Shown here in pieces: positions 1-64,000 of a DNA stretch of 64,000 nt (position 1 is its first letter; each line of letters starts with the position of its first letter). The notes below the pieces were generated by a model. The model did no database searches. It worked only from the letters and a program-made list of their open reading frames with translations, and was not told the origin of the DNA. Origin of the DNA: Natrinema salinisoli. GTDB lineage: Archaea; Halobacteriota; Halobacteria; Halobacteriales; Natrialbaceae. Position numbers and translations under genes: made by a program. The stretch is taken from the NCBI RefSeq assembly GCF_020405205.1, contig NZ_CP084469.1:1178001-1242000 (forward strand), given 5' to 3'.

Positions 1-705
1 TTCGCCTCGGAGACGCAGTCGCCGGCCGATTTACAGTTCGAGGAACAGACGGGACAGCTCTCCCGGGAGTTCGACGTGCCGATCTCCTACGGCGAGATCG
101 TCAGCCACGACACGAAACACGCGATCGTCAATTTCGCCGTCCACGAGGACGCCGACGTGCTCCTGATGGAACGCCAGCCCGGCGGGCTTCGACACCAGCT
201 CGTGGGGAGCCCGATCGAGTGGATCCTGCGACATGCCCCCTGCGACGTCGTCCTGGTCGAGGATCGGAACTTCGATACCGTCTCGGAGGTGACGGTGCTC
301 ACCGATCAGAGCCCGTTCGATCCGTCGAAGGTCACGATCGCTGACGCGCTCGCGACCGAGTTGGACGCGACGGTCCGGCTCGTCTACGCCCTCGACTCGT
401 CGGCCTCGGCGGATCTCAGGCGAACGATCGAGGACTATCAGGACGAGCTCGTCGAGCTCTGTTCCGCCCCCGTGACGACCGAGATCGTCGAAACGGACGG
501 CTCGACCGAGGAGCTGATCGCCGTGGCCCAAACTGCGGAGTTCCTCGTCATCGGACGCGAAGGTGGCCGACTCCGAACCCTCGTCGGAAACGATCTCTCC
601 GACCGGCTCATCGACGCCACGGACTCGCCGGCGCTCGGCGTCCACGCACACGAGTCGCGCCAGCCGGGCCTCGTCGGACGGATCGTCGAACGGTTCGTTT
701 TCTAA
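1..705 (+). CDS. C-terminal part of a UspA-domain protein (probably amino-acid permease with UspA tail), 5' truncated
   Basis: The reading frame is open from base 1 and ends at TAA 703-705, so the start lies upstream of the window. The visible 234 residues contain the end of one UspA-like domain (to about residue 80, ending 'HAPCDVVLVEDR') and a complete second one (about 85-215, with 'VIGREGG' and a closing 'DSPALGVHAH'). Tandem UspA domains at the C-terminus are typical of haloarchaeal APC-family cationic amino-acid transporters, in which they act as a cytoplasmic nucleotide-sensing tail. The transporter part is not visible, so a free tandem universal stress protein is also possible. Confidence 0.8.
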   Translation, partial: FASETQSPADLQFEEQTGQLSREFDVPISYGEIVSHDTKHAIVNFAVHEDADVLLMERQPGGLRHQLVGSPIEWILRHAPCDVVLVEDRNFDTVSEVTVLTDQSPFDPSKVTIADALATELDATVRLVYALDSSASADLRRTIEDYQDELVELCSAPVTTEIVETDGSTEELIAVAQTAEFLVIGREGGRLRTLVGNDLSDRLIDATDSPALGVHAHESRQPGLVGRIVERFVF

Positions 706-766
706 GGGCTCGCGGACCGCTCGCTGCCGGCTCTGGTAGCACTCTCGAGAGAAGGGCGTACTCCGA

Positions 767-1150
767 TTAGGCGATCTGGTTTTCGTACTCGTCAGCGGTC
801 AGGAGGTCCTCGAGGTCGTTGAGGTCGTCGGCCTCGATCTCGAGCATCCAGCCCTCGCCGAAGGGGTCCTCGTTGACGAGTTCGGGCGCGTCGAACAGGT
901 CGTCGTTGATCGCGACGACCTCGCCGCCGACGGGCGCGTAGAGGTCGGAGACGGCCTTGATCGATTCGACGACGCCGAACTCGGTTTCGGCCTCGAGTTC
1001 GTCGCCAACGTCGGGGAGTTCGACGAAGACCACGTCGCCGAGCTCGTCCTGTGCGAAGTCCGAGATGCCCACGCGGACGACGCCGTCGGTTTCGAGTGCC
1101 CACTCGTGCGATTCCACGTACCGTCTATCGTCGGGAACGTCGAAGCTCAT
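767..1150 (-). CDS. gcvH: Glycine cleavage system H protein
   Basis: A 127-residue lipoyl carrier protein that shuttles the aminomethyl group between glycine decarboxylase (P), aminomethyltransferase (T) and dihydrolipoamide dehydrogenase. The length is normal for the family, and the lipoylation motif '[10 protein letters not shown]' places the lipoyl lysine at about K65. The N-terminus '[10 protein letters not shown]' is the standard start of H proteins. Its ATG overlaps the TAA of gcvT by one base (TAATG), so the two are very probably translated from one mRNA. The P-protein genes are about 17 kb away at 18.6-21.4 kb. Confidence 0.97.
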
Positions 1151-2247
1151 TATACTGTGTCGATGAAGGGTGTGGTTTCAACTCTTGCTTTCTTCGATTG
1201 ACCGCGGACGATGACCTGCAGGGTGGTCCCCGGCTCCGCGTACTCGACCGGGACGTAGCCGAGCCCGATCGGTTGCTCGAGGGTCGGGCTCATCGTGCCG
1301 CTGGTGACGGTGCCGATGACCCGACTCTCGGTGGTCGTGATGTCGTAGCCGTGCCGCGGGATACCGCGATCGATCAGCTGGAAGCCGACGAGCGCTTCGT
1401 CGACGCCCGCCTCCGCGACCGCCGCGAGGGCGTCCCGGCCGACGAACTCCGTCTCGAGGGCGACCGTAAAGCCGATCCCCGCCTCGTAGGGGGTTCGCGG
1501 GTCGTCCTCCGCGTCGAAGTCCTGGCCGGCAAGCAGTAGGCCGGCCTCGATGCGGAGCGTGTCGCGCGCCCCGAGCCCGCAGGGCTGGCAGTCGAACTCG
1601 GTCCAGATCTCGGTCGCCGCGTCCCAGGGGACGATCAGTTCGAAGCCGTCCTCGCCGGTGTAGCCCGTCCGGGCGGTCCAGCAGTCGACGCTCTCGATCG
1701 TCGCGTATCGGGCCTGGAACCGATCGAGATCGGTGACCGAGTCGTCGGTCGCGTCCTCGAGGAGATCGGCGGCGTTGGGCCCCTGCACGGCGAACATCGC
1801 GTACTCGTCGGTCTGGTTGTCCACGGTCGCATCGAGCTCCCACTCGTTGCGGTAGTCGATCCACCGTTCGTGGGTCGCCTCGTCGGTGCCGGCGTTGGGA
1901 ACGAACAGGTAGGTCGCGTGATCGTCTTCGTCGGGCAGCCGATAGACGACGGTGTCGTCGATGATGATCCCGTCCTCGTCGGTGATGGTCGCGTACTGGG
2001 AGTCGCCCACCTCGAGTCGGGTGACATCGTTCGACGTCAGGCGCTGCATCAGTTCCGTCGCGTCCGGGCCAGTGACGTGGATCTGACCCATGTGCGAGAC
2101 GTCGAAGATCCCGGCGTCCTCGCGGACGGCGGCGTGCTCCGTCTGGATCGAATCGAACTCGACCGGCATGTCCCAGCCGCCAAACTCCGTGAACTTCGCA
2201 CCACGGTCGTCGTGAATCCCACGTAACGGCGGCGTCTGAAGCGGCAT
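1150..2247 (-). CDS. gcvT: Aminomethyltransferase (glycine cleavage T protein)
   Basis: The 365-residue T protein transfers the methylene group from H-protein-bound aminomethyl to tetrahydrofolate (or a haloarchaeal pterin), releasing ammonia. The N-terminus with '[12 protein letters not shown]' and '[15 protein letters not shown]' is diagnostic, as are '[10 protein letters not shown]' and '[13 protein letters not shown]' in the middle. The C-terminal barrel ('[12 protein letters not shown]') is complete. It is first in a two-gene operon with gcvH (one-base overlap). The start at 2247 fits the conserved N-terminus; 540 bp of non-coding sequence lies upstream. Confidence 0.97.
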
Positions 2248-2787
2248 ACCCAGACCGTCATTCGCGGAGTAGTAATGTCTTTTCGTCGGCCAGCGATCTC
2301 AATATTAATCGTCGGCGTGCTGTGGCGCGCTGTCCGCGAGGCGCGACCATCGGAAGCGCCTCGGAAGCGAACGGAGAGCGTAGCGATCCGTGAGCGGGTC
2401 GGCCGAACGGCGAGTGAGGACGGCCGATAACACTGCGCGAGGGATGAGCGAGGAAGCGCAGCGACCGAGCGAATCGGTTGGGGAGGGCGTGGCAATCACG
2501 TGTTGCCACGATAGCAGAACACTTCCTGGCGCTAGTTCCACACTCATAACGGATCGGTCTACTCACAGAGTTGCTGGTCGCGCGTTTCACGGACGATTTC
2601 GAGAGTACTCTGGTGCGGTAGCAAGAGACGAACGGACTCGAGTCCCGTTTCCGAGCCGGCCGGCCAGACGATCGTGCCGATTCCGTCGATAGTGCTAATG
2701 GGTGGTGTCGACGATGGTGGTGTGGTCGTGTCCGACTCGCGACGCCGACCGATCGGCTGCTCGCCGGGGCTCGAGCGCCGACCCCAG
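2248..2787. other. Intergenic region upstream of gcvT
   Basis: No credible gene is visible. The stretch carries GC-rich low-complexity tracts of the 'gcgagcg' type common between haloarchaeal genes, and one hairpin listed separately. The open frames on both strands have no recognisable domains and look like chance frames in GC-rich DNA. It must contain the gcvT promoter, but I cannot place a convincing TATA box. Confidence 0.5.
2488..2510. repeat. Inverted repeat with 8-bp perfect arms
   Basis: CGTGGCAA at 2488-2495 and TTGCCACG at 2503-2510 are perfect complements around a 7-base centre that contains CACGTG. It sits in the non-coding DNA about 240 bp upstream of gcvT. It could be a protein-binding palindrome or an RNA hairpin; nothing nearby decides between these. 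Confidence 0.45.
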
Positions 2788-2991
2788 TTACTCGCCGTCT
2801 TCTTCCTCAGCCCCGTGGACGCTCTCCCTGTGGATCAGTCCGGGCGCGATCGAGCAGCCGCAGGGCTCGACGGCCCCGGTGTGGGGACCGGTCGACGTGA
2901 GCCCCGTAATCGGCTGGCCGTAACAGGGACAGGAGAGGCGTGGCATCTCCGTCCCGTCTCCGCCGCCCTCTTCGTGGTCGTCACGGCTCAT
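2788..2991 (-). CDS. Small Cys-rich hypothetical protein
   Basis: A 67-residue frame starting at ATG 2989-2991. The middle carries the cysteine pairs 'CPCYGQP' and 'EPCGCS', spaced like a small metal-binding (zinc) protein. The N-terminus is acidic (MSRDDHEEGG) and the C-terminus ends in acidic residues, as expected for a haloarchaeal protein. Such small zinc proteins are frequent in haloarchaea and often missed. An in-frame ATG three codons upstream is an alternative start. No function can be assigned, and it remains possible that this is a chance frame. Confidence 0.5.
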   Translation of the reverse strand: MSRDDHEEGGGDGTEMPRLSCPCYGQPITGLTSTGPHTGAVEPCGCSIAPGLIHRESVHGAEEEDGE

Positions 2992-3398
2992 CGCGAGCAC
3001 ACCTCGCGATCCGCAGTAGCCTCGAGACTCGTTTCGTCGTGCGATTCTGTCGTCGTGCGGGACGTTTATATCCCGGTAGAATGAACGGAATCATGGCGTC
3101 CGAATCCTTACGCGGGTTTGGAAGCCACGTCTCGGGTGTTGGTTCCACCCGGGGCATTTCGATACAGCCCCCTGTCGTCGGAGACCGGCTTCCGATTTTC
3201 AGTTTGATGTGTTATCACTTATATCTACTTCTAATCTATCGAAATCGAGTCGAGTGGAACCCTCGCTCGAGGCGGACCGCACGCGATCGAATCCACGCCG
3301 CCACTCGAGCGTTAAATAATCTCGGTTACAAACTTGTAACCTATTTGTATCCGGTTGACCAAAACATATGACTGAACCTGCCGTACCCGAGATAGACG
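2992..3398. other. Intergenic region with the aldehyde dehydrogenase promoter
   Basis: No gene is supported. From about 3200 the sequence becomes AT-rich, with a TATA-like 'ttaaataat' at 3312-3320 immediately before an 18-bp palindrome (3324-3341) and the downstream gene start at 3399. The short frames here lack family features. Confidence 0.5.
3324..3341. promoter_or_regulatory. Palindromic operator in the aldehyde dehydrogenase promoter
   Basis: GGTTACAA (3324-3331) and TTGTAACC (3334-3341) form a perfect 8-bp inverted repeat with a 2-base centre. It begins 4 bases after a TATA-like stretch (3312-3320) and 58 bases before the ATG at 3399, so it lies where a repressor would block transcription initiation. 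No regulator gene is adjacent, so the cognate protein is unknown. Confidence 0.6.
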
Positions 3399-4880
3399 AT
3401 GAGCGTCCCGGAACTCGAACCCGACGCCGACTGGAACCGATTGTACATCGACGGCGAGTGGCGCGACGCCGCGAGCGGCGACACGATCCCGGTGGAGAAC
3501 CCGGCGAAACAGGAAGTGTTTACGGAGGTCCCGGCCGCGACCGAAGACGACGTCGACGCTGCCTACGAGGCGGCCGAGGCCGCACAGCCGGCGTGGGAGG
3601 AGACTCCCCGCGAAGAACGCAACGAGATCGTCGAGAACCTGCTGGACGAACTCAACGACAGCTTCGAGGAGATCGCGGGCCTACTCGCGACCGAAGCCGG
3701 CGCGCCGGCCTACCGCGCGATGGGCGAGTTCGCGACCGCGACCGGCGACGTGGAGATGGCGCTGGAGCTCGAGCCCCCCGAGGAGGAGGTCCGACCCTCG
3801 TCTTCGATCGAGGACAAGGACAACCACGTCGTCTACGAGCCGGTAGGCGTCGTCGGCGTCATCTCGCCGTGGAACTTCCCGCTGCACCTCACGCTGCGAG
3901 CGGTCGCCCCCGCGATCGCGCTGGGCAACACCGTCGTCCTGAAGCCCGCGACGGACACGCCGATCACGGGCGGGCTGCTCGTCGCGACGCTCTGCGAGGC
4001 GGCCGGCGTCCCCGACGGCGTCGTCAACGTCGTCACCGGCCGCGGCTCGGACATCGGCGACCGGATGTCGACCCATCCGATCCCGCGCGTGATCTCCTTT
4101 ACCGGCTCGACGGCCGTCGGCAAGCGCGTCGCCGAAAACGCCGCCGGAAGCCTCGCGCTGCCGGCCCTCGAGCTCGGCGGGAACGCCCCGTTCGTCGTCA
4201 CCGACGAGGCCGACATCGAGCGGGCCGCCCGCGCCGGTGCGTTCGGTTCCTTCTTCCATCAGGGCCAGGTCTGTATCTCGATCAACCGGCATCTGGTCCA
4301 CGAGGACGTCTACGACGAGTACGTCGACCTGCTGGTCGACCACGCCGAATCGCTCGTCGTCGGCGATCCCTCCGAGAACGAGGACGTGACGTTCGGCCCG
4401 GTACAGAACGAGACCCAGCGCGACGATCTGCTCGAATTCATCGAGGAAACCCGCGAGGCGGGCGCGACGATCGAAACGGGCGGCGAGGCCGACGGCCTGT
4501 TCGTCGACCCGACCGTCATCTCGGACTGCACCAACGACATGCCGACGGCGTGTAACGAACACTTCGGCCCCGTCGCGCCGGTAATTCCGTTCGCGGACGA
4601 CGAGGAAGCCATCGAGCTGGCCAACGACACCGAGTACGGCCTCTCGGCCTCGGTCTTCTGCGAGGACGCCGAGCGTGCTCGAGCCCTCGCCGATCGGATC
4701 GAGGCAGGGATGGTCCACATCAACGACCAGCCGATCAACGAGGACCACAACGCGCCCTTCGGCGGCGTCAAGCAGTCCGGCCTCGGTCGGTATCACGGCG
4801 AGTGGATCGTTCAGGAGCTCACCGAACCCAAGTGGATATCCGTCCAGGGCGAGGAGCGGGACTACTTCGTTTTCGAGTAA
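3399..4880 (+). CDS. NAD(P)-dependent aldehyde dehydrogenase
   Basis: A 493-residue member of the aldehyde dehydrogenase superfamily that oxidises an aldehyde to the acid with NAD(P)+. All catalytic landmarks are present: 'ISPWNFPL' (with the oxyanion Asn), the cofactor lysine region 'VVLKPATDTP', 'FTGSTAVGKR', general base Glu in 'LELGGNAPF' (about E258), nucleophile Cys in 'GQVCIS' (C292) and the C-terminal 'FGGVKQSGLGR'. The sequence style resembles aromatic-aldehyde (benzaldehyde/vanillin type) dehydrogenases, but the substrate is not decided. The gene stands alone behind a palindromic operator and so may be inducible. It converges with the subtilase gene downstream. Confidence 0.93.
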   Translation: MSVPELEPDADWNRLYIDGEWRDAASGDTIPVENPAKQEVFTEVPAATEDDVDAAYEAAEAAQPAWEETPREERNEIVENLLDELNDSFEEIAGLLATEAGAPAYRAMGEFATATGDVEMALELEPPEEEVRPSSSIEDKDNHVVYEPVGVVGVISPWNFPLHLTLRAVAPAIALGNTVVLKPATDTPITGGLLVATLCEAAGVPDGVVNVVTGRGSDIGDRMSTHPIPRVISFTGSTAVGKRVAENAAGSLALPALELGGNAPFVVTDEADIERAARAGAFGSFFHQGQVCISINRHLVHEDVYDEYVDLLVDHAESLVVGDPSENEDVTFGPVQNETQRDDLLEFIEETREAGATIETGGEADGLFVDPTVISDCTNDMPTACNEHFGPVAPVIPFADDEEAIELANDTEYGLSASVFCEDAERARALADRIEAGMVHINDQPINEDHNAPFGGVKQSGLGRYHGEWIVQELTEPKWISVQGEERDYFVFE

Positions 4881-4946
4881 CACGGACGATCACGAACGGG
4901 GCCTACGATGGGCGGATTCACGCCCGTTGTGCTCGACTCGATTCCG

Positions 4947-6572
4947 TTATCGTCCCCGTTCCTCGAGGCGCAACGTGTACTCGCCGCTCCCGCTGTTGGC
5001 GTGTACCTGCAGACCGAACTCCTCGTCGCCCTCGAGCGAGAGCGTGATCGACTCGCTCGTGCCGGACCCCGTCGACGATTCGTCGTAGCTCCACCGGTCG
5101 GGCGAACTGCCGTCAGTGGTCACGTAGAGGTCGAAGTCGCCTCCGTCCGGTCCCTCGAGCGAGATCGTGATCGAACAGGGATCGTCGGTGTTCAACGAGT
5201 AGCTGTAGTTATCAGTCTCGCCCCACCAGCCGCTGCCGTCGAGCGTCCCGCTCGCGCTCGCGGTGACCGTTTCGTCACCGCACTCGCCGGTCGATTCCTC
5301 GTCGTCGGTCCCGCTTTCGCTGTCGTCGGGCGACGATCCGGTCTCGACCGCTCGAGCCGCGTCGACTCGGCCGTACCCCTGTTCGTCGCTCGACAGTCCG
5401 ACGTCGACCGCCGTTTCTCGAAGGAGGTCCCGGAGCTCGGTTCGGGAGAGGTCGGGATCGGCCGAGAGTGCGAGCCCGGCCACGCCGGACACCACCGGTG
5501 CTGCCATCGAGGTCCCCGACATTCGGGCGTAGTCGTCTCCGGTGACGGTCGAGACGAGCCGGGCACCCGGTGCCGCGAGTTCGATCTCCGGTCCGGTGTT
5601 GGAGAAGGAGGCGATCGAGTCGTCGTCCTCGACGGCCGAGACGGCGATGACGGTGTCCTCGGCCGCCGGAGAGTAGACGCGGCCGTTCCCGTCGTTGCCG
5701 GCTGCACCGACGAGCAACGCTTCTCGATCGGCCGCGTACTCGCAGGCGGCGGTCAGCGTTTCGTAGGAGCCGTCGACACCCAGAGAGAGGTTGATAATGT
5801 CCGCGCCGGCGTCGGCCGACCACTGAATCGCGTCGGCGATATCGGAGAGCGATCCCACGCCGTCTTCGTCGAGCGCACGGACCGAGAGGAGCGAGCAGTC
5901 GCTGATACCCGCGTGGCCCGTCCCGTCGTTCGTCCCGCCGGCGGCGATTCCACCGACGTGCGTGCCGTGATCTGCACCGGCGGCCGGATACGGGTCGCCG
6001 TCACGGTCGACGAAATCCTCGCCGACCCGATCGTCGACGATGCCCTCGAGTGCGGGATGGTCGTACTGAATGCCCTGATCGACGACGGCAATGACGACGT
6101 CCTCGCTCCCGCGCGTGGTTTCCCAGGCGGTCTCGCAGTCGATCTGCTGGGGAGCGTGCTGATAGTCGTAGTAGGGGTCGTCGGGCTCGAGGAACGACTG
6201 AACGGAGACGTTCGGTTCCGCGTACTCGACGGCGGGCGAGCTGGTGATGGCATCGATGAACTCGTCGCGAGCGGCGGCGGGCGCATCCGACGGGAACGAA
6301 ACGACTGCATAGCGAATCGTCTCGTTCGTGTGAACCACGTCGGCGTTCCCGGGGACGGCGGCGCGCGCCTCGCCGGCCACGTCCGAGGCCGACGGCGCGA
6401 TGCCGACGATGATCTCGTCGTCTTTCGGTCCCGGGTCACGATCGGGCGTTGCGCTCGTGACACCGGACGCGCCGATCGCCCCGCCGAGAGCGACCGACCC
6501 GACACCGGTCAGGATCGATCGGCGGTCGTGCGTACGGCCGGCAACGTCGTCCGGCGGACTGTTCTGTGTCAT
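4947..6572 (-). CDS. Tat-secreted subtilisin-like serine protease (S8) with C-terminal PPC-like domain
   Basis: A 541-residue extracellular protease precursor. A Tat signal peptide (RR in 'HDRRSILTG', about residues 16-40) is followed by an inhibitor-like propeptide (about 45-130), then the subtilase domain with catalytic Asp165 ('[11 protein letters not shown]'), His202 ('DHGTHVGG'), oxyanion Asn293 ('AAGNDG') and Ser355 ('SGTSMAAP'). After an acidic Ser/Asp-rich linker (about 415-435) comes a beta-rich C-terminal domain ('DFDLYVTTDG') of the bacterial pre-peptidase type, presumably cleaved off or substrate-binding. It lies in tandem with a close paralog upstream (6837-8540), indicating gene duplication. 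Halolysin-like function is inferred from the family. Confidence 0.95.
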   Translation of the reverse strand: MTQNSPPDDVAGRTHDRRSILTGVGSVALGGAIGASGVTSATPDRDPGPKDDEIIVGIAPSASDVAGEARAAVPGNADVVHTNETIRYAVVSFPSDAPAAARDEFIDAITSSPAVEYAEPNVSVQSFLEPDDPYYDYQHAPQQIDCETAWETTRGSEDVVIAVVDQGIQYDHPALEGIVDDRVGEDFVDRDGDPYPAAGADHGTHVGGIAAGGTNDGTGHAGISDCSLLSVRALDEDGVGSLSDIADAIQWSADAGADIINLSLGVDGSYETLTAACEYAADREALLVGAAGNDGNGRVYSPAAEDTVIAVSAVEDDDSIASFSNTGPEIELAAPGARLVSTVTGDDYARMSGTSMAAPVVSGVAGLALSADPDLSRTELRDLLRETAVDVGLSSDEQGYGRVDAARAVETGSSPDDSESGTDDEESTGECGDETVTASASGTLDGSGWWGETDNYSYSLNTDDPCSITISLEGPDGGDFDLYVTTDGSSPDRWSYDESSTGSGTSESITLSLEGDEEFGLQVHANSGSGEYTLRLEERGR

Positions 6573-6730
6573 AGGACGACAGTCATCACTGCCTGAAATT
6601 AGTAAACTCTTATCGAACTTGTGGTGATTTATTTTTGAATATATCGACTATATTGTTACAGAATGAAAAAATGTGAGCGGATAGTGTGTGTACATGTGAA
6701 GCCGTCCGGTTACGGCACCCGGCCGACCCT

Positions 6731-6755
6731 CGGGAAACCCGTTTTGGGTTTCTCG
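6731..6755. terminator. Hairpin downstream of the upstream subtilase gene
   Basis: The arms around a 5-base loop (gtttt, 6741-6745) pair over 10 bases, with the core GAAACCC (6734-6740) against GGGTTTC (6746-6752). It lies about 80 bases past the stop codon of the 6837-8540 protease gene and before the next protease gene, so it may end or process that transcript. No long U-tract follows, so this is a candidate only. Confidence 0.4.
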
Positions 6756-6836
6756 CACTGAGACGACGGGATGTCGAACTAGCCCCGTCGATGACCTCGA
6801 GCAGCGACTGCGATCGGCGTGTCCGAGGTGACTGGC

Positions 6837-8540
6837 CTATCGGCCTCGCTCTTCGACGCTCACCGTGTAGGAGCCGCTGCCGCTGTACCGATCGACGAGG
6901 ATGCCGAACTCCTCGTCGCCGTCGAGTTCGACCTCGATCGATTCCGTCGAGTCACTGCCGACCGAACGCTCGTCGTAGTCCCACGTCGTCGGCGTCCGTC
7001 CGTCGAGGGTCAGGTAGAGGTCGAAGTCCGCGTTGCTCGGGCCCTCGAGGCTGACGGTAGCGCTGCAGGGATCCGCCGTTTTGAGCGTGTAGGTGTAGCT
7101 GTCACTCGGGTTACCGAACCAGCCGCCGCTGAGCTGGCCGTCTCCACTGGCCGTGTTCACTTCGTCGCCACACTCACCGGGGTCCGGATCCGGATCCGGA
7201 TCGGGGTCCGGGTCCGGATCTGGATCGGGGTCAGGCTCCGTACCGGGATCGGTGGTGACGGCGTTGGCGGCGTCGACGCGACCGTTCCCCTGTTCGGTGT
7301 CATCCAGGCCGATGTCGACGGCCGTCTCGTTGAGGTGGGTTCGCAGCTCCTCGTTCGAGAGCTCCGGCCAGGCCGACAGCGTGAGTCCGGCCACGCCGGC
7401 GACGACCGGCGACGCCATCGAGGTGCCGGAGAAGCGTTCGTACTCGTCGAAGGGGACGCTCGAGAGAACCTGGCCACCGGGTGCGGCCAGTTCGATTTCC
7501 GGGCCGACGTTCGAGAAGTCCGACAGCGTTTCGCCTTCGTCGAGCGAAGAGACGGCCAGGACCGTGTCGTATGCGGCCGGGTACGAGACGGGGGCTCCGC
7601 TCCCGTTGCCGGCAGCCGCTACGATCAACGAACCTTGCTCCTGTGCGTACTCACACGCCTGCTGCATCGTGTCGGTCGCACCGCCGCCACCGAGGGACAT
7701 GTTGATGATGTCGGCCCCCTGATCGGCCGCCCACTGCACTGCATCGGCGATATCGGTGAGCGAACCGCCCCCGCCGCTGCCCAGCGCTCGAGCCGAGATC
7801 AGCGAACAGTTCGAGATACCGGCGTGTCCCGTGCCGTTATCGGTACCGCCGGCTGCGATACCGCCGACGTGGGTGCCGTGGTTCTCGCTGGCGTCTGCCG
7901 GGTACGGATCGTCGTCATCGTCGACGAAGTCCTGCCCGCCGTTCGAGATGTCGTCGACCATGTTCTCCTCGAGGTCGGGGTGGTCGTACTGGATCCCCTG
8001 GTCGACGACGGCGATCGTCACGCTCGGATCGCCGAGGGTCTCGTCCCAGGCTTCCTCGCAGTTGACCTGCTGTGGCGCGTACTGCTCCCCATATCGCGGG
8101 TCGTCGGGCGTGAGAAGCGGCGACGCACTCCCTTGCGTGTCAACCGTCTGGCCATCGTCCCCCGATCCGAGTGGTTCGGCTTCGAGGGTGTGGTAGGTTA
8201 CGTTGTCTTCCGTGTACTGTACCTCGTTGACGTCCATGAGGTTCCGTTTGACGTTTTCCTTGGCCTGTATGGAGGCTTCGTCGGCCATCTTTACCGACGC
8301 ATAGCCGAGCGTTTCGTTCGTGTGGACGATCGTCGCGTTGCTCGGGAGTTTCGCCTCGACTGCTGCTTCGATGTTCGAAACGTCGGAATCGACACCGACG
8401 ATCATTTCGTCTTTCTTCGGCCCCGGCTCGCGCCCCGGCGTTGCGGACGTAACGCCGCCGAAACCGACCAGTGCACCGAACGCGCCGGCCGCTTCGAGAA
8501 GCGACCGTCGGTTCATTTGCGTGCGTTTATTATCGGACAT
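6837..8540 (-). CDS. Tat-secreted subtilisin-like serine protease (S8) with Asp-Pro repeat linker
   Basis: A 567-residue paralog of the neighbouring protease with the same layout. There is a Tat signal ('[10 protein letters not shown]', residues 10-32), a propeptide to about 145, and a subtilase domain with Asp180 ('[11 protein letters not shown]'), His221 ('NHGTHVGG'), Asn312 ('AAGNGS') and Ser374 ('SGTSMASP'). A P(DP)9 linker leads to a C-terminal pre-peptidase-type domain ('[10 protein letters not shown]'). The rigid, acidic Asp-Pro linker probably separates catalytic and C-terminal domains at high salt. The two genes are separated by 264 bases and may be transcribed separately; an AT-rich promoter region lies upstream. 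Confidence 0.95.
7179..7232 (-). repeat. Hexanucleotide repeat encoding nine Asp-Pro units
   Basis: Nine consecutive 6-base units (GAY CCN on the coding strand) encode (Asp-Pro)9 inside the protease gene at 6837-8540. Units differ only at third positions. Such a repeat can change length by slippage without breaking the frame; it is the interdomain linker of the protease. Confidence 0.9.
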
Positions 8541-8864
8541 GATGCGGATGAATGGTATTGATTCGCATATTAAAATATTTCCAAATTGAATAAGATTTGA
8601 AATAAGCTAGATATATTATTTAAAAAATTACGGGCAAACGCTATTACTGATAGCAGATACCATGATCTAGACTCACACACAATAATAGATAATAAACGCA
8701 ATAAGTATTTATTTGTTCCCTGTTATAGCAATGATTTTTTAACCTTCAGGCCCTAATGCGGCCCGATATCGATCGATACTCGGATCGATTCGACGGCGAC
8801 TCACGGCGACGGTGGCGTTTCGTCACACCTATCTCCGGGCGCGGGAAAGAGCGGGCACCTGACT
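8541..8864. other. AT-rich intergenic region between divergent genes
   Basis: This holds the divergent promoters of the subtilase (leftward) and the NYN-domain gene (rightward). The part from about 8565 to 8745 is strikingly AT-rich compared with its surroundings, with several TATA-like runs ('atatattatttaaaaaatta' at about 8610). No gene or RNA is recognisable. Confidence 0.5.
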
Positions 8865-9323
8865 ATGTTCGACCGCGTTCGTACCCGTCTCGCCCCAGAT
8901 ACCGCACGCGAGCCGGCAGTGGGCCTGTTCGTCGACGGACCGAACGTTTTCCGCGACGAGTTCGACGTCGACCTCGACGACCTCCGCGACGTAACTCGCG
9001 AGCACGGGCGCGTCGGGGTCATCCGACTCTATCTCGACGAACACGCCACACCCGGGCTCATTCAGGCCGCCGAGGCCCGGGGCTTCGAAGTGATCGTCAC
9101 CAGCGGTGACGTCGACGTTAAACTCGCCGTCGACGCAACCGCGCTCGCCGGTGACGGAACCATCGATCGCCTTGCGATCGCGTCACGGGATACCGACTTC
9201 AAACCCGTTCTCGAGTACGCGGGCACCGTCGGCGTCGAAACCGTCGCGATCGCACCGGGCTCGCACGGCCGTTCCGACGCGCTCCAGAACGCGGCCGACG
9301 ACGCGGTGACGCTCGAGCCCTGA
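8865..9323 (+). CDS. NYN-domain (PIN-like) protein, TIGR00288/LabA-type
   Basis: A 152-residue single-domain protein. The NYN fold is shown by the acidic active-site motifs 'LFVDGPNVFRD' (about 21-31), 'GDVDVKLAVDA' (about 81-91) and 'IASRDTDFKPV' (about 105-115), giving the Asp cluster of PIN-like nucleases. The family is thought to act as metal-dependent ribonucleases, but I infer activity only from the retained Asp residues. It stands alone between the protease promoter and a convergent antiporter operon. Confidence 0.88.
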   Translation: MFDRVRTRLAPDTAREPAVGLFVDGPNVFRDEFDVDLDDLRDVTREHGRVGVIRLYLDEHATPGLIQAAEARGFEVIVTSGDVDVKLAVDATALAGDGTIDRLAIASRDTDFKPVLEYAGTVGVETVAIAPGSHGRSDALQNAADDAVTLEP

Positions 9324-9338
9324 GAAAGTTCGGGGAAC

Positions 9339-9611
9339 TCAACCGCTGTAAGAACTCTCGCCGACCACTTCGAGGAGTTCGCCGCGCCCGCTCGCGGTCG
9401 CCTTATCGAATTCGGTCACGCGGACTCGAACCTGCTTTTCGACGGTCTCTGCACCGGCACCGTCGACTACGAGCTCCGTATCGCCGATGTATACCGTCCC
9501 GCTGGTGCCGTTCGATTCGGCCACGAAGACGTCGATTTCGCTTCCCACTTCGAGGGACGGTCTATTCGCCCGGAACTGCCAGCCTTTGAGATAGGTTTCG
9601 AAGAAGCTCAT
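9339..9611 (-). CDS. Small TRAM-like beta-barrel protein coupled to the antiporter gene
   Basis: A 90-residue protein starting 'MSFFETYLKGWQF', with a beta-rich core ('EVGSEIDVFVAE', 'VRVRVTEFDKATASGRGELLE') like a TRAM/OB-type nucleic-acid-binding fold. It is a haloarchaeal small-protein family of unknown function (I recall it as DUF7513, not verifiable here). Its ATG overlaps the TGA of the NhaC antiporter gene (ATGA, 9608-9611), implying translational coupling. Confidence 0.8.
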   Translation of the reverse strand: MSFFETYLKGWQFRANRPSLEVGSEIDVFVAESNGTSGTVYIGDTELVVDGAGAETVEKQVRVRVTEFDKATASGRGELLEVVGESSYSG

Positions 9612-11161
9612 ACGCGTGCCACCTCCTCGCTCTCGCGATCGATAACGTACTCGCGGCCGAAGCCGGTGAGCGCCGCGAGGACGAACACTGCCACTAGCAA
9701 CCATCCCTGGAAGACGAACGGGACGACGTCGATGGGCGTTACGACCATCGACTGCTCGAACCAGTCGTACTCGCCGGGGAGGTTCTGCATCGCGCTGAAG
9801 CCGGCGAGTACGCCGCCCGACCACGGGAAGATGTAGCCCAGGGCGGCGGTCTGGCCGTCCAAAATGTTCGCGCGTCGGTACCCGTTCAGGTTGAATCGCT
9901 CGCCGATCTTCGAGATGTACGGACCGATCGCGACCTCGGCGGCCGTGTTGATCGTGATGATCGCGTTGATCAGCGCCGCCGATCCGACCATCGTCAACTC
10001 GGCGTTGCGGACGTTCGTCGCGAGGTTCTCGATGGACCACTCGAGTAACACCTGGAACGCACCGCCCCGAATCATGATCTGGGCGGCGCCGATGATCAGG
10101 AGGACGAGAATCGAGAGCTCGAGGAAGCCGGAGACGCCGGTCATGAGACTCCCGGTGACGCCGACCGAGTCGGGGTTGTCGACGACGGTGAGGACCGGGA
10201 GAAACTCGAGCGGTTCGGCGAGCGGCGCGTCGCTGGGCGCGTTGAACATGACCATGTCGCCGAGACTCGCGAGGCCGAAGACGAGATTGAAGGCGATGGC
10301 GATGACGATCCCCCACGAGATCGCCTCGACGATGTGACGGCCGGCGACGGCCGCGCCGATCACGGCGGCCATCGAGAGGACGTGAACGAGACCGATCGCC
10401 TCGCTGCCCTCGAGGAAGATCGCCTGCGCTTCGGCGGATACGTCGAGGCCGGTCATCGCTCCGCCGGCGGCGACGTAGCCGAGGAAGGCGACGATCGCGG
10501 CGACGATGACGTACTTGAACCGCGAGGCGACGACGCCGCCGATGTCGGCGTCCTGGGTGACGGCGCTGACGATGGTCGTGTCGCTGACGGGCGCGAGGTT
10601 GTCGCCGAAGATCGCCCCCGAGAGGATCGCACCGAACAGCAAGACGGGGTTCGCACCGAGCAACACGCCGGCCGGGAAGAACAGGCCGACGAAGGCGACG
10701 GTCGCGCCGTATCCGGTTCCGATCCCCGTGGTGAACACCGCCGCGAGGACGAACGTGATCGCGGGGAACAGCGCCGCGCCGACGCCGACGCTGTCAGCCA
10801 ACCAGACGAGCCCGCCCACGAAACCGCCGTCCTGTAACAGCTGGGCGAACATACCGGCCCAGAGCCACGCGACGATCGCGGTCACCGCGACCGGCTGTGT
10901 CATTCCCTCGAAGATCGTGTTGGCGTAGGACTGCCAGTTCCCCCGGACGAAGAACATCCCGACGATGAGTCCGATGAGAATGCCGACGATGAGTCCGCCG
11001 GTATCCCCGATCCGCCAGAGGGCGGTCTGGACGATGGCCCAGACGATGAAGATCCCGATCGGAAGCGCGCTCATGCCGCGGCCGCCGTAGAACTCGACTC
11101 TCGGCCCGTCGTCGTCCGGCTGTTCGAATTGATCGGTCGGATCCGTCCCGGTATCACTCAT
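9608..11161 (-). CDS. nhaC: NhaC-family Na+/H+ antiporter
   Basis: A 517-residue polytopic membrane protein with about 11-12 hydrophobic segments. It carries the NhaC-family signature 'GDNLAPVSDTTIVSA' (about residues 195-210) and the preceding 'TTGIGTGYGATVAFVG'. It should exchange cytoplasmic Na+ for protons across the cell membrane, important for sodium balance in a halophile. The 30-residue acidic N-terminus is cytoplasmic. It is first in a two-gene operon with the TRAM-like protein. NhaC relatives can carry other cation pairs or dicarboxylates, so the substrate is inferred. Confidence 0.92.
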   Translation of the reverse strand: MSDTGTDPTDQFEQPDDDGPRVEFYGGRGMSALPIGIFIVWAIVQTALWRIGDTGGLIVGILIGLIVGMFFVRGNWQSYANTIFEGMTQPVAVTAIVAWLWAGMFAQLLQDGGFVGGLVWLADSVGVGAALFPAITFVLAAVFTTGIGTGYGATVAFVGLFFPAGVLLGANPVLLFGAILSGAIFGDNLAPVSDTTIVSAVTQDADIGGVVASRFKYVIVAAIVAFLGYVAAGGAMTGLDVSAEAQAIFLEGSEAIGLVHVLSMAAVIGAAVAGRHIVEAISWGIVIAIAFNLVFGLASLGDMVMFNAPSDAPLAEPLEFLPVLTVVDNPDSVGVTGSLMTGVSGFLELSILVLLIIGAAQIMIRGGAFQVLLEWSIENLATNVRNAELTMVGSAALINAIITINTAAEVAIGPYISKIGERFNLNGYRRANILDGQTAALGYIFPWSGGVLAGFSAMQNLPGEYDWFEQSMVVTPIDVVPFVFQGWLLVAVFVLAALTGFGREYVIDRESEEVARV

Positions 11162-11432
11162 ACTCGATCACTCATGTGGTACACGACTGTGCTAACTATA
11201 TTCGACATAATAACTATTTCTGACAGTACTGGGTTTCTGGATATCGTCGATTGCTATCTATCCTTCGTCCAGTACGGACGGGCCCTGTCATTTACCCGTC
11301 GATTTCGGCCGACGGCGGCCGGTCAGTGGATGCCACTCCTCGAGCCAAACTCGACGGCCGACGCTCGAGAGAGTCGCCGGCGTGCGGCCGGAAGTCGATG
11401 ACTTTTCGGACGCGGCTCCCCCACTGACTGGC

Positions 11433-12284
11433 ATGATCGACGATCGGCCGGTGCTCGACGACCACCTCCACCTCGATCCCGACAACAATCGGGGTATCGA
11501 TGCCGTCCGCGACTTCGCCCGCGTCGGCGGCACCCACCTGCTCGTGGTGAACAAACCCTCCTGGCACCTCGGCGTCGAGGCCGAGACCGGCGAGGACTTC
11601 CGAGCGGTTTTCGAGCGAACCATCGAAATCGTCGACGAGGCCTCGAGCGAACTCGAGGGCCGAGCCTGGCCCGTCCTCGGCGTCCACCCGGGACTGATTT
11701 CGCGGCTGGTGGACGACCGCGGCTTCGCGCCCCAGGAAGCCCGGGATCTCATGCAGGCGGGGATCGACGTCGCCGCGGAGTACGTCGATGCGGGCGAGGC
11801 GCTGGCGCTGAAATCCGGGCGCCCCCACTACGAGGTCGACGACGACGTCTGGGCGGCCTCGAACGCGGTCATGCGGCACGCGTTCGAACACGGGGCCGAC
11901 CTCGAGTGCGCCGTCCAGCTCCACGCCGAGGCCAGCGAGGACATGACCGAGGTCGCTGCTTGGGCTGAGGACGCCGGAATGCCTGCCCACCGGGTCGTCA
12001 AACACTACGCGAGCGGCCGCCTCGAGGGACCGACCCCGAGCGTGATGGCCGATAAAGAGCGCCTCGAGACGGCCGCCGAGCGCGGCGAGCCGTTCCTGAT
12101 GGAGACCGACTACATCGACGATCCCGACCGCCCGGGCGCGGTGCTGGGCCCCAAGACGGTCCCCCGGCGAGTCCGGTGGTTGCTCGAGAACGGTCACGAC
12201 GAGGCGGTCCGGATCGCACACGTCGAGACGCCGATGGCGGTCTATGGGATCGACACGGAATCGACGCTCGCGGGAGACGAGTAA
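11433..12284 (+). CDS. TatD-family metal-dependent hydrolase
   Basis: A 283-residue TIM-barrel amidohydrolase-like protein. 'LDDHLHLDP' near the N-terminus gives the HxH metal site, 'VLGVHPGLI' and 'VQLHAEASED' provide further histidines, 'VVKHYASG' another, and 'LMETDYIDDP' the late Asp. Archaeal members are annotated as TatD-related deoxyribonucleases, but their substrates are largely unknown. ATG 11433 was chosen over an upstream in-frame start because the conserved metal motif begins right after it. It is a single gene divergent from the antiporter operon. Confidence 0.85.
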   Translation: MIDDRPVLDDHLHLDPDNNRGIDAVRDFARVGGTHLLVVNKPSWHLGVEAETGEDFRAVFERTIEIVDEASSELEGRAWPVLGVHPGLISRLVDDRGFAPQEARDLMQAGIDVAAEYVDAGEALALKSGRPHYEVDDDVWAASNAVMRHAFEHGADLECAVQLHAEASEDMTEVAAWAEDAGMPAHRVVKHYASGRLEGPTPSVMADKERLETAAERGEPFLMETDYIDDPDRPGAVLGPKTVPRRVRWLLENGHDEAVRIAHVETPMAVYGIDTESTLAGDE

Positions 12285-12453
12285 TATCCGATTACGTTCT
12301 TCGGCTGCGGACGCGCGGGACGGTGATGGGCGGGTTACTCCCCCCACGCGTGGCTGTACGCAACTCTAGGGGGTTCGTTCGTCCCGGCTAAACAGTCACG
12401 TGAAGCGGTCAGTGTAGAGAAAGGCATTTCAAGCGGCCGGTGTAGGTGTTTGT

Positions 12454-13032
12454 ATGAGCAATCCCCCGACCGAGTTCTACTCGGAGGAACGCTGGCAGAA
12501 CTGGATCGATCGCATCAAAGACGAAGACATCGATCCGGAAGACGAATCGTCGGCGCGGCTCCTGTTGAACCTGCAGGACGACACGGCGATCGCGATCGCC
12601 AAGATCGTCGCCGCCTACGACGACGGGGAACTCGATCAGGAGGACGCACTCGAGGAGATCAACGACGTCCGCGAGATCGTCCTCAGCGAGATCGACATCG
12701 AGGACGAGGAGAAGCTGATTCTCGTCGACGGCGTCCAGACGAGTCTCGTCTGCGTCTTCTTCGCGGCCGAGGAGTACGTCGCGAACGGCTCGGCCGAAGA
12801 GGGCAGCGTCGGCGATTACCTCAGCGCTGCGGCCGACGCCGAAGCCGAAGAAGACCTCGACGCCGCGCTCGGCTACGCGGCACAGGCCGGGACGCTGATT
12901 ATCGACGATGGGGAACTCGATATGAGCGTCGCCGAGGACCTCGAGTACGGACTGGTCACGGAGTGGATCAACGGGCTCGATAGTCTCCAGAGCGCAATGA
13001 GCGATCCGGAAGTCGTCGAAGAAGACGAGTAA
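12454..13032 (+). CDS. DUF2150 family protein
   Basis: A 192-residue, very acidic, mostly helical protein ('EDALEEINDVREIVL', 'EEKLILVDGVQTSLV'). It matches the haloarchaeal/methanogen DUF2150 family in length and in the opening 'FYSEERWQNWIDRI'. There is no signal or membrane segment, so it is cytoplasmic. Function is unknown, and no neighbour gives a clue: the next gene is an exported pilin-like protein with its own 76-base upstream gap. Confidence 0.88.
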   Translation: MSNPPTEFYSEERWQNWIDRIKDEDIDPEDESSARLLLNLQDDTAIAIAKIVAAYDDGELDQEDALEEINDVREIVLSEIDIEDEEKLILVDGVQTSLVCVFFAAEEYVANGSAEEGSVGDYLSAAADAEAEEDLDAALGYAAQAGTLIIDDGELDMSVAEDLEYGLVTEWINGLDSLQSAMSDPEVVEEDE

Positions 13033-13108
13033 TCGATCGACCGCGTCGGTTACGGACTGGTCGTTCGATAGCCACCAAACGTTTAACCGACGGTGACTAT
13101 CCTCGCGT

Positions 13109-14803
13109 ATGTCACGGTGGGCAGACGAGCGTGCGGTGACCGTCCAGATCGGGGCGGTCCTCCTGCTCGCCATCGTCTTTTCCGCGCTCGCGCTCTACCA
13201 GGTCAACGCCGTTCCCGCCGAGAATCAGGCCATCGAGAGCGAGCACAACCAGCAGGTCCACGACGAGTTGCAGGAGCTGCGAAACGCGATCCGAAACGTC
13301 GGCACGAGCGGCGGTTCGGAGTCGGTCTCGGTCACGCTCGGTACCAGTTACCCGACCCGGACCTTTCTGACGAACCCGACGGACCCGACGGGAACGCTTC
13401 GGACGAGTGAGACCGGAACCGTCCGTATCGACAACGCCAGTGTCGACGAAGCCGACGGATCGTACACCGGAAATCCGGACGCGCTTTTGGGGACAGACCA
13501 CGAGACGCGGACGCTCCGCTACGAGCCCTCGTACAACGAGTACCGCACTGCACCGACGACTCGACTCGAGCACGGCTTCGCGTTCAACGATTTCGGTGAC
13601 GCCACGGTCGCGCTCACCGAGCAACCGCTGATCGACGGCGACCGAATCACTATCGTCCTCGTCGAGGGGAACCTGTCGACGTCCTCGAGCAGCGCGACGA
13701 CCGTCGACACCAGACTACTGAGCGGTCCCACAGATCCCGTCGATCTCGAGTCCGACGGCGGCAATATCACGATCACGCTTCCGACGCGGTCGCCGACCGC
13801 GTGGAACGAGACGATCGGGACCGATTTCGGGACTGGCGAGGAGCGAGCGAGAGTCACGGCGTACGCGGACGGCAACCTGACGATCGAACTCGAGAACGAG
13901 TCGGCTGCGGAGTACGAACTACAGATGGCCCGCGTCGGCGTCGGTGATGCGAGCGCGCCGGCCGACGATCCGTTCGACGTTCGGGACGCCGACGGCGGCG
14001 GGGGTAGTGGTGGATCGACGCCCGCCTACTACGTCGACTGGCAGGATCCGTCCGGACAGTCCAGTGTCGACGATAGCAACTGCGATTCGACCTCGTGTAT
14101 CGTCACCGGCGACGAAGTCGATCTCACGATGGAAACCGACGAAACCGCTGCCGATGCCGGCGTCGAATACGCGGTCAGCGACCAGAGCGTCGGAACCGTC
14201 TCGCCGTCCAGTGACAGGACCGATGCTGACGGTACCGATACCACGACGTTCACAGTGGATTCGAACGCGGTGGACGGCGACACCGTCAACGTCTACACCT
14301 CGAGCGGAAGCGACGGTGACAAGATTCTCCTCGAAATCGATCGGGAAAGCGGTGGCGGGCAGGTGCTACAGCCAGTCGAGGTCAGAGATACGGGTGATCG
14401 ACTGGTGTTCCGTGTGGAGAACACCGGCAGCGAGCAAGTTACCGTCGAGAAGTTCGAGGTCGACGCGACCGGCATCGGGAGTGGAATAACGATCGACAAC
14501 GGCAACGCGTTCGAGGGCGAAATCCGCCGTGCGACCCAGAACGGTGAGGCAAACAGGAAAAATAGGGACGTGTTCAACGCCGACGGCACGCGGTACGATC
14601 TCGTCGCCGACAGCAACAAGGGAAGCGATGGCCAGTACGCGATTATTGATTCCACTGACGACAGTGTCGAGATCGACTTCAGATACTTCAGTCAAGACCT
14701 CGGAACCCTCGCGGTCGTCGATTCGGCTGCCGACGCCGACGTGACCGTCACGTTAGTTCTGAGCGACGGCTCCGAACAAGTATTTTATTTCGAACGACAG
14801 TAG
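13109..14803 (+). CDS. Pilin/archaellin-like membrane-anchored surface protein
   Basis: A 564-residue protein with an N-terminal 'DERAVTVQIGAVLLLAIVFSALALY' type hydrophobic helix (about residues 6-30). This is the arrangement of haloarchaeal type IV pilin-like proteins of the DUF7289 kind, followed by a coiled-coil-prone stretch. The large outside part has a Thr/Ser-rich beta domain (about 60-290), a flexible Gly/Ser linker, a domain with an Ig-like look and a Cys pair ('SNCDSTSCIV'), and a C-terminal beta domain after a second Gly linker. Many N-x-S/T sites suggest glycosylation. It may be an adhesin or minor pilin component; the function is inferred from the N-terminus. Confidence 0.75.
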   Translation: MSRWADERAVTVQIGAVLLLAIVFSALALYQVNAVPAENQAIESEHNQQVHDELQELRNAIRNVGTSGGSESVSVTLGTSYPTRTFLTNPTDPTGTLRTSETGTVRIDNASVDEADGSYTGNPDALLGTDHETRTLRYEPSYNEYRTAPTTRLEHGFAFNDFGDATVALTEQPLIDGDRITIVLVEGNLSTSSSSATTVDTRLLSGPTDPVDLESDGGNITITLPTRSPTAWNETIGTDFGTGEERARVTAYADGNLTIELENESAAEYELQMARVGVGDASAPADDPFDVRDADGGGGSGGSTPAYYVDWQDPSGQSSVDDSNCDSTSCIVTGDEVDLTMETDETAADAGVEYAVSDQSVGTVSPSSDRTDADGTDTTTFTVDSNAVDGDTVNVYTSSGSDGDKILLEIDRESGGGQVLQPVEVRDTGDRLVFRVENTGSEQVTVEKFEVDATGIGSGITIDNGNAFEGEIRRATQNGEANRKNRDVFNADGTRYDLVADSNKGSDGQYAIIDSTDDSVEIDFRYFSQDLGTLAVVDSAADADVTVTLVLSDGSEQVFYFERQ

Positions 14804-14899
14804 TCATAGCCGGCTCGAGCGATGACGACAGGGGAGTCATCGACGATCGTCGAAACTCCGAACGACAATATGATGTATGATCACCTATATTGACGATAC

Positions 14900-16237
14900 A
14901 TGACTGCAGTCGGTATCGACGCCATCGAAATCTGGACCGGGAACCTCAAACTCGACCTTCCCGGCACGTTCGCCCCCGAAAAGGGCGAAGCCCCCGAAAA
15001 GTACACGAAAGGACTCGGCCTCAACGCCAGTTCGTTCCCCGACAGTTACGAGGACATCGTCACGATGGGGGCGAACGCCGCGCACCGGCTGATGGAACGC
15101 AAAGGCCTCGAGCCCGACGATATCGGTCGCATCGACGTCGCGACCGAGAGCGCGTTCGATAACTCTAAGCCGGTTTCGACGTACGTCGCTGGCTGCCTCG
15201 AGCAGGTCTACGAGGGGGACTTCCACCACGCGAACAAGGGCGAACGGAAGTTCGCCTGCATCGCGGGGACCCAGAGCCTGGACGACGCCTACAACTGGAT
15301 CCGCGCGGGCCGCAATCGCGGTCGTTCGGCGCTGGTCATCGCGACCGACACGGCGCTGTACGCGCGCGGCGACGACGGCGAGGCCACTCAGGGTGCGGGT
15401 GCGGTCGCGATGCTCATCAGCGAGGATCCGAACCTCGTCGAACTCTCCGCCGAGCAGGGATATGGCTCGGCCGACGAGACCGACTTCCTCAAACCCAACC
15501 AGCAGTTCCCGTCCGTCGACGGCAAACGCTCCGTGCAGGTCTACCTCGCGCGGATGCGCGAGGCCCTCGAGGACTTTGAGAGCGTCGCGGGCGAGGTCCA
15601 CGAGGAGGACTTCGTCTACGCCCCCTTCCACACGCCGTTCCCGGGCATGGTCCGGAAGGCCGCGTTGCTCGCGTTCCGACACATCACTCGGAACACCGAA
15701 GTCGAGGACGAACTCGCCGACGAAATCGGTCGACAGCCTCGACCCGAGGCGTTCGACTCCGACGAGGACTACCACGAGGCACTCCGCGAGTACATGGACC
15801 TGCTCAAGGAGACCGACCGCTACGCCGAGTGGTACGACACGACGATCGACCCGACGCTGACGATCGCCCGCGAGGTCGGTAACTGGTACACCGGCTCCGT
15901 CCACGTCGCCCGCGCGAGCGCGCTCAAACACGCCCTCGAGAACGATCGGGAGATGACCGGGAAGAAACTGCTCATCGGCTCCTACGGTAGCGGTGCGCAG
16001 GCGGAGATCCACTCCGAAACGGTTCAGGACGACTGGGAGGCGGAAATCGAGGCCCTGAACGTCGACGAGCAACTCGCCGATCGCTACGAGATGGCCTGGG
16101 AGGACTACGAGGAGATCCACGACGCCCACAACCACGAGATGGACGTCGACGTCGAGGAGTTCACGACCCCCAGCGAGGAGTTCGTCTTCGACGGCTGGGG
16201 TCGCATGGGTGAGCGGAAGTACCGATACGTCGAGTAG
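14900..16237 (+). CDS. hmgB: Hydroxymethylglutaryl-CoA synthase
   Basis: A 445-residue HMG-CoA synthase, which condenses acetyl-CoA with acetoacetyl-CoA in the mevalonate route to archaeal isoprenoid lipids. The nucleophile is Cys120 ('KFACIAGTQ'), the general base is Glu in 'VATESAFDN' (about E83), and the acetoacetyl-binding His is in 'APFHTPFPGM'. Length and motif order agree with the haloarchaeal enzyme. It is transcribed alone. A degenerate copy of its last 11 codons lies 162 bp downstream. Confidence 0.96.
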   Translation: MTAVGIDAIEIWTGNLKLDLPGTFAPEKGEAPEKYTKGLGLNASSFPDSYEDIVTMGANAAHRLMERKGLEPDDIGRIDVATESAFDNSKPVSTYVAGCLEQVYEGDFHHANKGERKFACIAGTQSLDDAYNWIRAGRNRGRSALVIATDTALYARGDDGEATQGAGAVAMLISEDPNLVELSAEQGYGSADETDFLKPNQQFPSVDGKRSVQVYLARMREALEDFESVAGEVHEEDFVYAPFHTPFPGMVRKAALLAFRHITRNTEVEDELADEIGRQPRPEAFDSDEDYHEALREYMDLLKETDRYAEWYDTTIDPTLTIAREVGNWYTGSVHVARASALKHALENDREMTGKKLLIGSYGSGAQAEIHSETVQDDWEAEIEALNVDEQLADRYEMAWEDYEEIHDAHNHEMDVDVEEFTTPSEEFVFDGWGRMGERKYRYVE

Positions 16238-16291
16238 TGGGGTCGGGGCAGTCTTTTTGGTGTCTTCGCGAGTGGAACGAGCGGAGGACTG

Positions 16292-16324
16292 GCGAGAGCG
16301 AAGCTCTCGCAAGGGAGATTTTTG
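16292..16324 (+). terminator. Hairpin plus T-run downstream of HMG-CoA synthase
   Basis: GCGAGAGC (16292-16299) and GCTCTCGC (16303-16310) form an 8-bp perfect stem with a 3-base loop, followed within about 10 bases by a run of five T. It begins 55 bases past the stop codon and points in the same direction as the gene, so it is a plausible transcription terminator. Confidence 0.45.
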
Positions 16325-16366
16325 CGAGCGAGCGCGGAGCGCGAGCGAGGAAAACGGTCCGTCGGT

Positions 16367-16399
16367 ATGGGTGAGCGGACGTACCGATGCGTCGAATAG
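16367..16399 (+). pseudogene. Degenerate duplicate of the 3' end of the HMG-CoA synthase gene
   Basis: These 33 bases match the last 33 bases of hmgB (16205-16237) with only 3 substitutions and would encode MGERTYRCVE-stop against MGERKYRYVE-stop. The spacing is 162 bp, and the intervening DNA is low-complexity. It looks like the remnant of a tandem duplication or slippage event, or of homologous recombination at the gene end. Confidence 0.7.
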
Positions 16400-16516
16400 G
16401 TCACAGACCGGGCACGTAGTCGCTCGCATTTTTCGGTCCGTTCCGCGAGCGTGTCAGACCCAGAATTTCAATCACCGTTCAGAGGACTAATCTGTCGGGA
16501 CGTTGGAGCCAGACGT

Positions 16517-17668
16517 ATGGCAGACCGTCCGGAGCCCCCCGCGTGGGTCGTCGAGCAGCCCGTCCTGACCGGCCTGGCGCTGATCAGCATCGTTCTCGGG
16601 CTCCTCATCGTCCTGCCGTACCTGCAGTACGTCCTCTTCGGAATCGTCCTCGCGTACATTCTCTTGCCTGTTCAACACCGACTCGAGGGGTACGTCAGGC
16701 CGATTATCGCCGCGTTCGTCACCGTTATCATCGCGGTTATCGTCATCGTGCTACCGCTGCTGTACATCCTCTACGTCGCGCTCCAGCAGTCGTCCCTCCT
16801 CGTGACCGCGGTCCGGAACGGTGACGTCGATCTCGCCTCGATCGAACAGGCTCTCGCCGAGAGCGGCTATTCGGTCGATCTCACGAGCCTCTACGGATCG
16901 TATCAGGACGGGATCACGAGGGGGCTTCGCGGGTTCGCGACCGGTGCGCTCGACGTCGTCGGCGGGCTACCGGGAATCATGATCGGCTTGACGATCACGC
17001 TGTTCGTCTGCTTTGCGCTGTTGCGCGATGGGGATCGGCTGATGGCGTGGCTGTATCGCGTCGTCCCGATCGACGACGGGATCCAGCGCGAGCTCTTCGC
17101 GGAACTGGATCAGCTCATGCAGGCGTCGGTCATCAGCAACGTTCTCGTGGCGGCGATTCAGGCGGTGTTGCTCGGCGCGGGGCTCGCGGTGCTCGGGATT
17201 CCCGCCGTCGTCTTGCTGACCGTGCTGACGTTCGTCCTCACGCTCCTCCCGCTGGTGGGCGCGTTCGGCGTCTGGCTCCCCGTTTCGATCTATCTCGTCG
17301 CGATCGGGCGTCCCGTCGGAGCCGCAGCGCTCGCAGTCTATGGCTTCCTCGTCACGATTTCGGACACCTATCTGCGGCCCGCGCTCATCGGCCGAACGAG
17401 CGCGCTCAACTCCGCGATCATCGTCGTCGGCATCTTCGGGGGACTCCTCACCTTCGGCGCTGTCGGCCTGTTCATCGGCCCGGTCGTCCTCGGCGGTGCG
17501 AAGGTCGTGCTCGATATCTTCGCTCGAGAACGTGTCGGAGACGTAGAGACGGGGGCTACGTTCGATGCTACTGGGACTGGCGTCAGGGACGCGGCCGACG
17601 GAACGGAGTCGTCCGGTGATGTGACGGCGTCCAGCGAGAGCAACACCGACGTCGACTCCGGTTCCTGA
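16517..17668 (+). CDS. AI-2E family transporter (membrane permease)
   Basis: A 383-residue polytopic membrane protein of the AI-2E/PerM family. The arrangement is typical: two N-terminal helices (about 20-70), a helix and a soluble segment (about 100-150), then about four to five helices with 'VLLTVLTFVLTLLPLVGAF' and 'LIGRTSALNSAIIVVGIFGGL'. Family members have been linked to export of AI-2 or to Na+/H+ antiport, but the substrate here is unknown. ATG 16517 ('MADRPEPPAW') was preferred to an upstream frame extension without family features. It converges with the DUF2270 gene, only 7 bases apart. Confidence 0.88.
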   Translation: MADRPEPPAWVVEQPVLTGLALISIVLGLLIVLPYLQYVLFGIVLAYILLPVQHRLEGYVRPIIAAFVTVIIAVIVIVLPLLYILYVALQQSSLLVTAVRNGDVDLASIEQALAESGYSVDLTSLYGSYQDGITRGLRGFATGALDVVGGLPGIMIGLTITLFVCFALLRDGDRLMAWLYRVVPIDDGIQRELFAELDQLMQASVISNVLVAAIQAVLLGAGLAVLGIPAVVLLTVLTFVLTLLPLVGAFGVWLPVSIYLVAIGRPVGAAALAVYGFLVTISDTYLRPALIGRTSALNSAIIVVGIFGGLLTFGAVGLFIGPVVLGGAKVVLDIFARERVGDVETGATFDATGTGVRDAADGTESSGDVTASSESNTDVDSGS

Positions 17669-17675
17669 TCGGACG

Positions 17676-18389
17676 CTACCGATCGTTTTTCCAGTCGCCC
17701 GGTTCCGTACCGTGAATCTCCCCCTTCGCTTCCCGACCGCCCGGCCACAGTGCGATGACGATCAAGCTCGCGAAGAAGAGTCCGAGGAATACGGCAACGA
17801 CACTGCCGTGAATCCCCGGCAGTTCGGCGGCTTCGGTCCACTGTTGCTCCGGCGTGAACAGCGTGACTTTGAACGCCCAGCCGATCCCGGCCACCCCGAA
17901 CAACAGTCCGTACACTCGTCGTATTCGTCTGGACAGTGCCTCTCGAGTAGAGACCTTGAACGTCGGATTGCGGAGGTCATCGCTCAGTTCCTCGCGCCAC
18001 GCCGGATGTTCGACGCCGGTGGGTTCCAGCGCGTTCGCGAACACGTTTTCCTGGACGAAGCGGACGCGTGCCCGCCAGTGATCGTAGAACCGGTAACGGC
18101 GTACTTCGTAGAACAGGAAGATCGAGAGGACGAACATTCCGATCAGGAGCAGGAACGCCGGCATATTACGGCTCGAGAAGACGAGCGAGAGCAGCGCGGC
18201 CAGTAGCGTGATCGCCCAGTCGGTCGTCCGATCGATCCGGTCCTGGGCGCTGTTGGCCTGACTGACCTCGCCGCGGTAAAAGTGAGGGAGGACGCTGAGC
18301 AGGGATTCGGTGTCGTTGGCGACCGTTGCCCCGATTTCTTGGTCATCACGGTCGAGCGGGCCGTTTCGCCCGTCGCGTTCGTCAGCCAT
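17676..18389 (-). CDS. DUF2270 family membrane protein
   Basis: A 237-residue protein with four predicted membrane helices (about 55-72, 76-96, 160-180 and 200-222) and a soluble stretch between the second and third. The motif 'LPHFYRGEVSQANSAQDRID' before the first helix and 'RRYRFYDHWRARVRF' after the second are characteristic of DUF2270. Function is unknown. The start at 18389 gives the conserved acidic N-terminus 'MADERDGR'. Confidence 0.88.
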   Translation of the reverse strand: MADERDGRNGPLDRDDQEIGATVANDTESLLSVLPHFYRGEVSQANSAQDRIDRTTDWAITLLAALLSLVFSSRNMPAFLLLIGMFVLSIFLFYEVRRYRFYDHWRARVRFVQENVFANALEPTGVEHPAWREELSDDLRNPTFKVSTREALSRRIRRVYGLLFGVAGIGWAFKVTLFTPEQQWTEAAELPGIHGSVVAVFLGLFFASLIVIALWPGGREAKGEIHGTEPGDWKNDR

Positions 18390-18603
18390 GTGGCCGTTTG
18401 ACACCACCGGTTCGCATAGTGGTCCGTGTGGCGACTGCAGGGACCGTAGATTTCGTCCGCGAGCGAGCACCGGCCAACTACTCCGAAACGAGTGCGTTCA
18501 TTACCCCCTGCCCGTTAGGAGTCAGTATCGTGTCTCGGATCGATCGCGGTAGCCGGCGCGGGTGGGGAGCGAACGGATGGATCGATCGAGACCACTGCTA
18601 ATC

Positions 18604-19941
18604 ATGCACGGATCACACGCAACGGGGAGTCCGTACGCTCCCCATACGGCGGAAGATCGCACGGCGATGCTCGAGGCCGTCGGCGCGGCGACCGTCGAAG
18701 ATCTCTTCGACATCCCGTCGGACGTCCAGTTTGAGGGGAGTTTCGACATCGACGCGCGAACGGAACGAGAGACTCGACGACTGGTACGCTCGATTCTGGG
18801 TCGCAACGACCACCTGACCGAGCTGCTCGGCCGCGGCCACTACGGATATTATATCCCGTCGCTGGTCGATCACCTCGCGGACCGCTCGGAGTTCCTCACG
18901 TCCTACACGCAGTATCAGCCGGAGGTCTCTCAGGGATTCCTGCAGGCCCTCTTCGAGTACCAGTCGCTGCTGGTCGAGCTGACCGGCCTCGAAGTCGCGA
19001 ACTGTTCGATGTACGACGCCGCGACGGCGCTGGGCGAGGCCGCGACGCTGGCGGACCGGGTCCGCGACACCACGGGCCACCGCGTGCTCGTCCCCGACCT
19101 CCTGCGCGAGGAACGGCGGAGTACCCTCGAAAACTACGTCGCGGGCACGGCTCTCGACGTAGAGACGTATCCCGTCGACGACGGAAACGTAGATCTCACC
19201 GGGCTCGAGGCGACCGTCGACGAGGACGTCGTCATGATCTACGCCGAGAACCCGACGGTTCGCGGGACGATCGAAGAGCAGCTCGCGGCGGTCGGTGAGC
19301 TGGCGACGGCAAACGAGGCCCTCTTCGTGCTCGGCTCGGACCCGATCGCCCTCTCGTTACTCGAGCGGCCTGCGGACGTCGGTGCCGACGTCGTCGTGGG
19401 CGACGCCAGCGTCCTCGGTCTGCCGACGAGCTACGGGATGGGACTCGGACTCTTTGCGACGCGCGAGGACTACCTCCGGCAGGTCCCCGGCCGACTGGTC
19501 GGGGCGAGCGAGGACGCGACCGATCGCCGGGCGTTCACGCTCACCCTCCAGACGCGCGAACAGCACATTAGACGGGAACGCGCGACGAGTAACATCTGTA
19601 CGAACCAGGCCTGGGTCGCGCTTCGAACCGCGATGCACGCGGCCGTCCTCGGCCCGAGCGGGATGGTCGACCTGGCGGAGCGGGACGTCCGGCGAGCGCG
19701 GGACCTCGCGGACCGCCTCGACGACATCGTTGGCGTGAAAGCGCCGGTTCACGATCGCTACCACCTCCGAGAATTCGTCGCCCGCGTCGACCAGCCCGCG
19801 CGAGCCGTCGCCGACGACCTCGAGGACCTCGGCTTCGCGGTTCACGTCGTCGGTGATCACGGGATTCAGGTCTGCGTCGCCGGCGTGTCCGACGACCGGA
19901 TCGATCGGTTCGTCGAGGCGCTCGAGGAGGTGACGCGATGA
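18604..19941 (+). CDS. gcvPA: Glycine dehydrogenase (decarboxylating) subunit 1
   Basis: A 445-residue alpha-type subunit of the split P protein, which forms an alpha2-beta2 enzyme with GcvPB to decarboxylate glycine and load the aminomethyl group on GcvH. Diagnostic motifs are '[15 protein letters not shown]', '[20 protein letters not shown]', '[20 protein letters not shown]' and 'NICTNQAW'. The subunit lacks the PLP lysine, as is normal for GcvPA. Its TGA overlaps the ATG of gcvPB (ATGA, 19938-19941). ATG 18604 fits the family N-terminus. Confidence 0.95.
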
Positions 19942-21449
19942 CCGCCGACCGCTCCGACGATTCCGACCCCGCACAGTCGCGCTACGATCAGGCCCGATAC
20001 GTCGAGGACGGCGAGTACGAGCCGCTACTCTCGGAGAAAGATCAGACGCGGGTCGAGATCGGCGCTGCTAGTGATGCGGGAGACGACGACAGCACCTCGC
20101 CGCTCCCCGACGATCTGACGCGTGACTCGCTGGAGTTGCCCGAACTCTCCGAACCGGAACTCGCTCGTCACTACACGCGGCTCTCCCAGATGATCTACGG
20201 GATCGACAGCGGCCCCTACCCGCTGGGATCCTGTACGATGAAGTACAACCCCAAGTTCACCGAGGACGTGGCCGCGCTGCCGTCGGCAGCCGTCCACCCC
20301 GATCGATCTGAAGCGTCCGTTCAGGGAACCCTCGGGCTCCTGTATCGGCTGCAGGACTACCTCGCCCGGATCGGCGGGATGGACGCGGTGACCCTGCAAC
20401 CGCCCGCGGGCGCGGCGGGCGAGTTCGTCGGTATTCGCGTCGCCGCGGCCTACCACGAGCACAATGGCGAGGGTCACCGCGACGAGGTCATCGTCCCCGA
20501 AAGCGCCCACGGGACCAACTTCGCGACTGCGGCGCTGGGCGGCTACGACGTCGTCTCTCTGCCGAGCGACGACGAGGGACGGGTCGATCTCGACGCGCTC
20601 GAGGCCGCTCTCTCGGAGCAGACGGCCGCGCTCATGCTGACCAACCCGAACACGCTCGGATTGTTCGAACGTGATATCACGGAGATTGCCGAGATGGTCC
20701 ACGACGTCGGCGGCCTGCTCTACTACGACGGGGCGAACCTGAACGCCCTGCTCGGCCGCGCTCGGCCTGGCGACATGGGCTTCGACGTGATGCACTACAA
20801 CGTCCACAAGACGTTCGCCACGCCCCACGGCGGCGGCGGGCCGGGTGCGGGGCCGGTCGGCGTCGCCGAAGAGCTGGCACCGTTCCTGCCCGCGCCTCGC
20901 GTCCGCGAGCGCGACGAGCAGTCGAAGGCCGGTGAACCCATTTACGAACGCTTCGATCCCGAACACACCATCGGCAAGGTCCACGGATTCGACGGCAACT
21001 GGCTGGTGTTGATCAAAGCGTTCGCCTACATCGCACGCCTCGGCGACGCCGGCCTGTCGGACGCGAGCGCCTCCGCGGTGCTCAACGCGAACTATCTCGC
21101 GGAGCAGATCGAGTACGACGTGCCGTACGGCCCGTTCCATCACGAGTTCGTCGCCAGCGCCGGCGAGCAGGACGCGGCCGACGTGGCGAAGCGAATGCTC
21201 GACTACGGCGTCCACCCGCCGACGACAAAGTGGCCCGAGATCGTCCCCGAAGCCCTGATGACCGAGCCGACCGAAGTCGAGAGCAAGGACACGCTCGACA
21301 GACTCGCCGCCGCGTTCAACGCCGTCGCCGGCGAAGACGACGACACCCTGGCGGACGCGCCGGAACGCACTACCGCACGCCGTATCGACCAGACGAGCGC
21401 CGCGCGGACGCCGCGGCTGTCGTGGCAGGCGCTCGAGGACGAGTCCTGA
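19938..21449 (+). CDS. gcvPB: Glycine dehydrogenase (decarboxylating) subunit 2
   Basis: A 503-residue PLP-bearing subunit of the split P protein. The PLP lysine lies in '[18 protein letters not shown]' at K291, and '[13 protein letters not shown]' and '[13 protein letters not shown]' are also diagnostic. It has a somewhat variable acidic N-terminal 40 residues. It is translated with gcvPA through a 4-base overlap. T and H proteins are encoded at 0.8-2.2 kb, so the system is complete in this window apart from the L protein. Confidence 0.96.
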
Positions 21450-21503
21450 CGAGGGTATCCGACCCCGTGTTGGTGCCTCAGCGAGCGGGGAGAAACCGAC
21501 GCG

Positions 21504-21881
21504 CTATCGTTGCTCGAGGCACTCGCTGGCTACTTCGACGCTTTCGGGCGCCACCCTGATCGTCCCATCGAAAAGTGCACAGGTGTCGGCGTGCCAGGCG
21601 AGCTGGCCGCGCCAATCCTCACCCGAGACGGTTACTTCGTGACGCCCCTCTGTGCCTGCGACCACCTCGAACGCCCGAGCGACACCGCTATCGATTCGAT
21701 CTGACGCATCTTCGTACATCGTGCCCTCCTCGTCGGTGACCGTAATCCGAACCGTGATCTGGTCGGCGCGATCGTTTTGCACGGTGAGGTCGAGTCGACT
21801 ACTCTTCGCGGTACCGAACGCTCCCGCACAGCCGGCCAGCGCAGTAGTCGCTGTCCCCGTGAGGAAGTGACGTCGATTCAT
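21504..21881 (-). CDS. Tat-exported lipoprotein of unknown function
   Basis: A 125-residue precursor with twin arginines ('NRRHFLTG', residues 2-9) and a lipobox 'TALAGC' placing the lipidated cysteine at C18. The rest is a single beta-rich domain ('RLDLTVQNDRADQITVRITV', 'HEVTVSGEDW') with two further cysteines. It should sit on the outside of the cell membrane. Similar small haloarchaeal lipoproteins with an Ig-like fold exist, but none has a known job. It converges on the gcvPA-gcvPB operon. Confidence 0.8.
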   Translation of the reverse strand: MNRRHFLTGTATTALAGCAGAFGTAKSSRLDLTVQNDRADQITVRITVTDEEGTMYEDASDRIDSGVARAFEVVAGTEGRHEVTVSGEDWRGQLAWHADTCALFDGTIRVAPESVEVASECLEQR

Positions 21882-22039
21882 ACCGCATAGCGAGTAACAC
21901 GGTACTTGAAACCCGTTAGTTCTTCGCTACGGACGACTCCCTCGTTCCGCACACGTTCGAGGGAGACCGTCGGAACGTCGATGCAGATATCGAATCGTCG
22001 CTCCGCGAAAAGAAGTGATATCGGGACGGGACGACGGAC

Positions 22040-22210
22040 TTACGCGGTACTCGAATCGACGGCGGTTCCGTTGTCGCCGATTCGGACGAATCCGTAATCG
22101 CAGTCCGGACAATGCCATTTGATCTTTTCGCCGAGGTGGAGCGTCGTGCTGGCGGCCCGGTAGAACGTCTTTTCGCCCCCGCAATTGGGACACTCGTGTA
22201 CGAGTTCCAT
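22040..22210 (-). CDS. Small zinc beta-ribbon protein
   Basis: A 56-residue protein with two CxxC knuckles ('HECPNCGG' and 'WHCPDCDYG') forming a zinc ribbon. The wording 'FYRAASTTLHLGEKIKWHCPDC' is that of a conserved haloarchaeal family (recalled as DUF7838). ATG 22210 is taken because the family begins 'MELVHECP'; an ATG two codons earlier is possible. Function is unknown. Confidence 0.85.
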   Translation of the reverse strand: MELVHECPNCGGEKTFYRAASTTLHLGEKIKWHCPDCDYGFVRIGDNGTAVDSSTA

Positions 22211-22349
22211 AGCCATGCGCGGCCGTAGAGTGCGAAGCGAGTTTAACATATTGGTTTCCACGGCAGGCGGGTCCGTGACCGAATCGGTAGCAACGGTCTG
22301 CGTTCCGGGTGACAGGGAAGTTAAGTATGCTCCCGCCGTCGCCCCATCT

Positions 22350-22883
22350 ATGTCGATCTACACCGGTCGCGGCGACGACGGAGACACGGACCTTCGGGAC
22401 ATGACCCGCGTTTCGAAGGCGAGCCCCCGAATCGAGGCCTACGGAACGGTCGACGAGCTCAACGCCCTGATCGGGACGGTTCGACCGACCGACCACGACG
22501 ACATCAACGAGCGACTCTCGACGATCCAGAACCACCTCCACGTCGTGCAGGCGGACTTCGCGAACCCCGATCCCGACGAGGACGACCCCGCCATTCGCCC
22601 CGAACACGTCGACACCGTCGAGGACTGGATCGACGAGTACGACGAGGAACTCGAGCCCCTGACCTCGTTTGTTCTCCCGACGGGCAGCGAACACGGAGCG
22701 GCGCTCCACCACAGCCGGACGGTCTGCCGGCGGGCCGAACGGCGAGCGGTCGCACTGGCTGCTGAAGAGCAGATCAACGAGGACGCGGTCCAGTACCTCA
22801 ATCGCCTCTCGGACGGGCTATTTACCCTTGCTCGCGTGGTCAACGCTCGAGACGGCGAACCGGAGGAAGCACCCGATTACTAG
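22350..22883 (+). CDS. pduO: Cob(I)alamin adenosyltransferase, PduO type
   Basis: A 177-residue ATP:corrinoid adenosyltransferase that makes adenosylcobalamin from cob(I)alamin and ATP. The N-terminus 'SIYTGRGDDGDTDL' is the ATP-binding motif, 'SPRIEAYGTVDELNALIG' follows it, and 'SRTVCRRAERRAVAL' with 'YLNRLSDGLFTLARVVN' forms the corrin-facing helices. Length is normal. ATG 22350 starts exactly at the family N-terminus. Confidence 0.95.
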   Translation: MSIYTGRGDDGDTDLRDMTRVSKASPRIEAYGTVDELNALIGTVRPTDHDDINERLSTIQNHLHVVQADFANPDPDEDDPAIRPEHVDTVEDWIDEYDEELEPLTSFVLPTGSEHGAALHHSRTVCRRAERRAVALAAEEQINEDAVQYLNRLSDGLFTLARVVNARDGEPEEAPDY

Positions 22884-23010
22884 ACCCGAACGGTCACGCA
22901 CCCGGATTCGTTTCAGTAGTTCGCCGGAAGCGGATATTCCTCGGTGACCCGTATCGAACCGAATATAGGCCTACTCTCGTCCCGTATCGTCTCCGATACT
23001 GCGAGGGAAC

Positions 23011-23199
23011 CTACGCGTTCTCGGTCGAGGGCGGGAGTTCGACGGCGATGGGTTCGTGGCCCGTCTCCAGTCGGTGGTCGGTTCCGATCCGCATCGCTTC
23101 GTCACGACCGTCGGCCGACCGCTCGTACGAACAGCCGTCGCACTCCACGAGGAACCGCTTCGTTTCTCCGCGAGCAGGGGCCGTTTCTTTCGTTGCCAT
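23011..23199 (-). CDS. Small haloarchaeal zinc-finger-like protein
   Basis: A 62-residue protein with 'VECDGCSYERSADG' followed by 'GTDHRLETGHEPIAVEL'. The C-x2-C and H-x5-H pairs could bind one zinc ion. The arrangement is the same as in the 46-residue protein at 25439-25579, so both appear to belong to one haloarchaeal small-protein family. Function unknown; probably nucleic-acid or protein binding, by analogy only. Confidence 0.75.
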   Translation of the reverse strand: MATKETAPARGETKRFLVECDGCSYERSADGRDEAMRIGTDHRLETGHEPIAVELPPSTENA

Positions 23200-23355
23200 A
23201 GGCCCCCGTTCACTGACCGACCGCTTGAATCACACTCCAAACAAAATTGGATCGACGCCCGGTTCCGACCGAATGGCGGGGAACCGGTGGCGATGCGCCC
23301 GGAAAACGAGGGGTTCACGACGATTCGATAGAAGCGACGCACAGCGGTAGCCAGT

Positions 23356-23772
23356 TTATAGTCCGATATTCAGGGCGTAGCCCCAGGTTTCGCCGGCGAG
23401 AACCAATACGAGCAAGGAGACCCCCAGCAGTTCGACGTTCTTGAGGAAGTGGGTCATCTCGTTTTGCTGCTGGTCCTCCGGAACGGCCCAGAAGTCGTGC
23501 ATGAACGGCGTGACGGCGAGGAAGAACACCGCCAGCATTCCCGCGGCGATCACGGGGTAGACTCCCAGGATGATACCGAGTCCGCCGAGGACGAGCATGA
23601 CTCCCGACGCGACGACGCCGAACCGCGCCGCAGGGACGCCCTTCGATTCCGCGTAGCCGGCCATCATGTCCGTTTGCATGAAGTGGTTCAGCCCCTGAAA
23701 GACGAGGAGTCCGCCGAAGAGCAACCGACCGACGAGCAAAAGTACCGCACCGATCCCGCTCTCGAACGCCAT
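23356..23772 (-). CDS. DoxX family membrane protein
   Basis: A 138-residue protein with four membrane helices. 'GRLLFGGLLVFQGLNHFM' and 'VTPFMHDFWAVP' are the helix-end motifs of DoxX/DoxD-like proteins, which in different organisms act as quinol-oxidase-associated subunits or in redox stress. No partner is adjacent, so only the family is assigned. Confidence 0.9.
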   Translation of the reverse strand: MAFESGIGAVLLLVGRLLFGGLLVFQGLNHFMQTDMMAGYAESKGVPAARFGVVASGVMLVLGGLGIILGVYPVIAAGMLAVFFLAVTPFMHDFWAVPEDQQQNEMTHFLKNVELLGVSLLVLVLAGETWGYALNIGL

Positions 23773-23813
23773 CAGTTGCCCACCTCCGTTCTCAAGGCCG
23801 TCGCCTGTCGTCC

Positions 23814-24005
23814 GTGAATCTCCTGGAATCGATTCGTCACCGCGAACCGCATCTGTGGTTGCATTACGTTATCTGGTTCGTTCCCGCACCAGTTATATTC
23901 TCGCTAACGGGAGTGTTACCGGGTGAAACGGCGGTTATTAGCGGAATTGGACTGTCGTGTGTGGTCACGAAGCACGGTCTTATTCAGCAGCTGTACCCAC
24001 CATAA
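23814..24005 (+). CDS. Doubtful short hydrophobic ORF
   Basis: A 63-codon frame with a GTG start, divergent from DoxX by 41 bases. The product has two hydrophobic stretches ('WLHYVIWFVPAPVIF' and 'AVISGIGLSCVV') that could span the membrane. I do not recognise it. The following stretch to 24150 is non-coding, so it might be the remnant of a longer gene. It is listed only because its composition is not that of an obvious shadow frame. Confidence 0.25.
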   Translation: MNLLESIRHREPHLWLHYVIWFVPAPVIFSLTGVLPGETAVISGIGLSCVVTKHGLIQQLYPP

Positions 24006-24149
24006 TGACCGGCTGTGGCTCGCGGTTGCTGTCGGGAGACGGCAATCGGTGGTGGCCGCGACGGAAGCCGCCCGTTTCGCGGACGGACAGATTCTGTTGT
24101 CTGCGAAAGAACTATATCCGCTGGAAGCCTCTCTACGGAAGAGAATCAG

Positions 24150-24425
24150 ATGAACAAACACTTCACAGACAGCCGCTACTACCTCGCCCGCGCCGCGGAA
24201 CACGCCCGCCTCGGCGTTACTGACGCCCTCGAGGGACCGACGACTCGCGTTCGAGCACTCCTCGGACGCGACGACCCGGACCCGGAACCCAGCCGGCTCG
24301 AGGGCGTGCTGGCGGAGGCGACCGCACTCGAGCACCGGGCGGTGGTGCGCACCCGCGGAACCGTCGACTCGGTGCAGGAGCGGCTCGTGGCTGGCCGCTC
24401 GAGCGAGTCCGACGGCGATCGGTGA
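24150..24425 (+). CDS. Small acidic helical haloarchaeal protein (DUF7553-like)
   Basis: A 91-residue protein starting 'MNKHFTDSRYYLARAAEHA', all-helical with heptad-like spacing. It contains the 'DPEPSRLEGVLAEATALE' segment found in a family of small haloarchaeal proteins recalled as DUF7553. No cysteines, signal or membrane segment. Function unknown. It ends about 40 bases before tRNA-Val. Confidence 0.7.
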   Translation: MNKHFTDSRYYLARAAEHARLGVTDALEGPTTRVRALLGRDDPDPEPSRLEGVLAEATALEHRAVVRTRGTVDSVQERLVAGRSSESDGDR

Positions 24426-24465
24426 AAGGAAGTCTTAAGTCGAACGCACAGGTATCACCTCGTGC

Positions 24466-24540
24466 GGGTTGGTGATCTAGTCCGGTTATGATACCTCCTT
24501 CACACGGAGGAAGTCGGCAGTTCAAATCTGCCCCAACCCA
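24466..24540 (+). tRNA. tRNA-Val (anticodon CAC)
   Basis: A full cloverleaf can be drawn. The acceptor GGGTTGG (24466-24472) pairs with CCAACCC (24533-24539), with discriminator A. The anticodon stem CCTCC/GGAGG encloses loop TTCACAC with anticodon CAC, and the T arm is GGCAG-TTCAAAT-CTGCC. CCA is not encoded. Sequences repeating its T arm and acceptor end recur twice downstream, indicating use as an integration target. Confidence 0.95.
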
Positions 24541-24631
24541 CTATTTCTGTCGCGAGCAAACCCGTGAGCGACAGGATCGTGACGGTGGGCAGATTTGAAT
24601 CAGGGAGTGGAGCGAAGCGGAACGACCGTGG

Positions 24632-24651
24632 TTCAAATCTGCCCCTACCCA
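24632..24651 (+). repeat. Second copy of the tRNA-Val 3' end (att-like)
   Basis: This 20-base sequence matches the tRNA-Val 3' end (24521-24540) with one substitution. It is preceded at about 24579-24592 by the same motif in inverted orientation ('gggcagatttgaa'), so the block 24579-24651 could also fold as a hairpin. Duplicated tRNA ends are the hallmark of attachment sites left by tyrosine-recombinase integration. Confidence 0.75.
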
Positions 24652-24823
24652 CTTTTGCCGACACAATGACGAGGAGCGTAGTCGTTCGAAACGGCGAAGC
24701 CGTTTCGTGATGACGAAAGACGCTTCGCGTCTTTCGAACCACGACGAGTCCGTGTCGGCAAACGCGATCGGCAGTTTGAACTAGACGAGACACGCGCAGC
24801 GAAGCGAGCATGTCTCGGCGTGA

Positions 24824-24843
24824 TTCAAATCTGCCCCAACCCA
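24824..24843 (+). repeat. Third copy of the tRNA-Val 3' end (att-like)
   Basis: An exact 20-base copy of 24521-24540, 303 bases downstream of the original. The sequence after it ('actttcgtcgatacgacgac') resembles the sequence after the second copy, so a unit of about 192 bases seems to have been duplicated. Confidence 0.8.
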
Positions 24844-25044
24844 CTTTCGTCGATACGACGACGAGGAGCGTCGCATGGCGCGTAGCGCCACGGAAATGAG
24901 AACTCGTTATCGATCGGAAAATCGACACACCATCCGGTCTGCGTCCCTATCCTGCTATACTACGGCACTCTCAGTTCTCTCGGTCTCGGACCGACTCTCC
25001 CGCCACTCTCAACTTTTATCCGAGTAGGGACTCTACCGTGACCT

Positions 25045-25114
25045 GAACGAGAACGCTCTCGGACGATTGGATCACCCGCAGCACGGATGTGATTCGAATT
25101 CGAAGTGATCGTTC
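25045..25114 (+). other. Weak tRNA-like fold
   Basis: GAACGA (25045-25050) pairs perfectly with TCGTTC (25109-25114) over 70 bases, tRNA length, and a TTCGAAT sequence resembling a T loop lies between. The inner arms pair poorly. Taken alone this would be chance; it is listed because two further tRNA-like blocks follow at tRNA-like spacing. Confidence 0.25.
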
Positions 25115-25126
25115 GAACCGCAACGC

Positions 25127-25199
25127 GCTGGAACGGCCTTCAAGGCGAGGCACTACCATATGTTCGGTAGAGAGTTAGGTTCGATTCCTAATTCCAGCT
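25127..25199 (+). other. tRNA-like element with an 8-base anticodon-type loop
   Basis: The 7-bp acceptor GCTGGAA (25127-25133) pairs perfectly with TTCCAGC (25192-25198). The T arm is perfect (TTAGG-TTCGATT-CCTAA), with the invariant residues of a T loop. An anticodon-like stem CTACC/GGTAG encloses an 8-base loop ATATGTTC instead of 7, and the D arm is reduced to GCC/GGC without the usual GG. It may be a decayed or non-canonical tRNA, perhaps virus-derived; no standard anticodon can be assigned. Confidence 0.55.
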
Positions 25200-25219
25200 T
25201 GACCGGATCGTCGCTCCGA

Positions 25220-25298
25220 GAGAGTGGTGTTGCCCGTATCCTATAGCGGGCGCGGTCTCTCCTGTCGCCAGAGTAGTGGTTCGAAGACGATTATTCTC
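25220..25298 (+). pseudogene. Degenerate tRNA-Asp-like sequence
   Basis: GAGAGTG (25220-25226) can pair with TATTCTC (25292-25298), using wobble pairs. A D-type arm GCCC/GGGC is present, and a stem CTCT/AGAG encloses a loop containing CTGTCGC, which would place anticodon GUC (Asp) after U33. The T arm has the TTCGAAG loop but a broken stem. The overall picture is of a decayed tRNA following the better one at 25127. Confidence 0.35.
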
Positions 25299-25438
25299 CG
25301 CTCGAGGACTCGAATACATACCGAACGAGAGCGTTAGCTCTCGGCCCCTCGGAAACGCCGTCGAAACCGACGTGCAGATACTCTCGGCAGGAGATAGTAG
25401 CGGCGAAATTTAAGCCAACTGAGGTGGTAGCACTCGAC

Positions 25439-25579
25439 ATGGCATACCAGCTGCAGTGTGACAGCTGCGATCTCGACCGCAGGCACACGGACTGGGCCGA
25501 CGCGAACAGGGATGCCAGCGACCACGAGGCCGAGTACGGCGATCATTGGGTGAGCATCGTCGATCTGCAGGAGGCCTGA
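25439..25579 (+). CDS. 46-residue zinc-finger-like protein
   Basis: The frame starts at ATG 25439-25441 and ends with TGA 25577-25579. The product begins 'MAYQLQCDSCDLDRRHTDW' and has C-x2-C followed by 'SDHEAEYGDHWVSIV', i.e. paired histidines. This is the same pattern as the protein at 23011-23199, supporting a real gene despite its length. An AT-richer stretch ('gaaatttaagcc') about 30 bases upstream could be its TATA box, fitting a leaderless transcript. Function unknown. Confidence 0.7.
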   Translation: MAYQLQCDSCDLDRRHTDWADANRDASDHEAEYGDHWVSIVDLQEA

Positions 25580-25665
25580 GTACGACCATTCGTAGCGGGC
25601 AGGACGGGACTTCCCGAGGCGATCCCCGGCGCCCGAACAGCCTCGAGATCCCGATCGGCGACTGC

Positions 25666-26082
25666 TTACGGCGACTCGAGATCGGTCCCGTCGTCGAGAT
25701 GTGCCGCCACGATAGCGGTGTGAACCGTCCGGCTGTCCGTGTCCTGAATCGTCGCGGCAGCCTGAAATCGCTCGCGGGCACGCGTCACCGTCTGTGGGTC
25801 GGCGGCGAGATGTGCGAGAACGAACGCGTCGTCGTCGACTCGCCGTGCAGCGTCGAAATCCGCCTCGTCGTAGCGGTCCGCGAACGCCGTGACGAGGTCC
25901 GAAACGAGTTGATCAGTCGCCTCGGCGCCGGGATCGCCCGCTGGAACTGCGGATTCGGACGTCTCGAAGTAGGTGTCGTACTCGACGACGCCGGCCGCTT
26001 CGTAGAGGAATTCCGCGAGCGAGTCGTAGACGTCCTCCGAGAGGTAGACGCCGAACAGTTTGTATCGATCAGGGCTGGTCAT
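25666..26082 (-). CDS. Hypothetical acidic cytoplasmic protein
   Basis: A 138-residue acidic, helical protein starting 'MTSPDRYKLFGVYLSEDVYD'. No cysteine motifs, signal or membrane segments. ATG 26082 was chosen because the upstream extension of the frame is arginine-rich and unlike haloarchaeal protein. The phrase 'LFGVYLSEDVYDSLAEFLYEAA' suggests a helical bundle. I do not recognise the family. It lies downstream of the PRC-like/HhH gene's 3' side but in the same direction, 148 bases away. Confidence 0.65.
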   Translation of the reverse strand: MTSPDRYKLFGVYLSEDVYDSLAEFLYEAAGVVEYDTYFETSESAVPAGDPGAEATDQLVSDLVTAFADRYDEADFDAARRVDDDAFVLAHLAADPQTVTRARERFQAAATIQDTDSRTVHTAIVAAHLDDGTDLESP

Positions 26083-26230
26083 TGCGGGAGGGTTCGTGGT
26101 ACTACGCTCCAACGGAGCGTCTCGAATATAATAAATCTGGGCGCATCGGTGCCGATAGTCACTCAACAGCGGCCGGACACTGATCGAATCCGATTTCGGA
26201 TCGCGGGTTCCACCCACGGCATGACCGGTC

Positions 26231-28165
26231 TTACGTCTCGACCTGTTCGATCCAGCTCTTCGCGCGCTTCTCGGTGACGCCGGCGGCCTCGGCAACGGTA
26301 TCGCTGTCCGCTCGGGCGAGATCGTCGAGCGACGTAATACCCGCATCAGCGAGGCGCTTGCGGTACATCGTATCGAGACCGCCGACGTGCTCGAGCGGAT
26401 GGGACGTCGGGTCGGCGTCCGGTCCCAGTTGCTCCCGCCCCTGCTCGAGTTCGTCGCGTCGGTCCTCGAGTCGGACGTCAGTCTCCCCGCGGCTCGAGCC
26501 GGATATCGCGGTGACGAGTTCGAACGGCGCGCTGGCTGCCCTCTCGACCAGCGTCAGCCGCTGACGCTGCAGTGCCAGCCCCCCGGACAGTGCGGCGACG
26601 GCAATCCGCCGTTGGGCTTCGACCCCGTTCTGGACGGTTCGGTTTCCGGATTCGAGCGCCGCTCGCTGGCCGGCGAACAGTGCCGAAGCCGGTGTGGATC
26701 GATGACGTCCGTCCGTCGTTGTGGGTTCGTCCGATGCTGTCTCTTCGGTCGTGGCACCATCGGACTCGGTTTCGCGGTCACCGACTGTCGTTCTCTCGTG
26801 CTCACCACCCGTCTCGGTGGACCGACGATCGATATCGCGGTCATCGGTGACGATTCGGCGATCGGCCGTTTCGACGCCGTTCCCGACGTCGGTGTGTTGA
26901 CCCTCGATGGTGTCGGGATCGATATCGGGACCCAGCGTTCGATCGATCGTCGTCGCTGATTCGGGATCAACGTTCGAGTCTACTTCCTCGGGTTCGTCGC
27001 TCGGCTGGTCGGCCGTCCCCGCATCGACAGTTACCGGATCGGATTCGTCGGCTCCCTCGAGTGCCTCGATATCGGTCCCGGGATGCAGTTCGTCCGTCAG
27101 GTTCACGTCCTCCGACGGACTTCGTTCGTCGGCGTCGTCCAGTCCCTCGCTGACGTCCTCGAGAGACGTACTCACGTCCGCAGTCGAACTCAGTTCGTCA
27201 GCGTCATCCAATCCGTCGCTGACGTCCTCGAGCGACGTGCTGTCGATACGTCCGATCGACTCGTCGCTCGAGGTCGATGACCCAACCTCTGTCGTATCCC
27301 GCTTGTCACCAGTGTCTTCGGTCGATGTGGCTTCATCGGGTGTGCTCCGTTCGGGGGTCTGGTTGTCGTCCATCGATTCGGTCAGTTCCCCTGCCGTCTC
27401 TTCGGGCCGCGGTCCCATCTCGAGACTACCGTCGTCACCCATCTCGAGGTCAGCATTCGTGCTGGTTCCGTCAACTGCGGACGACTCTTCAGGTGGATCC
27501 TGCACACCAGAACCGACGGTTTCGTCGGTTATACTCGCAGCCTGGGCGTCCTCTCGGCTTTCCGGTTCGGGTTGATCGTCATCGATATCCACGTGAGTAG
27601 GGTCGGCTTCCGTACCGCCTTCGTCGACTTCCGCTGCCGGGTGTTGTTTTTCGGACGTTTCCAGTTCGTCGGCACTGACCGTCTCTTCGTCCGCGTCCGC
27701 CGCTGTGAGCGGCTCCGTCTCGTCGGGCGACGCTCCTGGATCGTCCCCTCCTGATTCTCGTTCCGTCGTTCGGTTCGCGATACCATCGCCCTCGGCCCCT
27801 GCGGAACCGTCGCGGCTTCGCTTTGCATCGAACCCTAAATCGTACGTCTCGGGACTGGAGTCTCGTTCGTCGACCGCGGCCTGCATGGCCGCGACGTCAG
27901 GGTCAGACTCGAGCCGAACCATCTCGTCGGACGCCGTTTCGATCGCATCCTCGTGAATCACCAGCGTCTCGTCGTGCGCTCGTTTCCAGCCGAGGGCCGC
28001 CTTGATCGACGCGATCACTCCGGGGTTCGGTTCGACACTGACGGTATCACCCCGCGTTTCCGTGATCCGACCGATCACCTCTCCGTTTTCGTTCTCGACC
28101 GTTTTTCCGACGTCCGCGTTCGAAAATCTTCCACTCACACCGGAGGGTGGGCCAGTCCGGAACAA
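26231..28165 (-). CDS. PRC-barrel-like / acidic linker / helix-hairpin-helix protein
   Basis: Up to 644 residues in three parts. Residues about 12-95 form a small beta domain ('VGKTVENENGEVIGRITET') like a PRC barrel. Residues about 95-480 are a disordered, strongly acidic region with an imperfect tandem repeat ('TSLEDVSDGLDDADELS' / 'TSLEDVSEGLDDADERS'). The C-terminus (about 590-644) is a Rad51/RNA-polymerase-type helix-hairpin-helix domain ('HVGGLDTMYRKRLADAGI'). HhH domains bind DNA non-specifically. A GTG at 28138 ('MSGRFSNADVG') is a likely alternative start. The role is unknown; the layout suggests a DNA- or chromosome-associated scaffold. Confidence 0.8.
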   Translation of the reverse strand: MFRTGPPSGVSGRFSNADVGKTVENENGEVIGRITETRGDTVSVEPNPGVIASIKAALGWKRAHDETLVIHEDAIETASDEMVRLESDPDVAAMQAAVDERDSSPETYDLGFDAKRSRDGSAGAEGDGIANRTTERESGGDDPGASPDETEPLTAADADEETVSADELETSEKQHPAAEVDEGGTEADPTHVDIDDDQPEPESREDAQAASITDETVGSGVQDPPEESSAVDGTSTNADLEMGDDGSLEMGPRPEETAGELTESMDDNQTPERSTPDEATSTEDTGDKRDTTEVGSSTSSDESIGRIDSTSLEDVSDGLDDADELSSTADVSTSLEDVSEGLDDADERSPSEDVNLTDELHPGTDIEALEGADESDPVTVDAGTADQPSDEPEEVDSNVDPESATTIDRTLGPDIDPDTIEGQHTDVGNGVETADRRIVTDDRDIDRRSTETGGEHERTTVGDRETESDGATTEETASDEPTTTDGRHRSTPASALFAGQRAALESGNRTVQNGVEAQRRIAVAALSGGLALQRQRLTLVERAASAPFELVTAISGSSRGETDVRLEDRRDELEQGREQLGPDADPTSHPLEHVGGLDTMYRKRLADAGITSLDDLARADSDTVAEAAGVTEKRAKSWIEQVET

Positions 28166-28396
28166 GCCAGTCGTGCCTGCACCCGCGTGCCACCAGTTCG
28201 AAACAAACGGCCGAGATTTCGGCTGCGCTCGCTCGAGTACTCGGTGGCTCGACGGGAGGCACGTCTTCTGTTGAACTGTCGTAATATCTTCCTCAACCGT
28301 TCCCTATCGACCGTGAGATCGCCTATCGAACGGCATTAACCATGACGTATCGCTAATGTATAAAGCGTTTTAGCGCTGAGCGCGGTACGAGAGATC

Positions 28397-29866
28397 GTGG
28401 CTTCTCGAGTGCCGAATCCGTTCCGCTGGCTCCTGCTGTCGATCGGGTATCTGCTCGCGCGGGTCGGTCTCATCGACTCGGGGCGCGCCGAGCGGACGAC
28501 CGATCTCGCCTGGCCGCGGATCGTTACCGGCATCGCCCGAATGTCCAAGTCAGCGGCGGACGTAGCGATGGTCGGGATCGCCCTCGGGCCGGCAGCGATC
28601 GCTGGGGTCGGTTTCGCCACGCCCTTCTGGGCGATCGCGTTCGGTATCGGCGGCGGGATCGCCGGGGCGACGATCAGTCTGGTCTCCCAGCGATACAGCG
28701 TCCAGGCGACCGAGGAGCTGTCGCGTGCGGTGACGACGAGTGCGCTCGTCGTCGTTGCGATCACCGTTCCGCTCGCGGTCCTCTACTGGACCGTTCCCGA
28801 ACGGCTGATCTCGCTCGTCGGGGACGATAGGACGTCGCTCGCGTACGGCGCGGACTACCTTCGAGTCGTCGCCCTCGGCGTGCCCTTCGCCGCGCTGAAC
28901 CTGATCGGAAGCCGAACCCTCGTCGGGGCCGACGACGCATGGACGCCCATGATACTCCGAGCGAGCGGTGCCGTCGTCAATATCGCCGTCAATGGCGTCT
29001 TGCTGTTCGTCCTCGAGTGGGGCGTCGTCGGTGCGGCGATCGGGACGGTACTGGCGAACGTCCTGGTGCTGGCGGCGTTCGTCACCGGGTTTGCGTTCGG
29101 GCGGCTGCCCCTGATCGGCGAGTTCCCGGTTCGTGTACGCTTCGCACGCCCGTACACGACGCTCGAGGACGTCCGGAACGTGATCGATATCGGGACGCCG
29201 CTGGTGTTTACGAACGTCGCCCGGCGGGCCGCCCAGTTCCCGATGCTCGCCATCGTCGCGCTGTTCGGGCCGAACGTGGTGGCCGCATACGTCATCGCGC
29301 GACGCGTTCGAGATCTGATGGATACGCCCGGCTGGGGGTTTTCGCTCGCGTCCAGCAGTCTGGTGGGGCAGGAACTCGGAACCGGGGACGAAGGAGACGC
29401 CGACACGTACGGCTACGAAGTGCTCTGGTTCGGGACTGCCGTGTATCTCTTCGCTGCGACCGTCGTGCTCGTCTTCGCCGGACAGGTCGGGAGCCTCTTC
29501 GTCGACGATCCGTCGGTCCAGCCGCTCGTGACGACCTTCATCGTCGTCGCCTGCGCGAGCGTCGTCTTCCGCGGCGTGAGCGGCGGCGCGACCGGGCCGC
29601 TCCGCGCGAGCGGTGACACGCACTGGCCGTTCTACGGCCAGATACTCGGGCTATACGTGTTCGCACTCCCCGTCGCTGCGCTCGGTGCAGTCGCGGTCCC
29701 AATACCGTTCCTCGAGGCGGTCACGCCCCTCGGAATCGGTGCGCTCTACGCGGCCCTGATCCTCGAGACGCTCGTTCCCGCCGCCGTCACGTACTACCGG
29801 TTCGCTGCCGGCCACTGGAAGGTCATCAGTCGCGGCTATCGACCCGACTCCGCACCCGGCGATTGA
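28397..29866 (+). CDS. MATE family multidrug efflux transporter
   Basis: A 489-residue membrane protein with about 12 helices in two halves, of the MATE/DinF family that exports cationic compounds using Na+ or H+ gradients. Family signatures include 'ADVAMVGIALGPAAIAGVGFATP' in the first half and 'FPMLAIVALFGPNVVAAYVIARRV' at the start of the second. The start is a GTG at 28397. The substrate cannot be predicted. Upstream are 230 bases shared with the divergent HhH gene. Confidence 0.9.
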   Translation: MASRVPNPFRWLLLSIGYLLARVGLIDSGRAERTTDLAWPRIVTGIARMSKSAADVAMVGIALGPAAIAGVGFATPFWAIAFGIGGGIAGATISLVSQRYSVQATEELSRAVTTSALVVVAITVPLAVLYWTVPERLISLVGDDRTSLAYGADYLRVVALGVPFAALNLIGSRTLVGADDAWTPMILRASGAVVNIAVNGVLLFVLEWGVVGAAIGTVLANVLVLAAFVTGFAFGRLPLIGEFPVRVRFARPYTTLEDVRNVIDIGTPLVFTNVARRAAQFPMLAIVALFGPNVVAAYVIARRVRDLMDTPGWGFSLASSSLVGQELGTGDEGDADTYGYEVLWFGTAVYLFAATVVLVFAGQVGSLFVDDPSVQPLVTTFIVVACASVVFRGVSGGATGPLRASGDTHWPFYGQILGLYVFALPVAALGAVAVPIPFLEAVTPLGIGALYAALILETLVPAAVTYYRFAAGHWKVISRGYRPDSAPGD

Positions 29867-30417
29867 ACCGTCATCTCACAACGATCGGTGGGGAAATCGT
29901 CACGGGTAGACTCCGAACCGAACCCGTTATCCGTCGATATCCGAAAGTGGAAATATAGTCCACATATCCAAATATTACAGTACTCTCTGAACAGACATGT
30001 CCTGATAGCTAGCGAATTACTGTCGATCAGTTCCAGAGAGACGCTCGTCGCTCGCTGGCGGTATTTCTCACAGTAGATGTGAGGAAACGGGCCGATATTC
30101 TCCTCGAAAGATTGAGCCTGACAAATCACTGTCTCGCTTGAACCCGTCCGTGACCGATCCGCTTGACGAACGCTATTAACCCGATTAATGCGACGAACAG
30201 TCGCTTGTGACCGAATTCGCTTTCAGACAAGGACGAGATGTCCTTCGAACGATCGTCGCTCAGAACTTATATCAATATCCAAATACGAGTGGTGTAACAT
30301 ACTATTTTAGATATGAAATAGGGCCGGTGGGTAGCGAGAACGAACCTATCGCCACCCGGCCGTTCTCGGGTCCGGAGTCGATCGGTCGACCAGGGGAACG
30401 AGTTACAGTCGCGGCGA
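29867..30417. other. AT-rich intergenic region between MATE gene and SMC-like gene
   Basis: About 550 bases between convergent genes. It is clearly more AT-rich than the flanks (e.g. 29945-30010 and 30260-30320). The short open frames have no recognisable features. Near its right end lie the inverted repeats at 30322-30368, listed separately. This marks the left edge of the accessory region. Confidence 0.5.
30322..30368 (-). terminator. Inverted repeats downstream of the first SMC-like gene
   Basis: CGAGAACG (30335-30342) and CGTTCTCG (30361-30368) are perfect complements, and an overlapping imperfect hairpin pairs 'ggccggtggg' (30322-30331) with 'gccacccggcc' (30351-30361). The two hairpins exclude each other. 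Positioned 50-95 bases past the SMC-like stop codon and followed on the minus strand by AT-rich DNA, they may terminate its transcript. Confidence 0.4.
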
Positions 30418-32373
30418 TTAGATCTCCTCGACGTAGGTGTGCGAATCTGAGAGCGCTTCGGCGTCCTCCCGAAGCAGGGCGACGACGAGACAGTCGACGT
30501 ACTCCTCGAAGTACTCGACGAGATCGGCGATCCGGTTCGAGTCGATCGCCTCGAGCGAATCCAGCAGCATGAACGGGACGACCTCGTAGACGTCGTGGAC
30601 CAGATACCCGGCGAGCGCGAAGACCAGTCCGGTGACCTCCCGTTCGCTCTCCGAGAGGTGGTCGACGGTGTCCTCGTAGGTTCGCCCGTCCTCGGTCGTC
30701 CGAACGATGTGCAGGTCGAACGCGGTCCGCGAGACCTTCCGACGCCCCTCACGGACCGTCTTCTCGCGACGTTCGATCCAGATCCGATCGATGTTCCGGT
30801 ACTCGAGGATCGAGAGAATCGAGTCCATGTGCTCGTTGAAGGCGTCGACGGCGTTCTCCTCGATTCGGTCGACGCGGGTTCTGAGATCGGTCAGCTCGTC
30901 CTCGACGGTTTCACGCCGTTGCGCGAGCTCGTCGCGTTCCTCGATTTGCCCCTCGATTTCGTCGATCCGGGCCTGTACCTCGTCGCGTTCCTCCTCGAGG
31001 TTCTCCCGTTCGAGTTCGAGTCGGTTTCGCTCGCGGTGGGTCTCGATGACGTCGCCGTATTCCGCGTTCTCGAACGTTTCGGCGTCCGATTCGAGGTCGT
31101 CGACGCGTTCCTGCTGGTCTTCGAGGTCGGCCTCGAGATCCTCGATCCGCTGGGCCCGTCGCTCGAGTTCGTCGTCGATCGCCTCGAGTCGCGTTTCGAT
31201 CTCCCCGCGTTTCTGGGATCGCTCGCGGAGCTCCTTCCGCCGAGTAGCGAGCTCGTCGATCTGTTCCTGCAGGTCGCTCCGTTCGTCGAGTTTCTGTTGC
31301 CGGAGCGATCGCAATCGATCGATCGTCGTTTCGATCCGTTCGCGATCGACCTGGGAGCCACACGTCCAGCAAACCACGTCGTCCGAGTCCGGGAGGAGTT
31401 GCTCGGTGATGTCGCCGTCGGTCTCGCCGTCCGACTCGACCGTCTCCTCGAGATCCAGCTCGAACCCGTCCTCGGCGAGTCGCTCCTCGTTGAACCGGAT
31501 CACGCTCTGGAGCTCGCTGACGGTCGTATCGAGCGACCGTTTCCGGGCGCGAAGTTCCTGTACTCGCCCTTCGAGGCGGTCCGGCGATTCCTGCTCGTCG
31601 TCGAACGCCTCGAGCTCTTGCTCGAGCTCGTCGCGTTCCCCCTCCAGTTCGCTGTAGCTCTCCCGTTCGGTCTCGAGGTCGTACTCGATGGATTCGAGCT
31701 CGGTACGGGCTTCCTGGAGATCGGCGAACGCCGATTCGATCTCGTCTTTGCGGGCGCGACTCGCCTCGACGTCGAGATCGAACTCCTCGAGTTCGGTTTC
31801 GAGGGCTTCGATCCGCTCTGTTTTCGTCTCGATCTCGTCCTCGAGCGCGACGCGATCCTCCTCGAGATCGGGGAGTTCGGTATCGAGCCGTGCGAGTTCC
31901 TCGAGACGGTCGTCCAACTCCCGCTTCTCGGCCTCGAGCCTGCTGATTTCGGCCTCAATCTCGTCCGTATCGATCGGGCGCATGATGAGTTCGCGGAGAT
32001 CGTCGCCGGCCCTGACGGCCCGACGCGCCTCGTTCGACTCGAGCAGGAACGCGAAGAGATCCGCGAGCTCCGGGTTCTCGAGGTACGGATCGCCGTCGAA
32101 GACGACCTCACCGTTGCGTCGCTCGAGGGATCGCGTATACCGTTCGTCGTCGAACGTCAATTCGACGGAGCCGGTGTCCGCGTCGCCTTTCAGCGACGAC
32201 CGTCGGCTTCCCAGCGCCGCCATGATGGTCTGGAGAAACGACGTCCGGTTCGTCGCGTTTCGGCCAGTCAGAACGTTCACGCCGGGCTCGAGCAGTACCT
32301 CGGTGCTGTCGATGCCGCCGATATTCTCCGCCCGGACGGTGATCGACGAGGTGACTGACTCCGGAGATGACAT
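30418..32373 (-). CDS. Archaea-specific SMC/Rad50-like ATPase with zinc hook (Sph-type), copy 1
   Basis: A 651-residue protein built like a small Rad50: N-terminal ABC half with 'ENIGGIDS' and a P-loop 'TGRNATNRTS' (about 36-45), a long coiled coil, a central zinc hook 'CWTCGS' (C335/C338), a returning coiled coil, then the ABC signature 'HLSESEREV' and Walker B 'PFMLLDSLEAIDS'. The P-loop lysine is replaced by arginine, as in the paralog at 36730. Such proteins are expected to dimerise through the hook and act on DNA or as scaffolds. It follows an rdfA gene by 61 bases, probably one operon; in Haloferax volcanii rdfA likewise neighbours an SMC-like gene (sph3). ATG 32373 was preferred to a start 8 codons upstream. 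Confidence 0.88.
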   Translation of the reverse strand: MSSPESVTSSITVRAENIGGIDSTEVLLEPGVNVLTGRNATNRTSFLQTIMAALGSRRSSLKGDADTGSVELTFDDERYTRSLERRNGEVVFDGDPYLENPELADLFAFLLESNEARRAVRAGDDLRELIMRPIDTDEIEAEISRLEAEKRELDDRLEELARLDTELPDLEEDRVALEDEIETKTERIEALETELEEFDLDVEASRARKDEIESAFADLQEARTELESIEYDLETERESYSELEGERDELEQELEAFDDEQESPDRLEGRVQELRARKRSLDTTVSELQSVIRFNEERLAEDGFELDLEETVESDGETDGDITEQLLPDSDDVVCWTCGSQVDRERIETTIDRLRSLRQQKLDERSDLQEQIDELATRRKELRERSQKRGEIETRLEAIDDELERRAQRIEDLEADLEDQQERVDDLESDAETFENAEYGDVIETHRERNRLELERENLEEERDEVQARIDEIEGQIEERDELAQRRETVEDELTDLRTRVDRIEENAVDAFNEHMDSILSILEYRNIDRIWIERREKTVREGRRKVSRTAFDLHIVRTTEDGRTYEDTVDHLSESEREVTGLVFALAGYLVHDVYEVVPFMLLDSLEAIDSNRIADLVEYFEEYVDCLVVALLREDAEALSDSHTYVEEI

Positions 32374-32434
32374 GAGTCCCGTTTCTCGCCGCTCCAATAA
32401 ATGTTATTTGGTTACGATCGTTTTCGGGACCCGA

Positions 32435-33064
32435 CTATCGAGCGGTGTCGCTCCCGTCGCAGTCACAGCCGCCCTGTTCGAGCAGGTCGACGATCGGATA
32501 GTCGGCCCCACAGTCCCCGCAGATCGCGCGCACGTCGACGAACACGTCGTACTCTCGGTCCGCGATCTCACCTGCGTTGCCCAGTTCTTCGAGTGTCGAC
32601 TCGGTTATAACTTGGGTGCGACCCGCGAGCCGCTGGACCGTCTCTTTCTTTCGTTCGATGCGGTCCTCGGCGTCTTCTTCGGGGAGCGAGGCATCCCGAA
32701 CGTTCGTGAGGTACGTGTAAATCGTCTGGTGGGTAACGAAGTCCGAACGGACGTCGTCGATGTCGACTCCGGCACGCTCGAGGTCGCGACGCCGTCGGAC
32801 GGCATCGGATCGCGACACGTCGTCGTCGGTCAGCGTTCGGTACAGGGATTCGATATCGGTATCGAGGACGGACGCTCCCGAATCACGAACTGCTGCGCGG
32901 AGGACGGCCTGATTGAATTCCGTCGCGAGGTCGCGAAGGCTCGTTCGCTCCGTCTCGTCACCGATCCACTCGGCCTCCAGGCGAGGGCCCCACTCCTCGA
33001 GTCCGTACTGATCCATCACGCGCTCGACTTTGGTCCGTCGCCCGCGACTCGAGTCCTCTGTCAT
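32435..33064 (-). CDS. rdfA: RdfA family protein (rod-determining factor-like), copy 1
   Basis: A 209-residue acidic helical protein of the family named after Haloferax RdfA, which is needed for rod-shaped cells. Conserved features shared with the second copy at 38888-39523 are 'TSLRDLATEFNQAVLRAA', 'RRDLERAGVDIDDVRSDFVTHQTIYTYL' and a C-terminal cysteine cluster 'CGDCGADY...CDCDG' that could bind zinc. The 'GVDID..SDFVTH.TI' segment suggests a DNA- or partner-binding helical domain. It precedes the SMC-like gene by 61 bases. The biochemical function of RdfA is unknown; the shape role is from family knowledge. Confidence 0.82.
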   Translation of the reverse strand: MTEDSSRGRRTKVERVMDQYGLEEWGPRLEAEWIGDETERTSLRDLATEFNQAVLRAAVRDSGASVLDTDIESLYRTLTDDDVSRSDAVRRRRDLERAGVDIDDVRSDFVTHQTIYTYLTNVRDASLPEEDAEDRIERKKETVQRLAGRTQVITESTLEELGNAGEIADREYDVFVDVRAICGDCGADYPIVDLLEQGGCDCDGSDTAR

Positions 33065-33722
33065 ACTATATGTCACTGATGCCTCTCGTACAAATGTTGC
33101 GGTTGGTTTCGGTACCCGCAAGCGGGCCGAAGACTGGTCGACGTGGGCCTGAGTCCTCGAAACCAATTCTATTCGGTATCGATTATCGGCTTCGGATCAT
33201 CGACTTTCGACTCGAATCGATACCGGTACGAGTCGGCTCCGTTCCGTCGACGACGCGTTCCCGCTTAGTGCGGTGAGCAGGACGATTTCGGTACGGGGGT
33301 TTGAACGGCCCTCGAGACTATTTCTGTCGCAATGAACGACGTATCCGATGGGCGAGGCGCCGAACGACGATCGACCGGAGGGACCCGCCTCTCGGCAGCA
33401 TCTATGACAGATATATGCTTGTAAACCATCAGCGACCATGCCGCGGTGATAGGTAGCGATCGGCCAGGTCCGGAAGTGGACTAGCGATACACTCGGGACG
33501 GGAACAGTATTTCACACGAGATATCCAGGGACGCTCGATTAGTGCGTAACTGCAACGGCGGACTGTTCAGTATTGGGAAACGGTCACCGATGATCGCGAC
33601 TCGCGCGACCGTGCGCGGCTGACTGACGGATCGAAACTCGCCACGTACGCCTTCGGCCACGAGCGGTCGATAGTCACACTTCGCGGCGGGGCGGCGTTCC
33701 GTCCGGTGATCTTATTGCACTC
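33065..33722. other. Intergenic region between rdfA copy 1 and the Gfo/Idh/MocA gene
   Basis: About 660 bases without a supported gene. It includes the promoter of rdfA copy 1 at its left end, where I see only a weak TATA-like 'acatttgtac' (minus strand, about 33090-33099). A frame on the minus strand at 33197-33439 has Cys residues but no credible start context or family. Confidence 0.45.
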
Positions 33723-34796
33723 TCACTCGAGGGCGACCGGCTCACCCTGCTCGGCGGACTCGTGAACGGCTTCGATGATCCGCATGTCCTGAAGGCCGTG
33801 TCGCCCGTCGGGATAAATATCGCCGTCGCCCAGCACTCGGTCGGCGAAGTAGTCGAACTCCTCTTCCATCTCGCGCTCGGCGTCGAAACTGTCGTGCTCG
33901 ACCGTGACGGAGACGTCTCCGCGCGAGCAGTGCAGCGAGCACTCCCCGTGGAAGGCGGGCCGAAGTTCGATCTGGCCGTCCGTTCCCGTAATCTTCAGGT
34001 GGGTGTCCTCGTGGGCGTTCTGACTCGCGGTCGAGATCATCTGGACGTCGTCCTCGAAGACGAACAGCGACGACGCCCGTTCGTCGGGCATGTCGGCGAA
34101 CGCCTCGTGGTTCGAGGCCATTTCGGACTGGACGCTCACGGGTTCACGCCGGAGCAGGTACCTAGTCGTGTTGATCGAGTAGATTCCCAGATCCATCACC
34201 GAGGTCCCGTAGCCGCTCAGGTCGGGGTCGAGCCGCCACTGGTCCGGGTCGGGGATCATCTCGAGGAGCGGCTGACTGTTGTGCCCGTAGACCGACACCG
34301 GGTCGCCGACGAAGCCGTCCGCGATCAGTTCGCGCGCTCGCTGGACGGCCGGATCGGTCTGCATGCGATAGGCGATCATCAGGGGCACGTCCGCCGTCTC
34401 GCAGCGCTCGACCATCGCCTCAGCGCGGTCGACGGTCGCTTCCATCGGTTTCTCGCAGAGAACCGCCTTGTCTAGCTCGGCCGCGGTCTCGACGTACTCG
34501 AGGTGATAGGCGTTGGGCGTCCCGATGTAGACGGCGTCGTACTCGTCGCTGGCCGCGCCGTCGTGGAACTCGTCGTAACTGATCCCGCGTGCGACATCGT
34601 TCTCGTCGGCGAGCCGGGTCGCCTTCTCCGTCGAACTGCTGACGAGAACGGACACGTCGCCCAGCTCCGACGATTCGATAGCCGGCAGTGCGACGTCGAT
34701 CGTCCACCAGCCCAGACCGATCAGGGCGTATCGTACGGTCCCGCTCTCGGTCGTCTGCCACGTCCGTTCCTCGTAGTCGTCGATCCACTCTCGCAT
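33723..34796 (-). CDS. gfo6: Gfo/Idh/MocA family dehydrogenase (D-xylose 1-dehydrogenase Gfo6-like)
   Basis: A 357-residue NAD(P)-dependent sugar dehydrogenase. The Rossmann motif 'ALIGLGWWTIDVALPAI' (about 25-40) and the catalytic 'EKPMEATVDRAE' (Glu-Lys-Pro, about 131-142) define the family. The N-terminus 'DYEERTW...VRYALIGLGWWT' closely resembles haloarchaeal Gfo6, which oxidises D-xylose (or glucose) to the lactone. It stands between the two RdfA-SMC modules. ATG 34796 gives this conserved N-terminus. Substrate inferred. Confidence 0.82.
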   Translation of the reverse strand: MREWIDDYEERTWQTTESGTVRYALIGLGWWTIDVALPAIESSELGDVSVLVSSSTEKATRLADENDVARGISYDEFHDGAASDEYDAVYIGTPNAYHLEYVETAAELDKAVLCEKPMEATVDRAEAMVERCETADVPLMIAYRMQTDPAVQRARELIADGFVGDPVSVYGHNSQPLLEMIPDPDQWRLDPDLSGYGTSVMDLGIYSINTTRYLLRREPVSVQSEMASNHEAFADMPDERASSLFVFEDDVQMISTASQNAHEDTHLKITGTDGQIELRPAFHGECSLHCSRGDVSVTVEHDSFDAEREMEEEFDYFADRVLGDGDIYPDGRHGLQDMRIIEAVHESAEQGEPVALE

Positions 34797-35041
34797 GGTC
34801 GGGCTTACCTCCCGATTTGATAAAAAACGACCGATGGCCGTGGTGACCATAGCAAGCGTACGGAACGGCTGGCGGACGGGACTCGCCACCGGTCGGTTCT
34901 GCATCGATTGGGAACCCGTCACGTGGTCCGCGGCGAAGCAGTAACGGACCGGGCGACGGGCCGGTACTCGCCGTCGATCCGTCGAGCGGTCGCCGACGCA
35001 GGAAAGTAAACGTAATGTGTCGGGCCGGGGTCGATTGTCGC

Positions 35042-35815
35042 ATGGTCGAGTACCAGCACAGCCCGGTGACCGTCGCCGACAAACGAGCCGTCGTCGTCGG
35101 CGGGACGAGCGGGATCGGACAGGCGATCGCCCTCGGGTTCGCAGAGGAGGGAGCCGACGTCATCGCGACGAGTCGGAACGAGACGAACGTCGATGAGACG
35201 GCGTCGGAGATCGAAGATCGAGGCGTCGAAACGACGCGAATCACCTGTGACGTGACCGAGCCCGACTCGCTCGAGCGCGTCCGCGAAACGGCCGTCGATG
35301 AACTCGGCGGCATCGATACCGTCGTCGCGTCGCAAGGGGCGATCTCCCGGGCATCGGTCCGGAATATCTCTGACGACGAGTGGGACTTCGTCACCGACGT
35401 CGCGCTCGATGGGGTCCGTCGCGTGACGCAGACGTTCGCGCCGGCGATGGAGGCCGGCGGATCGATCGTCAACATCTCGTCGATTGCGGCCCGACTCGCG
35501 ATGGCGGACCTCCCGGCATATACCGCTGCCAAGGGAGGTGTCGACGCCTTCACCCGCGCATCGTCGAAGGAACTCGCTCCGGATATCAGAGTCAACGCGA
35601 TCGCGCCCGGATTCGTTATCACGCCTCAGAACGCGGAGACGTACGCCGAGGGAACCGAGAAGCGCGACCGTATCGATCGCAGAACTTCGCTCGGTCGCGT
35701 CGCGGAACGCGAGGAAATCGTCGGCGCTGCGATCTTCCTCGCCAGTGACGCCGCGTCCTTCGTGACCGGCGAAGTCCTCACTGTCGACGGCGGATTCGCC
35801 GACAGCGCGTTCTGA
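35042..35815 (+). CDS. Short-chain dehydrogenase/reductase (SDR)
   Basis: A 257-residue classical SDR. The cofactor motif is 'VVGGTSGIGQA' (about 19-29), catalytic Ser lies in 'NISSIAA', and Tyr/Lys in 'AYTAAKGG'. 'NAIAPGFV' and the closing 'EVLTVDGGF' are also standard. It is most like gluconate-5-dehydrogenase/3-oxoacyl reductase types. It is divergent from the Gfo/Idh/MocA gene (245 bases apart), so the two may serve one sugar or polyol oxidation. Substrate unknown. Confidence 0.88.
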   Translation: MVEYQHSPVTVADKRAVVVGGTSGIGQAIALGFAEEGADVIATSRNETNVDETASEIEDRGVETTRITCDVTEPDSLERVRETAVDELGGIDTVVASQGAISRASVRNISDDEWDFVTDVALDGVRRVTQTFAPAMEAGGSIVNISSIAARLAMADLPAYTAAKGGVDAFTRASSKELAPDIRVNAIAPGFVITPQNAETYAEGTEKRDRIDRRTSLGRVAEREEIVGAAIFLASDAASFVTGEVLTVDGGFADSAF

Positions 35816-36729
35816 TCGAATCAGCGGTTGTGAAGGGACATCGGCGGCAGTAACCGGACGGCTCGACTCGTGATCGCGATACCTGCGATCTCCCGTCTCG
35901 AAATACAGATTATCATAGTATAATTCGGAATTATATATTATCCGTTCCTTGCTCGGTAGTCTCTGTACGTAGCAGTGTCCGTTGGCGAAGGTCTACAGGC
36001 ATGATTTTATCACATACTATTTAAAACATGTGTGAAGTCATAGGTTTGTCTATTTCTATCTTCCTAATGATAGATGTTGTAGCGACCCGACTCCCTCAGT
36101 TAGTGGCTCGAAGTTGCTCCTCCGCAGATGGAGTGTTGTCGTGTATAGCTTGCTCCCCTAATAAAACGGGTATGATATTATAGTTCCGATTTCCTCTCGG
36201 AGACGGATCGCTACGAATATCGAATTCGTCGTAAGATCCCCCCATACGTCTTGATTTACTTCTAACTCGCTCAGTAGTATCGGATAGTAGTACCGGAGTC
36301 GTCGACCAGGATTTCGGTTTCAGAAAGTATGGCGGGATTCGGAGTGCCACCGGCGATCGGCCGTGAACCGAACTCGCGTACCCACCTCTGAGAGGTCCTC
36401 TTCGAGCGATCACTACCATAGTATCGAAATCTCGATTTATACTTGAAACCGATACTTTGGAGTTCGATACGCTCCAAATCAGTTAGGCTAACTGGTTAGT
36501 CTAATCGGAACAACCCAGTGCAGAACGATTCGATAGACGATCCATTCCATCCGTCTGGTATGGGAGCTGTGCTGCTGCCACTACGTCGCTGACACGGAGT
36601 GCCGAATACTTCGTATTCAGGGTCACCAACCGCGAAAGTCCCCTGCAGGTCCGTAATTGTCTTTCCGTGACCGCGATCTTCCGTCGCCTATCGAAGCCAA
36701 TCGCGTTCAACTGCGGTATTTTTTCCGGC
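35816..36729. other. Long AT-rich intergenic region with inverted repeats
   Basis: About 910 bases between convergent genes with no supported gene. AT content is well above the window average, particularly 35905-36080. Short frames (e.g. minus 36501-36710) have no recognisable family. The striking part is a cluster of small palindromes at 36456-36504, listed separately. The region could be decayed mobile DNA. Confidence 0.5.
36456..36504. repeat. Cluster of short palindromes
   Basis: TTTGGAG (36456-36462) pairs with CTCCAAA (36472-36478) around 9 bases. Directly after it CAGTTAG-G-CTAACTG (36480-36494) is a perfect palindrome, and TTAGTCTAA (36496-36504) repeats its TTAG-N-CTAA core with 13-base periodicity. 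This arrangement looks like tandem operator half-sites or a structured RNA, but no start codon lies close on either strand. Confidence 0.45.
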
Positions 36730-38679
36730 TCAATTCAGTTCAGTGGCCGGAATCTCTTGGTATTCGTCTGTGATTCCGGACGCGTCTTCGGGAAGCAAGG
36801 CGACGACGAGGTACGGGACGTAATCCGCGAAGTACTCGATGAGCTCGGCGATGCGCTCCGAGTCGATCGCTTCCAGCGAATCCAGCAACATAAACGGCAC
36901 CTCTTCGTACACCTCGTGGACTAAATAGCCGGCAAGGCCGACGACCAACCCGATCACTTCGCGCTCGCTTTCGCTCAGGTTGTCCACGGAATCCTCGTAT
37001 ACCGTTCCAGACTCCGACTTCCGAACGATGTGTAGATCGAAGGACGAACTCTCGTTGCGGTCGTTCCGGCGCTCTCCTTTTCGCTCGATCCAGACGCGCG
37101 ATATGTTCCGATAATCGAGCAGTTCTAACACGTCCGCCATGTGCTCGTTGAATTGCGACACCGATCGTGACTCGAGCTCGTCCACTCGACCGCGCTCCTG
37201 TCGTAACTCCTGACGGATCTCGTCCAGTTGGTCTCGAAGCCGCGATTTATCCGGCAGCGATTCTATCTCCTCGATTTCGTCCGTGACCGTCTCTAGTTGT
37301 TCCTGTTTTTGCCCCCGTTCGTACTGGAGTTCGCTGATTTCTTCGTAGGTCTCGAGGAGATCGTTGTTCCGAAGGTCTTCGGTGATCGCGACCTCCCGTT
37401 CGAGTTCGGTGATCGTCTCACGCAGCTCCGAGATCCGTTCCTCGAGCGTTTCGCGTCGCGTTCGCTTCGACTCGAGTTTCGCTTCGACATCGTCGAGCTC
37501 TCGTGTGAGACGTTCTCGCGTGTCGATCGCTTCCCGTATGGATTCCTCCTCGGCGGTTAATTCGTCGATTCGATCCGTCAGATCACCGAGTTCGGCCTGC
37601 TTTTCGGAAACGACACCCCGGAGGTTGTCTAACTGATCTTCTATCGTTCCGCGTTTGGCAGTACTGCCACAGGTCCAGCAAGTAATCTCCTGTTCGTCCG
37701 ACGGGGCGAGTTCCGCGACCGGATCCGCAGTGTCGGTCGTCGAGGCGGGTCCATCCGAACCGCTGTCCGCGAGAACGGTTTCGTTGAAATCGACGATCGA
37801 CGAGAGATCCGCAATCGTATTTTCGAGCTCTCGTTTTTGAGCGCGCAGCGTTCGTAATTCGTCTTGCACTCGTTCGAGGTCCGCCTGGGTATGCTCCGGT
37901 ACTTCTTCCTGCTCGGCACGGAGTTCAGCCGGTCGGTCGCGGAGGGCATCGAGTTCGGCCTCCACCAGTTCGAGCTCGTCTCCCACTTCGCTTACGTCCT
38001 GGCGACGGTCGTCGAGTCGATCGACCAGTTCTTCGGCTTCTTCGGCCATTTCGGCGTTCGCCTCGAATTCGGCCGCCGCTTCTCGAGCCGCGTCGATTCG
38101 ATCGTCGATCGATTCGAGTTCGGTCTCGAGGGTTTGCCGTCGTTCCTCGAGCGTCGGTAATCGCTTCGACTCCTCCTCGACGGTTTCGAGTTCATCGGAT
38201 ATCTCTTCGCGTTCGGTTTGGAGGGTTCGGATCCGTCGTTCGATGGCCTCCGTATCGACCGGTCGCATGATGATGTCGCGGAGGTCGTCCCCTCGTTCGA
38301 CCGCCAGTCGTGCGGGATTGTTTTCGAGTAAGGAAACGAACGGATCGACGAGATCGCTGTCAGTCTCGTACGGATCGCCGCCCACTTCGATCCCGGTGTC
38401 CGTTCGTTCGAACCGTCGACTATAGGTGGTGTCGTCCAGTTTCAAGACGACCTCGCCTTCCGCAGTGTCGCTTTTTAGCGTCGCAGCGGTCCCGCCGAGG
38501 ACACCGTTGATCGCTTGCAAGAGACTGGTCCGGTTCGTCGCGTTTCGTCCCGTGAGAAGCGTTTCCCCCTTTCGAATGGTGAGCGAACAGTCTTCGATAC
38601 CGCCGATATTTCTCACTTCGATCCGAGTCCTATCGGTAACTGTCGCCTCTTCGTTTCCCGCACTCGTCGTTGACATCAT
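36730..38679 (-). CDS. Archaea-specific SMC/Rad50-like ATPase with zinc hook (Sph-type), copy 2
   Basis: A 649-residue paralog of the protein at 30418-32373 with the same plan: 'VRNIGGIED', arginine-substituted P-loop 'TGRNATNRTS' (about 43-52), coiled coil, zinc hook 'CWTCGS' at about C334/C337, coiled coil, signature 'NLSESEREV' and Walker B 'PFMLLDSLEAIDS'. Head domains are much more alike between copies than the coiled coils. It lies 208 bases downstream of rdfA copy 2; the gap is longer than in module 1 and could hold an internal promoter. Two adjacent ATG codons (38679 and 38676) are possible starts. Confidence 0.88.
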   Translation of the reverse strand: MMSTTSAGNEEATVTDRTRIEVRNIGGIEDCSLTIRKGETLLTGRNATNRTSLLQAINGVLGGTAATLKSDTAEGEVVLKLDDTTYSRRFERTDTGIEVGGDPYETDSDLVDPFVSLLENNPARLAVERGDDLRDIIMRPVDTEAIERRIRTLQTEREEISDELETVEEESKRLPTLEERRQTLETELESIDDRIDAAREAAAEFEANAEMAEEAEELVDRLDDRRQDVSEVGDELELVEAELDALRDRPAELRAEQEEVPEHTQADLERVQDELRTLRAQKRELENTIADLSSIVDFNETVLADSGSDGPASTTDTADPVAELAPSDEQEITCWTCGSTAKRGTIEDQLDNLRGVVSEKQAELGDLTDRIDELTAEEESIREAIDTRERLTRELDDVEAKLESKRTRRETLEERISELRETITELEREVAITEDLRNNDLLETYEEISELQYERGQKQEQLETVTDEIEEIESLPDKSRLRDQLDEIRQELRQERGRVDELESRSVSQFNEHMADVLELLDYRNISRVWIERKGERRNDRNESSSFDLHIVRKSESGTVYEDSVDNLSESEREVIGLVVGLAGYLVHEVYEEVPFMLLDSLEAIDSERIAELIEYFADYVPYLVVALLPEDASGITDEYQEIPATELN

Positions 38680-38887
38680 TGCCCATATTGGCGACGGAGT
38701 ATTTAAAATCGATGGCTACAATCCGTCGTTTTAGCATACTATATTATGATAGCAACTGATCACGGACGGTATTAGATGTCTCGCGTGTTATAAACACCAA
38801 CTAACTCGAGATCTGTTTGCGGATTTGACGGTTTTTGACTGTCTCTATGGGATTTACCGGATTGACCTCGTTTCGGTCATTTTCGTA

Positions 38888-39523
38888 TTATTCATTCGAG
38901 TGACAGGAACACGAGCGTTCAGTTAGCAGCTCCGATAGTCGGTACGTTCGTCCACAATCCGAACAGGTTATATTTATTAATACCGAGATTTCGGGCTCGG
39001 ATATTGTGACGTGACCGGAACTGATGAGCCGTGACACGGTCTGGTCGACGACTCGGGCACATCGCGTTCGTGCCCATTCGATCGTATCTCTCGAGTCGTC
39101 CGGCGTGATTCGACTCGATCGACTCGTTTCGATCTCGAGACACTCGTTGAGGTGTGCTCGGATCGTCGGATGAGTGACCCAATCCGATTCGATCGCGTCG
39201 ATATCGACTCCGCGTTGTTCGAGACGGGTTCGGACGCGTACTTCGCGGTCGGCAGGAACTGCATCGCTCGTGAGAGCCTCGTATACTACCGCTAGTGCAT
39301 CGTCGGGGCTGACGGCACCGTATGCGACATCCGTGAAATCGATCCCGGCCCGCTGGATTGCCGTTTCGAGCATTCGTCGGTTGACGTATTCGGCGAGATC
39401 GCGGAGACTCGCGTCGTGATCGAACCGTCGCTCTCGGAGTTCATCGTTCAACCCGTCGAGATCGTACTTTCGGCGCTTTCGTCCGACCTTGCACGAGCAG
39501 CGATGATCCATCGATTCAGTCAT
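38888..39523 (-). CDS. rdfA: RdfA family protein (rod-determining factor-like), copy 2
   Basis: A 211-residue paralog of the protein at 32435-33064. Shared blocks are 'SLRDLAEYVNRRMLETAI', 'RTRLEQRGVDIDAIESDWVTHPTIRAHL' and a C-terminal 'CSDCGRTY...CSCHS' cysteine cluster. Unlike copy 1 it also has an N-terminal 'HRCSCKVGRKRRKYDLD' with cysteines and a basic patch, suggesting a second metal site or nucleic-acid contact. ATG 39523 is preferred over a GTG just before it. A 16-codon ORF overlaps the start, and a palindrome with a TATA box lies upstream. Confidence 0.8.
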   Translation of the reverse strand: MTESMDHRCSCKVGRKRRKYDLDGLNDELRERRFDHDASLRDLAEYVNRRMLETAIQRAGIDFTDVAYGAVSPDDALAVVYEALTSDAVPADREVRVRTRLEQRGVDIDAIESDWVTHPTIRAHLNECLEIETSRSSRITPDDSRDTIEWARTRCARVVDQTVSRLISSGHVTISEPEISVLINITCSDCGRTYRLSELLTERSCSCHSNE

Positions 39524-39566
39524 CACGATGCACCTCGCTCCGGGACCAGTCTAGCGGTTCTGCCAT
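39516..39566 (-). CDS. 16-codon leader ORF overlapping the start of rdfA copy 2
   Basis: ATG at 39564-39566 opens a frame encoding MAEPLDWSRSEVHRDD, whose TGA overlaps the beginning of rdfA copy 2 (ATG 39523) in another frame. A TATA-like 'aaataaatt' at 39597-39605 lies about 31-39 bases before this ATG, the distance expected for a leaderless mRNA starting at the leader ORF. Translation of the leader would then deliver ribosomes to rdfA (termination-reinitiation). No experimental support; inferred from spacing. Confidence 0.4.
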   Translation of the reverse strand: MAEPLDWSRSEVHRDD

Positions 39567-39605
39567 GTCTGTGAGAGTGATTGGCCGCCGCCGTCAAATA
39601 AATTC

Positions 39606-39629
39606 CTTTCCAACCGTATGGTTGGAAAG
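39606..39629. promoter_or_regulatory. Perfect palindrome immediately upstream of the rdfA copy 2 TATA box
   Basis: CTTTCCAACC (39606-39615) and GGTTGGAAAG (39620-39629) form 10-bp perfect arms around GTAT. On the minus strand it abuts the BRE/TATA region (39597-39605), the position of an activator or repressor operator. It is the strongest palindrome I found in the window. The binding protein is unknown; the IclR regulator 230 bases upstream is one candidate, although its own putative operators look different. Confidence 0.6.
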
Positions 39630-39859
39630 CAGAAGCTGGCTTCCGCGTTCGTCTCGTTTGCCGTCTTCGCTTTACCGAGCTCTCCTCGAACAGGCTGTAC
39701 GCGTCTCAGGAAACACGAGCGGACGATATTGGCCGATGGGACATAGTTCGTCGGACAGTCGCTCCTCGTTTTCCATCCGAACTTCGATGCGTTCGCTGAC
39801 AGTGAACGGTAGTCTACTGGAAGATGGATCGATGGACTCGGGGTGGGTTTCGAGAGCGG

Positions 39860-40636
39860 TCACTCGAGTGCGTACCGCATGCGGAGTTCGAGTTCGTTTG
39901 TCGCTTCCATCACCATTTCGGCGTATCCGTTGTGAACGTGTTCTTGCGTGAAGTGTTCAGCAGGCCCGGTGATACTGATCGCCCCGATCTGATCCGTATC
40001 CGGACTTTCGATGGCAGCGGCGATCGACTGAATCCCCTCGAGTCGTTCCCCGGTACTCGTCGCGTATCCCTGGTCGCGGATCAGTTCGATATCCGAGCGG
40101 AGTTCGTCGGCCTCCGTGATCGTATTCTCCGTTTCACCCGGCAGTCCGGTCTCCGCGATGATTCGGTCGATCGTCTCGTCGGGGAGTTTCGCTAGAATGG
40201 CCTTCCCCGCCGCGTTCTGGTGAATCGGGTATCGATTGCCGAGCGGTACCGGTTTCCGCAGCCCGTACCGATCGTTTTCGATGAACACGAAGACGCCATG
40301 GACGCCGTCTCGGAGAATGAACGAGACCATTTGATCGCTCTCGTCGGCTAGTTCGTCGATTACCGACCGGACCGCCCGACAGAACTTGTCCTGATCGCGG
40401 AGGTGACCACCGAGCGTGAGCAGTTTGAGCCCCAGTCGATAGCGTCCGTCTTTGTTGACGACGTATCCGTGTTTCTCGAGCGTTTTGAGGTGCTTGTGAA
40501 CGGCACTCTTCGACATGTCGAGTGTCGTTGCGAGCTCCGTAACGCCGATTTCCTCCGCTCGATGAATCGCTTCGATGATGGCGAACACCGTTTGATCGGA
40601 TTTCACGTACCCGTCCGATCCCGTTTCCGTAGACAT
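39860..40636 (-). CDS. IclR family transcriptional regulator
   Basis: A 258-residue regulator. The N-terminal winged helix (about 15-75) contains 'GVTELATTLDMSKSAVHKHLKTLEKHGYV', and the C-terminal GAF-like effector domain includes 'LPLGNRYPIHQNAAGKAILA'-type wording and 'GAISITGPA'. IclR proteins bind small organic acids and control catabolic genes. ATG 40636 follows directly after an array of GTGAT/ATCAC half-sites, suggesting autoregulation. It stands at the border between the RdfA-SMC region and the catabolic island, in the same direction as the SDR upstream. Confidence 0.9.
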   Translation of the reverse strand: MSTETGSDGYVKSDQTVFAIIEAIHRAEEIGVTELATTLDMSKSAVHKHLKTLEKHGYVVNKDGRYRLGLKLLTLGGHLRDQDKFCRAVRSVIDELADESDQMVSFILRDGVHGVFVFIENDRYGLRKPVPLGNRYPIHQNAAGKAILAKLPDETIDRIIAETGLPGETENTITEADELRSDIELIRDQGYATSTGERLEGIQSIAAAIESPDTDQIGAISITGPAEHFTQEHVHNGYAEMVMEATNELELRMRYALE

Positions 40637-40641
40637 ACGGT

Positions 40642-40670
40642 GTGATAACATCACCCCCGGTGATTAATCA
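40642..40670 (-). promoter_or_regulatory. Array of GTGAT/ATCAC half-sites upstream of the IclR gene
   Basis: GTGAT (40642-40646) and ATCAC (40650-40654) are spaced by 3 bases, ATCACC (40650-40655) and GGTGAT (40659-40664) by 3 bases, and TGATTAATCA (40661-40670) is a further palindrome. Thus four alternating half-sites occupy 29 bases, starting 6 bases upstream of the IclR start codon. This is best read as an autoregulatory operator covering the core promoter. Confidence 0.55.
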
Positions 40671-40988
40671 TTCGTATCGTTGAACGACCATTCCCGGTGA
40701 CGGCTGCTCCGAGTCCCGATTCGTCACTGTTCGCTCAGAGAGAACGATTGGCGATTCGTTTTCCGAGAGCGAATTCCAGTAGGCACTGAACGATTTCCAG
40801 ACTACTGGTGACGGAGTCGTGCGATGAGGTTTGGGTTTGCATTGTCTTTCAGCGGCTTCGATAGATACCGCAGGGTCTAGCCGGCAATACCGTACTCACA
40901 CGACAGTCAGAGAACGACGGTCGTGTCGAGCTGGTCCGTGACCGACACTGCTTGGGACGGTCCGAAGACCGATTCGTGGGCGACGCCC
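40671..40988. other. Intergenic region between IclR gene and SDR gene
   Basis: About 320 bases separating two leftward genes. I see no gene, RNA or strong repeat. It is long enough to hold the IclR promoter proper, next to the half-site array at its left end. Confidence 0.45.
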
Positions 40989-41744
40989 CTAGAAATTCGA
41001 GAACTTATCGCGCCGGTAGAGATCCAACTCGGAAACGACGTTCGGCGGTTCTTGCTGGGCGGCGAAGGCGACCGCGTCGCCGATCGCCTCCGGCTCGGTT
41101 ACTTCGTTCGGTTCGTATCGATCTTCGGAAACCTGGTCCCGGTATTCCTTTCCGAACTCCGTTCGGACTTCGGAGGGGTTGATCACGGTCACGCCGATTT
41201 CCTCCGCTCCGAGCGATCCCGCCAGGCTGTGTGCGAAGCCCCGCGTCCACCACTTCGTCGCTGCATAGATCGGCGCTCCCGGCCGGGGGTACTGGCCGGC
41301 GAAACTCGCGACGAACACCGCGATGCCAGACGTCTCGCGGAGGTGGGGAATCGCCGCTTGCGTGACGAAAAACATCCCATCCACGTTCACCCCCATGACG
41401 GTCCGATACTGCTCGGCAGGCATCGTTTCGACCGTCACATCGCTTCCGGTCGCGATTCCCGCGTTGTTGACCAGCACGTCGAGTTGGCCGAACGTGTCGA
41501 CGGTCCGTTCGACGGCGTTCTCTACTGCGTCGCTGTCAGTGACGTCGGTGGGGAGGACGAGCGCGGTGCGTTCGGTTTCCGATTCGATCCGCTCCGCGAT
41601 CGACTCGAGTTTCGACTCCCGTCGGGCGATCAACGCGACGTCCGCGCCCTGTACCGCAAGAGCCTCTGCCGTTGCCTCTCCGATACCGGAACTCGCACCC
41701 GTAATAAACGCCGTTTTTCCCGCTAGGGGCCGTTCTGTGCTCAT
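40989..41744 (-). CDS. Short-chain dehydrogenase/reductase (SDR)
   Basis: A 251-residue classical SDR. The cofactor motif is 'ITGASSGIGEA' (about 14-24), 'NNAGIATG' is present, catalytic Ser is in 'FVASFAG', and Tyr/Lys in 'IYAATKWW'. The Trp-Trp after the lysine and the C-terminal 'AIGDAVAFAAQQEPPNVVSEL' fit the YdfG/clavaldehyde-dehydrogenase-like group acting on short hydroxy acids or alcohols. First gene of the catabolic island on this strand; probably controlled by the downstream IclR. ATG 41744 gives the standard N-terminus. Confidence 0.88.
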   Translation of the reverse strand: MSTERPLAGKTAFITGASSGIGEATAEALAVQGADVALIARRESKLESIAERIESETERTALVLPTDVTDSDAVENAVERTVDTFGQLDVLVNNAGIATGSDVTVETMPAEQYRTVMGVNVDGMFFVTQAAIPHLRETSGIAVFVASFAGQYPRPGAPIYAATKWWTRGFAHSLAGSLGAEEIGVTVINPSEVRTEFGKEYRDQVSEDRYEPNEVTEPEAIGDAVAFAAQQEPPNVVSELDLYRRDKFSNF

Positions 41745-41848
41745 AGTTACCAATGTGCAGTTACCGGTATAAGTATTACTCGAGCGTCGACGTCGATGAC
41801 GTCGCGAACATCGTTGAGGGTGTGCTCGCCGGCGGGTGGTCGAGGGGG

Positions 41849-43123
41849 TTAGTCCCCGGATTTCGTTCCTGTCGGACTCGTTTCCCACCACCCGGCTCGA
41901 TCGAGGGTGAACAGGAGGCCGGCCGAGAGCACCATGCCGGTCAGAGCGAACGTCGCGAGGACGACGAAGAACATCGCCGTCGAGAACCCGCCGAGGACGA
42001 ACCCGCCGATCGCGATGCTCGCCGCGCCGAGTCCGAACTCGCCGAGGTAGGTGTAGCCGTAGGAGAGGCCGCGCGTGTTAGCAGGCGTATGGACTGCGAC
42101 CGCCTCCTGATAGAACGGCTGAATCGCGAAGAGGAAGAAGCCGAGCACGGCACAGAGAACGATAACGGGGAGGAGACCCATCGACGTAACCGGAATGAAC
42201 GTGAGCGCGAGGACGCAGAGGACGGCGAAGATCGCCATCAGTCCTCGTTCGGCGGACACGCGATTCGTGAGTTTGCCACCGGCGTACTGGCCGCCCATTC
42301 CGATGACGAGCAGGCCGACGTAGATGTAATCGCCGGGTTCGATCCCTTCGAGTCCGGCCGAGAGCGTCACGTCGTCCATGGCGGGGAGGCCGTGGAGAAT
42401 TTCCGGGAGATACGTGAGCATTCCTCGGTAGAAGAGCCCTTCGAATGTAACGATGACGAAGACCGCGGCGAACGCGCTCGCGAACAGCACTCGCGAGTTG
42501 GAGATGAACTCGGAAAGCGAGAGGGCGTCGTCCGTGGTGACGTCGGCGTCGTCTTCGGCTGCGACCGGGTCGAAGTCGGCCTGGAGACCGTAGACGGCCG
42601 CGACGAGACCCGGAATCGCGAGAAGTGCGGCGACGAGTTGCCACTGGTCGAGAACGAACAGGAGCGTCGCTGCGGCGAACGGGCCGAGGGCGATACCGGC
42701 GTTGCCGGCGATTCCGTGCCACGCGAAGACGGTGCCTCGCTCCTCGACGCCGGTGCTGATCAGGGCGAGTCCTGCAGGGTGGTAGACGCTCGCTGCGATC
42801 CCCCAGCAGATCAGCCCGATCGCGACGGTGTAAATCGACGTCGAGAGCGCGAGTAGGAGGAACGCACCGCTCATTCCAGCGAGACAGAGCAAGATGAGTC
42901 GCTTCGGACCGAACCGATCGGCGAGGATTCCGCCGGGCAGCGCGCCGAGCCCGAACGGGGCGTATCCTAGCGCGACGATGACTCCGATCAGTGCGACGGA
43001 AACGTCGAATTCCGCGAGCCAGACGACCAGAAAGATCGGAATCGACGTTTCGAACCAGTGGACGAGCGAGTGGCCTGCCATCGTAAAGCTAGCGATCGCC
43101 CGGTCGTTTTTGTCAAGTCCCAT
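41849..43123 (-). CDS. Major facilitator superfamily (MFS) transporter
   Basis: A 424-residue permease with about 12 membrane helices. The loop 2-3 motif 'GGILADRFGPKRLI' (about 60-73) is the MFS signature. A central cytoplasmic loop (about 185-210) is acidic. The family includes uptake and efflux systems; its position beside catabolic genes and its divergence from the thiolase-like gene (240 bases) suggest organic-acid uptake, not proven. ATG 43123 starts just before the first helix. Confidence 0.88.
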   Translation of the reverse strand: MGLDKNDRAIASFTMAGHSLVHWFETSIPIFLVVWLAEFDVSVALIGVIVALGYAPFGLGALPGGILADRFGPKRLILLCLAGMSGAFLLLALSTSIYTVAIGLICWGIAASVYHPAGLALISTGVEERGTVFAWHGIAGNAGIALGPFAAATLLFVLDQWQLVAALLAIPGLVAAVYGLQADFDPVAAEDDADVTTDDALSLSEFISNSRVLFASAFAAVFVIVTFEGLFYRGMLTYLPEILHGLPAMDDVTLSAGLEGIEPGDYIYVGLLVIGMGGQYAGGKLTNRVSAERGLMAIFAVLCVLALTFIPVTSMGLLPVIVLCAVLGFFLFAIQPFYQEAVAVHTPANTRGLSYGYTYLGEFGLGAASIAIGGFVLGGFSTAMFFVVLATFALTGMVLSAGLLFTLDRAGWWETSPTGTKSGD

Positions 43124-43330
43124 AATGTGTAGAGTGTCTTTCGTCGAATACCACTCCACCCGGTTACTTATCGATTGTGAACTCGACGACGCACATCGGA
43201 GCCGATACCGATCGTAAATTCAAAACAGTTGTTTCTCTGTTGGATAATATACGAAAATATGGGTTCTGTACGAATATAATCCATACATTGACTGACTCCT
43301 CTCGATCGCTTCTGCAGCGTCATGCAAATG

Positions 43331-43337
43331 TATATAA
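43331..43337 (+). promoter_or_regulatory. TATA box of the thiolase-like/DUF35 operon
   Basis: TATATAA at 43331-43337 lies 27-33 bases before the ATG at 43364, the textbook spacing for a haloarchaeal leaderless transcript (TATA about 26 bases before the transcription start). No Shine-Dalgarno sequence precedes the ATG, which agrees with leaderless translation. Confidence 0.65.
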
Positions 43338-43363
43338 TCCGCACTGGTCTGTTATATCGTACC

Positions 43364-44530
43364 ATGACGGAGACTACCATTCCAACCGTTGCAGGTATCG
43401 GTTCCGTTCCGAACGGGACGCATTCGGTACCGGAGCGAGACCTCGCATTGCGTGTCGTTCGAGATGCCCTCGAGGACGCGTCGCTCGAACTCTCGGCCGT
43501 CGACGGGCTCTATATGCCCGCTCCGCGCCCGTGGACGCCGCAGGGGTTCTTTTCGACCTATCTGCTGCACGTGCTCGGACTCGACGTCGATCGCTCGCTC
43601 GAGGTATCGACGGGAGGGACCAGCGGGGGGAACGCGTTTCACTCCGCAGTGTCGGATATCCGTGACGGGACGGTCGAGACGGCGCTCGTGCTTGCGGTGG
43701 AGCGGAACTCGATCGTCGAGACGACGGGCCCGTACTTCGATTACATCCTGAAGTCGTTCGACGCGGAGTTCGAATCGCCGATCGGCATGACCGTTCCGGC
43801 GGCGTACGCACAGAGCATGCAGCGGTACGCGTACGAGTACGGGATCGATCGCGACGATCTCGCCGACGTCGTCGTCAAAAACCGCGAGAACGGGGCCGTC
43901 AATCCGAACGGACTCTTCGACGAGAGTCCGTCGCGGGACGACGTACTCGACGCACGGTTGATCGCGGACCCGATCCGACTGTTCGACTGTCCGGCCCCGT
44001 GCGACGGTGCAGCTGCGATACTACTCACCGCGGACGACCTCGACGAGTCGGCATCGCCGCGGATAGCCGTCGACGGAACCGGATACCACCACACGGCGAG
44101 CCACTTCCTGATGAGTCGGGAGACGTCGATCACGGAACTGCCGGCCGTCAGACGTGCCGCGACCACGGCGACCGATCGTGCCGGCGTTTCGATCGCTGAT
44201 ATCGACGTCTTCGAACCATACGCGCCGTTTCCGCACATCGAAGCGATCGTGACGGAAGAGCTCGGGCTCGCCGAACGCGGCCGCGGTGTCGACGCCTGTC
44301 TCGAGGGCCACACTGCACCGGACGGACCGTTTCCGATAAGCCCGTCGGGCGGCTGTCTCGGACGGGGCCATCCGCCGATGGTGACGCCGCTGCTCAACTA
44401 CGTCGAGGCCGTGAAACAGCTTCGCGGGACGGCGTCGACGCAGGTTCCCGAGGCGGAGCGCGTCCTCACGACGGCGGAACACGGCCACGTCAACGGCGTA
44501 ACCGCGACCGTATTCGCGACGGAGGTGTGA
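43364..44530 (+). CDS. Thiolase-like (SCP-x/lipid-transfer type) protein lacking the nucleophilic cysteine
   Basis: A 388-residue thiolase-fold protein. At the place of the usual nucleophile elbow it reads 'EVSTGGTSGGNAFHSA' (about 80-95), with no cysteine. The later 'SPSGGCLGRGHPP' glycine-rich loop is kept, while the C-terminal Cys motif is replaced by 'EHGHVNG'. Cys-less thiolase homologues paired with a DUF35 protein include retro-aldolases such as Ltp2 of steroid side-chain breakdown, so C-C bond cleavage of an acyl-CoA is a better guess than thiolysis. The DUF35 gene follows 3 bases later. ATG 43364 is fixed by the TATA box. Confidence 0.85.
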   Translation: MTETTIPTVAGIGSVPNGTHSVPERDLALRVVRDALEDASLELSAVDGLYMPAPRPWTPQGFFSTYLLHVLGLDVDRSLEVSTGGTSGGNAFHSAVSDIRDGTVETALVLAVERNSIVETTGPYFDYILKSFDAEFESPIGMTVPAAYAQSMQRYAYEYGIDRDDLADVVVKNRENGAVNPNGLFDESPSRDDVLDARLIADPIRLFDCPAPCDGAAAILLTADDLDESASPRIAVDGTGYHHTASHFLMSRETSITELPAVRRAATTATDRAGVSIADIDVFEPYAPFPHIEAIVTEELGLAERGRGVDACLEGHTAPDGPFPISPSGGCLGRGHPPMVTPLLNYVEAVKQLRGTASTQVPEAERVLTTAEHGHVNGVTATVFATEV

Positions 44531-44533
44531 TCG

Positions 44534-44926
44534 ATGGAGCCCTACACGCGACCGTTCTGGGAGTCCCTTCGGGACGACGTGGTCCTGATTCACGCCTGCG
44601 AGAGCTGCGACGAGCGGTTCTTCCCCCCGAGTCCGATCTGTCCACACTGTCACTCGACGAACGTCGACTGGGTGGAGACGACAGGACGGGGGACGCTCTA
44701 CTCGTTTACCCGAACCCACGCGACGGCGGCGGCGTTCGACGACGAGCTCGTGATCGGGCTCGTGGAACTCGCTGACGGACCGACACTACTCGCGCCGATC
44801 GACGAGTCGTACGCCGCCCTCGAGATCGGCGACGACGTCCGTATCGAGGCCGCAGAGTACGACGTCGAGTACGATCGCGGCTGGCTCGAAGACTATCCGT
44901 TCTTCGCGGCGCGGCCGCTCGACTGA
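44534..44926 (+). CDS. DUF35 zinc-ribbon/OB-fold protein, partner of the thiolase-like protein
   Basis: A 130-residue protein. The N-terminal rubredoxin-like zinc ribbon has C22/C25 ('ACESCDERFF') and C36/C39 ('ICPHCHS'), followed by an OB-fold that can bind acyl-CoA ('GRGTLYSFTRTH', 'VIGLVELADGPTLLAPI'). DUF35 proteins form complexes with thiolase-fold enzymes and channel CoA substrates. It is immediately downstream of the thiolase-like gene (3-base gap), so the two surely form one unit. Confidence 0.9.
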   Translation: MEPYTRPFWESLRDDVVLIHACESCDERFFPPSPICPHCHSTNVDWVETTGRGTLYSFTRTHATAAAFDDELVIGLVELADGPTLLAPIDESYAALEIGDDVRIEAAEYDVEYDRGWLEDYPFFAARPLD

Positions 44927-44975
44927 AACCGTGCTGGCTCTCGGTCGGCTGAATCCGATGAAAAGGTGGTAGTCG

Positions 44976-46982
44976 TTAGTCTTCGACGGCGTTGATGGTT
45001 TCCGTCGTCGATCGCTGGCTCAGCCGCCCGCGGATCGGTTTCTGGAGTTGGAGGCCCATCAGAACGAAGATGACTGCGACGCAGCCGAGACGGATCGTGG
45101 TGCCCGGATAGACCATCGCGAGGACGCCGAGGACGAAGAAGACGGCCCTGAGTGGGTACTCGACGAACAGACTCTCGCGTAGGAACGTCCCGTAGTAGTT
45201 GAGGCCGTGAGAGATTCCCAGTGCGCCGGCCAGTGCGATCATGCCGGAGAAGAACGTCTCGAGGCCGAAGCCACCGACGACGATCTCGGGATTGTAGATG
45301 AACGCGAACGGCAGGACGTAGATCGGTGCGGAAATCTTCAGGGCCTCGTGGGCCGTCCGCCAGAAGTTACTCTCGGCGATCCCCGTCGCAACGACGACGG
45401 CGATCGCAATCGGGGGCGTCAGTCCGGAGAGAATCGCGGCGTACAGCACGAAGAAGTGCGCCGCGAGGTCGGGGACGAAGAACTGCTGGATCAGTGCCGG
45501 CGCGATCAGCGCCGCGACGATGACGTACGCGGCGACCGTCGGCATCCCCATTCCGAGGACGATCGAGATGACCATCGCGAGGACGACCGCAGTCAGCATG
45601 ACGCCGCCGGAGAGGTCAAGCAACGCCAGCGAGAGGATTCCCGGAATGCCCGACGCGGTGAAGACGTCGACGACACCGTTAATCGCGGCGATGATGATCG
45701 CGATCGGTGCGAGGATCATCGCTCCCTCTCTGAAGCCGTTCGCCGCGTCGCCGAGTAGACTGACGAACTCGGCCACGAGGTCACCGCCCCCCACGGCCGT
45801 CTGGATCAGCGGGAATCCGAAGCCGGTGACGAACATCGCGATGATGGTGTACAGCGCGGCCGTGAGCACCGTGTACTGGAGGACGCCGAGGACGTAGATC
45901 AGGAGGGCGAACGGAATTCCGAACCGAAGACACTGGATAACGAACTCCCTCTGGGACATCTGCTCCTCGAACTGACTCTCCACGTCGATCTTGGTCGCCT
46001 GGCCTCGGAGTTGTCCGATGCCCTTGTAGTGGACGGCGAAGGTGACAGACCCGTAGAAGATCATGGCGGGAATGATACCTGCGATGATCACCTCGACGTA
46101 CGTGATACCGAGCAACGACGCCATGACGAACGCCGCAGCGCCCATGATCGGCGGCATGATTTGCCCGCCCGTCGAGGCAACGGATTCGATCCCGCCTGCT
46201 GTCTCCCCCTTCATTCCCGTCTCCTTCATGAGCGGAATCGTGAACGATCCGGTGATCGCCGTGTTCGCCGCCTGGCTACCGGTGATCGAGCCGATGATGA
46301 TGCTCGAGGTCACCGCGGAGAGGGCGACGCCCGATCTGACGTAGTTGGCCGACCGGAGTCCGATCCGCATGATGAGGTCGAACGCCCCGAAGCCGCGCAT
46401 CAGCCCTGCGTATAGCAAGAATAGGGCGACCCACGTCGCGATAATTCTGGAGATCGAACCGTAGACCCCCTGAAAGTCGAGCACCATGATACTCATCATG
46501 CGGTTAACGCTGAATCCGGCGTGGCGCAGGATTCCCGGGACGTAGTTACCGTAGAGCCCGTAGAGTATCACGCCAACGATCACGGCCAGAAACGTGATTC
46601 CGTAGGCTCGGTACGACAGGTACAGGATGACGAGGAAGAACGCGATGGCGATCGCGTACTCGTAGCCGAACGCCGTACCGACGCGAACACGCAGCAACTC
46701 CCTGTAGTTCAGGATCAAGTACACCGTCGTTCCGGCGGTGATGATCGCGGAGAGAGTCAGGCCGGCTAACCCCAATTTGTCACCGTCTTCGTACGCTTCG
46801 ATGAGTTCGTTTCCGAGATAGACGAGCATGACCGATCCGAGAAAGGTGACGGTAAATAGAATTCGCTGGATTCCCTGTGTGAACGCGAAGTACAGGATCC
46901 ACAACCAGGTCAAGATAGCGAGTCCGGTAACTACGTCGTTGGCGATTTCTATTCGGTCCTTATCTGCTGTTGAATAAACCAT
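44976..46982 (-). CDS. TRAP transporter fused permease (DctQM-type)
   Basis: A 668-residue membrane protein with many helices. The N-terminal four-helix part corresponds to the small DctQ subunit, and the long C-terminal part to DctM ('GSITGSQAANTAITGSFTIPLMKETGM', 'GMGMPTVAAYVIVAALIAPAL'). It forms a sodium-driven uptake system with the TAXI binding protein encoded 27 bases upstream. Substrates of TAXI systems are organic acids or amino acids; here unknown. It converges with the DUF35 gene. Confidence 0.93.
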   Translation of the reverse strand: MVYSTADKDRIEIANDVVTGLAILTWLWILYFAFTQGIQRILFTVTFLGSVMLVYLGNELIEAYEDGDKLGLAGLTLSAIITAGTTVYLILNYRELLRVRVGTAFGYEYAIAIAFFLVILYLSYRAYGITFLAVIVGVILYGLYGNYVPGILRHAGFSVNRMMSIMVLDFQGVYGSISRIIATWVALFLLYAGLMRGFGAFDLIMRIGLRSANYVRSGVALSAVTSSIIIGSITGSQAANTAITGSFTIPLMKETGMKGETAGGIESVASTGGQIMPPIMGAAAFVMASLLGITYVEVIIAGIIPAMIFYGSVTFAVHYKGIGQLRGQATKIDVESQFEEQMSQREFVIQCLRFGIPFALLIYVLGVLQYTVLTAALYTIIAMFVTGFGFPLIQTAVGGGDLVAEFVSLLGDAANGFREGAMILAPIAIIIAAINGVVDVFTASGIPGILSLALLDLSGGVMLTAVVLAMVISIVLGMGMPTVAAYVIVAALIAPALIQQFFVPDLAAHFFVLYAAILSGLTPPIAIAVVVATGIAESNFWRTAHEALKISAPIYVLPFAFIYNPEIVVGGFGLETFFSGMIALAGALGISHGLNYYGTFLRESLFVEYPLRAVFFVLGVLAMVYPGTTIRLGCVAVIFVLMGLQLQKPIRGRLSQRSTTETINAVED

Positions 46983-47009
46983 GTATGGCGGTGACGGATT
47001 CTGCAGGTG

Positions 47010-48062
47010 TTATTCGTCGCCGCGAGTCCAGCTGTCGTCCCAAACGTCGTTCTCTTCGTACCAATCCGCGGCACCTGGGTGAATCGGGATCTCGTCCGTG
47101 TGGGTCAGTGCGAACGTGAAGTTCGACGGGTCGGACCAGTCGAGGATCGTCGGGTTCGCCTCCTGCATCGACTCGTAGTTGTTGTGGCAGATCTCCATCA
47201 GGTCGTAGACGGCGTCTGCGGAGATGTCCGGACTGAAGTAGTACGGGTAGGTCTCCGTCCACGTGTGCTTCGGGAAGTCACCCTCGACGTCCTGCTCCCA
47301 GCCGCCGATCTCGTCGACTTCCTCGTAGCCAGCGCCTGCGAAGTCCTGTGCCGCTTGCACGTACTCGTCGGTCATCTCGATGGGTCTGACGTCGACGCGC
47401 GAGTCGATCTCGGACGCCCACGAGGGCAGTTGGGTGTAGTTCGAGGTGTACACGATGAACGCCTCGGCTCGGCCCTCGGACAGTGCGCTGGCCGCTTGAC
47501 TCGTCTCCACGTTGACCACGTTCTCGGAGAGTCCCTCCCAGAGACCGGCCTCGCCGTACATCTCTTCCGTCATCGCACGCAGTCCCCAGCTGGCGGGGAG
47601 ACAGTAGACGTTCCTCCCGGCGAGGTCGTCGGTCGTCTGGATGTCGCTGTCTTCCAGGGCCATCCAGTACAGGTTGAGCGAGAGGTGACCGAACCCGAGT
47701 TGCGGGAATTCGGAAACCGGATCCTCCGAGAACGGGCCCGTCTCGGTGAGGGCCTGATTCATGATGTAATTCCCGGCGGAGTAGGAGTTGAGCTCCCCGT
47801 CAGCGTACAGTCGGATGGACTGCGGATCACCGCCCGCGTCCTGCGTAATGAAGTTCAGGTAGTCCGATTGCTGACTCACTACCCGCTGAATCGCCTGTGA
47901 GTTACCGTAGGTCGACGATCCGGAAGACGACGAGCCGACCGTCAAGTCGACCTGTTCTTGACCGTCACCGCCACCACCGAGGCACCCCGCAAGCGAAAGC
48001 GTCCCGAGTCCGGCCGTTCCTTTCAAGACGCTTCTGCGTGTTTGCCTATCGTTATCAAACAT
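47010..48062 (-). CDS. TAXI family TRAP transporter solute-binding lipoprotein
   Basis: A 350-residue precursor. The Tat motif 'QTRRSVLKG' and lipobox 'LSLAGC' put the lipid anchor at C27. The mature part is a periplasmic-binding-type fold of the TAXI group ('DLTVGSSSSGSSTYGNSQAIQRVVS'). It captures solute outside the membrane for the fused permease encoded next. Its start at 48062 is supported by a TATA box 23-32 bases before, a leaderless arrangement. ATG 48062 also gives the expected short basic n-region. Confidence 0.92.
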   Translation of the reverse strand: MFDNDRQTRRSVLKGTAGLGTLSLAGCLGGGGDGQEQVDLTVGSSSSGSSTYGNSQAIQRVVSQQSDYLNFITQDAGGDPQSIRLYADGELNSYSAGNYIMNQALTETGPFSEDPVSEFPQLGFGHLSLNLYWMALEDSDIQTTDDLAGRNVYCLPASWGLRAMTEEMYGEAGLWEGLSENVVNVETSQAASALSEGRAEAFIVYTSNYTQLPSWASEIDSRVDVRPIEMTDEYVQAAQDFAGAGYEEVDEIGGWEQDVEGDFPKHTWTETYPYYFSPDISADAVYDLMEICHNNYESMQEANPTILDWSDPSNFTFALTHTDEIPIHPGAADWYEENDVWDDSWTRGDE

Positions 48063-48084
48063 CGTTATACATGATATAGCCACC

Positions 48085-48094
48085 TATATTTAAA
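48085..48094 (-). promoter_or_regulatory. TATA box of the TAXI-TRAP operon
   Basis: On the minus strand TTTAAATATA (48094 to 48085) is centred about 27 bases before the ATG at 48062. This fits a haloarchaeal core promoter and a leaderless mRNA for the binding protein gene. Confidence 0.6.
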
Positions 48095-48383
48095 CTTTTC
48101 CCAGAGCGCCCCCTCGTGTTCCGGCGGCACTTAAATAGCCCGTGGAAAATAGCGCATAGATACTACACGATTCTGAATAATATTCTCCAATATCGACATC
48201 TGGCCGAACGTGATATTACCCGGTTCGTAACTCGTCCGCATCCGGTAACGCGGCCGAAAATGAAACAAAAATTATAGCTTCACACTAGAACTTTGTACCC
48301 CGGCGGGTACGCATGAGTATCGCTATGAACTGGAGCCAGCGAACGGCAGTGAGAACGGAACATCCGTGGACGGTGCCGTACCG
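48095..48383. other. Intergenic region between TRAP operon and M20 peptidase gene
   Basis: AT-rich non-coding DNA serving two divergent promoters. For the rightward M20 gene a TATA-like 'aaattata' lies at about 48270-48277. A palindrome, GTACCC (48295-48300) and GGGTAC (48305-48310) around CGGC, is placed just downstream of it near the expected transcription start. No gene is seen. Confidence 0.5.
48295..48310 (+). promoter_or_regulatory. Palindrome in the M20 peptidase promoter region
   Basis: GTACCC and GGGTAC are perfect 6-bp arms around CGGC. The site begins about 18 bases after a TATA-like element and 74 bases before the chosen ATG, so it would overlap the transcription start, a typical repressor position. 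The regulator is unknown. Confidence 0.45.
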
Positions 48384-49778
48384 ATGACGACGGCAGAATC
48401 ACACGCGTTCCTCGAGCGTCACGACGCGGCGTTTCTCGACGATCTCCGATCGCTGCTCTCCCAGCCGTCGATCAGCGCGACCGGAGAGGGGATCGACGAC
48501 TGCGCGGCGATGGTCCGGCAGTCGTGTCTCGAGTACGGCTTCGACGACGCGGAGATCGTCGAAACGCCCGGTCGGCCGGCCGTTATCGCTCACGCGTCCG
48601 CCGATATCGAACCGGCGGGGGCGGGGCGGACGGTGTTGCTCTACGGCCACTATGACGTCCAGCCGGCGACCGCCTCCGAGTGGCGTTCGCCCCCGTTCGA
48701 ACCGACCGTTCGCGAGGGACCGGACGGAACCGATCGCCTCTACGCTCGCGGCGCCGGCGACAACAAGGGACAGTGGTTCGCACACCTCTGTGCCGTTCGT
48801 GCGCTCCGCGAGACGTCGGGGCTCCCGACCGACGTCACCCTCGTGATCGAAGGCGAGGAAGAAAGCGGCAGCGAACACCTCGAGTGGCTCGTTCGGGAAC
48901 ACCGCGACGAACTCGGCGCGGACGTGGCCATCGTGGCCGACGGTCCCATCGACGAATCGGGCCGACCGCACGTGCTGCTCGGCTCGCGGGGGTTGCTCTA
49001 CGTCGACATCGAGGCGACGGGGGCGAATCGCGATCTCCATTCGGGAAACTTCGGCGGGCCGGTTCCCAACCCGGCGACGGCCGTCGTCGACCTGCTCTCG
49101 TCGCTCCGGACCGACGACGGTCGGATCGCACTCGAGGGGTTCTACGACGACGTGCGCCCGCTCACCGATCGCGATCGCGAGGTGCTCGAGGCGATTCCCG
49201 TCGACGAGGAGGCGGTGAAAGCGGACCTCGGACTCTCGGCGCTCGCGACGGACCAGGGCGAGAGCTACACCGAACGCCTGCTCTGTCGCCCCAATTTGAA
49301 CGTCGCCGGGCTGGACGCCGGCTACGATGGGGAGGGAATGAAGACCGTGTTACCGTCGCGCGCTCGAGCGAAGATCGACTTCCGTCTGGTCGCCGACCAG
49401 GACCCGGACGAGGTTTTCGAGTCGCTTTCCCGTCACGCCGAGGCGCAGGTACCGCCGGGGATCGACGTGACGCTCTCGCGCGTGGCGGCGATGGCTCCTC
49501 AGCGGACGCCGGCGGACAGTCCGGTCGTCGAGCCGATGCTGCGGGCCGTCCGCGAGGCGTGGCACGAGGAGCCGATTCTCAAACCATCGCTGGGCGGCTC
49601 CGTGCCGACGTACGTCTTCGCCGACGCCCTCGACGTCCCGTGTCTGGTCGTTCCCTACGCGAACGCAGACGAGAACAACCACGCGCCCGACGAAAACATC
49701 GCGCTCTCCTGTTTCCGCGCCGGTGCCCGGACCACCGTCGAACTGCTCGCGGAGTACGCCGACGCGACCCTCGAGTGA
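48384..49778 (+). CDS. M20 family dipeptidase/metallopeptidase
   Basis: A 464-residue dinuclear zinc peptidase of the M20/ArgE-DapE family. Metal ligands and catalytic residues are visible: H89 and D91 ('LYGHYDVQPA'), D126 ('GAGDNKGQ'), catalytic Glu and ligand Glu at about 158-159 ('EGEEESGS'), Asp in 'VIVADGPI'-like wording and the late His in 'ENNHAPDENI'. The dimerisation domain spans about 205-330. The length and 'GGSVPTYVFADAL' fit carnosine-type dipeptidases. It would release amino or beta-amino acids for the island's aminotransferases. ATG 48384 is preferred to a GTG six codons upstream. Confidence 0.92.
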   Translation: MTTAESHAFLERHDAAFLDDLRSLLSQPSISATGEGIDDCAAMVRQSCLEYGFDDAEIVETPGRPAVIAHASADIEPAGAGRTVLLYGHYDVQPATASEWRSPPFEPTVREGPDGTDRLYARGAGDNKGQWFAHLCAVRALRETSGLPTDVTLVIEGEEESGSEHLEWLVREHRDELGADVAIVADGPIDESGRPHVLLGSRGLLYVDIEATGANRDLHSGNFGGPVPNPATAVVDLLSSLRTDDGRIALEGFYDDVRPLTDRDREVLEAIPVDEEAVKADLGLSALATDQGESYTERLLCRPNLNVAGLDAGYDGEGMKTVLPSRARAKIDFRLVADQDPDEVFESLSRHAEAQVPPGIDVTLSRVAAMAPQRTPADSPVVEPMLRAVREAWHEEPILKPSLGGSVPTYVFADALDVPCLVVPYANADENNHAPDENIALSCFRAGARTTVELLAEYADATLE

Positions 49779-49794
49779 GTTCGGACGCGGCAAA

Positions 49795-50586
49795 TCAGAG
49801 GTTCGAGCGTCCGAGACCGCCGTCGATGGGGACGGTGATGCCGTTTATGTACGCCGTTTCGGGCGAGCAGAGGAACGCGACCGTGTTGCCGAGTTCCATC
49901 GGCCGACCGATCCGCTCGAGCGGGTTCGAGCTTCCTTTGGCCGCGAGCCCCTCCTCGTAGGAGTCGACCTCCCCTCGCTCGATCGCCTGCTCGATCAGCT
50001 CGCTGGTGCGCTCTGTTTCGATCGGGCCGGGGAGGACGCTGTTGAATCGTACCTCGGGCGCGAGTTCCCGCGACAGCGTCTTCTCGAGGCCGATGACGCC
50101 CATTCGGACCGAGTTCGAGAGCACGAGCGAGTCGATGGCCTCCTTCACGCTCCGGGACGTGATGTGGACGACGTTCCCCCCGTCACCGGCGCGCAACTCG
50201 TCGGCCGCCTCCCGGACCAGCCGGACGACGCTCATGACGAGCAAGTCGTACGCGTCGTACCAGTCCTCGTCGGTCGTCTCGAGGAACGGGCCGCTCGGCG
50301 GCCCGCCGGCCGACGTCACGAGGTGATCGATGCCGCCGAACTCCTCGACCGTAACCGAGACGAGGTCGGAGATGTCGTCCGAATCCGTCAGATCGCCCGT
50401 CTGCGTGACGACGCGACCGTCGGCGACGGCCGCGATCTCTTCCCGGGCCGCCTCGAGGCGGTCTTCGTCGCGGCCGTTGATCACGACGTTCGCTCCCTCT
50501 CGCGCGAGCGCCTTCGCGGACGCCTTTCCGAGTCCGCTGCTGGAGGCCGTTACGAGTGCCGCATCGCCGTCTAGTTGCAGGTCCAT
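49795..50586 (-). CDS. Atypical SDR family protein without the Tyr-x3-Lys active site
   Basis: A 263-residue SDR-fold protein. The cofactor loop is 'VTASSSGLGKA' (about 11-21), with the usual first Gly of TGxxxGxG changed. Where the catalytic YxxxK should be, the sequence reads 'LVLSNSVRMGVIGLEK', so Tyr is absent and Lys is replaced by Arg. The 'NSVLPGPIET' and 'GITVPIDGGLG' blocks are normal. This is a known divergent SDR subgroup named 3-oxoacyl-ACP reductase-like, with uncertain catalysis. It converges with the M20 gene (16-base gap). ATG 50586 fits the conserved start. Confidence 0.85.
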   Translation of the reverse strand: MDLQLDGDAALVTASSSGLGKASAKALAREGANVVINGRDEDRLEAAREEIAAVADGRVVTQTGDLTDSDDISDLVSVTVEEFGGIDHLVTSAGGPPSGPFLETTDEDWYDAYDLLVMSVVRLVREAADELRAGDGGNVVHITSRSVKEAIDSLVLSNSVRMGVIGLEKTLSRELAPEVRFNSVLPGPIETERTSELIEQAIERGEVDSYEEGLAAKGSSNPLERIGRPMELGNTVAFLCSPETAYINGITVPIDGGLGRSNL

Positions 50587-50694
50587 CGTGGTGTGATATC
50601 GTCCCACATTACTATATCTGCTGTGGTCGGCCCCCGACGCAGTACCGTGTGAGGAGATACCAATACTTTAGTCGAGACCCGATAATCCGTTCCT

Positions 50695-52320
50695 ATGGAC
50701 ACGACGCCAGACCTCGACCAGTTTACCTCTCGGCGATCGACAGTATACGCCACCCGCGGCGTGGTCGCAACGAGCCAACCCCTCGCCGCGGAAGCTGGCG
50801 TTGCGACGCTGCGGGACGGCGGAAACGCGTTCGACGCGGCGGTCGCCACCGCCGCGGCGTTGAACGTCGTCGAGCCCACGTCGACCGGGCTGGGTGGCGA
50901 CGTCTTCGCCCTCTACAAAACCGCCGACAGCGAGGTCGGCGCGCTTCGGAGCTGCGGTGGCGCACCGACGGATGCCTCCCTCGAGGCAATCCGGGAACGG
51001 GTCGCCGACGAGGAGGGGGTCGACCCCGAAGACGCCCGAATGCCGATGTACGGGCCTCTCACCGTTACGGTCCCCGGAACGGCTCGCGGCTGGGAGCGAA
51101 CCGTCGAGGAGCTCGGCGAGCTGAGCCTCGCGCGAGCGCTCGAGCCGGCGATCGAGTACGCGACCGAGGGATTCCCCGTCTCGGAGATCATCGCCCAGCA
51201 GTGGGCTGAGGCGGCCGACGTCCTCCGCGGGGACAACGCACGGGCGGCGTATCTCACCGACGGTCGCGCGCCGGAGGTCGGCGAGCGCGTTCGCCTCACC
51301 TCGCTGGGCGAAACCATGCAACGCATCGCCGACGAGGGCGCTGACGTCGTCTACGAGGGCGACATCGCGGACGAGATCGTCGAGGAGGTTCAATCTCGAG
51401 GCGGGTTCCTCTCGCACGACGATCTCGCGTCGTTCGAGCCCGAGTTCCTCGACCCGGTCAGCACGACCTACGGAGGCGCGGAGATCTACGAACTCCCGCC
51501 GAACAATCAGGGGCCAGTCGCGCTCGAGGCGCTCAACATCGCCGAAGCACTGGGTGCGGGCGACCACCCGGCCGGCTCGCCGGAACGGATTCACCTCGCC
51601 GCCGAGGCGGCGAAGCGAGCGCTGACGGACGGCCTCCACCACGTCACCGACCCCGAGTTCGAGGACGTCCCGCCGCTCGCGTCGAAGTCGTACGCGGCCG
51701 ATCGCGCCGCGGAGATCGGCTCGGAAGCGACGGCAGACGTCGACGTCGGCTTCCCGAATGACCGCGCGGAGGGGGCCGATACCGTGCTGTTGACGGTCGC
51801 CGACGAGGCGGGGAACGTCGTCTCGTACATCAACTCGCGGTTCAAGGACTTCGGCAGCGGCGTCGTCGCCGGCGACACCGGCATCGCCCTCCAGAACCGC
51901 GGCAGTTCGTTCTCGCTCGACCCGGATCACCCGAACCGCTTCGAGCCCGGAAAGCGTCCGTTCCACACGCTGATACCAGGGATCGCACGCTTCGACGAAG
52001 ACGACTGGGCCGCCTTCGGAGTGATGGCCGGCTACATGCAACCGCAGGGTCACCTCCAGGTGCTGATGAACCTCCTCGACGACGGGATGTCGATTCAGGA
52101 AGCGCTCGACGAGCCGCGCTGGCGGTATCAGGTCGACGGCCAGCTGGCCGTCGAGGGCCGGTTCGACGGCACCGCGCTGACGAAACTCGCCCGCCGCGGC
52201 CACGAGGTTCGCGTGATGAAGCCGCCACACTTCGGGGGCGGTCAGATCGCCCGCAACGCGGACGGAGTCCTCTCCGGGGGGACCGATCCGCGAAAGGACG
52301 GCGCGGCGATCGGTTTCTGA
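50695..52320 (+). CDS. ggt: Gamma-glutamyltransferase family protein (Ntn hydrolase)
   Basis: A 541-residue member of the gamma-glutamyltransferase family, which self-cleaves to expose an N-terminal Thr. The probable nucleophile is T363 in 'EGADTVLLTVADEAGN', giving large (1-362) and small subunits. 'GGNAFDAAVATAAALNVVEP' and 'STGLGGDVFALY' are family signatures. There is no signal peptide, so unlike bacterial GGT it is cytoplasmic. Related enzymes hydrolyse gamma-glutamyl or acylated amino compounds, fitting a deblocking role before transamination, which is inference. Confidence 0.88.
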   Translation: MDTTPDLDQFTSRRSTVYATRGVVATSQPLAAEAGVATLRDGGNAFDAAVATAAALNVVEPTSTGLGGDVFALYKTADSEVGALRSCGGAPTDASLEAIRERVADEEGVDPEDARMPMYGPLTVTVPGTARGWERTVEELGELSLARALEPAIEYATEGFPVSEIIAQQWAEAADVLRGDNARAAYLTDGRAPEVGERVRLTSLGETMQRIADEGADVVYEGDIADEIVEEVQSRGGFLSHDDLASFEPEFLDPVSTTYGGAEIYELPPNNQGPVALEALNIAEALGAGDHPAGSPERIHLAAEAAKRALTDGLHHVTDPEFEDVPPLASKSYAADRAAEIGSEATADVDVGFPNDRAEGADTVLLTVADEAGNVVSYINSRFKDFGSGVVAGDTGIALQNRGSSFSLDPDHPNRFEPGKRPFHTLIPGIARFDEDDWAAFGVMAGYMQPQGHLQVLMNLLDDGMSIQEALDEPRWRYQVDGQLAVEGRFDGTALTKLARRGHEVRVMKPPHFGGGQIARNADGVLSGGTDPRKDGAAIGF

Positions 52321-52399
52321 ATTCCGCACGGACCGCGACCGCGTCGGCCCGCCCACCGGCGGAAACTATATCCGCCTCGCCGGGTCACGTCCGGTGAGT

Positions 52400-53581
52400 A
52401 TGCAACCATTAGCGGACATTACCGTGATCGACGCGACGCAGGCGCTCGTCGGTCCGTTCGCGGGCCAGACGCTCGGCGACCTCGGGGCGGACGTGATCAA
52501 GATCGAACGGCCGGGTCACGGGGACCTCACGCGGACGTACTCGCCGCAGTACGGCGAGGAACTCTCCGCGTACTTCGTCAGCACGAACCGAAACAAGCGC
52601 AGCGTCAGTCTGGATCTCACGACGGCCGAGGGACAGGCCATCCTTCGCGACCTGGTCGAGGAGGCGGACGTCTTCATCCAGAACTTCTCGCCCGGGAACG
52701 AGGAGCGGTTCGGTGCCGAGTACGAGACCCTCTCGGAAATCAACGAGGAGCTGGTCTACTGCGACATCTCCGGGTACGGGCCGGACAGCCCCTACGCCGA
52801 TCGGAAGTCCTTCGACATCATTCTCCAGGGTGAATCGGGGATGATGAGCGTCACCGGCACCGAGGACCAGCCCGCCCGGATCGGCGTCTCGATCTGTGAC
52901 CTGGCGGGCGCGATGACGTCGATCTACTCGATCCTCACCGCGCTGTACCACCGCGAGCGAACCGGGGAAGGCGAGTACATCGACGTTTCGCTACTGGACG
53001 CCAGCTTTCAGTTCCTCGGCTACCACGTCTCGAACTACTTCGCGACGGGCGAGAATCCAACGCGGATGGGAACCCGCCATCCCAGTCTCATGCCCTACCA
53101 GGCGTTCGAGACGGTCGACTCACACATCGTCGTCGGCGTCGTAAGCGAACACATCTGGCCGAAGTTCTGCCGAGCGGTCGACCGCGAGGAGTGGATCGAC
53201 GACGAGCGCTACGCGACCTTCTCCGATCGCGTCGAAAACCGGGACGAACTCGATCCCGTCCTCGACGACATGTTCGCGGAGCGGACGACCGACGAGTGGA
53301 TGAGCATCCTCCAGGCCGAGGACGTCCCCTGTACGCCCGTTCAGGACGTTGAAACGCTGGTCGACGATCCGCACATCGAGACGCGAGATATGATCGCCGA
53401 GATGGACCACCCCGATCTCGGGACGTTCAAATCGCCGGCCAATCCGGTCAACTTCGGTTCGCTCGAGACCGACGCGGAGGGGCCACCGCCCCGCCTCGGC
53501 GAACACACCGACGAGGTGCTGGCGGAACTGGGCTACGACGAGGCCGAGCTCGAGCGGTTACAGGCGGAGGATGTCATCTAG
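52400..53581 (+). CDS. CaiB/BaiF (family III) CoA-transferase
   Basis: A 393-residue family III CoA-transferase, which moves CoA between carboxylic acids. The opening 'PLADITVIDATQALVGPFAGQTLGDLGADVIKIE' wording is characteristic, and the catalytic aspartate is D167 ('SICDLAGAMTS'). Family members act on carnitine, oxalate/formate, succinate and others. It could activate the acid imported by the neighbouring transporters. ATG 52400 is preferred to a GTG two codons upstream; it follows the gamma-glutamyltransferase gene by 79 bases in the same direction. Confidence 0.92.
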   Translation: MQPLADITVIDATQALVGPFAGQTLGDLGADVIKIERPGHGDLTRTYSPQYGEELSAYFVSTNRNKRSVSLDLTTAEGQAILRDLVEEADVFIQNFSPGNEERFGAEYETLSEINEELVYCDISGYGPDSPYADRKSFDIILQGESGMMSVTGTEDQPARIGVSICDLAGAMTSIYSILTALYHRERTGEGEYIDVSLLDASFQFLGYHVSNYFATGENPTRMGTRHPSLMPYQAFETVDSHIVVGVVSEHIWPKFCRAVDREEWIDDERYATFSDRVENRDELDPVLDDMFAERTTDEWMSILQAEDVPCTPVQDVETLVDDPHIETRDMIAEMDHPDLGTFKSPANPVNFGSLETDAEGPPPRLGEHTDEVLAELGYDEAELERLQAEDVI

Positions 53582-53637
53582 GAAGGGCGACCGCCCGTCG
53601 CGATGGGTCGACCGATCGAATGGCATCGGCTGCGCGT

Positions 53638-54075
53638 CTAGACGATCGTGACCGGCGAATCGGCGTTGAGAATGATGTCTTGGGTGACGCTTCCGAACAC
53701 GGCTTTGCCGACCGGTGATCGTTTTCGGCCGGGAATGACGATCGTATCGGCGTCGATCGACTCGGCGTAGTCGACGATCTCGTCCGCGGGCTCGCCGTGA
53801 CGGCGCTCGATGTCGACGTCAACGCCGGCCGCGGCGAGGTGATCCCGAGCGGTCGCCACGGAGTCCGGGAAACTGTCCTCGTCGTAGAGGTCTTCCGATC
53901 GAACGTTGCCGCCGTCGTCGACCGCCTTGAACTCCTTGAAGACGTTTATTATCGACACCGAAATCTCGTCGAGATCGGCGCCGAGACTGGACTCGTCGCC
54001 GAGGTCCGTCACGAACTCCGCTGCAGTTATCGCTCGCGACTCGTCCTCGTCGATCGGGATGACGATCTGGTACAT
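53638..54075 (-). CDS. UspA universal stress protein
   Basis: A 145-residue single-domain Usp. The N-terminal strand 'MYQIVIPIDED' and the C-terminal nucleotide-binding motif 'GRKRSPVGKAVFGSVTQ' indicate the ATP-binding subgroup. ATG 54075 fits the family start. It lies between the CoA-transferase and the 3-hydroxyacyl-CoA dehydrogenase-like gene, 75 bases from the latter on the same strand. Role unclear; Usp genes in catabolic clusters often answer to starvation or stress. Confidence 0.9.
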   Translation of the reverse strand: MYQIVIPIDEDESRAITAAEFVTDLGDESSLGADLDEISVSIINVFKEFKAVDDGGNVRSEDLYDEDSFPDSVATARDHLAAAGVDVDIERRHGEPADEIVDYAESIDADTIVIPGRKRSPVGKAVFGSVTQDIILNADSPVTIV

Positions 54076-54150
54076 GAGCTTCAGTGAGGGTTGTTGTTCC
54101 AGCCATATAGTCGTACTCGCAGGTGCGCCGAGTAATGACGGATGAACCAC

Positions 54151-55158
54151 TCACGGATCCGGTTCCGACTCGTCGGGGACCTCGGGCGGACCGCGTGCGG
54201 CCCGGTACACCTCGAGTTGATCGAGGAGTCGCTGGTCACGTTCGGCCGTCACCCGTTCGATATCGGCGTCCGACCAATCGTAGACGCCCCGGTCGGTTTT
54301 CACGCCGTGTCGACCCTCTTCCACGAGTTCGGAGAGGACGGACGCCGGTTCTCGTTGCCGATCGATCTCCTCGAGCAGTTCCGTGAGCACCTTGTGATGG
54401 ATGTCGAGTCCGGAATGGTCGCCCTTCTCGAGCACGCCCAGCGTCGGCAGCCGAAAGCCGAACGTCCCCTTGACCGCGCGGTCGATGTCCTCGGCGCTGG
54501 CGACGCCCGACTCGAGGAGGGCCCACGCCTCGCGAGCCATCGCCGACTGGATTCGATTGGCGATGAACCCCGGGATATCCCGTTCGACGACGACCGGATC
54601 CTTGCCGATGGACTCGAGGAACGCCGTGGCGGTGTCGACCGTCTCGTCGGTCGTTCGGTCGCCGTAGACGACCTCGACGACGGGGACGATGTGAGCGGGG
54701 TGGAACCAGTGCATCCCGCAGAAGCGTTCGGGGTGGGAAAGGGAGGACGCGAGTTCGGTGATCGACAGCGACGACGTGTTCGTCGCGATGGTCGCGGTCG
54801 TCGGTGCCTCGCGTTCGATCTCCTCGTAGACGGCCGCTTTCACCTCGCGGTCTTCGGTCACCGCTTCGATGGTCAGGGGCGCGTCTCCGACGGCCGCCGG
54901 CAGCTCGGTCGCGTACGTGACGCGATCGCGGACGGCCGAGACGTCAGTCGTGTCCCCCACGCCGCGGTCGATGACTGTCCCGACGGTCGATCGGATCTCG
55001 TTCTCCGCGTCCGCCAGCGCGTCCTCGTCGACGTCGAACAGCGTGATGGGCTGGCCGCCGACCGCGCTGGCCACGGCGATGTTCCGTCCCATCGTTCCGG
55101 CACCGATGATCGCGGGACGGGGCGCTGCCTCCCGATCCTCCGACGGCTGATCGTCCAT
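54151..55158 (-). CDS. 3-hydroxyacyl-CoA dehydrogenase-like NAD-dependent enzyme
   Basis: A 335-residue protein with an N-terminal Rossmann fold ('AIIGAGTMGRNIA', about 16-28), the catalytic segment 'CGMHWFHPAHIVPVVEVV' with its His, 'DIPGFIANRIQSAM', and a C-terminal helical domain. The family covers 3-hydroxyacyl-CoA, 3-hydroxybutyryl-CoA and L-carnitine dehydrogenases. The divergently transcribed beta-keto acid cleavage enzyme (61-base gap) suggests that this enzyme makes the beta-keto acid from a beta-hydroxy acid; that pairing is my inference. Confidence 0.88.
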   Translation of the reverse strand: MDDQPSEDREAAPRPAIIGAGTMGRNIAVASAVGGQPITLFDVDEDALADAENEIRSTVGTVIDRGVGDTTDVSAVRDRVTYATELPAAVGDAPLTIEAVTEDREVKAAVYEEIEREAPTTATIATNTSSLSITELASSLSHPERFCGMHWFHPAHIVPVVEVVYGDRTTDETVDTATAFLESIGKDPVVVERDIPGFIANRIQSAMAREAWALLESGVASAEDIDRAVKGTFGFRLPTLGVLEKGDHSGLDIHHKVLTELLEEIDRQREPASVLSELVEEGRHGVKTDRGVYDWSDADIERVTAERDQRLLDQLEVYRAARGPPEVPDESEPDP

Positions 55159-55219
55159 GGTCCACCCTCTCGGGGCCGTCCATTAATGCTTTCGTGGTGG
55201 CCCGTCTGGAATACGATAG

Positions 55220-56065
55220 ATGAGTTACCAGAATTACCTCGAGGGCGGGAAGCTGATCCTGACCGTCCCGACGACGGGCGGCGTGCAGGGGAAGGAAGCG
55301 AACCCGAACCTGCCGGAACAGCCCGACGAGATCGCCGAGGCGGCCCGGGAGTGCGAGAAACTCGGCGCGGCGATCGTTCACCTGCACGGCCGGGACGAAC
55401 ACGGCGAGCGCGACGCGGGTCGCCTCCAGGAGATCAACGCTGCCGTTCGCGAGCGCTGCGACGATATCATCATCCAGAACACGACCGGCGGGACGGGGAT
55501 CCCGCTCGAGCAGCGAGCCGCGGGGATCCGAACTGATCCGCTCCCGGAGATGGCGTCGCTCGACATGGGGCCGATGAACCGGTATCAGCACATCACCTCG
55601 GAGAACACGCGCCACATGATCGACACGCTGGCCGCGGAGATGCAGGAGAAGGGGATCAAACCGGAGATGGAGGTGTTCAACAACGGTCACATGAACGAGG
55701 TTCACCGCCTCATCGACGAGGGGCTGCTCGAGGAGCCGTACTACATCAACATCATCTTCGGACCGGGGACGCTGACGCCGCCGACGCCGGAGAACATGGT
55801 CAACATGGTGAACAACCTCCCGGAGAACTCGATCTTCAATGTGCTGGCGATCGGCCCGCACCAGCTCCCGCTGACGACGATGGGGATCGTGATGGGCGGT
55901 CACGTTCGCATCGGCATGGAGGACAACCTCTACTACCGCCGCGGCGAACCCGCTGAGAGCAACGCCCAGCTCGTCGAGCGAACGGTTCGCATCGCCGACG
56001 AACTCGATCGAGAGCTCGCGACGCCCGCGGAGGCGCGCGAATTGCTCGGGATTCCGACCCGGTGA
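55220..56065 (+). CDS. Beta-keto acid cleavage enzyme (BKACE, DUF849)
   Basis: A 281-residue TIM-barrel enzyme of the BKACE family (founder: 3-keto-5-aminohexanoate cleavage enzyme). It condenses a beta-keto acid with acetyl-CoA and splits it to acetoacetate and a new acyl-CoA. The zinc ligands H54 and H56 and adjacent R58 lie in 'VHLHGRDEHG', and 'GGHVRIGMEDNLYY' carries the late Arg and Glu of the active site. Substrates in the family include 3-keto-5-aminohexanoate and 3-dehydrocarnitine. The substrate here is open. It is divergent from the dehydrogenase-like gene. Confidence 0.93.
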   Translation: MSYQNYLEGGKLILTVPTTGGVQGKEANPNLPEQPDEIAEAARECEKLGAAIVHLHGRDEHGERDAGRLQEINAAVRERCDDIIIQNTTGGTGIPLEQRAAGIRTDPLPEMASLDMGPMNRYQHITSENTRHMIDTLAAEMQEKGIKPEMEVFNNGHMNEVHRLIDEGLLEEPYYINIIFGPGTLTPPTPENMVNMVNNLPENSIFNVLAIGPHQLPLTTMGIVMGGHVRIGMEDNLYYRRGEPAESNAQLVERTVRIADELDRELATPAEARELLGIPTR

Positions 56066-56111
56066 TCGCGACTCCCGACTGAAGATCTGTTCCGCGGGCG
56101 TCGACCGACGT

Positions 56112-56294
56112 TCACTCCGACTCCGCGTCGCGGTAGAACTCGCAGTCTCGCTCGTGGTTCAACTCGTGGCGGTCGTTGCAGACGTCCGCGCGCATCGGGG
56201 AGACGAACTCCTCGACGACGTCGCAGTAGGCGCGTTCCGTTTCGAACTCCTGGTCGCCGGCCGACTGACGGTACGACAAGTAGGGGCAGGTCAT
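56112..56294 (-). CDS. Small conserved Cys/His protein
   Basis: A 60-residue protein with 'MTCPYLSYR', 'RAYCDVVEEFVSPMRADVCNDR' and 'NHERDCEFY'. The four spread cysteines with nearby histidines may bind a metal. The pattern 'CPYL.YR...C.V..EFV.PMRAD.CNDR' is one I associate with a conserved haloarchaeal small-protein family of unknown function. ATG 56294 is chosen; an ATG three codons upstream is possible. It converges with the BKACE gene. Confidence 0.78.
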   Translation of the reverse strand: MTCPYLSYRQSAGDQEFETERAYCDVVEEFVSPMRADVCNDRHELNHERDCEFYRDAESE

Positions 56295-56382
56295 GTTTCT
56301 CACCAGACCCCCGATCTACGAATAGCTACTGGTGGGGAGGAATCGGAGAGCGTTTATCCCAGTCCGCATCCCATACGGTACC

Positions 56383-57777
56383 ATGCAACGGGATCCCGAC
56401 TCGAGCTACGACTGCGCGTTCCTCGACGATGCGGTCACTGACGGACGCGTCGCACACGGAACGAGCGTTCGCGAACAGTACGCGTCCGACGAGAGCCCGC
56501 ACACCGGACGAGTACCGGACGCCGTCGTCTGGCCGGCGTCGACCGACGAGGTCGCGGCCGTCCTCGAAGCGGCGAACGACCGCGGAGTGCCGGTTACGCC
56601 GCGATCGGGCGGTTCCGGTCTCGAGGGCAACGCCATTCCCTCGGCCGGCGGCATCGTCCTCAGTACGGCTGAGATCGGAGGGATCGAGGTGTCGCCGGAG
56701 GACATGCAGGCGACCGTCGGCGCGGGCGTCGTCTACGACGATCTGAACGAGCGGCTGGCGTCCCACGGGCTGCGGTTCGCGCCCGGTATCTCGAGCGGCG
56801 ACGTGGCGACGATCGGCGGGATGGTCGCGACGAACGCGAGCGGCTTCAACGCGGTCCGCTACGGCGAGACGCGCGACCACGTCCGTCGGCTCGAGGTAGT
56901 CACCGCCGACGGACGCGTCGTCGACTGCGGGAGAGACGTCGTCAAAACGTCCGCGGGCTACAGTCTGAAGGACCTCTTCGTGGGGAGCGAGGGGACGCTC
57001 GGCGTCGTCACCGAGGTGACGCTCGGACTCGTCGGGATTCCCGAGTATCGGCGGGCGGCGCTGGTGACGTTTCCCTCGCGCGTCGACGCGTCCGGCGCCG
57101 TCGCGGACGCGATCGGCTCGGCGCTGGTCCCCGGTGCGATCGAGTTCATCGACACCACGGCGATCAAGATGCTGAACGCGTACCACGACGACGTTTCCTT
57201 CGAGGAGCGACCGACGCTGATCATCGAGTTGCACGCGAACAACAGCGGGATCGAGGAGGACCTCGCGTTCGCGAAAGCGATCTGCGAAGATCACGGGATG
57301 CTCTCGTGGGAGGCGGCCGGCGAGGAGAACCTGGACGATATCTGGCAGGCTCGCCGCGACAAGTACCCGGCGACGCAAAGCTATCGAGAGGGGTGGGAGG
57401 TCGCGCTGGTCGGTGACGTCGTCGTGCCGATCTCGCGCTACCCCGACATCGTCGAGGAGGTCTCGCGGGTCAGCGAGGAACTGGACCTGCTGACGTCCTG
57501 CGTCGGTCACGCCGGGGACGGGAACCTCCACTTCACGTCGCTCGTCGATCCCGACAACGAGGAGATGGTCGAACGGGCACACGAGTTGAACGAGCGCGTC
57601 GTCCGGAAGGCGATCGCGCTCGGCGGCACCTCGACCGGCGAACACGGCGTCGGCATCGGGAAGCGACAGTTCATGGACGAGGAACACGGCCAGGCGATCG
57701 ACCTCATGCGATCGGTCAAGGAGACGTTCGATCCGAACGGAATCCTGAATCCCGGGAAGGTGCTCCCCGACGCGTAG
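56383..57777 (+). CDS. FAD-binding oxidase, GlcD / D-lactate dehydrogenase type
   Basis: A 464-residue flavoprotein. The N-terminal FAD-binding domain has 'PRSGGSGLEGNAIPSAGGIVL' wording (about 72-92) and 'PGISSGDVATIGGMVATNASG'. The C-terminal oxidase domain has 'CVGHAGDGNLHF' and ends with the typical 'FDPNGILNPGKVLP'. It should oxidise a 2-hydroxy acid such as glycolate or D-lactate to the 2-keto acid. No GlcE/GlcF partners are adjacent, so electrons probably go to another acceptor. ATG 56383 fits the family; upstream in-frame extension is basic and unconvincing. Confidence 0.92.
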   Translation: MQRDPDSSYDCAFLDDAVTDGRVAHGTSVREQYASDESPHTGRVPDAVVWPASTDEVAAVLEAANDRGVPVTPRSGGSGLEGNAIPSAGGIVLSTAEIGGIEVSPEDMQATVGAGVVYDDLNERLASHGLRFAPGISSGDVATIGGMVATNASGFNAVRYGETRDHVRRLEVVTADGRVVDCGRDVVKTSAGYSLKDLFVGSEGTLGVVTEVTLGLVGIPEYRRAALVTFPSRVDASGAVADAIGSALVPGAIEFIDTTAIKMLNAYHDDVSFEERPTLIIELHANNSGIEEDLAFAKAICEDHGMLSWEAAGEENLDDIWQARRDKYPATQSYREGWEVALVGDVVVPISRYPDIVEEVSRVSEELDLLTSCVGHAGDGNLHFTSLVDPDNEEMVERAHELNERVVRKAIALGGTSTGEHGVGIGKRQFMDEEHGQAIDLMRSVKETFDPNGILNPGKVLPDA

Positions 57778-57897
57778 CATATCGGTTCACAGTCTCAGAC
57801 TCAGTTCCTCCACGCGACGAACTCCGTTCGAAGCGGATCGCGTTCACGTCTCGCCCATAAGTTAATATGACGACTCCGAAAAATGAGAGATGATACC

Positions 57898-59130
57898 ATG
57901 TATTCCGACTTCGCGGCGCGGTTAGCGTCCAGCATCTGGCCCGACTTCGGCGACACGCCGGCTCGTTCGACGGAGACGCCCGAGATCACCGGCCTGTCGA
58001 CGGTCGTCGTCGACGGCAACTTCCCGTGGACGATCGTTCGCCTCGAGACGGACGCCGGCGTGACGGGAATCGGCGAAGCCTACCCCTCGCCGGGCGTCCA
58101 CGAGGTGATCACGGACTACTTCGAGCCCGTCCTCGTCGGCGAGAACCCGCTCGACGTCGAGCGGCTGTATCACCTCATGCGGGAGAGTCTCTCGGGACGG
58201 GGCTCCCAGCAGGGAATCGGGACGATCGCGATCAGCGGCATCGAACTCGCGCTCTGGGACGCCGCCGGCAAGGTCCTCGAGCAGCCAGTCTACCAGCTCC
58301 TCGGCGGCAAGACCCGCGAAGAGGTCCGAATGTACGCGGACTGCCACGCGGGTGAGGGGATGGTCGAATCGGCGCTCAACGACCAGCCCGACGAGACCTA
58401 CGAGGCCGACGCCTACGCTCGCGCCGCTCGAGCGGCGGTCGACGACGGCTACGAGATCGTCAAGTTCGACCTCGACGTGCCGTCGGGCCGAGATATCGAC
58501 ACGCTCGCGCGCCACTTCGACCGCCCGGAGATCGAGCACAAGCGCGGACTGGTCGAGGCCGTGACCGACGAAGTCGGGGACGAGGCGGAGGTCGCGGTCG
58601 ACCTCCACTGGAACTTCAGCGTGGAGGCGACCGAAAAGCTGTGCAAGGCGCTCGAGCCATACGATCTCGCGTGGATCGAGGATCCGCTCCCGCCGGAGAA
58701 CGCGGACGCGCTGGCGACGCTCAACCGGAGCGTCGAGCAGCCGCTGCTCACCGGAGAGAACCGGTACGGCCGCCACGGCTTCCGCGATCTCGTCGAAGAG
58801 GAAGCCGTCTCGTTCGTCGCACCCGACATCCCGAAGACCGGCGGCATCGCGGAGACCAAGAAAATCGCCGAGCTGGCGGACACCTACTACCTGACGATGA
58901 GCCCGCACAACATCGGGAGCCCCGTGGCGACGATGGCCGGGGTCCACGTCGGCGCGACGGTCCCGAACTTCCTCGCGCTCGAGTTCCACGCTCGCGACGT
59001 GCCGTGGTGGGACGACCTCGTCGCTCGCGACGAACCGCTCATCCAGGACGGGTATATCGAGGTTCCGGACGAGCCGGGACTCGGGATCGAACTCGACTGG
59101 GACGTCGTCGAGGAACATCGGAAGGAGTAG
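57898..59130 (+). CDS. Enolase-superfamily (mandelate racemase/muconate lactonizing) sugar-acid dehydratase
   Basis: A 410-residue enolase-superfamily protein. The metal ligands are seen as Asp in 'VAVDLHWNF', Glu in 'AWIEDPLPPEN' and Glu in 'LTGENRYG'. The first catalytic motif is 'VKFDLD' rather than KxK, and a late 'MSPHNIGSPVAT' supplies His. This combination points to acid-sugar dehydratases of the galactonate/gluconate dehydratase kind rather than racemases. An ATG five codons upstream (57883) is an alternative start. It lies 120 bases downstream of the GlcD-type gene, same direction. Confidence 0.88.
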   Translation: MYSDFAARLASSIWPDFGDTPARSTETPEITGLSTVVVDGNFPWTIVRLETDAGVTGIGEAYPSPGVHEVITDYFEPVLVGENPLDVERLYHLMRESLSGRGSQQGIGTIAISGIELALWDAAGKVLEQPVYQLLGGKTREEVRMYADCHAGEGMVESALNDQPDETYEADAYARAARAAVDDGYEIVKFDLDVPSGRDIDTLARHFDRPEIEHKRGLVEAVTDEVGDEAEVAVDLHWNFSVEATEKLCKALEPYDLAWIEDPLPPENADALATLNRSVEQPLLTGENRYGRHGFRDLVEEEAVSFVAPDIPKTGGIAETKKIAELADTYYLTMSPHNIGSPVATMAGVHVGATVPNFLALEFHARDVPWWDDLVARDEPLIQDGYIEVPDEPGLGIELDWDVVEEHRKE

Positions 59131-59242
59131 CCGTCGGTTGCTGAGATTTCGACCGCTGCCGAGTTCGCGTCTATTTAAAAGAGGAAGTGTCGACCGGATA
59201 TCGCGGAGATCAGTTCCGTCGAAGGCGAGACGATCCGGCCGT

Positions 59243-60724
59243 TCAGGCGTCGGGCCAGCGCTCGATGTAGACGGCCTTGTCCGTGTAGAAGTGGATCATG
59301 TCCTCGCCCTGCGCGTGGAGGTCGCCGAAGAACGACTCCTTCCAGCCGCCGAAGTGGAAAAACGCCATCGGCGCGGAGGTGCCGACGTTGACGCCGAGGT
59401 TGCCGATCTCGCCCTCGTGTCGGAACTTCCGCGCGTCCGCGCCGCTGCCGGTGAACAGGCTCGCGGCGTTGCCGAACTGGCTCTCGTTCATTCGGTCGAT
59501 CGCCTCGTCGGCGTCCGCGACCGACGCGAGACCGAGCACCGGCCCGAAGATCTCCTCCTGGGAGATGACCATGTCCGACGTGACGTCGCCGAAGACCGTC
59601 GGTCCGAGGAAGTTGCCGTCCTCGTAGCCGTCAACGGTGACGTCGCGGCCGTCGAGCAGGAGTTCAGCCCCCTCCTCGATGCCGGTCTGGATGTAGTTTC
59701 GAACCGTCTGCTCGTGTTCGGGGCTGATGAGCGCCCCGATGTCGGTCTCCTCCTCGAGGCCGTATCCGACGACCTGCGCGGCGGCTTCCTCGACGACGAG
59801 GTCGGTGAACTCGTCGTACACCGACTCCTCGACGAGGACGATATCGTTGGCGAGACACCGTTCGCCCCCGCAGGCGGTCGCCGACGACACCGTCTTCTCG
59901 GCGGCGAACTCGAGGTCTGCGGTCTCCGTGACGATGATGTGGTTCTTCGCCCCGCCCTGTGCCTGGACGCGCTTGCCGTTTTTCGCCGCCCGCTCGTAGA
60001 CGAGCTTCGCGATCGGCGTGCTGCCGACGAAGGACGCTCCCTCGACGCCGTCGTGGTCGAGCAAGGCGTTGACGGTGTCGGGACCACCGTTGACGAGCTG
60101 GAGAACGCCGTCGGGGAACCCCGCCTCGCCGATGAGTTCGAACAAGCGCTGGGCGACGAGCGGATTCTGCTCGCTCGGTTTGAGGATGAAGCTGTTCCCG
60201 GTCGCGACCGCGTAGGGGAGGAACCACAGCGGGATCATCCCCGGGAAGTTGAACGGCGTGATCGCGGTGAAGACGCCGAGGGGCTTTCGAACCGCGCTCT
60301 CGTCGATCTCGGGAGCGGCGTTCAGCAGCGAGCCGCTCTGCATCATCGACGGGATGCCGCAGGCGACTTCCACGTTCTCGATCCCGCGGCGCAGTTCGCC
60401 GCGGGCCTCCGCGAGTGTCTTGCCGTGATCCTCGACGAGGAGTTCCGCGAGCTCCTCCTGGTGGTCCTCGAGGAGCGTCTTCAGCCGGAACAGCGGCTGG
60501 ATCCGTTCTTCGACGGGACGCGCCGACCACTCCTCGAACGCTTCGTTGCCGGTTCGGACGATTTCGTCGACGTCCGCGGCGGAACTGAACGGGACCGTCG
60601 CCAGTTCCTCGCCCGTCGCCGGGTTGACGCTGGTCAGTTCCTCGTCGCCCGAGGCGTCTTTCCAGTCGCCGTTCACGTAGTTGCGTACAGTCTTGCTCTG
60701 CCCGATCGACGCTAATTCTACCAT
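59243..60724 (-). CDS. mmsA: CoA-acylating methylmalonate-semialdehyde dehydrogenase
   Basis: A 493-residue CoA-dependent aldehyde dehydrogenase, which converts methylmalonate or malonate semialdehyde to propionyl- or acetyl-CoA plus CO2. Family markers are 'VFTAITPFNFPGMIPLWFLPYA' wording, the 'SFVGSTPIAKLVYERAAKNGKRVQAQGGAKNH' region and the nucleophile C290 in 'CGGERCLAN', instead of the usual Glu general base context. It is divergent from the first aminotransferase (177 bases), and together they fit beta-alanine or 3-aminoisobutyrate breakdown. Confidence 0.95.
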   Translation of the reverse strand: MVELASIGQSKTVRNYVNGDWKDASGDEELTSVNPATGEELATVPFSSAADVDEIVRTGNEAFEEWSARPVEERIQPLFRLKTLLEDHQEELAELLVEDHGKTLAEARGELRRGIENVEVACGIPSMMQSGSLLNAAPEIDESAVRKPLGVFTAITPFNFPGMIPLWFLPYAVATGNSFILKPSEQNPLVAQRLFELIGEAGFPDGVLQLVNGGPDTVNALLDHDGVEGASFVGSTPIAKLVYERAAKNGKRVQAQGGAKNHIIVTETADLEFAAEKTVSSATACGGERCLANDIVLVEESVYDEFTDLVVEEAAAQVVGYGLEEETDIGALISPEHEQTVRNYIQTGIEEGAELLLDGRDVTVDGYEDGNFLGPTVFGDVTSDMVISQEEIFGPVLGLASVADADEAIDRMNESQFGNAASLFTGSGADARKFRHEGEIGNLGVNVGTSAPMAFFHFGGWKESFFGDLHAQGEDMIHFYTDKAVYIERWPDA

Positions 60725-60901
60725 AGGGGTGCTACTGTAACCGTCGAAATAAAATCTTCGGTCGTTCAGGATATTATTCGAATAAGGACCACGATATACA
60801 CACCTGTTTCAATAGGTAGCTATATTTTCTGTATTCTAGTATCGAAATCATCTTCCTTCACCAAAGATTAATGAATTAGCACACCATACCCCTGTGAAAG
60901 G

Positions 60902-62239
60902 ATGGCAGAGAAGACACCAGTGTCTGACGATCGGACCGAGGTAGAGCGACTCGACAAGGAGTACGTGTTCGGGACGTGGTCGTTCCAGAGCGAAGTCGAT
61001 CCGACGGAAGTCGTCGGCGGAGAGGGCGTCCGGTTTACGGACGGATCTGGGAACGAATTCATCGACTTCTCGGGTCAACTCATGTGTTCGAACCTCGGGC
61101 ACTCGGCCGACGCCGTCGCAGATGCGATCGCGGAACAGGCTCGCGAGGGCGCGTACTTCGCGCCCGGGTTCGCGACGGAAGCGCGTGCCCGTCTGGGCGA
61201 GAAACTCGCCGACGTGACGCCGGGGAACCTCTCGAAGACGTTCTTCTCGACCAGCGGCACCGAGGCCGTCGAGGCGGCGATCAAGATCGCGCGCATGTAC
61301 ACGGGCAAGCAGAAGATCGTCTCGCGGTACCGCTCTTACCACGGCGCGACGGCCGGCTCGATCAGCGTCACCGGCGATCCCCGTCGGCTGATGGCCGAAC
61401 CCGGCGTTCCGGGCGCGATCAAAGCGCCCGACCCGTACGCCTACGGCTCGACGCTCGAGCCGATGGAGAGCCTCGAGTACATCGACGAAATGCTGATGCT
61501 CGAGGGCGATACGGTCGCGGCCATCGTAGTCGAACCGATCGTCGGTTCGAACGGGATCCTGGTCCCGCCGGAGGAGTACCTGCCGCGGCTGAAGGAGATC
61601 GCCCACGAGCACGGCGCGCTCCTGATCTGTGACGAAGTGATGGCCGGCTTCGGCCGCACCGGCGAGTGGTTCGGCTGCGACGTCTTCGACGTCACGCCCG
61701 ACATCATGACGATGGCGAAGGGCCTCTCGGGAGCGTACGCACCGCTCGGAGCCACGATCGTCACGGACGAGATCGCCGATCACTTCGAGGACGAGATGTT
61801 CTGCCACGGCCACACCTATTCGGGCCACCCCGTCGCTTGCGCGGCCGGCCTCGCAGCCATCGAGACCTACGAGGAGGAGAATCTCATCGAACACGCCAGC
61901 GAGGTCGGTGACTACCTCGGCGACCGCCTCGAGGAGCTGGCCGAGAATCACCCGAGCGTCGGCGACACGCGCGGCGTCGGGCTCTTCCGCGGGATCGAGC
62001 TGACGAAGGACCCGGACGAGCGCGTTCCCTTCGGCGAACGCGAGGACAAGATCTCGACGGGATCGACCGTCGTGGACGAGGTCGCCGCGGCTGCCGGCGA
62101 GGAGGGCGTTTACGTCGCGAACATGATCAACACGCTCATCATCGCACCGCCGCTGCCGATCACCGAATCCGACATCGACGAGGCCGTCGCGGCCCTCGAT
62201 TCGGCCCTCGAGGTCTCCGACGCCGCGATGGACCGCTGA
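60902..62239 (+). CDS. Class III (omega) aminotransferase, copy 1
   Basis: A 445-residue fold-type I PLP enzyme of aminotransferase class III. 'LLICDEVMAGFGRTGEWFG' (Asp binding the PLP nitrogen) and the PLP lysine K273 ('TMAKGLSGAYAPLGA') are clear. The N-terminal 'GTWSFQSEVDP' is like those of omega-amino acid:pyruvate and taurine-type transaminases. It probably converts a beta- or omega-amino acid to the semialdehyde consumed by the divergent mmsA. An 'aaagg' Shine-Dalgarno-like sequence directly precedes the ATG, unlike the leaderless neighbours. Confidence 0.92.
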   Translation: MAEKTPVSDDRTEVERLDKEYVFGTWSFQSEVDPTEVVGGEGVRFTDGSGNEFIDFSGQLMCSNLGHSADAVADAIAEQAREGAYFAPGFATEARARLGEKLADVTPGNLSKTFFSTSGTEAVEAAIKIARMYTGKQKIVSRYRSYHGATAGSISVTGDPRRLMAEPGVPGAIKAPDPYAYGSTLEPMESLEYIDEMLMLEGDTVAAIVVEPIVGSNGILVPPEEYLPRLKEIAHEHGALLICDEVMAGFGRTGEWFGCDVFDVTPDIMTMAKGLSGAYAPLGATIVTDEIADHFEDEMFCHGHTYSGHPVACAAGLAAIETYEEENLIEHASEVGDYLGDRLEELAENHPSVGDTRGVGLFRGIELTKDPDERVPFGEREDKISTGSTVVDEVAAAAGEEGVYVANMINTLIIAPPLPITESDIDEAVAALDSALEVSDAAMDR

Positions 62240-62328
62240 GAGGGAGCGAGAGCCGATCGTCCTCGAACGCGACCAACCCGACTACCCCGACCAAAACGAA
62301 CGTATTCTGTTACTACATACCACAACCC

Positions 62329-63654
62329 ATGCTCGACGAATCAATCGAACCCGAGACCGACACTGACGCGAACATTCCCCACTGGTACGACCCGTCTTCG
62401 ACGGCGATGACGATCACCGACGGCGACGGCACGCGCGTCGTCGACGACGAGGGAACGGAGTACCTCGACTTCGTTTCGCAGCTGTACTGCGTCAACGCAG
62501 GGCACGGGAACCAGGCGATCGTGGACGCGATGACCGACCAGCTACAGGATATCCAGTACGTCTCGTCGGCGAAGCGGACGCCGGCCCGAACCGAACTGAG
62601 CGACGACCTCGCCGCGGTCGCCCCCGACTCACTGTCGAGCGTATCGTTTTCCGTGTCGGGGAGCGAGGCGAACGAACTCGCGATGACGATCGCCCGCGAC
62701 TACGCGGACGCGCCGAAGGTGCTGTCGCGCTGGCGGTCCTACCACGGCTCCACCTACGGTGCGGGGAGCATGACTGGCGATCCGGAAACGCGCGAGCCAC
62801 TCGAGGCCCACGCGTCGACGACGGGCGCCGTGAAGTTCCTGCCGCCGATGTCATACGACTCGCCGTTCGACGCGGACACGCCCGCGGAACTCGCCGAAGC
62901 CGCGGCCGACCACCTCGAGTTCGTCATCAAAAACGAGGGCCCGGACACGATCGCCGCAATCCTGACCGAGCCGATCGCCGGCACGAGCGGTGCGTACACG
63001 GCACCGCCCGGCTACTTCGAGCGGGTCCGGGAGCTCTGCGACGAGTACGATATCCTGCTAATCGTCGACGAAGTGATCACCGGCTTCGGCCGCTGCGGAG
63101 ACTGGTTCGGCATCCAGACGGAAGGTGTCGAGCCCGACATGCTGACCTTCGCGAAGGGAGTGACGAGCGCGTACGCGCCGCTCGCGGGCGCGATGATGCG
63201 ACCGGAGATCGCAGCGCACGTCCGAGCGGACGGCTTCGACATCGGACAGACGTTCGGCGGCCACCCGGTCGGCTGCGCCGCCGGCCTCGCCGCCCTCGAG
63301 GAGTACGCCGACGGACTGATCGAAAACGTACAGACCACGGAATCCGCGTTCGCCGAGGGCCTCTCGGCGCTCGAGCGCGACCACGACGTCGTCGCCGACG
63401 CGAGAGGGAGGGGGTTCCTCCGCGCCGTCGAATTCGCTGACCCAGAGACCGGCCAGCCGTTCCACGACCCGCGGGTCGACGAGGGAGACAACCCGGTACG
63501 GGACGTGATCGCCGAGGCGAGCGATCGCGGCGTGCTGTTCGGTGCCGGTCGTCCGGCGACGCAGCTCATGCTCGCACCCCCGCTGTGTACGACCGCCGAC
63601 GAAATCGAAACCGCGATCGACACGCTCGATTCGGCGATCGACGCCGTCTTCTGA
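62329..63654 (+). CDS. Class III (omega) aminotransferase, copy 2
   Basis: A 441-residue paralog of the preceding enzyme with the same motifs: 'LLIVDEVITGFGRCGDWFG' and PLP lysine K276 ('FAKGVTSAYAPLAG'). N- and C-terminal parts differ enough to suggest another amino donor. It follows copy 1 by 89 bases in the same direction, and an Lrp/AsnC regulator follows it. Specificity is not readable from sequence; beta-alanine, GABA or 3-aminoisobutyrate are the likely range. Confidence 0.92.
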   Translation: MLDESIEPETDTDANIPHWYDPSSTAMTITDGDGTRVVDDEGTEYLDFVSQLYCVNAGHGNQAIVDAMTDQLQDIQYVSSAKRTPARTELSDDLAAVAPDSLSSVSFSVSGSEANELAMTIARDYADAPKVLSRWRSYHGSTYGAGSMTGDPETREPLEAHASTTGAVKFLPPMSYDSPFDADTPAELAEAAADHLEFVIKNEGPDTIAAILTEPIAGTSGAYTAPPGYFERVRELCDEYDILLIVDEVITGFGRCGDWFGIQTEGVEPDMLTFAKGVTSAYAPLAGAMMRPEIAAHVRADGFDIGQTFGGHPVGCAAGLAALEEYADGLIENVQTTESAFAEGLSALERDHDVVADARGRGFLRAVEFADPETGQPFHDPRVDEGDNPVRDVIAEASDRGVLFGAGRPATQLMLAPPLCTTADEIETAIDTLDSAIDAVF

Positions 63655-63715
63655 TCGATTCGGCTCGGTCCCGATAATATTGAACCTTATTACCCCGAAG
63701 TCAGTAGGAATTGCC

Positions 63716-64000
63716 ATGAACCACACCGACGCCACAACGAACCTCGACGAAAACGACCTCGACATCATCCGCGAGCTCGAGCAGAACGACGAGAAAAACC
63801 TCGAGGAACTCGCCGACGAACTCGACCTCTCGAAATCGGCGATCCACTACCGGCTGAACCAGTTGAAAGACAGCGGCGTGATACGGAACATCTCCGCGGA
63901 TATCGACCCCCACGCGCTCGGCATGTCGATGGTCATCATCACCGAGGTGTACGTCTCCCACGAGAGCGGCTACGCCGACGAGATCGGCGACGATCTGGCC
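63716..64000 (+). CDS. Lrp/AsnC family transcriptional regulator, 3' truncated
   Basis: The first 95 codons of an Lrp-type regulator, cut by the window end. The N-terminal helix-turn-helix is 'LDENDLDIIRELEQNDEKNLEELADELDLSKSAIHYRLNQL' style, followed by 'GVIRNISADIDPHALGM', the linker to the RAM effector domain. Lrp proteins sense amino acids, so it is a natural regulator of the two upstream aminotransferases. Confidence 0.93.
   Translation, partial: MNHTDATTNLDENDLDIIRELEQNDEKNLEELADELDLSKSAIHYRLNQLKDSGVIRNISADIDPHALGMSMVIITEVYVSHESGYADEIGDDLA

Follow-up and report, generated by a model that had tools for sequence, protein, structure and literature searches.

A cysteine-less thiolase-fold protein and its DUF35 partner in Natrinema salinisoli: a candidate retro-aldolase pair from a clade shared by archaea and Pseudomonadota

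The haloarchaeon Natrinema salinisoli carries a pair of adjacent genes, P0001 and P0002, which encode a thiolase-fold protein lacking the nucleophilic cysteine and a DUF35 protein. From comparisons of sequences we propose that the two gene products form a CoA-dependent retro-aldolase with a Tyr/His/Glu site of its own, a reading that we hold to be rather probable. The wider proposal is more tentative and only about as credible as its opposite: among the thiolase-fold retro-aldolases, P0001 would stand for a branch of its own that occurs in Pseudomonadota, haloarchaea and Asgard archaea, has this Tyr/His/Glu site, unlike Ltp2 and Sal, and catalyzes the last step of a non-oxidative form of beta-oxidation, in which non-steroid acids are activated, desaturated, hydrated and split. 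The support consists of the loss of the cysteine, the conservation of other residues, the phylogeny, the predicted fold and the association with pathway genes in bacteria, the association in haloarchaea being looser. The first-pass annotation of this DNA had likened the pair to the Ltp2-DUF35 aldolases of steroid side-chain breakdown; this was partly supported, being right in kind and wrong in detail.

The window, i.e., the whole stretch of 64,000 nucleotides that was analyzed, corresponds to C1:1178001-1242000 of a 4.7-Mb genome. P0001 (43364..44530, + strand) encodes a protein of 388 aa, with an in-frame ATG at 43322, 42 bases upstream, as a possible alternative start. P0002 (44534..44926, + strand, 130 aa) begins in the same frame after a gap of 3 bases (44531-44533). 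P0001 matched the Pfam models Thiolase_C_1 (E 2.8e-30) and Thiolase_N (9.3e-7). Because the NCBIfam models that matched it scored far below their cut-offs (best 210.5 bits versus 420), P0001 falls into none of the named NCBIfam thiolase families. Its nearest named relative is a protein of Natrinema salsiterrestre with 96% identity. The DUF35 partner is intact, as had been noted before: P0002 matched PF12172 and PF01796, the models for the ChsH2 zinc ribbon and OB fold, above their cut-offs, it contains the zinc-ribbon pattern CxxC-x10-CxxC, and its best match in the PDB was ChsH2(DUF35), 6ok1_B (E 2.5e-13).

The elbow of P0001 reads VSTGGTSGG (residues 81-89; codons at 43604..43630, + strand), and in a phmmer alignment its second Gly, Gly85, lies opposite the Cys of AACASGG in the Pyrococcus thiolase 7yvy. 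The corresponding column holds Cys in 15 and Ser in one of 16 classical thiolases. Residues within the family were counted in 37 distinct members, to which a set of 44 sequences had been reduced, the truncated L055 being left out; an elbow Cys was found in none of them and Gly85 in all 37. Since Gly85 is retained throughout and tblastn placed a DUF35 match after the member in 34/34 family contexts (a few loci counted twice), the arrangement is more than chance, and the missing nucleophile first read from VSTGGTSGG is confirmed.

Besides Gly85, the residues Glu284, Tyr286, Pro288, Glu293, Arg334, His336 and Glu372 were invariant in the 37 distinct members. The thiolase motif HDxF/NEAF is absent and reads YxPF in 30 and YxPC in seven of them; in P0001 it lies in EPYAPF (codons 284-289, 44213..44230, + strand), which comprises Tyr286 and Pro288 and was aligned with Sal and Ltp2. 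The GHP histidine of thiolases is retained as His336 (GRGHP; codon 44369..44371, + strand), 50 residues past Tyr286, in 37/37 members. Glu372 (AEHGH; codon 44477..44479, + strand) occupies the MAFFT column in which classical thiolases have their second conserved Cys (15 Cys and one Ser in 16 thiolases), an acid-base residue in these enzymes; this match is only suggestive because the profile-profile alignment ended at residue 338. His291, His373 and His375 occur in 24/24 haloarchaeal members and in 0/13 others.

The replacement of every thiolase catalytic residue except the GHP histidine would also fit an inactive structural or regulatory subunit that acts with DUF35 as a scaffold for neighboring acyl-CoA enzymes. 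A dead enzyme, however, would not need replacements that are invariant in 37/37 members across archaea and bacteria, and no second thiolase label was found within 9 kb of the member in seven bacterial loci, so that we consider an inactive subunit improbable. A genuine thiolase, with some other residue or a different Cys (Cys209 or Cys331) as its nucleophile, appears even less likely. Cys209 is present in 24/24 distinct haloarchaeal members and Cys331, which adjoins GRGHP, in 23/24, but no Cys is invariant among the 37 distinct members (Cys209 in 28, Cys331 in 25, Cys213 in 23, Cys312 in 22). Moreover, the segment of ordinary thiolases opposite Cys209 frequently bears Cys, Tyr replaces the His of HDxF, and the position of P0001 in the trees also argues against a thiolase. 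As far as the alignment tells, the family thus appears to have no alternative catalytic Cys; the presence of one was among the two findings that had been set beforehand as speaking against an aldolase.

The other was clustering with proven thiolases, and this was not seen in the rooted trees. A first tree placed 26 members in one clade (100/98), separate from thiolases, Sal, Ltp2 and 4u4e. After rooting on eight classical thiolases, the family (21 rows) was recovered at 100/97 and an aldolase group of six rows (Sal, Ltp2, IpfD, 4u4e and the proteins L003 and L004 of the same genome) at 100/99; in this full tree both were sisters in a 27-row clade (100/99) with all thiolase rows outside. Within the six-row group, experimental support for an aldolase exists only for Sal, Ltp2 and IpfD (papers cited below), not for 4u4e, L003 and L004. 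When 108 alignment columns around the motifs were removed, the 27-row clade still held at 99/96; it then split three ways, into the aldolase group (99/97), 19 family members (93/86) and the two Asgard rows, and the family was no longer resolved as a single clade. Both rooted trees were calculated without L039, L041, L046, L053, L057, L009 of the same genome and the truncated L055, and 8 of the 16 classical thiolases were omitted. Three further proteins of this genome, L005, L008 and L009, are thiolase-like with Ser in place of Cys, and the trees place them with Sulfolobus ST0096 (4yzo).

The structural model of P0001 had a pLDDT of 81.7, with values below 50 in stretches between residues 116 and 141, at 206-211 and at 246-251. 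It shows a thiolase fold, as VIA-align superimposed it on 6esq with Z 50.0 and rmsd 2.1 over 368 aligned residues. The Z values to Ltp2 and Sal were 46.6 and 46.0, and for this predicted model the range from 50.0 to 46.0 does not separate thiolases from aldolases. The archaeal DUF35-linked acetoacetyl-CoA thiolase type (6esq; 7yvy) shares with P0001 the fold (Z about 50) and a GHP-type His, and 6esq is a DUF35 complex like the predicted P0001-P0002 pairing; these thiolases, however, retain the Cys and HDxF and fall outside the clade of the P0001 family.

For Sal, Tyr302 is described as the proposed base and Cys304 as the acid, and for Ltp2 Tyr294 as base and Tyr344 as acid, in PMC12329534. Tyr286 of P0001 lies at the position of Sal Tyr302 and Ltp2 Tyr294, and Pro288 at that of Sal Cys304 and Ltp2 His296. 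The spacing of 50 between Tyr286 and His336 equals that of Tyr294-Tyr344 in Ltp2 and of Tyr302-Gln352 in Sal. Judged from these alignments, P0001 retains the catalytic-base Tyr of the aldolases and not their acid residues: it has the Tyr of the YD[HC][FY] motif, but A-P where the aldolases have D-[HC]. The absence of the acids Cys304 and Tyr344 is an argument against the retro-aldolase proposal.

The bile-acid aldolase Sal-Shy(DUF35) of Comamonas testosteroni (PDB 9myr) has the same combination of thiolase fold and DUF35 partner, and its Gly89 at the nucleophile position aligns with Gly85; the base Tyr302 is also common. It differs from P0001 by Cys304 instead of Pro288, Gln352 instead of His336 and Gln347 instead of Cys331, shares 27% identity and belongs to a separate clade. 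Ltp2-ChsH2(DUF35) of Thermomonospora curvata (PDB 6ok1) likewise has the elbow Gly, the base Tyr294 and the DUF35 partner, but the acid Tyr344 where P0001 has His336 and YDHF where P0001 has YAPF; it is 24% identical and also falls into a separate clade. Fold, type of partner and base Tyr would all be compatible with an archaeal Ltp2 or Sal, i.e., a steroid side-chain aldolase. Nevertheless P0001 stands outside the Ltp2/Sal group, the acid residues are missing, and a survey of more than 8,000 genomes reports no archaeal steroid degraders (PMC4810484). A steroid side-chain aldolase is therefore highly improbable. Of the likeness to Ltp2-DUF35 aldolases, the position outside the thiolases and the base Tyr stood, while the assignment to the Ltp2/Sal type itself gave way to that of a sister group of putative aldolases without Cys304, Tyr344 and the YDxF motif.

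A non-steroid counterpart is IpfD-IpfE of ibuprofen degradation (pIBU218), a Cys-less thiolase-fold protein with the base Tyr (YDAF) encoded beside an OB-fold gene; ipfD was taken as L074:3640-4827 (- strand), assigned from gene order. IpfD carries Tyr at the position of His336, is 26% identical to P0001 and groups with Ltp2 (89/92), and its OB-fold partner has no CxxC zinc ribbon, unlike P0002. An ipfD insertion mutant lost growth on ibuprofen according to PMC9195938, where the cleavage to propionyl-CoA is termed a retro-aldolase step and linked to ipfDE, the product of which is also termed a thiolase. The kind of reaction is thus already known, since this step is a non-steroid precedent; what is new is this clade, with the residues that mark it and the members it has in archaea. 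A description of this clade was sought in titles and abstract openings of the open-licence literature, and none was found there.

YDSF proteins (4u4e of Sphaerobacter and L003 and L004 of the same genome) resemble P0001 in being Cys-less with Tyr for His; they differ by the motif YDSF, fall with Ltp2 and Sal, and their aldolase function is putative. L003 and L004 have Thr in the Glu372 column, and L004 has a DUF35 of its own. The earlier statement that an aldolase of this type would be new in a halophilic archaeon needs care, since the same genome has two Cys-less YDSF proteins that group with Ltp2, Sal and 4u4e. Past the window end and about 21 kb downstream, L110:3475-4982 (window-extended 65475-66982) encodes a second Cys-less thiolase-like protein with YDSF and its own DUF35, which groups with 4u4e, Ltp2 and Sal; the third, a YDSF protein as well, is L003.

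The reaction that we infer would start from an acid activated by a CoA-transferase or ligase. An acyl-CoA dehydrogenase would then oxidize the acyl-CoA to the enoyl-CoA, which a MaoC- or crotonase-type hydratase would hydrate. P0001 would split the resulting 3-hydroxyacyl-CoA at Calpha-Cbeta. The products would be an aldehyde or ketone and, as the short acyl-CoA, acetyl- or propionyl-CoA, and the route would involve neither oxidation to a 3-ketoacyl-CoA nor an acyl-enzyme. Tyr286 might act as the base that takes the proton from the beta-hydroxyl, and His336 and/or Glu372 might stabilize and protonate the enolate. P0002 presumably forms a complex with P0001 and would help to shape the substrate pocket, as DUF35 does in Sal.

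P0001 might instead be a Cys-less decarboxylase or acyltransferase of thiolase fold, which would bind an acyl-CoA and form an enolate, e.g., from malonyl-CoA or a beta-keto acid, and would not cleave 3-hydroxyacyl-CoA. Cys is the catalytic residue in PhlC-type acyltransferases. PhlC- and MucABC-type acyltransferases share the fold, but the title of a structure entry, CsATase C88S, points to a Cys in PhlC-type enzymes. According to PMC12329534, TbSLP, which also has no nucleophile, decarboxylates malonyl-CoA very slowly (0.005 per second), and Sal is described there as not decarboxylating malonyl-CoA. The bacterial gene sets described below look catabolic, and the family groups with aldolases in the trees. 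We regard a decarboxylase or acyltransferase as unlikely, though less so than the other alternatives.

In Pseudomonadota, the genes expected for the retro-aldolase route surround the family member. Within 9 kb, DUF35 and an acyl-CoA dehydrogenase are encoded at 7/7 bacterial loci, and so is at least one of CaiB and an NDP-forming CoA ligase; the ligase is present in 4/7, CaiB in 5/7, MaoC in 6/7 and a TTT- or TRAP-type importer gene in 4/7 loci. The best match to the acyl-CoA dehydrogenase of Pacificitalea lies 47-3818 bases from the member in all seven genomes or records, one of which is the query's own, with 1-31 matches each. The top MaoC match is no more than 9 kb from the member in 5/6 other records and sits on another contig in G293. 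A 3-hydroxyacyl-CoA dehydrogenase label was found within 9 kb of the member in 0/7 loci, where a divergent bacterial enzyme could be missed by the archaeal labels; three annotated bacterial gene tables likewise list none. This gene set follows the logic of steroid side-chain cleavage, i.e., dehydrogenase, hydratase and aldolase. Because it is fixed in Pseudomonadota, the system is directly testable there. Near the Achromobacter member, L061:15494-17182 encodes an FAD oxidoreductase with sub-threshold matches to models of 3-ketosteroid dehydrogenase and 4-oxocyclohexenecarboxylate dehydrogenase. An FAD oxidoreductase with 65% identity to it is encoded in L062, about 2 kb beyond the member of Cupriavidus necator. 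These oxidoreductases could hint at an alicyclic substrate.

The haloarchaeal picture is less uniform. Up to 9 kb from P0001, measured center to center, neither an acyl-CoA dehydrogenase nor a hydratase nor CaiB was detected; a CaiB-type CoA-transferase lies just outside (52400..53581, + strand; 7.9 kb from the P0001 end), a possible CoA activation step. The lack of pathway partners beside the window gene counts against the retro-aldolase proposal, as does a 3-hydroxyacyl-CoA dehydrogenase just beyond the gene set of L084. L084 is an ortholog with 79% identity in the same genus, and its set spans 5.2 kb in the order CaiB, acyl-CoA dehydrogenase, one small ORF, DUF35, the L084 ortholog itself and MaoC. 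The ortholog of its acyl-CoA dehydrogenase in our genome (85%, next best 39%) was found at C1:1251358-1252491, 29 kb downstream of P0001; it adjoins a crotonase-type gene, and a 3-hydroxyacyl-CoA dehydrogenase is encoded 5 kb away. The same stretch holds orthologs of CaiB (86%, over the part held) and 3-hydroxyacyl-CoA dehydrogenase (84%) of L084 as well as of a YDSF-type Cys-less thiolase and its DUF35 (87% and 73%). It contains no close MaoC ortholog, the best in the genome being 50% identical and located at 1758350.

Neighborhoods were compared with 40 control stretches from three haloarchaeal genomes. Because the context labels were derived in part from member loci, the raw count of 8/20 loci with acyl-CoA dehydrogenase is inflated; a set of 14 loci was therefore used, which omits the label donors (window context, L057, L058, L059, L084) and L044, a near-copy of L057. 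Among the omitted loci, the dehydrogenase is present in L084 and L059 and not in the window, L044, L057 and L058. In the 14-locus set, acyl-CoA dehydrogenase occurred near 6/14 members versus 3/40 controls (Fisher p 0.006), and together with hydratase or CaiB at 6/14 loci versus 1/40 controls (p 0.0007). 3-Hydroxyacyl-CoA dehydrogenase was not depleted (2/14 versus 3/40, p 0.39). Only one of six distinct Asgard loci had an acyl-CoA dehydrogenase-like neighbor, and a scan of the Asgard neighborhoods L092 and L094 revealed no pathway. One ORF in the former, L092:11436-13199 (- strand) from an Asgard-phylum genome, matched a Ras-family GTPase as well as an M20 peptidase and is a possible fusion.

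P0001 is flanked by a divergent MFS transporter gene (41849..43126, - strand), by a TRAP fused permease with a TAXI-type substrate-binding protein (44976..48056, - strand), a possible importer, and by a gene for an M20-family peptidase (48384..49778, + strand), a recurrent neighbor of haloarchaeal members. Across 20 haloarchaeal loci, label donors included, MFS transporter genes were found in 8, M20 hydrolase in 7, TRAP/TAXI in 6 and gamma-glutamyltransferase in 5, compared to 2, 0, 0 and 0 of the 40 controls. These neighbors may point to the import of conjugated acids. An itaconate-type substrate was considered from a RipB/Ich-like MaoC and an acetyl-CoA hydrolase/transferase 7-9 kb off the member in Halomarina BCD28, and similar genes occur near L089; this guess was dropped because the genes are not adjacent, are found at few loci and are absent near the window gene. 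The window also has a cluster of carnitine or keto-acid type at 52400-56065, which comprises genes for a beta-keto acid cleavage enzyme (BKACE), CaiB and a 3-hydroxyacyl-CoA dehydrogenase. A role of P0001 in this group at 52-56 kb was also considered and found no firm tie.

The family spans haloarchaea, Asgard archaea and Pseudomonadota. Orthologs are present in at least 14 of 293 genomes of the haloarchaeal order, our genome included, with 56-100% identity, after which the values drop to at most 38%. At least 2 of 398 genomes in the phylum of G293 and at least 6 of 195 in that of G294 contain members; these counts are lower bounds, as some of the first-look candidates per genome were scored. 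A contig scan with two peptide patterns of the haloarchaeal alignment, which misses members without them, yielded 18 loci, including one alphaproteobacterium and Asgard archaea at 32-37% identity. The members of Cupriavidus, Achromobacter, Roseomonas and Pacificitalea are located on plasmids. A profile of 15 members gave 551-608 bits for the member in each of 13 genomes or records, most of these members being rows of the profile themselves, and 307 bits for the best other protein; two more Asgard members scored 428 and 455 bits.

Annotated members carry the name 'thiolase family protein', which suggests the wrong chemistry for them. Should these proteins be aldolases, the class known from the breakdown of steroids and of ibuprofen would extend to archaea, to other acids and to different acid-base residues. 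The switch from Cys to Gly and from His to Tyr might then be older than steroid catabolism, and the pathway would be a little-known route for the breakdown of carbon chains. Elsewhere in the window, 30418-32397 and 36730-38679 (both - strand) encode two similar proteins of about 650 aa that by eye have an SMC/Rad50-type coiled-coil look and a CWTCG motif.
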